Source of the DNA: Nitrospirae bacterium CG02_land_8_20_14_3_00_41_53
GTDB lineage: Bacteria > Nitrospirota > Thermodesulfovibrionia > Thermodesulfovibrionales > SM23-35
Direction: 5' to 3'
DNA length: 32,311 bases
Assembly (NCBI GenBank): GCA_002780895.1
Contig: PEUB01000009.1
Span: 1 to 32,311 of the forward strand
The notes beneath the pieces were generated by a model. The model had not been told where the DNA came from and searched no databases. It saw only the letters and a program-made list of their open reading frames with translations. This document shows positions 1 through 32,311 of the stretch, in pieces; position 1 is the first letter of the stretch, and every line of letters starts with the position of its first letter. Position numbers and translations under genes: made by a program.

Positions 1-102
1 GAAAAGATAGACCGGATAATCTCCGACCACATCTCATCCATCACAAGCCAGAAGTTACAGAACAAGATTCTACAAAAGTTGCAAGGGGAATTGTTTGGAT
101 AG
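1..102 (+). CDS. C-terminal end of an unknown protein (partial)
   Basis: An open frame runs from base 1 to a TAG at 100-102 and encodes the last 33 residues of a protein that begins outside the window. The tail is rich in I, Q, K and L (it ends LQKLQGELFG), which fits an amphipathic helix. I do not recognise the family. It sits upstream of the promoter at 154-183, so it is probably not part of the operon that follows. Nothing more can be said from this fragment. Confidence 0.45.
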   Translation, partial: EKIDRIISDHISSITSQKLQNKILQKLQGELFG

Positions 103-130
103 GGTTTAGTAAACACGAATTCTGACCTTA

Positions 131-146
131 TGTAAAATATTTTACA
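131..146. promoter_or_regulatory. Operator O1, 16-bp perfect palindrome
   Basis: TGTAAAATATTTTACA is its own reverse complement. The same 16 bases recur at 162-177, with 31 bp between starts, which is about three helical turns and places both copies on one DNA face. O1 lies just upstream of the -35 element. The likely ligand is the HTH protein encoded at 561-1397, as in autoregulated toxin-antitoxin operons; that link is inference. Confidence 0.75.
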
Positions 147-153
147 AAATCTC

Positions 154-183
154 TTGACAAATGTAAAATATTTTACATATACT
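154..183 (+). promoter_or_regulatory. Sigma-70-type promoter of the four-gene operon
   Basis: TTGACA at 154-159 and TATACT at 178-183 are separated by 18 bp. The -35 is a perfect consensus match and the -10 matches 5 of 6. The spacer is almost entirely occupied by the second palindrome (162-177), so a bound repressor would exclude RNA polymerase. The first gene starts at 253, giving a leader of roughly 60 nt. Confidence 0.75.
162..177. promoter_or_regulatory. Operator O2, identical palindrome inside the promoter spacer
   Basis: This is the second exact copy of TGTAAAATATTTTACA; the symmetry extends one more base on each side (A at 161, T at 178). It fills the gap between the -35 and -10 elements, the classic position for repression by steric exclusion. 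Confidence 0.75.
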
Positions 184-252
184 TTCTTATGGCGTTATTT
201 TCTATTTACACCCCTGAATTTTTAGAATGTAGCTGCGGGTATGGAATTTTAA

Positions 253-549
253 ATGACCTTAGAAGAAATACAGTTACTAGTATTAAAGGGTAGATACAAC
301 TATTCTGATAAGGTCAGAACTTTCATAGAAGAAGGCTGGTATTCAGAAGAAGATTTGGAGTGTTGCCTTAGAAATGCTACTAAAATCCAAAAAGTCGAGA
401 AAGATGAATTAAAAACCTCAGTTGACGAAAAGAAGTATGTGATTTTTGGAAAGGATATACATGGATGTGTATTCTATACGTGCGGAAAGGTAAAAAAAGA
501 CGATGAAGGCAAACTATATTTTTTTATTACAGCACATAAAGCAGATTAA
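253..549 (+). CDS. DUF4258/MqsR-like small protein, putative toxin
   Basis: This 98-aa protein opens with a helical part (TLEEIQLLVLKGRYNYSDKV) and ends with a beta-rich block, residues 59-95, in which KKYVIFGKDIHG and KLYFFITAHK match the usual DUF4258 pattern (a strand, GKD, a strand, then ITA near the end). DUF4258 proteins are small RelE/MqsR-fold proteins commonly paired with MqsA-type zinc-finger antitoxins, and that is exactly the next gene here. The likely role is a ribosome-dependent or free mRNA interferase, but activity cannot be read from the sequence. The start ATG has only a weak Shine-Dalgarno. The gene is first in an operon with a strong operator-laden promoter, and the toxin-first order is the one seen in mqsRA. 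Confidence 0.7.
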   Translation: MTLEEIQLLVLKGRYNYSDKVRTFIEEGWYSEEDLECCLRNATKIQKVEKDELKTSVDEKKYVIFGKDIHGCVFYTCGKVKKDDEGKLYFFITAHKAD

Positions 550-560
550 AGGTGAGAACA

Positions 561-1397
561 ATGTTTAATTATATTTGTGAGGAATGTGGTAAGGGAACTG
601 TAAAAAAGAAGGTTTTTGAAAATTATCAAACAAAAATTAAAGGGTATCCTTTTGTTGTTGATAAGGCTGTAATCGGTGTTTGTGATCAGTGTGGGGCAAG
701 GCATTTTGACGCAAATGAAACAAAACGCTGGGAAGAACTTTATAACAAGAATTTAGAATTAAAACACATTTCACTATTATCCGATGAAATCGAGGCAGTA
801 AGGAAATCTTTGGGCCTTTCGATGGAAGATTTTGCCTATCTTATTGGATGTACTCGTCAATCGATTTATAATTGGGAGAAAAAAGACAGAGAGAAACCAC
901 AATCTAGGATGGCTGATTTACTTATAAAACTTGTTCGCCTTTCCTTCAAGGGTGAAAAAGTAGATGTTATAAGTTTTCTTGTCGATGAAGCTAAAAAATT
1001 AGGAATTATAATACAAACAGGCAAAGCATTTGCTCTTGCAAATAATATAATCCCTCTTAATGTTAAAAGGGTTCCTCAGAACTATTTTCAGGAATCACAA
1101 AAAAATCTCCGGTTAGCTGCAAAAGTACTTGAGGAAAAAGAACTGACAATAGCTGAATCATCAAGCCAAGAGTTGATTGGCATTTTACGTTATGATTATA
1201 AGACAGCTGATTTATCTTTAGAGATAATAAAAGATACATTTGGATTAAGAAAAGTAGATGTTGAACTTATAACAGCTGACGATAAACACTTTATAAAACA
1301 AAACGTGAAATTTAAAGATAATTGCATTTTATTGATCTCTGCTACGGAATATACAGAAAACAAGGTGAAAGAAATTTTTTTAAAGCCAAGAGCTTGA
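561..1397 (+). CDS. MqsA-like zinc-finger/HTH protein with long C-terminal extension
   Basis: The 278-aa product begins with a zinc-binding module: C6-x2-C9 and C41-x2-C44, the YgiT/MqsA arrangement. An XRE-type helix-turn-helix follows at about residues 76-110 (LGLSMEDFAYLIGCTRQSIY, then NWE). Classical MqsA ends near residue 130. Here about 145 further residues (135-278) continue as a mixed alpha/beta region I do not recognise, ending in beta-rich ISATEYTENKVKEIF. I chose ATG 561 over GTG 552 because AAAGGTGAG at 548-556 is well placed for it. It lies 11 bp after the DUF4258 gene and 15 bp before the protease/RNase gene. It probably neutralises the DUF4258 protein and binds the two upstream palindromes. 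The extra domain could sense a signal or contact the protease; this is inference. Confidence 0.8.
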   Translation: MFNYICEECGKGTVKKKVFENYQTKIKGYPFVVDKAVIGVCDQCGARHFDANETKRWEELYNKNLELKHISLLSDEIEAVRKSLGLSMEDFAYLIGCTRQSIYNWEKKDREKPQSRMADLLIKLVRLSFKGEKVDVISFLVDEAKKLGIIIQTGKAFALANNIIPLNVKRVPQNYFQESQKNLRLAAKVLEEKELTIAESSSQELIGILRYDYKTADLSLEIIKDTFGLRKVDVELITADDKHFIKQNVKFKDNCILLISATEYTENKVKEIFLKPRA

Positions 1398-1412
1398 GCG
1401 AAAGGTCCCAAA

Positions 1413-3752
1413 ATGGGTAATGAAGGTCATGTGGAAAGATTAAAAGGACTGAAAAGGCTTCTACGTGAAGCCCTTATTTTGCCTCCTACGTTTGCGAAGG
1501 GACAAGAAGTTCAACAAGTAGATGAGCATTTTCAGGATATCTGCAGATTAGTTTTCACTGATGATTATTATCTTCATATATGGGATGAAGGAGCACTTAA
1601 TCAATTACTGGAATTTTTCAAAGTGAAATCGCCTAAACAAACAGTATATGGAGATTGTCTCGCAAAACTTTCAGAGCGTAAGACTTTTGTTCAAAAAGCG
1701 AATGAACTTTTTTTCTCCATAATTAGCAAAGAATTTCCTATAGAGGAAGTTTGCAAGAGGCTATCTACATTTACCAAAATTGATGAATCAGCTTCTTTGA
1801 AACTTCAGGCTTCCAACCATTTCCAGGACATTAGAGTGACTAAGTTTCCTGCCTCTGAAAAGATTGAAGCTTTTATTGAACATCTTATACAGGATATAGG
1901 CGTCAATTTCGGAAAGGTAGAAGAAGATTTGAGACAGGTTATCACCTCTATGAAAACACAAGAAGCCCCAGGAAGGGTAAATGCACTTATGGTTAATGCC
2001 CAAAGCAATGTAGGTATTCTCGTTCCATTATCAATTCGCCTTCAACATGGAAGGGGTGAAGTAAATTGCCTTGTATCTGGTAGTGACGATTTTAAAACAG
2101 CAATAGATAGGGCCAGGCATTCACTACTCAGCAATGGTTTTCTCAGTAGCACAGATGATGTAGTATATTCTTTAGATATTACTGAGGCAAACTACAGCGG
2201 AGATTCTATAGCTTTGGCAGCTGCTATTGCAATGTATGCTGCTGCAACAAATCAGCCAGTTGACCCTTATACAACTTTTACAGGTGATATAAACCTCGAT
2301 GGCAATCGGTACAAGATTGCATCTATTAAAGGGATTCGCCCTAAACTCGATGCCGCTTTACAGAACGGATGCCGGCGTATTTTTGTCCCCAAACAGAATC
2401 AGACAGAAGTTAGCGCTGATTATGCTAAAAAATTGCAGATTGTCTATGTTAGTGATATTACAGATGTATTACTGAAATTACAGACTACTCTTGAACCTAT
2501 CCCTGGCGACACACTCCAAATAAGAAAAATTAACCTTTTACAAGCGCATTGTCAGGATAAAGGCTGGGACTTATCACAGCCCCAATCCATTCAAGATGGC
2601 TTGCAATTTACTATATCTCCTCTTCATCCACCGGAGCTTAAGATTAATATCTATAATACTGGAGCCCATTCCCCAAAAAAACATGAAAAATCTGATTTCC
2701 AAGAATTATTAAATGAGTGGTCAGTTCTCGATCAATCAAAAATTCCTATCCAGAAAGTTAATGTAACTTTTTTAATCAAAGACGCTGAACTTAGAACACA
2801 GATAAGAGAACGATTAGATAGCTTAAAACCAGAAAGCCGGCAAGAGCAGCACTGTGAATATTCTTATCGTTTTGAAGACGGCAAGGAAAATCTTGTCATA
2901 AAGCAATATACAACTGGGAAATTACTACTTCAAGGTAATGCCGGAAATTTATATAAAAAAATTCTCGATATTATTATCCCTTTATATAATTTAAAGAATC
3001 CAAAGGCACAGATATCTACTGGAGATTACTTAAAATATGAAACTAAGGAAGACACGTCTGTAAAAAAAGGGCTTTTAAAAACACCCGAAGCTAATATCCC
3101 GTTCCCTCATATCGGCACAGATGAGTCAGGAAAAGGAGATTATTTTGGTCCTATGGTTATTGCCGGCATTTGGTTAGATGAATCCACTAAAGCAAAGCTT
3201 GAAGTCATAGGGATTAAAGATTCTAAACTCCTTTCTGATAAACGCTGCCGGGAGTTGGCAACAAAAATTCGAGAGATATGTAATGGGAAATTTGAAGAAA
3301 TCGAAATACCACCTGAACGATACAATGAATTATATGACCAGTTTAAAAAAGAGGGTAAAAATCTTAATCATCTTCTTGCCTGGGGTCATGCTCGGGCTAT
3401 TGAAAGCCTTCTCGGAAGACAGCCATGTTCTCATGCTGTTGCTGATCAGTTTGGTGATGAAAAGTTTATACTTTCCAAGCTTATGGAAAAAGGTAAAGGA
3501 TTAGAACTCGTCCAAATCCCAAAAGGTGAACGTTACATTGCAGTAGCAGCAGCTTCTATCTTAGCTCGTGATCGGTTTTTGTCTCGTATGGAAATGTTGA
3601 GTCAAGAATATGGCATCGTTTTACCAAAAGGAGCATCTGATATGGTTGTTCAACCTGCCCGGTTAATTGTTGAGAGAAAAGGTATTGGTGAACTTAAAAA
3701 AGTCGCCAAGCTTCATCATAAAACAACACAAAAAGTTTTAGAAAAAGCTTAA
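1413..3752 (+). CDS. Lon-type (S16) protease domain fused to RNase HIII
   Basis: This 779-aa protein carries two enzymes. Residues 1-180 are helical and unrecognised; there is no AAA+ ATPase domain. Residues 185-355 match the Lon proteolytic domain: YSGDSIALAAAIAM holds the nucleophile Ser265, and GIRPKLDAALQNG followed by RIFVPKQN holds the partner Lys311. Residues 400-525 look like the TBP-like substrate-binding part of RNase HIII, with two similar strands (INIYNTGAHSP and IKQYTTGKLLLQG). Residues 565-775 are the RNase HIII catalytic domain: GTDESGKGDYFGP with Asp570 and Glu571, IKDSKLL, VADQFG with Asp678, and VAAASILARD. RNase HIII cuts RNA in RNA:DNA hybrids; S16 domains cleave protein by a Ser-Lys dyad. 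AAAGG at 1401-1405 supports the start. The next gene begins 2 bp downstream. All key residues are present, so both activities may be live. Fusion with RNase HIII is not known to me. Confidence 0.85.
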   Translation: MGNEGHVERLKGLKRLLREALILPPTFAKGQEVQQVDEHFQDICRLVFTDDYYLHIWDEGALNQLLEFFKVKSPKQTVYGDCLAKLSERKTFVQKANELFFSIISKEFPIEEVCKRLSTFTKIDESASLKLQASNHFQDIRVTKFPASEKIEAFIEHLIQDIGVNFGKVEEDLRQVITSMKTQEAPGRVNALMVNAQSNVGILVPLSIRLQHGRGEVNCLVSGSDDFKTAIDRARHSLLSNGFLSSTDDVVYSLDITEANYSGDSIALAAAIAMYAAATNQPVDPYTTFTGDINLDGNRYKIASIKGIRPKLDAALQNGCRRIFVPKQNQTEVSADYAKKLQIVYVSDITDVLLKLQTTLEPIPGDTLQIRKINLLQAHCQDKGWDLSQPQSIQDGLQFTISPLHPPELKINIYNTGAHSPKKHEKSDFQELLNEWSVLDQSKIPIQKVNVTFLIKDAELRTQIRERLDSLKPESRQEQHCEYSYRFEDGKENLVIKQYTTGKLLLQGNAGNLYKKILDIIIPLYNLKNPKAQISTGDYLKYETKEDTSVKKGLLKTPEANIPFPHIGTDESGKGDYFGPMVIAGIWLDESTKAKLEVIGIKDSKLLSDKRCRELATKIREICNGKFEEIEIPPERYNELYDQFKKEGKNLNHLLAWGHARAIESLLGRQPCSHAVADQFGDEKFILSKLMEKGKGLELVQIPKGERYIAVAAASILARDRFLSRMEMLSQEYGIVLPKGASDMVVQPARLIVERKGIGELKKVAKLHHKTTQKVLEKA

Positions 3753-3754
3753 AT

Positions 3755-5077
3755 ATGGAACAAGACGTTGCTATTAACCAGATAGACGAAAAAAAATTAC
3801 TCGAAAAAGCAGAAGATTTGAAGGACAGTGAAAGGTGGCGAGAAATAATTTCCCTCTTGAGTCCATACCATCAAGCAGGTAAGCTTTCCATCGAGGGATT
3901 AAAGATAATTGGCCATAGTTACTCACGGAATAAAGATTACGATAAAGCTATAGGTATCTATCAAGACTTGTCTCAAAAACAGCCTCTTGAAGCAATATGG
4001 CCTTATTGCCTTGCATACCAGTTTCGAGGTAAAGAGGATTTTAAATCCGCAATTGAAGCTTATGAAAAATGTCTGGGAATATATCCAAGATGGCTTAAAG
4101 TTTTTTCTGAATTAGCAAGGCTTTATAAAGAAGTTGGGTCAGTTGAAAAGGCTCTTAAAACTTGTCGAGATGGCATTCAAATATACAAAACTATGACGCC
4201 TGATCGTCAGAAGGAATTTGCAGTAATTTATTCAAAACTCTGCACGATGGCAGCAAAACTTATATGTCCTGTTGAAAACAGAATCAAAGCCGATATGGAT
4301 GAAGCAGAGTATCTATTTAAAGAAAGTATTAACGCAGACCTCCAAAATGCTGAGACATGGTATCGTCTTGGGGACTTTCTCTTAAAAGCAGGTAACCCTG
4401 ATGAAGCTATTCAGTATTTACAAAAAGCAGAATCACTGGCTCCGAAAAAAGAATATATCCCTCACAAAATTGCCCAAGCCTATCTCAAAAAGGGTGATCC
4501 AGATCAAGCGCTAAAAGTTTATGAAGCAATCCCTCACTATAAAAGGACGCCTTATATATTACATGGAATAGCTGAATGCCTGATTAATAAAGGAGAGCTA
4601 AAAGAGGGCGCATACCATCTTTACGTAGCGGCTCAACGAGAACCAGAAAAATGGTATCACCTTAGAGATTTAGGCTTGGCACTCGCTCAACTGGGAGATC
4701 GTGATCAGGCAATTGAAAACCTTGATAAAGCCAATCAGTTATATAAAAAGGAAAAAGGAAAGGATTTCAATAAAATTCTTGCTAAGATTGAGGAACTAAA
4801 AGAAATATCCAAAGGGGAACGTATTATTTTTGAAAACCCTGACACGTCTGTTACAACTATTTCCTATGGTGTCGTCACTAAGTATAATTCTGAAAGAGGC
4901 TTTGGTTTTATTAAAGATAACAATGATGGGGAAAATGTTTTCTTTCATATCAGCAAAGTTAAAAACCGCATGGGAATAGAGCCTTCGCCTGGATTACACG
5001 TGAAATTCGTAAAAGAAATAGGAGAAAAAGGTCCCCAAGCATCCAAAGTATGGGTGACTACAAACAATGATAAATAA
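3755..5077 (+). CDS. TPR-repeat protein with C-terminal cold-shock domain
   Basis: Residues 1-345 of this 440-aa protein are a run of tetratricopeptide-like helical hairpins; clear units include AETWYRLGDFLLKAGNPDEA and KWYHLRDLGLALAQLGDRDQ. Residues 370-435 form a cold-shock (OB-fold) domain, with RNP1-like RGFGFI at 381-386 and RNP2-like VFFHI at 395-399, which bind single-stranded RNA or DNA. No signal peptide or membrane segment is seen, so it should be cytoplasmic. Its ATG lies 2 bp after the protease/RNase HIII stop, implying translational coupling and a shared job, plausibly bringing RNA or partner proteins to the fusion enzyme. The pairing of domains is clear; the role is inference. 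Confidence 0.85.
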   Translation: MEQDVAINQIDEKKLLEKAEDLKDSERWREIISLLSPYHQAGKLSIEGLKIIGHSYSRNKDYDKAIGIYQDLSQKQPLEAIWPYCLAYQFRGKEDFKSAIEAYEKCLGIYPRWLKVFSELARLYKEVGSVEKALKTCRDGIQIYKTMTPDRQKEFAVIYSKLCTMAAKLICPVENRIKADMDEAEYLFKESINADLQNAETWYRLGDFLLKAGNPDEAIQYLQKAESLAPKKEYIPHKIAQAYLKKGDPDQALKVYEAIPHYKRTPYILHGIAECLINKGELKEGAYHLYVAAQREPEKWYHLRDLGLALAQLGDRDQAIENLDKANQLYKKEKGKDFNKILAKIEELKEISKGERIIFENPDTSVTTISYGVVTKYNSERGFGFIKDNNDGENVFFHISKVKNRMGIEPSPGLHVKFVKEIGEKGPQASKVWVTTNNDK

Positions 5078-5113
5078 GTTGTTTTCTGTGACCCTGATAC
5101 AGGTAGCAAATTG

Positions 5114-5221
5114 ATGGAAGACCTTAGTTGCCATACAACGCATGTCGAAATTAGATTGTGGGATAAAGAAGGCATCTACCCTTGTACTTTTGAAGAAAAT
5201 TGGGAAGCATATTGCAAATAA
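5114..5221 (+). CDS. Possible 35-aa small ORF after the TPR/cold-shock gene
   Basis: The frame of the preceding gene stays open for 47 codons beyond its TAA at 5075-5077, until TAA 5219-5221. An ATG at 5114 would give a 35-aa peptide rich in W, C, H and E (EIRLWDKEGIYPCTF). There is no convincing ribosome binding site. It could be a small protein, a decayed 3' end of a once-longer gene, or chance. I do not recognise it. Confidence 0.2.
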   Translation: MEDLSCHTTHVEIRLWDKEGIYPCTFEENWEAYCK

Positions 5222-5261
5222 GATCGATTCCATTTAAGATTTCAGCGCGCAGCAAAACTTT

Positions 5262-5280
5262 ATGCCCTGACGCCGGGCAT
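5262..5280. repeat. Short inverted repeat (hairpin)
   Basis: ATGCCC (5262-5267) and GGGCAT (5275-5280) pair across a 7-nt loop. It lies between the four-gene operon and the DUF4258/DUF2283 pair. No T-run follows at once, so it is a weak terminator candidate at best. Confidence 0.35.
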
Positions 5281-5329
5281 TCTGGATAAGGTTTTTAATA
5301 AAAAGTTGTAAGAAAAGGCATGATTTAGA

Positions 5330-5611
5330 ATGCAAATAAAATATTCAAAACATCTTAAAACGAGACTTATCTTAAGGAAGATCGACTATGATCTGCCTCA
5401 ACAAATCTTTGAAAAGGCAGAGGAAAGATTCATGGATACTTTAACAGGGCATTCAATAGCAGTGGCTAAAGTTGTAATATATGACAAGGAGCGGGATGTC
5501 ATGGTAGCATATAAGCATGAAGAAGTAGATGTTAGACTTCTGACAATACATCCTTTAAAAGAGGGACAGAAAGATAATAGAGTAAAAACAAGCAGGTGGA
5601 GGAGGCTTTAA
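5330..5611 (+). CDS. DUF4258-family small protein (putative toxin-like partner)
   Basis: The 93-aa protein reads YSKHLKTRLILRKIDYDLPQ, then IFEKAEERFMDT, then KVVIYDKERDVMVAYKHEEV: the start, helical signal and two late strands of DUF4258-like/RelE-type small proteins. DUF4258 genes are often followed by DUF2283 genes, as here. The stop TAA overlaps the next ATG by one base (TAATG at 5609-5613), so translation is coupled. The C-terminal end is basic (KTSRWRRL). An active nuclease role is not established for this pair, so I call it toxin-like only. It is unrelated in sequence to the DUF4258 gene at 253. Confidence 0.65.
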   Translation: MQIKYSKHLKTRLILRKIDYDLPQQIFEKAEERFMDTLTGHSIAVAKVVIYDKERDVMVAYKHEEVDVRLLTIHPLKEGQKDNRVKTSRWRRL

Positions 5612-5820
5612 TGGATGATTTTAAGGTCTTTTATGATGATGAAGAAGATATTCTCTATCTCGCAAAAGAGGGAGAAGAAGCAGAGGTTGTAGAACTTTCT
5701 CCTGGAGTTAACATGGAGCTTGATGGCAATGGAAATCTTATAGGTGTAGAACTTTTTCAGGCATCGCGTATGTTTAAGGATGTGCTTAAATTAATGGAAA
5801 AGAGGCTTCAAGTTGCATAA
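5611..5820 (+). CDS. DUF2283 domain protein
   Basis: The 69-aa protein MDDFKVFYDDEEDILYLAKE carries the DUF2283 pattern: YD.e.DiLYl at the start, an E-rich strand, then PGVNMELDGNGNLIGVELF, which matches the family's usual D.dG.lvGiEil motif. The ATG at 5611 is preceded by GGAGGAGG (5598-5605) at good spacing, which decides against an in-frame GTG at 5596. It overlaps the DUF4258 gene by one base. It is acidic, which fits an antitoxin-like partner for the basic DUF4258 product; that role is inference. Confidence 0.75.
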   Translation: MDDFKVFYDDEEDILYLAKEGEEAEVVELSPGVNMELDGNGNLIGVELFQASRMFKDVLKLMEKRLQVA

Positions 5821-5870
5821 CTACCAAGGATTTTTATCAGCAACAGAGGCGCTATCTTTATTTCCCAACT

Positions 5871-8516
5871 TTATCTGTCTGCAGATGAAAAATACCCGTG
5901 CTTTTTTATTAATTCATTCCCTTTGTTTATAAAAAACCAGTAATAATCATATTTATCTTCTGCTACTGGATATAAGCCTAAATATTTTTTTGTTTCACTT
6001 CCCATACTTTCCAATCGTGTTGTTTCATACGGCGGATTCCCTATCACACAGTTAAACCCAGAATTTTCCTTCTCTCCTCTTTCAGTGTAGAAAACCTCCG
6101 GAAATTCAAGTTTCCAGTGAAAAAACTTTTTTTCTTTTGCAATGCTTAAAGCCCTTTTACATCTTTCCACATTTTCAGGAAAAGCCTCTTTATCAAGAGC
6201 CATAGTGTATGCAAGTTGTTCCAAATATCCGACATTTTTGCCTAACTCTGTAAAATACTTTGCAGTTGCAACATCAAATCTTCTTCTGATAGGGTCAACC
6301 TCTTCCTGCACATGGTTGTAGAGGGCATAGCTCTTTTTAGCCTCTGTAATGGTCGCATCTGTTAATTCAGATACCTGAAGTAGAAAGGAAAGTGCGCGCT
6401 GAACCTTTGCATAGGCATCCGAGCCGGGGATAATGACATCCGAGATATCAAATACTCCTATCAAACTATTCCCGCACTTCAGATGATGGTCAAGGAAAGA
6501 GAGCGGTGCTCCGAGGGTAAAGGAGTCAAGCCACAGAGAAAGCTTTGCAAGTTCAACAGCCATGTCATTGAGGTCAACACCGTAGATGCAGCGTTTCATG
6601 ACCATGCGCTTTATGATATTTACTTCGGTAAGCTTACTATTATCAATACTCACACCCTGCCTTTTAATTTCTTTAAGGATTTCTGCTCTTAATTCTTCAA
6701 TCTTTTTTATAACCGGATTTTCGGGATAATCGGCAAGAAAAGACACTATCCTGTCAGAAATAAAATCAACTGTATGGACAAGAAAATGACCGCTCCCCAT
6801 TGCAGGGTCAAGGACTTTGATATCGAAAATCGTATTGAATACCTTATTTCCCAATTCCAGCATTTTTGCCCTATAGCCCTGAATGCCGCTTGTTGATTTT
6901 TGCTTTTGCAATGCTTTGGTGGTATTTTCAAACTCAGCAAGCAGACTTTTGGCAGCTTCCAGCTTTTCATCAATCATAGGGCCGACTGTGTTTCTCACGA
7001 TATATTCAACAATATAATGAGGTGTGTAATAAGAACCTGTGGCCTTCCTTTCATGTTTTGAGTTCTCGATATAAACCGCATCAGTCTGTTTCCTGCTGAT
7101 AACCTTATCTTCTTTTTTAATCTCGGATGCCTTCTTCCAGAATGATTTACCCTTCTCTCTGACCTCAGCCATCTCTTCTTCTGCAATCTGGACATGAAAT
7201 TCAAGCAGTCCCTCGTATATATCTCCAAGATGTCTAACATTAAGAGAAGAATAATCTATGAAAGGAGCCGTAGATGGTGCATATTCGCCCTCATGGTCAG
7301 TTGTAAGAATCTCTATTGCCTTTGCAATGAAGGGATCTGGCATTTTATTTGTGGATAGAAAACTATTCTTCTGAGTTTCAAATAAACCGCCATTGTAGAC
7401 AGGCACATTCAGCGCTGAATCACCATTTGCAATGATATTACAGAGGCTCTCGAGTTTTGCCCAGTATGCATAAGACTGCTTGCTTATTTTAGCAAGCTCT
7501 GTCGTTGCCAATTCTTGATGGATATCCCGTTTAAGTTTTAAGAGGCTGACTTTGTTATATCCTTCTTCCCCTACAGGCAGGAGATTTCTGCTTTCAGCAT
7601 AAAGAAGAAAAAGCAGGCGGTAAAGCAAGGTAAGACATCCTTTAAAGATTTCCTTTCTGCTCTCATCAGTTTCTTTTTTCACTGAAAGAGCATATCTTCT
7701 GTAATGAACAAAACCCTCAGCAAGTCCTTCAAAAACCTCGTCAAAAATTAACTCTTTTAATTTTGTGCTTACTCTTGCAGCATAATCTTCTGTTCCTTTT
7801 AGATGTTGATCAAGCCATGTCGCTCCGGTGACAGGATCAGGTATAAATGCATCTCTTGAGAAAAAGAGATAGAAATAGAGAAACTTTTCAAAATCACCTC
7901 TAATGAGTATTTCTTCGAGGTCTATTTCAAAGAAATTCCCTGAGCGTGACGCTGCCTTGTAATAGAAAAGCCTCCAGTGCTTTCCATTCGTAAGGATTGC
8001 CCAGTTTATCTTGCCGTCTGTATGCAGATGCACGTCTTCGAGATATTTAACGGTCTGGGCTGTTGGGTCACGGCTGTCAAGAATGTCTGTTTTGTCGGAA
8101 TCATTAAGACGTCTTCCCCAGTATTTGGCTTCAAGAATTGTCAATGCCTGAGAAAAGAATTTTTTGGGCTCGGTTTTATCCTTGCTTGCTGTTTTCAAGG
8201 CGCTTGAATCTTTGAACAATGCATAATCAGGTCTTTTCTTCTTAAAACCCCTGCGTGTTAGAGGCTGGACATTATACGCATAGCCGAGTTCAGTGAGCAC
8301 AGGTCTGATAAATTTATCTTCAAGGTCGGCCTCTTGCCCTGGCCCAAGATTCAAATCTTTAATCGTGCCGTAAGATTTCGTGACGGCTTCAAAGACCTTG
8401 CCGATCTTTTCCTTCTGTTCATTCCACAGGGAAGTTGTAGGCAGGTGGTGTTCAAGGTAGTTGTTTGAGAAAAGGTTCTGGTTGTTCCAGAGAAATAATC
8501 CAGTCTTTTCAGGCAT
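5871..8516 (-). CDS. Type IIG (Eco57I-like) restriction-modification protein, C-terminally truncated
   Basis: The 881-aa frame has an N-terminal PD-(D/E)xK nuclease (RPDYALF with Asp97; LEAKYW with Glu129 and Lys131), a long helical linker, and an N6-adenine methyltransferase domain with motif I DPAMGSGHF from residue 570 and motif IV NPPYE from 827. It stops 54 residues after that motif with GYFSSADR, just where such proteins normally read GYFSFITPN and go on for several hundred residues as the target-recognition domain. That part is missing, so the protein probably cannot recognise a site and is likely inactive. I chose ATG 8516; an in-frame TTG 27 bp upstream has no better support. TTGAAA (8546-8551) and GATACT (8524-8529), 16 bp apart, form a promoter only 7 bp from the ATG, suggesting a leaderless message. 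Confidence 0.8.
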   Translation of the reverse strand: MPEKTGLFLWNNQNLFSNNYLEHHLPTTSLWNEQKEKIGKVFEAVTKSYGTIKDLNLGPGQEADLEDKFIRPVLTELGYAYNVQPLTRRGFKKKRPDYALFKDSSALKTASKDKTEPKKFFSQALTILEAKYWGRRLNDSDKTDILDSRDPTAQTVKYLEDVHLHTDGKINWAILTNGKHWRLFYYKAASRSGNFFEIDLEEILIRGDFEKFLYFYLFFSRDAFIPDPVTGATWLDQHLKGTEDYAARVSTKLKELIFDEVFEGLAEGFVHYRRYALSVKKETDESRKEIFKGCLTLLYRLLFLLYAESRNLLPVGEEGYNKVSLLKLKRDIHQELATTELAKISKQSYAYWAKLESLCNIIANGDSALNVPVYNGGLFETQKNSFLSTNKMPDPFIAKAIEILTTDHEGEYAPSTAPFIDYSSLNVRHLGDIYEGLLEFHVQIAEEEMAEVREKGKSFWKKASEIKKEDKVISRKQTDAVYIENSKHERKATGSYYTPHYIVEYIVRNTVGPMIDEKLEAAKSLLAEFENTTKALQKQKSTSGIQGYRAKMLELGNKVFNTIFDIKVLDPAMGSGHFLVHTVDFISDRIVSFLADYPENPVIKKIEELRAEILKEIKRQGVSIDNSKLTEVNIIKRMVMKRCIYGVDLNDMAVELAKLSLWLDSFTLGAPLSFLDHHLKCGNSLIGVFDISDVIIPGSDAYAKVQRALSFLLQVSELTDATITEAKKSYALYNHVQEEVDPIRRRFDVATAKYFTELGKNVGYLEQLAYTMALDKEAFPENVERCKRALSIAKEKKFFHWKLEFPEVFYTERGEKENSGFNCVIGNPPYETTRLESMGSETKKYLGLYPVAEDKYDYYWFFINKGNELIKKHGYFSSADR

Positions 8517-8655
8517 ACAGTAAAGTATCAGGATTCTTGACAATTTTTCAAGGATTAAACTATCTTTTCAGGGGTTGGAACGAGACTTACTTGAGCAAAG
8601 GGTAAGCTCAAAGGAGCACCATAGGCGGAGAAGGCATTACTTTTTTTTCATTTTC

Positions 8656-9210
8656 TTATTCAGGCTGTCGGAACGGATTTGCCCTCAGTACCTGAGAAAG
8701 TTTTAAAGGTCTTCCTTCAAATACAAAGACTGCCAGACCCCTGTCTTCTGTTCTTTTGCCTCCGGCTATCCAGGTGCCCTTCCATGATACATTGACGGAA
8801 ACTACTGAATCCTCTATCTCAACCCATGTTGGAGTAAATGTGAGTTCAGCGCTGTCAAAACTTTTAATGACACCGATAAGTTCCCTATAGCCATCTTTTG
8901 TAGAACTCCTCTCGAGGGTTTCACGGTCATTCTTTATATAGGCATTTCTAATAGTCTCCGCAAGTCCAAATGCCTCTTGTGCTATCTTCGATTCCGGCGA
9001 AACCGGCCTGACCTCTTTCTTGCCGCATGATAGCAGGAGTAAGACTCCAATAAGATAAATAAAAATTAAAAATGTAAAATGTAAAATTATGGAATTTCTT
9101 ATTTTTGAATTTTTTATCTGAAAATCCCCCCTCCCCCCCTTTGCTAAAGGGGGGTTAGGGGGGATTACTTTTATTGTACTTTCTATAACTATGTTATATA
9201 AATTTTTCAT
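8656..9210 (-). CDS. Putative lipoprotein with a repeat-extended leader
   Basis: The product has a hydrophobic stretch (LIFIYLIGVLLLLSC) ending in a lipobox with Cys62 and a soluble domain of about 120 residues (QEAFGLAETIRNAYIKNDRE, later SVNVSWKGTWIAGGKR) resembling NTF2-like or DUF-type secreted domains; I cannot name the family. Residues 16-30 (IPPNPPLAKGGRGDF) are translated from the palindromic repeat at 9123-9166, so the leader is about 61 residues, far longer than the usual 20. The ATG at 9210 has no Shine-Dalgarno; the real start is uncertain and may have been displaced by the repeat. It follows gyrB on the same strand, 25 bp after its stop. Confidence 0.6.
   Translation of the reverse strand: MKNLYNIVIESTIKVIPPNPPLAKGGRGDFQIKNSKIRNSIILHFTFLIFIYLIGVLLLLSCGKKEVRPVSPESKIAQEAFGLAETIRNAYIKNDRETLERSSTKDGYRELIGVIKSFDSAELTFTPTWVEIEDSVVSVNVSWKGTWIAGGKRTEDRGLAVFVFEGRPLKLSQVLRANPFRQPE
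9123..9166. repeat. C/G-run palindromic repeat
   Basis: AATCCCCCC at one end and GGGGGGATT at the other flank an imperfect palindrome with TTTGCTAAAG in the centre. On the minus strand it is read as PPNPPLAKGGRGDF, a peptide familiar from dispersed repeats in several phyla. A related element lies in ispD at 28351-28434. Confidence 0.75.
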
Positions 9211-9235
9211 TTTAAATTTTAAATTAAGGTAACGC

Positions 9236-12821
<3,586 letters not shown>

Positions 12822-12828
12822 AATCCCT

Positions 12829-12840
12829 CCTCTACGAGTC
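12829..12840. repeat. 12-bp motif shared by dnaN and dnaA leaders (copy 1)
   Basis: CCTCTACGAGTC on the plus strand (GACTCGTAGAGG in the sense of the genes) lies directly upstream of the dnaN ATG and includes part of its ribosome binding site. The same 12 bases precede dnaA at 14206-14217. Here the motif extends into a small palindrome CTACGAGTCGTAG. Confidence 0.6.
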
Positions 12841-12864
12841 GTAGATTGCTTTCTACGGATAACC

Positions 12865-14196
12865 TTACACTTTTATTTTCCGTAAAAGGTTTTCAATCAT
12901 CCTGTTAAATGCTTCATCCTTTCCCCTTTTATCTTCAACCTGTTTACAAGAATATATAACAGTTGCATGGTTTTTACCGCCGAAGTTTTTTCCTATATCA
13001 TTAAGAGACATACTTGTCATTTGCTTGCTTAAGTACATCGCTATCTGCCGTGGTAGGGCAATTTCCTTTGTTCTTTTTTTTGCCTTTATATCAGCTAATT
13101 TAAGGGCAAAATGTTCACAGACTACCTTCTGTATAAGGTCTGTTGTTACGGGTTTCTCATCTTCTTCAATGAGATCTCGCAGGATATTCTTTGCCATTTC
13201 ATTATCTATAGGCCTTCCTGTTAAAGATGCCTGAGCACCCAAACGAATAAGACAGCCCTCTAATTCCCGGATATTCGATTTTACTTTTGATGCCAGATAA
13301 TAAGCAACTTCCTCAGATACATTTATTTTTTCCATCTCAGCCTTTTTAAGTATTATCGCCATCCTTGTCTCTAACTCAGGAGGCTGAATATCAGCGATAA
13401 GTCCCATACTGAATCTTGATCTGAGCCTGTCTGTAATAGCACCAATCTCTTTCGGAGGTCTGTCGCTTGAAATCACTATCTGTTTTTGCTTTTCGTAAAG
13501 TGCATTAAATGTATGAAAAAATTCCTCCTGCGTTTGTGTTTTATTTGCGATAAAATGTATATCGTCAAGGAGTAAGAGATCGACATTCCTATATTTTTCT
13601 TTTAGTTCGCTCATCTTCATGTGTCTTATAGCTGATACTACCTCATTCGTAAATTGTTCCGCAGTAACGAAAATAACTGTAATGTCAGGACTTTTATCAA
13701 TTACAGCATTCCCAATAGCATTTATAAGATGTGTCTTGCCGAGACCTACCCCGCCATAGACAAAAAAGGGATTGTATGTCCTGCCTGGTGCTTCGGCAAC
13801 TGCCTTTGCTGCTGCTTGGGCAAACTGGTTACTCGACCCGATTACAAAGTTTTCGAATATATATTTCGGATTAAGATATATCCCCCTGCTTGCAAGTTTT
13901 TGCCTCCGGCTTTCTAACCGCATATCCATCTTCTTGACAACAGGGTCTATTTTCTCTACTAATTTATAACGCACTGTTACCGGGTACCCTAAAATACCTT
14001 CTATTGACTCGGCTATTATGTCTGGATAGTTATCCTCTATCCAATCCTTAAAGAACCGGTTGGGAATGTCTATAGTTGCCTGTTGTTCCTTCACCTGAGA
14101 AAGTTTGATTGGTTTAAACCATAGCTCAAGTATACTGTTACCAATCTTTTCTTCAATCTTTAAAAGACTGTTATTCCATATATCTTCCAGGGTCAT
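12865..14196 (-). CDS. dnaA: Chromosomal replication initiator DnaA
   Basis: This 443-aa AAA+ ATPase binds DnaA boxes at oriC and melts DNA. Domain I is residues 1-80; a short linker follows; domain III has Walker A GGVGLGKTH (148-156), Walker B LLLLDDIHF, and the sensor segment TDRLRSRFSMGL; domain IV ends with the signature MSLNDIGKNFGGKNHATVIY that reads the DnaA box. Length is typical. The message is likely shared with dnaN (43 bp downstream). The start ATG 14196 has AAGG at 14201-14204 and GAGG at 14206-14209 upstream, the latter inside the motif shared with dnaN. The AT-rich stretch upstream is the probable origin. Confidence 0.97.
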   Translation of the reverse strand: MTLEDIWNNSLLKIEEKIGNSILELWFKPIKLSQVKEQQATIDIPNRFFKDWIEDNYPDIIAESIEGILGYPVTVRYKLVEKIDPVVKKMDMRLESRRQKLASRGIYLNPKYIFENFVIGSSNQFAQAAAKAVAEAPGRTYNPFFVYGGVGLGKTHLINAIGNAVIDKSPDITVIFVTAEQFTNEVVSAIRHMKMSELKEKYRNVDLLLLDDIHFIANKTQTQEEFFHTFNALYEKQKQIVISSDRPPKEIGAITDRLRSRFSMGLIADIQPPELETRMAIILKKAEMEKINVSEEVAYYLASKVKSNIRELEGCLIRLGAQASLTGRPIDNEMAKNILRDLIEEDEKPVTTDLIQKVVCEHFALKLADIKAKKRTKEIALPRQIAMYLSKQMTSMSLNDIGKNFGGKNHATVIYSCKQVEDKRGKDEAFNRMIENLLRKIKV

Positions 14197-14205
14197 ATAA
14201 CCTTA

Positions 14206-14217
14206 CCTCTACGAGTC
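14206..14217. repeat. 12-bp motif shared by dnaN and dnaA leaders (copy 2)
   Basis: This is an exact repeat of the 12 bases at 12829-12840, at the equivalent place in the dnaA leader, 10 bp upstream of its ATG. A common regulator or antisense target for both messages is possible; so is simple duplication of a leader. Confidence 0.6.
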
Positions 14218-14531
14218 ATTAAAAAATCACTAACAATTTACTAACATATGTTAATAACTATCTGGGAGATGTAACATTATATCCAAATATTAACAGGTAA
14301 GACAAGAAAAACTGTTATCATTTTGTTTGGAATAATGCTAAAAGCACCAACCATAAAAAAAGTTAAAAACTAAACTTCTTTATTCTATTTTTTATCAACA
14401 TCAAAAACGTTGTTCTATATTATTTAAATCCTACTTCTTAACTTACAAACACTTTCTACTATAACTACTATTTTATTGTTACTTTATTATTTCAGATATT
14501 ATTATAGCAGTAGAAATCCAAAAAAATATCC
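14218..14531. other. Probable replication origin (oriC) region between dnaA and prfB
   Basis: The gap between dnaA and prfB is 335 bp and strongly AT-rich. It contains TTATCAACA (14392-14400), one base off the TTATCCACA DnaA box; TGTTAATAA (14249-14257), whose complement TTATTAACA is also box-like; and a perfect 12-bp palindrome TAACATATGTTA (14242-14253). No protein-coding frame is plausible. Position next to dnaA is the usual place for oriC in bacteria. No exact TTATCCACA is present, so confidence is moderate. Confidence 0.5.
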
Positions 14532-15630
14532 TTACTTTTTTTTCAGATAGGCCTTTATAAAGTCATCTATATCTCCATCGAGCACAGCATCAACATTGCC
14601 TATTTCAACACCTGTTCTGTGGTCTTTTACAATTCTATAAGGTTGCAGGATATAAGACCTTATTTGATTTCCCCAAGCAATCCCTTTTTTATTTCCGACA
14701 AAACCCTCTATCTTCTTTTTCTGCTCCCTCAGCCTCAGATCATAAAGACGGGCCTTAAGTATCTTCATAGCAATGGCTTTATTTTTATGCTGAGAGCGCT
14801 CGTTCTGACAGCTTACAATAATACCAGTCGGAATATGAGTAAGCCTTACAGCAGATGAGGTCTTATTTACATGCTGTCCTCCTGCACCAGAGGCCCTGAA
14901 TGTCTCCATCTTTATATCATCTTCTTTTATTTCAATATCAATGTCGTCTTCAACCTCTGGATAAATCAGGACAGCTACAAAAGAAGTATGCCTTCTCTTG
15001 TTTGCATCATAAGGTGAGATTCTGACAAGCCTATGTACTCCTGCCTCAGCCTTCATGTAACCGTATGCATATGGACCTGTTACTGTAATAGTTGCACTTT
15101 TTATACCGGCCTCATCACCTATTTGCAATTCAATAATCTGAGTACTAAATTTATGCCTTTCGGCCCACCTAAGATACATTCGCATAAGCATCTGCGCCCA
15201 GTCCTGGCTTTCTGTACCTCCTGCACCCGGATGTAGAGTAAGGATAGCATTATTTTTATCCATTTTTCCGGAAAGAAGATTCTGGATCTCCAGTGATTCT
15301 AACTCTTCTTTTAAATCTTTAATATCTTTCTGTAGGTCATTAAAAAAGAGGTTTCCACTTTCTTCTTCGAGTATGTCTATTGATTCTTCTATATAAGAGA
15401 GTTTATTAAACAGTGACTCAAAATTTAATATTATATTCTCAAGCTTTGACTTTCTTTTTAAGAGTTCCCGGGTGACGAGGGGAGATGACCACATTTTATC
15501 AGCGGTTAAGTCTTTCTTAATCCTTTCAATTTCCTCTTTTAACCCCGGTAAATCAAAGATAACCTCTTAAGGACTCTATCTTACCCCTGAGATTTAATAG
15601 CTCTTCTTTTAGCTCATTCTGTAAAAGCAT
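14532..15630 (-). CDS. prfB: Peptide chain release factor 2, with programmed +1 frameshift
   Basis: RF2 releases the peptide at UAA and UGA codons. The main frame (14532 to about 15554) has the coiled N-terminal domain, [12 protein letters not shown] (the stop-recognition loop, SPY in place of the common SPF) and [20 protein letters not shown] with the catalytic GGQ. A first short frame starts at ATG 15630 after AGGAGGTAGT and encodes [20 protein letters not shown], then LRGYL, then UGA as codon 26. A +1 shift at CTT-TGA (15553-15558) joins the two and gives 365 residues, the same length and the same codon position as in E. coli. The gene starts 9 bp after lnt ends, so the two are co-transcribed. 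Confidence 0.95.
15553..15568 (-). promoter_or_regulatory. RF2 +1 frameshift signal
   Basis: On the minus strand the order is AAGAGGT, TAT, CTT, TGA. The AGGT core resembles a Shine-Dalgarno and sits 3 nt before the slippery CTT, the spacing known to drive the prfB frameshift. When RF2 is scarce, UGA is read slowly and the ribosome slips forward, restoring RF2 synthesis. Confidence 0.92.
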
Positions 15631-15639
15631 ACTACCTCC

Positions 15640-17196
15640 TTAACCTCTTCTGGCCTTGCCAAGTAGGTTGGTTATTAATATTATAGAAAAAACAATCCAT
15701 ATGTAAGAAAAAAGATCACCGTACCTTACATAAAAACTCCTTGTGGAATCGGTCTTTATATCCCCTGTTAGTATTTCCTGCTGAAAAAGATCGGTTTTTG
15801 AAATTATCCTGCCATTGCTGTCGATAAAACCAGAGATACCTGTATTTGCCGCCCTTATTACAGGCTTTCTGTTTTCTACCGCGCGAAAAACTGCCATGCT
15901 GAAATGTTGATAGGGTCCTGTTGTCCTTCCAAACCATGCATCATTAGTAATATTTACAATAAAATCTCCCCCGTTTGAGTAAAATTTTCTTACAAGTCCA
16001 GGAAAAATGATTTCATAGCATATCAAGGTAGCAAAATCTCCCAATGGAGTCTCTGCCCTATAATAATGATCACCACGGGTATAATCCCCAATACCCACAA
16101 CAAGTTTATCCACGAAAAAGAGGACTTTTTGTAGAGGGACATATTCACCAAAAGGGACTAAATGTATTTTATCATAAATGTAAGTTATCTTTCCAGCCTT
16201 ATCAAGCAGAACAGCACTATTTGAAAGAACATATCTCTCATCCGTTTTACTCTTGATAAGTACGCTTCCGAAAAGAAGATAAGAGTTAAGCTGTTTTTGA
16301 AAATCAACGAGGTTTTTTGTATATTCAACGTCTGTTTTAAAGAAAAATGGCGCTGCTGTCTCCGGCCAGATAATTATTAATGGGGAGGAGGAAGCAGCCT
16401 TGAGCGAGAGGTCCTTATAAGTCTCTATAACAGCACCTTGATAAGCAGGCTCCCACTTTTTGTCCTGTTCGATGTTTCCCTGAATAATACTTACACTTAA
16501 CTGTTTCCCGCATCTTTCCTCTCCGAGCCTCCAGTGCCCATATATAAAGGTTGAGATGATAAACAACAAGACAAGAGAGAATCCAATTACTATCTGTGAC
16601 AATGGGAAAAGCGGCATATCCCTAATACGCTTTTTTATAAGAAATATATCTGCTATCGCACCATTAACGGCTACTATAAGAAAAGATACTCCGTAAATAC
16701 CTGTTATATCAGCAATCTGGATAACTGTAAGAAATTTATACTGACTGTATCCTATGCTCGACCAGGGAAAGCCGGTAAATAAATAAGATCGCAGGAACTC
16801 AAGCACTACCCAGAATACCGGCGCAATAAAAAGAGCCGGAAGTTTTGTGGTCTTGATGGTTATCGAGAACAAAAGTGCGAAGAAACCTGTATATAGACTG
16901 AGATAGAAACAGAGTAAACTAACAATAGCGATGCTTGCGACCAAAGGAACACCACCATAATGATTTATTGAGTAATATATCCAGTACAGGGTTCCAAAAA
17001 AATAAGGGATACCGAAAAACAGGCCGCCCTTAAATGCCTGCCCTGGTTTTCTGTCGTATAGTGACAAAAGAAAGGGAACGAGTGCTATCCATGCAAGACC
17101 GAAAAGGTCTATAGTTGGAAAGCATAATACAAGAAGGAGACCAGAGATTGATGCGAGAACATAATTTTTAAAATTATTTGGAATTTTTATGCTCAT
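15640..17196 (-). CDS. lnt: Apolipoprotein N-acyltransferase
   Basis: Lnt adds the third acyl chain to the N-terminal cysteine of lipoproteins in the inner membrane. The 518-aa protein has at least six hydrophobic segments in residues 10-220 and a periplasmic nitrilase-fold domain with the catalytic triad in place: Glu279 (IIWPETAAPF), Lys343 (YDKIHLVPFGEYVP) and Cys393 (ICYEIIFPGLV). A last membrane segment lies near the C-terminus (YIWIVFSIILITNLL). Presence of Lnt supports a Gram-negative envelope. It is upstream of prfB on the same strand. A complex hairpin element (17208-17270) begins 11 bp upstream of the start and would lie in its leader. Confidence 0.95.
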   Translation of the reverse strand: MSIKIPNNFKNYVLASISGLLLVLCFPTIDLFGLAWIALVPFLLSLYDRKPGQAFKGGLFFGIPYFFGTLYWIYYSINHYGGVPLVASIAIVSLLCFYLSLYTGFFALLFSITIKTTKLPALFIAPVFWVVLEFLRSYLFTGFPWSSIGYSQYKFLTVIQIADITGIYGVSFLIVAVNGAIADIFLIKKRIRDMPLFPLSQIVIGFSLVLLFIISTFIYGHWRLGEERCGKQLSVSIIQGNIEQDKKWEPAYQGAVIETYKDLSLKAASSSPLIIIWPETAAPFFFKTDVEYTKNLVDFQKQLNSYLLFGSVLIKSKTDERYVLSNSAVLLDKAGKITYIYDKIHLVPFGEYVPLQKVLFFVDKLVVGIGDYTRGDHYYRAETPLGDFATLICYEIIFPGLVRKFYSNGGDFIVNITNDAWFGRTTGPYQHFSMAVFRAVENRKPVIRAANTGISGFIDSNGRIISKTDLFQQEILTGDIKTDSTRSFYVRYGDLFSYIWIVFSIILITNLLGKARRG

Positions 17197-17207
17197 TATG
17201 TTTATCC

Positions 17208-17270
17208 AGCACCTTGAGAATACCCCGTACTTCCGAGAAGTGTCGGGGAATACCCTGCGGTCAAGGTGCT
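17208..17270. repeat. Nested inverted-repeat element upstream of lnt
   Basis: Outer arms AGCACCTTGA (17208-17217) and TCAAGGTGCT (17261-17270) are perfectly complementary. Inside, CCCCGTACTTC and GAAGTGTCGGGG (17223-17248) form a second hairpin with a 3-nt loop, and GAATACCC occurs twice. It resembles a dispersed palindromic element; as RNA it would form a long stem right before the lnt start codon. Confidence 0.65.
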
Positions 17271-17407
17271 TGGATTTATATGTTTGCTTAGTTTACAATG
17301 TTTACTCAGTTAATTCATCAGATAATTATTTTACTTCATAACCCATAAATAGTGCCAAATCGCATGTCTATGACAATTTTAAAGGAAATATCATGAAATT
17401 TGTAGGC

Positions 17408-17437
17408 TTGACAGTGTAAAAGTTAAAAGTGTAAAGT
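17408..17437 (+). promoter_or_regulatory. Putative promoter of tRNA-Phe
   Basis: TTGACA (17408-17413) and TAAAGT (17432-17437), 18 bp apart, end 9 bp before the tRNA. The spacer lies in a GTTAAAA-like low-complexity run, so the -10 assignment is weak although the -35 is perfect. Confidence 0.45.
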
Positions 17438-17446
17438 TAAAACCGT

Positions 17447-17522
17447 GGGCAGTTAGCTCAGTCGGTAGAGCAGAGGCCTGAAAAGCCTCGTGTCCGCAGT
17501 TCGATTCTGCGACTGCCCACCA
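17447..17522 (+). tRNA. tRNA-Phe (anticodon GAA), CCA encoded
   Basis: The 76-nt cloverleaf is complete: acceptor arms GGGCAGT and ACTGCCC, D-arm GCTC...GAGC, anticodon stem GAGGC/GCCTC around the loop CTGAAAA with anticodon GAA, T-arm CGCAG-TTCGATT-CTGCG, discriminator A and encoded CCA. No variable-arm oddities. Confidence 0.97.
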
Positions 17523-17552
17523 TAATTTTGTTTGCCCAAATATACTTTTCCC

Positions 17553-17582
17553 TTGACAAAGTATTCGATTTTAGGCTAAAAA
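17553..17582 (+). promoter_or_regulatory. Putative promoter of the MltD-like gene
   Basis: TTGACA (17553-17558) and TAAAAA (17577-17582) are 18 bp apart. The ATG at 17591 is only 8 bp beyond the -10, so transcription would begin at or next to the start codon and no Shine-Dalgarno is present, which suggests a leaderless message. Confidence 0.4.
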
Positions 17583-17590
17583 TTACCTGT

Positions 17591-18859
17591 ATGCTTAGGT
17601 TAAGGCTTTTTATTCTCCAATTTGTTATTTTGCTTTTTGTACTACCCGTTTATGCATTAGATGTCAACCAAGACATAAGAAATGAACAACTGGTGGTATC
17701 TGCCTTGCCCGAAGAAGCGATAAATAACGGTCCCAAGACGGTATTGGATTATAGTCAAAATGAACTCGCTGTAGAGGCTGTCAAGAAAAATGTCACTCTT
17801 TTTACCGAAAAAATAAGAGAGAAGTTCTCATTCTGGCTCAGCAGATCAGGTAAGTACATCGATCTGATGAAAGAAATACTTAAACAAAAAGATGTCCCTG
17901 AAGAAATAGTTTTCCTGGCCTTAATTGAAAGCGGGTTCAACCCTTATGCCTACTCACCTGCGCGGGCAGTAGGATACTGGCAGTTTATTGCATCTACTGC
18001 AAAGAGATACGGCCTTGAGATCAACTGGTGGAAGGATGAGAGGAGAGACCCGGAAAAATCTACAGTGGCTGCAGCAAACTATCTTAAAGACCTTTATGAG
18101 ATGTTTGGCTCATGGAATCTGGCGATGGCTGCATATAATGCAGGGGAGGGTAAGATCCTTAAAGCACTTAACAGGACAAAGACAGATGATTACTGGGCAC
18201 TGCTAAAAACAAGTCAGATCAGGAGTGAAACTAAGAACTATGTCCCTAAATTCATCGCAGCAAGTATGATCGCAAATAGCCCGCAGAATTTTGGGTTTGA
18301 AGACATCGAGTATTACCCGCCACTTAATTATGACAGGGTGGCGATAAAATCACCTCTCGACCTTGAGGTTATAGCAGCCTGTGCAGAAACAACTGAGGGA
18401 GTCATAAAAGAATTGAACCCCGAACTCAGGAGATGGTGCACACCTCCTGATGTCTCTGAATATATCGTGAGAGTGCCCGACGGTAAGAAGGATATTTTTC
18501 TCAAGAATCTTTCTAATATACCGGAAGAAAAGCGTTTTACAGTAGAGATATATAAAGTTAAAAAAGGGGATACCTTTAAAACAATTTCAAAAAAGACCGG
18601 GGTCCCAGTGCAGGTTGTCCTTGATCTGAATTCCCTGGAAAAAATAATACCCCTTAAGGCAGGTACAAAAATTTATCTTCCTCCAAAAGGAAAGTTTGTA
18701 TTAGACAGGGATGACAGGCCAGCAATAAAAAAGGTATCTTTAAAATACAAAAAGAAAGCCCTTGTCAAAGATAGAAAATCAGGTACGAGAAAAGCGATAA
18801 AGAAGGCTTCTTTCAAACGAAACAAGAAAGCACTAAAGACCAAGGATAGAAAGATTTAA
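17591..18859 (+). CDS. MltD-like membrane-bound lytic murein transglycosylase
   Basis: The 422-aa protein has a signal segment (LRLFILQFVILLFVLPVYAL), a lytic transglycosylase (SLT) domain with FLALIESGFNPYAYS holding the catalytic Glu113, followed by GYWQFIASTAKRYGL and MAAYNAGEGKI, one LysM peptidoglycan-binding repeat (about 320-365, YKVKKGDTFKTISKKTGVPV), and a very Lys/Arg-rich tail of about 55 residues. These enzymes cleave the glycan between MurNAc and GlcNAc to make anhydro ends in the periplasm. I chose ATG 17591, because an upstream TTG would put 21 odd residues ahead of the signal peptide. No lipobox is seen, unlike many MltD. The gene overlaps the convergent TPR gene by 4 bp. Confidence 0.88.
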   Translation: MLRLRLFILQFVILLFVLPVYALDVNQDIRNEQLVVSALPEEAINNGPKTVLDYSQNELAVEAVKKNVTLFTEKIREKFSFWLSRSGKYIDLMKEILKQKDVPEEIVFLALIESGFNPYAYSPARAVGYWQFIASTAKRYGLEINWWKDERRDPEKSTVAAANYLKDLYEMFGSWNLAMAAYNAGEGKILKALNRTKTDDYWALLKTSQIRSETKNYVPKFIAASMIANSPQNFGFEDIEYYPPLNYDRVAIKSPLDLEVIAACAETTEGVIKELNPELRRWCTPPDVSEYIVRVPDGKKDIFLKNLSNIPEEKRFTVEIYKVKKGDTFKTISKKTGVPVQVVLDLNSLEKIIPLKAGTKIYLPPKGKFVLDRDDRPAIKKVSLKYKKKALVKDRKSGTRKAIKKASFKRNKKALKTKDRKI

Positions 18860-19551
18860 CTTACCTTCTTCTCAGATAGTTTTGCCCTTGCCTCATCGAT
18901 GAATGGCGAGTTTGGGAACCTTGTAGTAAGTTCTTTATATTTTTTCTTTGCCTCATCTACTTTCCCTTCTTTTTCAAGCAGCTTTCCATATTCCATAAGT
19001 GCAAAATCCTTGTAAATATCACCGTGAAGATTATAAAGGGTATCGAGTGTTTTCATTGCCTCATTTGAATCACCTTTCTTCATATAGGCCATCGCTATCT
19101 TCTGATACACAAGAGGGATAAACCTTTCTTCATTTGAGTATCTCTGTGTAAAATCTTTAAGCGTCTTCATCGCATCGTCGTATTTACCAAGCTCGTAGTA
19201 ACAGCCTGCAATATAGAAAAGTGATATGGGGGATTTTCTTGTATCATAAGCTTTTTTGAATGTATCCAGAGCTTTCTTATACTGGTCTTCTTTATTTATA
19301 CCTTGTATTTGAGTGTTGTAATATATCTTATATGCCTCATACTCAAACATCCTTGCCTTTTTCTGCGAAGTATAGGAATAGAGTAGAAAGCTGGCTATAG
19401 CTAAGAATATGACAAGGACACCCGCACCATATTTTATTGCTGTCGTCTGCCGTTCCTTTATTGTATCCTTCAGACTTATAAGTTTATCTTTTACATCTGC
19501 CTCTGTAGATGTGGTCTTCTTTGGCACTCTCTTTTTAATCAGCTTTGGCAT
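18856..19551 (-). CDS. Membrane-anchored TPR protein (YfgM/BamD-like)
   Basis: This 231-aa protein has a basic cytoplasmic start (PKLIKKRVPKK), one membrane span at about residues 40-60 (GVLVIFLAIASFLLYSY) and a periplasmic part with four to five TPR-like units (SLFYIAGCYYELGKYDDAMK, then RFIPLVYQKIAMAYMKKGDS), ending FPNSPFIDEARAKLSEKK. The layout resembles YfgM or the C-terminal pattern of tol-pal/BamD-type helpers, but I cannot fix the family. The ATG at 19551 overlaps the stop of the PHP gene by one base (TGATG) with GGAGGG upstream, so it is preferred to the TTG 3 bp earlier. It is translationally coupled to the PHP gene. Confidence 0.75.
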   Translation of the reverse strand: MPKLIKKRVPKKTTSTEADVKDKLISLKDTIKERQTTAIKYGAGVLVIFLAIASFLLYSYTSQKKARMFEYEAYKIYYNTQIQGINKEDQYKKALDTFKKAYDTRKSPISLFYIAGCYYELGKYDDAMKTLKDFTQRYSNEERFIPLVYQKIAMAYMKKGDSNEAMKTLDTLYNLHGDIYKDFALMEYGKLLEKEGKVDEAKKKYKELTTRFPNSPFIDEARAKLSEKKVS

Positions 19552-20207
19552 CAATCCCTCCTGAGAGCCTTCTCTACAAGGGTTTTTGAATTCTCAAATA
19601 TTGAATCAATACGGTTTTTTTCTATACCAGAAGCAAGGAGGATACTGATTGCAGTCTCTTTTGTTATTAAATCTGATGGGCTGTGGGCATCTGTGTTTAT
19701 ACATAGTGGAACACCGAATCTCATTGCCTCTTTTGCAACATAACCATTTGACAAAGAATGTCCTTTCCTTGAGGTTATCTCAAGTGTAACACCTTTTTCC
19801 TTTGCGAGGAGAAGGTCTTCCTCAGATATAATACCTGGGTGTGCAAGGATATCTGCATTGGCCTCAATCGCTGCCCTGTTGGTACCCGGCGTAACAGGTT
19901 CTACTATAGTCTCTCCATGAACAATTACTATCTTTGCACCTAAATACCTTGCCTCTTTCACAAGCTCAAGGATTAGCTGAGGGGGAGCATGTGTAATCTC
20001 AGCGCCTGGAATGGCTTCTATAGAAATAAACCCTTTGAGTTTTTTGAGTGCACTTACGATCCTTGGAATCACCAGGTCAATATTCGAGGAGTCAACATGG
20101 TCTGTGATAGCAATTGCCTTATAACCAATCGCCTCAGCCCTTCTGATTAGCTCCGAAGGGATAAGTTCCCCATCGCTGAAAAAACTGTGTGTATGTAAAT
20201 CAATCAT
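19551..20207 (-). CDS. PHP-domain phosphoesterase (histidinol-phosphatase-like)
   Basis: The 218-aa protein shows the four PHP motifs: IDLHTHSFFSDG (His5, His7), ITDHVDSSN, the HGE and AHPG segments (KIVIVHGETI and ADILAHPGI), and INTDAHSPSDL. These bind a tri-metal centre that hydrolyses phosphate esters. Length matches small stand-alone PHP proteins annotated as histidinol phosphatase or putative metal-dependent phosphoesterase; the substrate cannot be told. No his genes are near. It is followed, with a one-base overlap, by the TPR membrane protein. Confidence 0.85.
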   Translation of the reverse strand: MIDLHTHSFFSDGELIPSELIRRAEAIGYKAIAITDHVDSSNIDLVIPRIVSALKKLKGFISIEAIPGAEITHAPPQLILELVKEARYLGAKIVIVHGETIVEPVTPGTNRAAIEANADILAHPGIISEEDLLLAKEKGVTLEITSRKGHSLSNGYVAKEAMRFGVPLCINTDAHSPSDLITKETAISILLASGIEKNRIDSIFENSKTLVEKALRRD

Positions 20208-20294
20208 TATTTGTCAATTATTGGAATATCTAAGATGGATATTTTAACAGAATTTCTTTTTTTAATCACTATCAACTTTATTCCAATCATCCAC

Positions 20295-23869
<3,575 letters not shown>

Positions 23870-23878
23870 TTATCTTTC

Positions 23879-25018
23879 CTAATCAATTAATAGTTCCTGT
23901 GCAACTGCCACACCTGTGCCGAGTTTTACAGGGTGCCCCATTCCCTTTAGTACCATCTCAATTCCTGCAATTGCTATTATGACGTCAAATCTATCTGAAT
24001 ATCCTAAATGGGCAATTCTAAATATTTTACCCTTTGCCTTGCCCTGACCCCCACCTGCAATGATACCATATTTCTCCCGAAGATTTTTATACACTGCTTG
24101 TCCATCTATTCCAGGAGGCGCCAAAATAGCTGTCACAGAGTTTGAAGGGGACTCCTTTGAATAAAGCTCTAATCCGAGGGCCTGAACAGCCCTTCTTGTA
24201 ACATTTGCAAGCCTTTCATGCCTTTTAAATACATTTTTCAGTCCTTCAGCCTTAAGCATCTTCAGGCTTGCATTAAGCCCGATAATTAGAGTAACTGGTG
24301 ATGTAAAGTTCGTCTGGTTTTTAGCAAGGTTTTCGCGTTCTTTCTTAAAATTAAAATAAAATTTAGGCAATTTTGATTTTTCTGCTTTTGCCCATGCCTT
24401 TTCACTCACACTGACGAATGCAAGACCAGGTGGAAGCATCACACCTTTTTGTGAACCCGCCACCATTATATCTATCCCCCATTCATCTGTTCTAAGGTCA
24501 TGGGCAACAAGCGCACTGATAGCATCAACTATAAATAATGTATCTTCATATTTTTTAATAATAGATGCAAGGGCTTTTATATCATGGTATACTCCGGTTG
24601 AGGTCTCTGATGCCTGGACAAACACACCTTTTATATCCTTACCCTTTTTAAGCCTCTTTTCCACTATATCAGGTTTAACAGCGTAACCCCATTCAACAAT
24701 AATTTCCTCAACTTGTAAGCCATACGCCTGGCATATCTCTGTCCATCGCTCTCCAAATTTGCCACCGTTTATAACAAGAACCCTGTCTCCATTGTTGAAG
24801 AAATTATTCACAGCCCCAACCATTCCGCCTGTACCTGTTGAGCAGAGAATAATGACATCGTTTTTTGTCTGATATAACCACTGAAGATCCTTCTTTGCAG
24901 ATTCAAGCACCGGCATAAAATCCGGTGAACGGTGGTGGATTATCGGCATTGCCATTTCAAGCAGCACCTCTGAAGGAACAGGTGTTGGACCAGGTGCAAA
25001 AAGATAACGTTTTAACAT
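23879..25018 (-). CDS. Class V aminotransferase (serine-pyruvate/alanine-glyoxylate type)
   Basis: This 379-aa PLP enzyme opens with KRYLFAPGPTPVPSEVLLEM, the pattern of the serine-pyruvate/alanine-glyoxylate group, has HHRSPDF, STGTGGMVGAVNNF (phosphate binding), VDAISALVAHDL, and the Schiff-base Lys191 in AGSQKGVMLPPGL. It lies just upstream of serA in the same operon. In bacteria and archaea with this arrangement the enzyme is thought to transaminate 3-phosphohydroxypyruvate in place of SerC; from sequence alone, alanine-glyoxylate activity is also possible. AGGAGGG precedes the ATG. Confidence 0.9.
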   Translation of the reverse strand: MLKRYLFAPGPTPVPSEVLLEMAMPIIHHRSPDFMPVLESAKKDLQWLYQTKNDVIILCSTGTGGMVGAVNNFFNNGDRVLVINGGKFGERWTEICQAYGLQVEEIIVEWGYAVKPDIVEKRLKKGKDIKGVFVQASETSTGVYHDIKALASIIKKYEDTLFIVDAISALVAHDLRTDEWGIDIMVAGSQKGVMLPPGLAFVSVSEKAWAKAEKSKLPKFYFNFKKERENLAKNQTNFTSPVTLIIGLNASLKMLKAEGLKNVFKRHERLANVTRRAVQALGLELYSKESPSNSVTAILAPPGIDGQAVYKNLREKYGIIAGGGQGKAKGKIFRIAHLGYSDRFDVIIAIAGIEMVLKGMGHPVKLGTGVAVAQELLID

Positions 25019-25149
25019 TAAAACCCTCCTGAAAAACCGTTTAAACTGAGAATTCCTCGAAATCTGCTTCTGGGCAAAAGATAGATCAAATATTTAGTCA
25101 TTATGCTTTGAAAATTAGCACAATGAAGGGTGTTTGGTCAAGGGAACGC

Positions 25150-25179
25150 TTTACAATAGCTTAACTTGCTGATTATAAT
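25150..25179 (+). promoter_or_regulatory. Promoter of the DegP-like gene, apparently leaderless
   Basis: TTTACA (25150-25155) and a perfect TATAAT (25174-25179) are 18 bp apart. The ATG at 25187 is 7 bp beyond the -10, where transcription should start, and no Shine-Dalgarno lies between. The start codon itself is secure because a signal anchor begins there. Confidence 0.6.
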
Positions 25180-25186
25180 TAAATTT

Positions 25187-26656
25187 ATGAAAAAGAAACT
25201 ATTTATCGGCATAGTTATTTTACTGTCAGGGTTCCTTTTAGGCGGACTCACATTCTACGTCCTCGGCAAGATTACGGGGCAGCACGGCTATCTGCCGTAT
25301 ACTGTTACGCCGAATGTTCCCCGGCAGGTAATGGAAACAGGCAGGGCATTCTCGGAGATTGTCAGTGCTGTTTCACCTGCGGTTGTAAACATATCCACAA
25401 CAAAGGTTGTAAGAAGAGATACGGGCACCCCCTTTGAAGATCCTTTCTTTGATTTTTTCAGCCCTTTCCGTAATTTTGGGATGCCAAAAAAATGGAAGGA
25501 ACAGGGCCTTGGCTCTGGCGTTATTGTTTCTACGGATGGGTACATAATTACGAATAACCATGTAGTGGAAAAGGCGGATGAGATTAAGGTAACCTTGCTT
25601 GATAAGAGAATATTTAAAGGAAAGATTGTGGGTGCTGACCCGAAAACAGATGTCGCTATAATAAGGATAAATGCAAACAATCTTCCGACAATTCCATGGG
25701 GTGATTCGGAGAAATTACAGGTAGGTGAATTTGTCCTTGCAATAGGTAATACTTACGGTTTGAGCCACACTGTCACAATGGGGATAATAAGTGCGGTTGG
25801 AAGGGCCAATGTTGGGATTGCCGACTATGAGGACTTTATTCAAACGGATGCTGCTATAAATCCCGGAAATTCAGGTGGGCCGCTTGTAAACATAAAGGGA
25901 GAGCTTATCGGGATAAACACAGCAATATTTTCCAGGACAGGAGGATATCAGGGAATAGGTTTTGCTGTACCCAGCAATATGGTGCGGCTTGTGATGGACC
26001 AGCTTGTTCAAAGGGGGAAGGTTACCAGGGGGTGGATTGGTGTTACTATTCAGGAACTCACGCCTGATCTTTCGCAGAAGTTCGGACTTAAAAAATCAAA
26101 TGGTGCCCTTGTTAGTGATGTTGCAAAAGATAGCCCTGCTGCAAAGGCAGGAATTATAAGGGGCGATATAATTCTTGAGTTTAACGGCAAGGAGATAAAA
26201 GAGGTAAGTGGTCTGCGAAATATGGTTGCCCAGAGTAAGATTGGTGCTGAAATATCTATGAAGATACTCCGGTCAGGGAAGGAATACACAGTCAAGGTGG
26301 TTATTGTTGAGATGCCGAGAGATGTTGCAGAGGTTGTGCCAGACCAGTTACCTGATGATACCAAGGCAGAGGTACTTACAGGCCTTACAGTTATGGACCT
26401 CACAAAAGAAATTGTCAGACAGCTGGGGTTCAGTAAAGACGAGAATGGTGTTGTAGTTGTGAAAGTAGAACCAGGAAGTCCAGCAGATGAAGCTGATATT
26501 AAAAAAGGTGATATTATAAAAGAGATAGATAAAAAAGGGGTGGGTAACCTGAGGGACTTTAACAGGATTGCCGCAAACCTAAAAAAGAAGGATACAGTTC
26601 TTCTTTTTATTAACAGGGGCGGCAAAAGGTTTTATGTTATCCTCAAGGCGTCTTAA
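25187..26656 (+). CDS. DegP/HtrA-family periplasmic serine protease
   Basis: The 489-aa protein has a signal anchor (KKKLFIGIVILLSGFLLGG), a trypsin-like domain with the triad His125 (ITNNHVVEKA), Asp155 (DPKTDVAIIRI) and Ser229 (INPGNSGGPL), and two PDZ domains (about 275-365 and 385-480) with GWIGVTIQEL and VVVKVEPGSPADEADIKKGD. Two PDZs match DegP/DegQ rather than DegS. It degrades or refolds damaged envelope proteins. An FG/P-rich stretch near residues 80-105 (FEDPFFDFFSPFRNF) is the LA loop. The gene stands alone between the divergent aminotransferase and the PIN/TRAM gene, with a strong promoter. I leave the symbol open between degP and degQ. Confidence 0.93.
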   Translation: MKKKLFIGIVILLSGFLLGGLTFYVLGKITGQHGYLPYTVTPNVPRQVMETGRAFSEIVSAVSPAVVNISTTKVVRRDTGTPFEDPFFDFFSPFRNFGMPKKWKEQGLGSGVIVSTDGYIITNNHVVEKADEIKVTLLDKRIFKGKIVGADPKTDVAIIRINANNLPTIPWGDSEKLQVGEFVLAIGNTYGLSHTVTMGIISAVGRANVGIADYEDFIQTDAAINPGNSGGPLVNIKGELIGINTAIFSRTGGYQGIGFAVPSNMVRLVMDQLVQRGKVTRGWIGVTIQELTPDLSQKFGLKKSNGALVSDVAKDSPAAKAGIIRGDIILEFNGKEIKEVSGLRNMVAQSKIGAEISMKILRSGKEYTVKVVIVEMPRDVAEVVPDQLPDDTKAEVLTGLTVMDLTKEIVRQLGFSKDENGVVVVKVEPGSPADEADIKKGDIIKEIDKKGVGNLRDFNRIAANLKKKDTVLLFINRGGKRFYVILKAS

Positions 26657-26776
26657 AGGCTGCTAACAGTAATAGTGATGAGCGATAAATTCGGACATTT
26701 CTTTTTTTCAGCATTAATTTAAGAATTTTCGTTACTGATAACTTGTTATTTTAGCCAGGAAGGGAGGTGATAAAAA

Positions 26777-27784
26777 ATGTTTCTTATTCTCAGACTCGCA
26801 GTCCTTTTACTCTTTGCATTTTCAGGATACATTATTGGTATTAAATATAATTATGGTATTTATGGTGTCCTGACAGGAAGCTTTTTAGGTCTGATCGCAA
26901 TAGCTACAGAGATAATATTTAAGAAGATTGATTTCGGAGCAATTATCGGCGGGCTCTTAGGTATTTCTTGCGGGCTTTTATTTGCATACCTTCTTATGCT
27001 TCCTTTAAGGCCAATTCTCGGTGAGGATATAGGAGTCATATCCTTTTGGGTGATGGCAGTATTTGGTTATGGAGGGCTTCTCCTTGGCCTGAACAGGGGT
27101 AAGGGAATTTCTATTGCGGGTATCTTCAGGCTTTTCAGAGGGCAGGGCATAGAAGAAGAAAATCTCAAAATTCTCGATACAAGCGTAATAATAGACGGAC
27201 GTATTGCAGATGTCTGTGAGACAGGATTCCTTGAAGGAGTTTTCATACTTCCCCAGTTTATTCTTCAGGAATTACAACATATAGCAGACGCTGCCGACCC
27301 CATGAAACGGGCAAGGGGAAGACGGGGACTTGATGTCCTTCACAAGATCCAGAAGATGTCCCGCATAACAGTAAGGATAGTTGATGAGGATTTTCCAAAG
27401 ATAAAAGAGGTTGACGCAAAACTTGTTGCCTTAGCAAAGCTCTTGAACGCAAAGGTTATAACAAACGATTTTAATCTGAACAAGGTTGCAGAACTTCAAG
27501 GGGTATCTGTGCTTAATATAAATGAACTGGCCAGCTCATTGAAGCCTGTTGTGCTCCCAGGCGAGACAATGAAGGTTTTTATACTTAAAGAGGGAAAGGA
27601 ATACAATCAGGGAGTTGCGTACCTTGATGACGGAACCATGGTTGTTGTAGAAAATGCCCGAAGACTTATAGGCAAAAATGCAGATGTGACCGTGACAAGT
27701 GTGTTGCAAACAACAGCAGGCAGGATGATATTCTCGAAGCCAAAAGAGGAATATGAAAGGGAGGAGTTCAGGGCAGCGAAGTGA
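26777..27784 (+). CDS. PIN/TRAM-domain membrane protein (YacL-like)
   Basis: This 335-aa protein has four hydrophobic segments in residues 1-105, then a PIN nuclease domain with acidic residues Asp134 (LDTSVIIDGRIADV), Glu165 (ILQELQHIAD), Asp213 and Asp231 (ITNDFNLNKVAEL), and a C-terminal TRAM domain (about 262-325, GETMKVFILKEGKEYNQGVA) expected to bind RNA. It is the Gram-negative and Firmicute YacL type, regularly found upstream of ispD-ispF, as here. An RNase role is likely from the intact acidic set but is not established. GGGAGGTGAT gives a strong ribosome binding site. Confidence 0.92.
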   Translation: MFLILRLAVLLLFAFSGYIIGIKYNYGIYGVLTGSFLGLIAIATEIIFKKIDFGAIIGGLLGISCGLLFAYLLMLPLRPILGEDIGVISFWVMAVFGYGGLLLGLNRGKGISIAGIFRLFRGQGIEEENLKILDTSVIIDGRIADVCETGFLEGVFILPQFILQELQHIADAADPMKRARGRRGLDVLHKIQKMSRITVRIVDEDFPKIKEVDAKLVALAKLLNAKVITNDFNLNKVAELQGVSVLNINELASSLKPVVLPGETMKVFILKEGKEYNQGVAYLDDGTMVVVENARRLIGKNADVTVTSVLQTTAGRMIFSKPKEEYEREEFRAAK

Positions 27785-27795
27785 TACATAAACCT

Positions 27796-27927
27796 ATGCT
27801 ACACAGACAAGACATAGCATCTTCGCTCATTCTCGGTCGTATCGACCTCCGAGGTAAATTCTGTTCCATTATAAAGTCGGAACAGAATTTAAAGCCGCTC
27901 AGATACCATGTCCTGTCTGCTATTGCA
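27796..27927. repeat. Long imperfect hairpin element between PIN/TRAM gene and ispD
   Basis: Outer arms 27796-27826 and 27897-27927 are inverted repeats of about 31 nt around the shared core CAGACA-GACAT. Inside lie GGTCG-TAT-CGACC (27835-27847) and a perfect 12-bp pair AAATTCTGTTCC (27856-27867) and GGAACAGAATTT (27879-27890) with an 11-nt loop. The whole gap can fold into one branched structure. It may be a small non-autonomous element or a structured RNA leader of ispD. Confidence 0.6.
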
Positions 27928-27959
27928 TTATTTGGTTCAAAGAATAAAGGCTGGATAGG

Positions 27960-28784
27960 GTGAAAGGGCTTCAAAGAAAAGATAAGGTTATTGCAATTGT
28001 GCCAGCAGCTGGTCTGGGTAAGAGATTTGGCCCTGGGACTAACAAGCCGTTTCAAAGCCTTAGTGGCAAACCAATCATTGTTTGGCCGCTTGAGATATTG
28101 GATGCTGTTGTTGAAGTAGCAGAGATAATACCTGTACTTAAGATGGAAGATATGGAGTACGGGTTGAAGATTTTTGAAAAATACGGTATCTCAAAGATAA
28201 AACGGATAGCGCCAGGTGGAAAAGAGCGCCAGGATTCTGTATATAACGGTCTCAAGCTAATCGAGGATAAAAATTGTTTAGTACTTATACATGATGGGGT
28301 TAGACCCCTCATCGAGAGGGATTTGATTGAAAAGATGATAAAGGAATTACTAACCCCCTCTTTTAAGTCGCCCTCAGCCCCTGCCCGACGGACAGCAGGC
28401 GGGCCCCTTTTTCAAAGGGGGGAGAGGGGGGATTCGAAGGGATTTAAGGGTTTTGATGGAGTTACTCTTGGCATCCCCCTGAAGGATACGATAAAAGAAG
28501 TTCAGAGTTCAGAGTTCGGAGTTCAGAGTGAAATTATTATAAAAAAAACATTGAATCGTAATGTTCTGTGGGCTATCCAGACACCTCAGGTTTTTCCTTA
28601 TAAGAACATCCTAACAGCATATGAGAGGGCGATGAAAGAAGGGTTTTACTCAACAGACGATGCAGCTCTCATAGAAAGATACGGCGGGAAGATAAAGGTT
28701 GTGATGGGCTCATACAAAAATATTAAAATCACCACCCCTGAAGACTTAGCTATTGCAGAATTCTTTCTAACGAGGAAAGATTAA
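27960..28784 (+). CDS. ispD: 2-C-methyl-D-erythritol 4-phosphate cytidylyltransferase, with repeat-derived insertions
   Basis: IspD transfers CMP from CTP to methylerythritol phosphate in the MEP isoprenoid pathway. The nucleotide-binding start VIAIVPAAGLGKRFGPGTNK, the mid region PGGKERQDSVYNGL and LIHDGVRPLI, the substrate motif GIPLKDTIKEV and the late WAIQTPQVF and STDDAALIERYG are all present. At 274 residues it is about 40 longer than the usual 225-235. The surplus is TPSFKSPSAPARRTAGGPLF and QRGERGDS (from repeat 28351-28434) plus QSSEFGVQSE (tandem repeat 28500-28527). GTG start at 27960. ispF begins 5 bp after the stop. Function is likely retained because both insertions fall in loops between motifs; this is inference. 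Confidence 0.93.
   Translation: MKGLQRKDKVIAIVPAAGLGKRFGPGTNKPFQSLSGKPIIVWPLEILDAVVEVAEIIPVLKMEDMEYGLKIFEKYGISKIKRIAPGGKERQDSVYNGLKLIEDKNCLVLIHDGVRPLIERDLIEKMIKELLTPSFKSPSAPARRTAGGPLFQRGERGDSKGFKGFDGVTLGIPLKDTIKEVQSSEFGVQSEIIIKKTLNRNVLWAIQTPQVFPYKNILTAYERAMKEGFYSTDDAALIERYGGKIKVVMGSYKNIKITTPEDLAIAEFFLTRKD
28351..28434. repeat. Palindromic repeat insertion in ispD
   Basis: This 84-bp (28 codons, frame kept) segment opens with TAACCCCCTCTTTTAAG and closes with CAAAGGGGGGAGAGGGGGG, the same C/G-run ends as the element at 9123-9166. Nested inside is a second palindrome at 28380-28403 (CCTGCCCG...GCAGGCGGG). A repeat has landed in a repeat within an essential gene without breaking the frame. Confidence 0.7.
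28500..28527. repeat. Tandem 7-mer (GTTCAGA) x4 inside ispD
   Basis: Four copies of GTTCAGA (third GTTCGGA) run end to end and encode QSSEFGVQSE. A 7-nt unit is not a multiple of three, so the four copies read in different frames, and copy-number change would break ispD. Confidence 0.7.
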
Positions 28785-28789
28785 CCTCT

Positions 28790-29263
28790 ATGCGCATAGG
28801 TGTTGGATATGACTCTCACAGGCTTGTTAAAGGCAGGAAGCTGGTACTCGGCGGAGTAAATATCCCGTTTGGAAAGGGTCTAATTGGCCACTCTGATGCA
28901 GATGTTTTGTGTCATGCGATTATAGACTCCGTCATAGGTGCACTCGGCCTGGGTGATATAGGTAAAAATTTCCCTGACACGGACCCGGAATGGAAGGACG
29001 CACCAAGTGTTAATCTTCTGAAATATATTGTTGGACTTGCAAGAGCAAATGGATATAAGGTTTCCTGGATAGATGCAATTATAATCGCAGAAAGGCCTAA
29101 ACTTTCTCCATATATTGAATCCATGAAAGAGGCGATATCGCAATCAGGAATTCCGACCGGATTAATTAATATTAAGGCTAAAACGAATGAGGGTATGGGT
29201 CTTATCGGCCGTGGTGGAGGCATCGCAGCGTATGCAGTATGTTTACTCAGGCGTATTGCGTGA
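28790..29263 (+). CDS. ispF: 2-C-methyl-D-erythritol 2,4-cyclodiphosphate synthase
   Basis: IspF cyclises the CDP-methylerythritol phosphate made by IspD and IspE in the MEP pathway. The 157-aa protein has the metal ligands Asp8 and His10 (GVGYDSHRL) and His42 (HSDADVLCHAI), the DIGKNFPDTDPEWKDA loop, and the C-terminal KTNEGMGLIGRGGGIAAYAV. Length is normal. It is 5 bp after ispD. Its 3' end, from about 29211, is repeated at 31739-31791, where it forms the tail of another small frame. Confidence 0.96.
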   Translation: MRIGVGYDSHRLVKGRKLVLGGVNIPFGKGLIGHSDADVLCHAIIDSVIGALGLGDIGKNFPDTDPEWKDAPSVNLLKYIVGLARANGYKVSWIDAIIIAERPKLSPYIESMKEAISQSGIPTGLINIKAKTNEGMGLIGRGGGIAAYAVCLLRRIA

Positions 29264-29726
29264 CCTCTTGCTTTATCCTCAGATGTGAATGGTAAATTTT
29301 GCATTGACGACAGAATCTTGAATATGATTAACTTATCATAGAGGTGTTTAAATGAGAGAGGCATTAAGATATTTAAATAATGCAAAGGAAATACTAAAAT
29401 CTGCTCCTATTGAAGATAATACTTATACTGACATAAAGCCAGTTCAAGAAGCATGCGGAACCGCCTACCTTGCAGTATTGAAGTCTATCGACGAATACCT
29501 GGTGAACAGAGGGGTAAACCCTAAAGATTTGCCGCAATCTATTGAAGGATACAGAGAAATGATTAGAAAATATCTATCTGTTCATAACGGTAAACTCACT
29601 AGAGAATTCGAAAAACTCTATAAAGCATTACATATTGCAGGATATTATAGAGGGCTGTTGGAAGATGTAGATATGGTAAAAGCTGCGATTAAATCTGCAA
29701 AGGCTTTTATTGGAAAGATTGGGTAA
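29211..29726 (+). repeat. Duplicated segment, copy 1 (ispF 3' end + DUF5618-like gene)
   Basis: From GTGGTGGAGGC at 29211 the sequence parallels 31739 onward: the last 17 codons of ispF, a spacer containing ATGATTAACTTATCAT/GTGATTAACTTATTAT, and the DUF5618-like gene. The copies are clearly related but well diverged, so the duplication is old. Confidence 0.8.
29352..29726 (+). CDS. DUF5618/HEPN-like small helical protein, copy 1
   Basis: This 124-aa all-helical protein reads ALRYLNNAKEILKSAPIEDN, then QEACGTAYLAVLKSIDEYLV, then RKYLSVHNGKLTREFEKLYK. I believe this is the DUF5618 family, whose fold resembles HEPN proteins. Arg72 and His78 form an R-x5-H motif typical of HEPN RNases, though outside the classic R-N context. 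The function is unknown to me; many HEPN-like proteins pair with MNT-type nucleotidyltransferases, and one lies 0.7 kb downstream. A second copy about two-thirds identical lies at 31846. The ATG follows GAGGTGTTTAA. Confidence 0.65.
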   Translation: MREALRYLNNAKEILKSAPIEDNTYTDIKPVQEACGTAYLAVLKSIDEYLVNRGVNPKDLPQSIEGYREMIRKYLSVHNGKLTREFEKLYKALHIAGYYRGLLEDVDMVKAAIKSAKAFIGKIG

Positions 29727-29800
29727 GAAAAGAGCTTAAAGCTTCTCCCTCCCAGCAAACCTTGCAACCTGAAGGACAATATTTTTAGAACTGCTATTTT

Positions 29801-30044
29801 CCTAAATTCCCATAAAATTAGGCATTAGGGCATAGCAAATGCTTGTATTACAGCACAATGTTGATAATAACTAATGCCTCACTATATATCATGTCCGTCA
29901 TTCCCGCAGTCTGTTGAGCGGGAATCCAGAGCCTTTTAAAAAGAATTGGATTCCGGCTTAAGGACTGCCGGAATGACAGCTTTATGGGTATTTTCGGGTC
30001 AATGACCATTATTTATCTAATGTCTAAAAATGTGGGAATTTTGG
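29801..30044. mobile_element. MITE-like element with 28-bp terminal inverted repeats
   Basis: The ends 29801-29828 (starting CCTAAATTCCCATAAAATTA) and 30017-30044 (its complement starts CCAAAATTCCCACATTTTTA) agree at 22 of 28 positions. ATTTT flanks both sides (29796-29800 and 30045-30049), a possible 5-bp target duplication. It has no coding frame and would need a transposase in trans. A separate REP-like palindrome lies inside (29893-29981). It interrupts a small gene of which an uninterrupted copy exists in the window. Confidence 0.65.
29893..29981. repeat. GTCATTCCCGC-type dispersed palindrome
   Basis: GTCATTCCCGCAGTC (29897-29911) and GACTGCCGGAATGAC (29963-29977) are inverted with one mismatch, with GCGGGAATCCAGAGCC and TTGGATTCCGGC inside. 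This is the common intergenic palindrome built on the GTCATTCCCG core. It sits within the MITE-like element. Confidence 0.8.
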
Positions 30045-30218
30045 ATTTTTCTGAAATATTTCAAGAAAAAAAGCTTTATTGTTCCTTAATAGAGATTATA
30101 CTTTTGAGAAGGTTCTATTCAAAATCCGAAGGGCTTTTTTGAGGTGAGGTGAAATATAAGTTGATGTAATCAGGAGATTTAGGATATATTGATGAAAATA
30201 TACTCAACGTAACAGACA

Positions 30219-30401
30219 ATGTTAAAAAAGTATAAAACCTTTGAAGATGCTGAAAGAGACCTTTGGTGTTTCAATCCCGACAGGGATTATTTTAACAGGA
30301 TTTTTGTTATGATGCGGACAGAAATCTTCAGTAAAACCCTCAGGGCGAGGAGGGGAGTATTCAAATACAGGACTATCGAAGATGCACAGAAAAACTCCTG
30401 A
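30219..30401 (+). CDS. Small protein (60 aa) upstream of and overlapping a nucleotidyltransferase
   Basis: The 60-aa protein reads KKYKTFEDAERDLWCFNPDR, then RRGVFKYRTIEDAQ. The repeated pattern F/Y-x-T-hydrophobic-EDA at each end (KTFEDAE and RTIEDAQ) marks a small family I remember next to AbiEii/DUF6036-like nucleotidyltransferases; the name is unknown to me. It overlaps the next gene by 20 bp in another frame, so the two are translationally coupled. An antitoxin or partner role is inference from position. Confidence 0.65.
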   Translation: MLKKYKTFEDAERDLWCFNPDRDYFNRIFVMMRTEIFSKTLRARRGVFKYRTIEDAQKNS

Positions 30402-30870
30402 TGAGGGTTTTCTTAAAATCTGCAATGCCTTTAACAGACGCGGTGTGGAATATATAGTGATTGGTGGTTTTGCCATGATTATGCATGGCCTGCCAAGAAC
30501 CACTGTAGATATTGATTTCTTTATCAACGGCAGCCCTGATAATATGGAAAAAATAAAAGATTCACTCAAGGAAGTTTTTAATGATGAGGAAATAGAAGGA
30601 ATCTCACCATCAGATGTAAGTGAATATTCAGTTATCAGATATGGAACTCCAGACGGGTTTTATATAGACCTCATAGGGAAATTAGGAGAGGCTTTTAAGT
30701 TTGATGATTTCAAAAGTCATATAGAAACCTTTGAAATTAATCACATAGACATACCGGTTTGTGACGTGGAAATGCTCATAAAAATGAAACAAACTGTTAG
30801 GACAAAAGACATTACGGACATAGAGTTTTTGCAGGAGAAGTTGAGGCAAAAGAAAGGTATTGATTATTGA
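30382..30870 (+). CDS. MNT/AbiEii-type nucleotidyltransferase (DUF6036-like)
   Basis: The 162-aa protein has the pol-beta nucleotidyltransferase signature: IGGFAMIMHGLPRTTVDIDF with Gly28-Gly29 and the metal-binding Asp43 and Asp45, then FYIDLIGKLGEAF holding a third acidic strand. Proteins of this group include toxins that add nucleotides to tRNA or other targets (AbiEii, MenT) and MNT antitoxins of HEPN toxins. Here it follows a 60-aa partner and lies between two HEPN-like genes, so either relation is possible. Start and end are secure; substrate unknown. Confidence 0.8.
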   Translation: MHRKTPDEGFLKICNAFNRRGVEYIVIGGFAMIMHGLPRTTVDIDFFINGSPDNMEKIKDSLKEVFNDEEIEGISPSDVSEYSVIRYGTPDGFYIDLIGKLGEAFKFDDFKSHIETFEINHIDIPVCDVEMLIKMKQTVRTKDITDIEFLQEKLRQKKGIDY

Positions 30871-30876
30871 TATATT

Positions 30877-31080
30877 TTACGGCTGAGTCTTCCCCTTCGC
30901 TGCAAGCCTTGCAACTTGAAGGACAATATTTTTAGAACTGCTTTCTTTGATTTTTCTGAAATATTTAAGGAGTTTGCTTTCATCGGTAGGTAAATAGAGC
31001 GATGGCCTTTCTGCAACAATAGATGTCTTACCATTCTCGAAAAAATATGATACAGACACAGAAGTCTTACAAGGATTCAA
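30877..31080 (-). CDS. Unrecognised short frame, intact paralogue of the split remnant
   Basis: This 67-aa frame reads SVSYFFENGKTSIVAERPSL, then LPTDESKLLKYFRKIKESSS, then KNIVLQVARLAAKGKTQP. It uses a TTG start with no ribosome binding site, and no upstream ATG exists, so it may be a truncated 3' end. Its relevance is shown by the diverged second copy at 29736-30110. The end ESKLLKYF-x-KI-x-ESS is helical and charged. Family unknown. Confidence 0.4.
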   Translation of the reverse strand: MNPCKTSVSVSYFFENGKTSIVAERPSLYLPTDESKLLKYFRKIKESSSKNIVLQVARLAAKGKTQP

Positions 31081-31218
31081 GATTATTTAAATTTTGGGGA
31101 TAGGGGAGGGTGAGATTTTATAAAGGTCTTTTAACTTTAGCTCTGTTTTAAGGGGGGCAAATAGGTTTCTGCAATATTGGCAAGCATTATATGCATGTAG
31201 ATGGTGAGGTAGCGAAAA

Positions 31219-31317
31219 TCAAGGTTTAATAACAGAAAAGTTTTCTTTTATAGTGGCATTAAATAATGCTTCATCAGAAGTGACCATAGCGCTGGTATCA
31301 AAGAAGTACAAAGGCAT
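31219..31317 (-). pseudogene. VapC-type PIN toxin with internal deletion
   Basis: The frame starts MPLYFFDTSAMV, the usual first strand of a VapC PIN domain with the first catalytic Asp (Asp7), and ends TSDEALFNATIKENFSVIKP, the usual last strand and helix. The roughly 90-100 residues between them, holding the other acidic residues, are missing, leaving 32 aa. The ATG overlaps the stop of the upstream gene by one base (TAATG), as in intact vapBC operons. It cannot be an active nuclease. Confidence 0.7.
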
Positions 31318-31544
31318 TATCTATTTCTTTCTTCTACAATCTCTTCTGACAAAGAGGTCTTTATTGAAGAAAGACGATTTCTTACATCCTCAAGGGTTGT
31401 TTCAGGAGAGGCGTATTCCCATAGGGCATAATCATAACCGTCAGATAATTTCAGTCCCAGCTTTGAAAGTGACTTCAATGCCTCAAGTTTTCTCGAGGAC
31501 ACCTGTGCAGGTAAAACATTTAATTCTCTTTTTGAAGAAAGCAT
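31317..31544 (-). CDS. Antitoxin-like protein upstream of the VapC remnant
   Basis: The 75-aa protein reads SKRELNVLPAQVSSRKLEAL, then KSLSKLGLKLSDGYDYALWE, then ETTLEDVRNRLSSIKTSLSE. Size, charge and position before a PIN gene fit an orphaned VapB-type antitoxin, but I do not recognise a DNA-binding fold. AAAGGA at 31550-31555 supports ATG 31544; a longer reading into a hydrophobic stretch upstream has no such support. With the toxin deleted it has no evident target here. Confidence 0.55.
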   Translation of the reverse strand: MLSSKRELNVLPAQVSSRKLEALKSLSKLGLKLSDGYDYALWEYASPETTLEDVRNRLSSIKTSLSEEIVEERNR

Positions 31545-31671
31545 GTCAATTCCTTTTATATAAGGATAGCACAGGATATGGGATAGAAGCAATGCAAAAT
31601 AAAGCAATAGAGGAGCGGATTTACTTTTGCACTGTTGTTCTTTTGCAGTAAAAAATAAAGGGGGGAAGATT

Positions 31672-31791
31672 ATGTTTAAGGCAAAAGGTTCTCTGGCAAT
31701 AGTTGTATTGTTTTTATTTGTAAGTAGTATGGGAAGTTGTGGTGGAGGCATAGCTGCGTATGCAGTATGTTTACTGAAAAGAATCGAGTAA
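31672..31791 (+). CDS. Chimeric 39-aa frame: lipoprotein-type signal joined to an ispF tail
   Basis: MFKAKGSLAIVVLFLFVSSM leads to a lipobox-like MGSC (Cys23), then GGGIAAYAVCLLKRIE, which is the C-terminus of IspF (GGGIAAYAVCLLRRIA). GGGGGGAAG at 31660-31668 is a strong ribosome binding site. The frame reads across the junction without a break. It may be expressed as a tiny lipoprotein or be a scar of the duplication that copied the ispF end. Its original lipoprotein partner is lost. Confidence 0.5.
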   Translation: MFKAKGSLAIVVLFLFVSSMGSCGGGIAAYAVCLLKRIE

Positions 31792-32220
31792 TATTTCTTG
31801 ACGTCAGATCGTTCAATGTGATTAACTTATTATGAAGGAGCTTACATGAGAGAGGCCATTAGATATTTAAATAATGCAAAGGAAATATTAAAATCTATTC
31901 CTATTGAGGATAATACATATACTGATATTAAACCTGTAAGAGAAGCATTCTCAACTGCCTATCTTGCTATCTTAGAAGCTATAAATGAGTACCTTATAAC
32001 CAGAAAGGGTTTAACCAAGAAAGAACTCCCTAAATCACTAGAAGCATATCGAGACGCTTTAAGAAAGCATATTGCGGTTCATAATGGAAAGTTGATGAGG
32101 GAATTTGAAAAGCTTTACGATGCTTTGCACATAGCAGGATATTATAGAGGGCTTATTTATGATGTGAATATGGTTAAAGATGCATTTAAAGCTGCAAAGG
32201 AATTTATTGAGAAGATTAAG
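31739..32220 (+). repeat. Duplicated segment, copy 2 (ispF tail + DUF5618-like gene)
   Basis: This is the second copy of the block at 29211-29726. It includes the ispF tail, the spacer with GTGATTAACTTATTATGAAGGAG in place of ATGATTAACTTATCATAGAGG, and the helical gene. After about 32220 the copies no longer match. Confidence 0.8.
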
Positions 32221-32289
32221 TGCTGCGATTCAGACACTAAATTTAGGCCAGTTAGGATTTTTTCAAAAGGCCTTACAACTTTTGAATAA
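31846..32289 (+). CDS. DUF5618/HEPN-like small helical protein, copy 2, with altered tail
   Basis: The first 125 residues of this 147-aa protein match copy 1 at 29352 at about two-thirds identity (REAIRYLNNAKEILKS, IPIEDNTYTDIKPVREAF, VHNGKLMREFEKLYDALHIA) and keep the R73-x5-H79 motif. After EKIK it continues for 22 residues (CCDSDTKFRPVRIFSKGLTT) that copy 1 lacks, coded by sequence beyond the duplicated block. GAAGGAG precedes the ATG. Conservation of reading frame and motif in both copies suggests selection on function. Confidence 0.65.
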   Translation: MREAIRYLNNAKEILKSIPIEDNTYTDIKPVREAFSTAYLAILEAINEYLITRKGLTKKELPKSLEAYRDALRKHIAVHNGKLMREFEKLYDALHIAGYYRGLIYDVNMVKDAFKAAKEFIEKIKCCDSDTKFRPVRIFSKGLTTFE

Positions 32290-32311
32290 TTTGCCCACCC
32301 TCTAATTTATC

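Follow-up and report, generated by a model that had tools for sequence, protein, structure and literature searches.

Four closely spaced genes lie at the beginning of the window, by which we mean the whole stretch of 32,311 nucleotides analysed here (Table 1). In order, they encode a small toxin-like protein, an MqsA-family protein with a long extension, a fusion of an S16 (Lon-type) protease domain with TBP-like modules and RNase HIII, and a TPR-cold-shock protein, with gaps of 2-15 bp between them. The sigma-70-like promoter ahead of them is the best in the region, but the number of such sites there is no higher than in shuffled sequence. The two operator-like palindromes are perfect and 16 bp long, the first standing 31 bp ahead of the second, and in the related locus L052, from the MAG DeMMO4_11, the same TTGACA and TATACT elements surround a palindrome. 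The gaps of 2 and 15 bp, together with the absence of an internal promoter of comparable quality, suggest that the four genes form one autoregulated transcript.

Table 1. Sequence features of the four-gene cassette, in window coordinates (aa, residues of the encoded protein).
Feature	Position	Strand	Remarks
Operator-like palindrome, copy 1 (TGTAAAATATTTTACA)	131..146		exact; 0.06 expected in window; L052 copy with 2 mismatches
Sigma-70-like promoter, TTGACA-18-TATACT	154..183	+	11/12; best site of region
Operator-like palindrome, copy 2, in promoter spacer	162..177		exact in both genomes
Putative toxin, 98 aa, divergent DUF4258/RelE-BrnT-like	253..549	+	profile-profile and weak fold matches; 83% identical in L052
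MqsA-family antitoxin/regulator: CxxCG zinc finger, XRE HTH, 150-aa C-terminal extension	552..1397	+	TIGR03830
S16 protease / TBP-like / RNase HIII fusion	1413..3752	+	single intact 779-aa frame; ortholog in L052
Fusion aa 1-180, all-helical N-terminal domain (predicted)	1413..1952	+	no Pfam/NCBIfam family match
Fusion aa 185-356, S16 (LonB-like) proteolytic domain	1965..2480	+	Pfam, NCBIfam, PDB and fold matches
S265 codon	2205-2207	+	S16 dyad Ser
K311 codon	2343-2345	+	S16 dyad Lys
Fusion aa ~375-430, first TBP-like half (tentative)	2535..2702	+	resembles Nitrospirota RNase HIII N-terminal domain; hhalign E 3e-4, prob 38%
Fusion aa ~450-545, second TBP-like module, RnlA/RNase HIII N-terminal type	2760..3047	+	RnlA_toxin 1.2e-5, DUF3378 0.013 (weak)
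Fusion aa 567-772, RNase HIII catalytic domain	3111..3728	+	D570, E571, D678, E706
TPR protein with C-terminal cold-shock domain (aa 371-434)	3755..5077	+	Pfam TPR, CSD 1e-13; 2-bp gap after fusion

A first-pass annotation, made from the sequence alone, had described the third gene as a single frame holding an S16 dyad without an AAA+ ATPase and a full RNase HIII, and profile and PDB matches recover both domains. That annotation had also allowed that the frame might come from an assembly join. The same fusion in the same gene order stands in an independently assembled genome of a second genus, where it is again 779 aa long and 86% identical, so it is neither a join nor a chance frame. This genome, the Thermodesulfovibrionales MAG DeMMO4_11, belongs to the same family as the window genome, as judged from the genome with identical contig coordinates in the search of the order, and was the only relative found among 84,980 species genomes scanned with exact 8-residue patterns, a method that misses distant relatives and was our sole reach into other phyla. 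Its locus L052 carries the toxin-like gene, the MqsA gene with its extension, the fusion and the start of the TPR gene. Between the two copies, the dN/dS of the fusion is 0.28 (0.36 for the S16 part and 0.11 for RNase HIII); judged by its sequence, the reading frame is under purifying selection. Two of the 176 genomes of the order have the fusion, and the cassette is absent from G284, which belongs to the same genus as DeMMO4_11. A query with the N-terminus and S16 part returned S16-domain matches only, mostly in Lon-length frames, from 396 genomes of the phylum, and no homologue of the fusion was found on plasmids, phages or viral contigs. Split ancestors were considered and rejected: among the RNase HIII genes that stand alone, the closest ones (L003-L005) do not lie beside an S16 or MqsA gene. 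No fusion of S16 with RNase HIII came up in full-text literature searches, whose reach excluded subscription papers and unannotated databases, and a survey of S16 architectures mentions no RNase partner (PMC2605481). The architecture appears to be new but rare.

The protease half is assigned by several kinds of match. Pfam Lon_C matches residues 263-354 (3.4e-10), the nearest NCBIfam models are LonB and BrxL, and the protease domain of A. fulgidus LonB in the PDB matches residues 187-354. A structure prediction of residues 1-372 (mean pLDDT 75) matches the S16 folds of Lon and BrxL (Foldseek 1.3e-9); in this model, residues 1-180 are all helical at moderate confidence, with pLDDT about 70-90 over most of residues 40-180. 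The Ser265/Lys311 dyad lies where the first-pass annotation had put it, in alignment columns invariant with S679 and K722 of Lon. Degeneracy of the site across the family, which would have undercut the annotation, is not what we see: S265 and K311 are kept in both known members (2/2), as are G263, T290, G291 and G307 around them, all aligned with Lon. The context of Ser265 is GDS, which is typical of LonB enzymes, LonA having GPSAG. No AAA+ ATPase module was seen in the fusion in Pfam and NCBIfam searches, the first 180 residues having no Pfam match, and because none is present in the same chain the protein is, by its domain content, an S16-domain protein and not a Lon protease proper. The glutamate of the Lon 'TGE' motif is replaced, by D in the window fusion and by N in L052, and the S16 part has the highest dN/dS among the large domains; together with the presence of BrxL among the closest structural matches, these features could mean that S16 is a non-proteolytic scaffold, a role open to Lon-like folds in assemblies such as BrxL, and that it equips an RNase HIII with a module for oligomerization or protein binding. 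The retention of the dyad and of its four neighboring residues in both members speaks against a scaffold, a reading that we consider distinctly unlikely.

The C-terminal half is RNase HIII by sequence. It exceeds the cut-off of the RNase HIII equivalog TIGR00716 (184.6 bits against 161.2), and it has the two motifs on which the first-pass annotation had based its claim of a full enzyme, GTDESGKG at residue 568 and VADQFG at 676. The acidic set D570, E571, D678 and E706, which we take from established knowledge of RNase HII/HIII to be the catalytic residues, is complete and aligned with a solved RNase HIII in the PDB and with relatives; the catalytic residues of both S16 and RNase HIII are unchanged in L052. 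One of the families that weakly match the second TBP-like module, DUF3378, is the RNase HIII N-terminal family, and fusion residues 453-774 align continuously (42%) with the RNase HIII of a record named as a Microcystis phage. The neighborhood of that gene in the record (MW495066.1, Microcystis phage MaAM05, 228102-241070) includes purF, gatA, coaE, aspS and rnhC, and resembles a cyanobacterial chromosome more than it does phage DNA. Both fusion-bearing genomes encode a separate RNase HII elsewhere, which makes the fused RNase HIII an accessory enzyme and rules out a housekeeping RNase H role for the fusion. The RNase HIII half may nevertheless be the effector, removing RNA from hybrids of invading replicons or from R-loops, with S16 in a regulatory part (for example, self-processing or clearing a bound inhibitor) and the TA pair only controlling expression or retaining the cassette. 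No part of the fusion has a stronger match and none differs less from one copy to the other (2 nonsynonymous differences), and TBP-like modules of a hybrid-binding kind stand ahead of it; its low divergence, however, comes largely from recent exchange (dS 0.036), an RNase HII is already present elsewhere, and the extended antitoxin is left without a reason. We regard an RNase HIII effector as unlikely.

Exchange is evident from the DNA of the two cassettes. Identity between window positions 253-3952 and L052 is a mosaic (75-100%), swinging from ~77-82% to 98-100% along 4 kb, compared with 77% for gyrB-dnaN between the same two genomes, and this contrast implies that the cassette recombines or moves. 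There are several exchange tracts. RNase HIII and the beginning of the TPR gene are nearly identical, and from the pattern of identities we conclude that parts of the cassette, notably these two, were exchanged recently. The cassette as a whole is accessory and recombining. The same truncated end of an upstream gene (KLQNKILQKLQGELF), with no family match, is found at window positions 1-103 and at L052:2-184, so the shared block extends past the start of the contig. Co-conservation of the genes is thinly sampled with two members and could be hitch-hiking within one recombining block. Searches of plasmids, phages and viral contigs found no phage or mobile-element link of the cassette, and a comparison with PHROGs gave nothing decisive.

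The first-pass annotation had called the first gene product a DUF4258 toxin. Its alignment with true DUF4258 proteins of related genomes (hhalign prob 78%, 87/98 columns) fits a divergent relative, but PF14076 is silent even at E<=10, and no Pfam or NCBIfam name attaches to the gene. An AF2 model (pLDDT 82) gives Foldseek matches to the TA toxin 7vd7 (prob 0.98) and to BrnT 3u97 (prob 0.80), both weak at E 0.1-0.5, and dN/dS between the window and L052 is 0.12. One of these DUF4258 proteins (L077) has a zinc-finger gene of YgiT/MqsA type behind it. A divergent RelE/BrnT-like toxin is thus a weakly supported assignment, not an established one. The second gene, described earlier as MqsA-like and 15 bp upstream of the fusion, is just so spaced and passes the cut-off of TIGR03830 (68.5 bits against 61.8). 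Profile searches found no clear family for its 150-aa extension, and a search of 396 genomes from the phylum at E<=1e-8 turned up no relative of the extended protein, the extension being seen in this cassette alone. Since the fusion shares an operon with the toxin and could act on either partner, the protease might also work the other way, removing the toxin or keeping it low, the fusion being a second antitoxin. The unusual extension is on the antitoxin and not on the toxin, and in known type II TA systems it is antitoxins that proteases remove. The described loss of RnlB (PMC3710099) likewise counts against a second antitoxin, which we find very improbable.

The fourth gene follows the fusion directly, and within the order proteins similar to its product at E<=1e-25 are found only in the two cassettes. 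Its start is conserved in L052, where a group II intron lying antisense to it (L052:4040-4155; RF00029, 47.7 bits) splits the gene near codon 66, so that it is probably broken in DeMMO4_11; a sequence related to this intron occurs at G000:C27 (80% over 70 bases).

Elsewhere on the window contig, a second TA-like pair lies directly downstream of the cassette (5330-5820), where a gene for a 93-aa protein of BrnT/DUF4258-like appearance overlaps a DUF2283 gene (Pfam 2.5e-12); L072 has a similar pair. The interval from the cassette to gyrB holds, on the minus strand (5871-8543), a type IIG restriction-methyltransferase-like protein (PADLOC REase_MTase_IIG 2e-77, DrmMI 3e-86), which apparently ends early, after its Eco57I methylase motif. 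At the other end of the contig, two DUF5618 proteins (29352-29726 and 31846-32289) around an AbiEii-like nucleotidyltransferase (30382-30870) form a further TA-like arrangement.

DUF4258 genes are abundant in the host family, one TA-like pair stands just downstream, and cold-shock domains and RNase HIII both work on RNA; the fusion and the TPR-cold-shock protein could therefore be a pair for RNA metabolism or R-loop management, whose only tie to a usual kind of DUF4258-MqsA TA is the operon that they have in common. Against mere sharing stand the order kept in two genera, the common operator and promoter, the very tight spacing and an antitoxin extension found only in this cassette, and we think it rather unlikely. 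The idea of a TA-type operon, put forward in the first-pass annotation, holds up in its MqsA-family gene, its single operator-bearing promoter and its conserved order, and is weaker in the identity of the toxin. The mechanism that the annotation had proposed is a sensible hypothesis with partial support.

The reading that we tentatively prefer is that the fusion is a conditional protease triggered by RNA:DNA hybrids within a TA operon, a possibility whose every signalling step we infer, in part by analogy. The four genes would form an accessory, autoregulated TA-type operon that brings along a conditional protease. Its extended MqsA-like protein would neutralize the RelE/BrnT-like toxin and repress the promoter through the two palindromes. 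The fusion would act as sensor and as switch. RNA:DNA hybrids, such as R-loops or the replication primers of invading elements, would be bound by its TBP-like modules together with its RNase HIII domain, and binding would activate the ATP-independent, LonB-type S16 site. S16 would then clip the antitoxin, the 150-aa extension being the likely docking or cleavage site, and free the toxin, after which the RNase HIII site would destroy the activating hybrid and so limit the response. The TPR-cold-shock protein would probably be an RNA-binding adaptor. This full sequence of events, in which the fusion senses hybrids, cleaves the extended antitoxin, frees the toxin and ends its own activity once the hybrid is digested, is more doubtful than the general reading. 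For a hybrid-switched protease count the intact catalytic sets in two genera, the purifying selection on the frame, the conserved order, the shared promoter with its palindromes, the extension peculiar to this antitoxin and the separate RNase HII of both genomes; against it count the replaced TGE glutamate and the fact that the Lon-like fold of BrxL can serve another kind of machine, as well as the weak identity of the toxin, the existence of only two known members, the intron-split TPR gene in one of them and the outcome of the plasmid, phage and viral-contig searches, which gave no phage or mobile-element link. If the proposal is correct, RNA:DNA hybrids would be a further signal able to trigger an immune or stress response by proteolysis, and a TA module would bring a conditional protease of its own rather than depend on the Lon or Clp proteases that serve the cell at large.

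No catalogued defense system as such was matched in PADLOC, the matches being at the level of domains (BrxL, CARF-Lon). BrxL and archaeal or spore LonB have the S16 sequences and folds closest to that of the fusion, but they carry AAA+ ATPase domains and the fusion has none. Stand-alone RNase HIII proteins of Nitrospirota (L003-L005) are 57-59% identical to the fusion across the catalytic domain, whereas they have no S16, a single short N-terminal domain and unrelated neighbors. DUF4258-MqsA is a catalogued type II TA pair (PMC11980606). There as here, a small RelE/ParE-superfamily-like toxin, putative in our case, precedes an MqsA-family HTH protein, and operator-like palindromes are present; the present operon differs in its divergent toxin candidate, in the 150-aa extension of its antitoxin and in its two further genes.

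The two closest functional parallels make hybrid-triggered cleavage of the antitoxin plausible by analogy. In CalpL, an ATPase-less Lon domain is joined to a sensor of a nucleic-acid signal and, on binding cA4, cuts the partner CalpT (PMC11417357; also PMC9704534), and the sensor degrades its own activator (PMC11417357). CRISPR-Lon (CalpL/CalpT/CalpS; PMC11417357, PMC9704534) thus shares with the fusion an ATPase-less Lon/S16 domain, a nuclease signal module and a regulatory partner. In the fusion, by contrast, S16 comes after a 180-aa helical domain, the putative sensor is TBP-like plus RNase HIII, and the partner is an MqsA-like antitoxin; the PADLOC match to CARF-Lon covers the Lon part alone (fusion aa 260-340). 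Since it has neither SAVED nor CARF and no CRISPR-like repeats were found in 1-9300 (the contig starts at base 1), the fusion, by its domains and surroundings, is not CRISPR-Lon. The second parallel is RnlA-RnlB, in which RNase HI has two tasks, being required for RnlA activation and for bringing in the antitoxin, RnlB (PMC5308261). Hybrids are bound by the TBP-like domain of RNase HIII, a domain also found in RNase LS proteins (PMC3710099). Like the present TA-type operon, RnlA-RnlB has ties to an RNase H and to TBP-like modules of a kind that RNase HIII also has. Profile searches found no HEPN RNase domain and no RnlB, only the TBP-like RnlA module matching, and because HEPN is missing we do not take the fusion for an RnlA. 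Here, in contrast to RnlA-RnlB, the RNase H is of type HIII and is joined to a protease domain, and if our reading is correct this would connect RNase H activity physically with the control of a TA, a question raised by the two puzzling roles that RNase HI plays in RnlAB.
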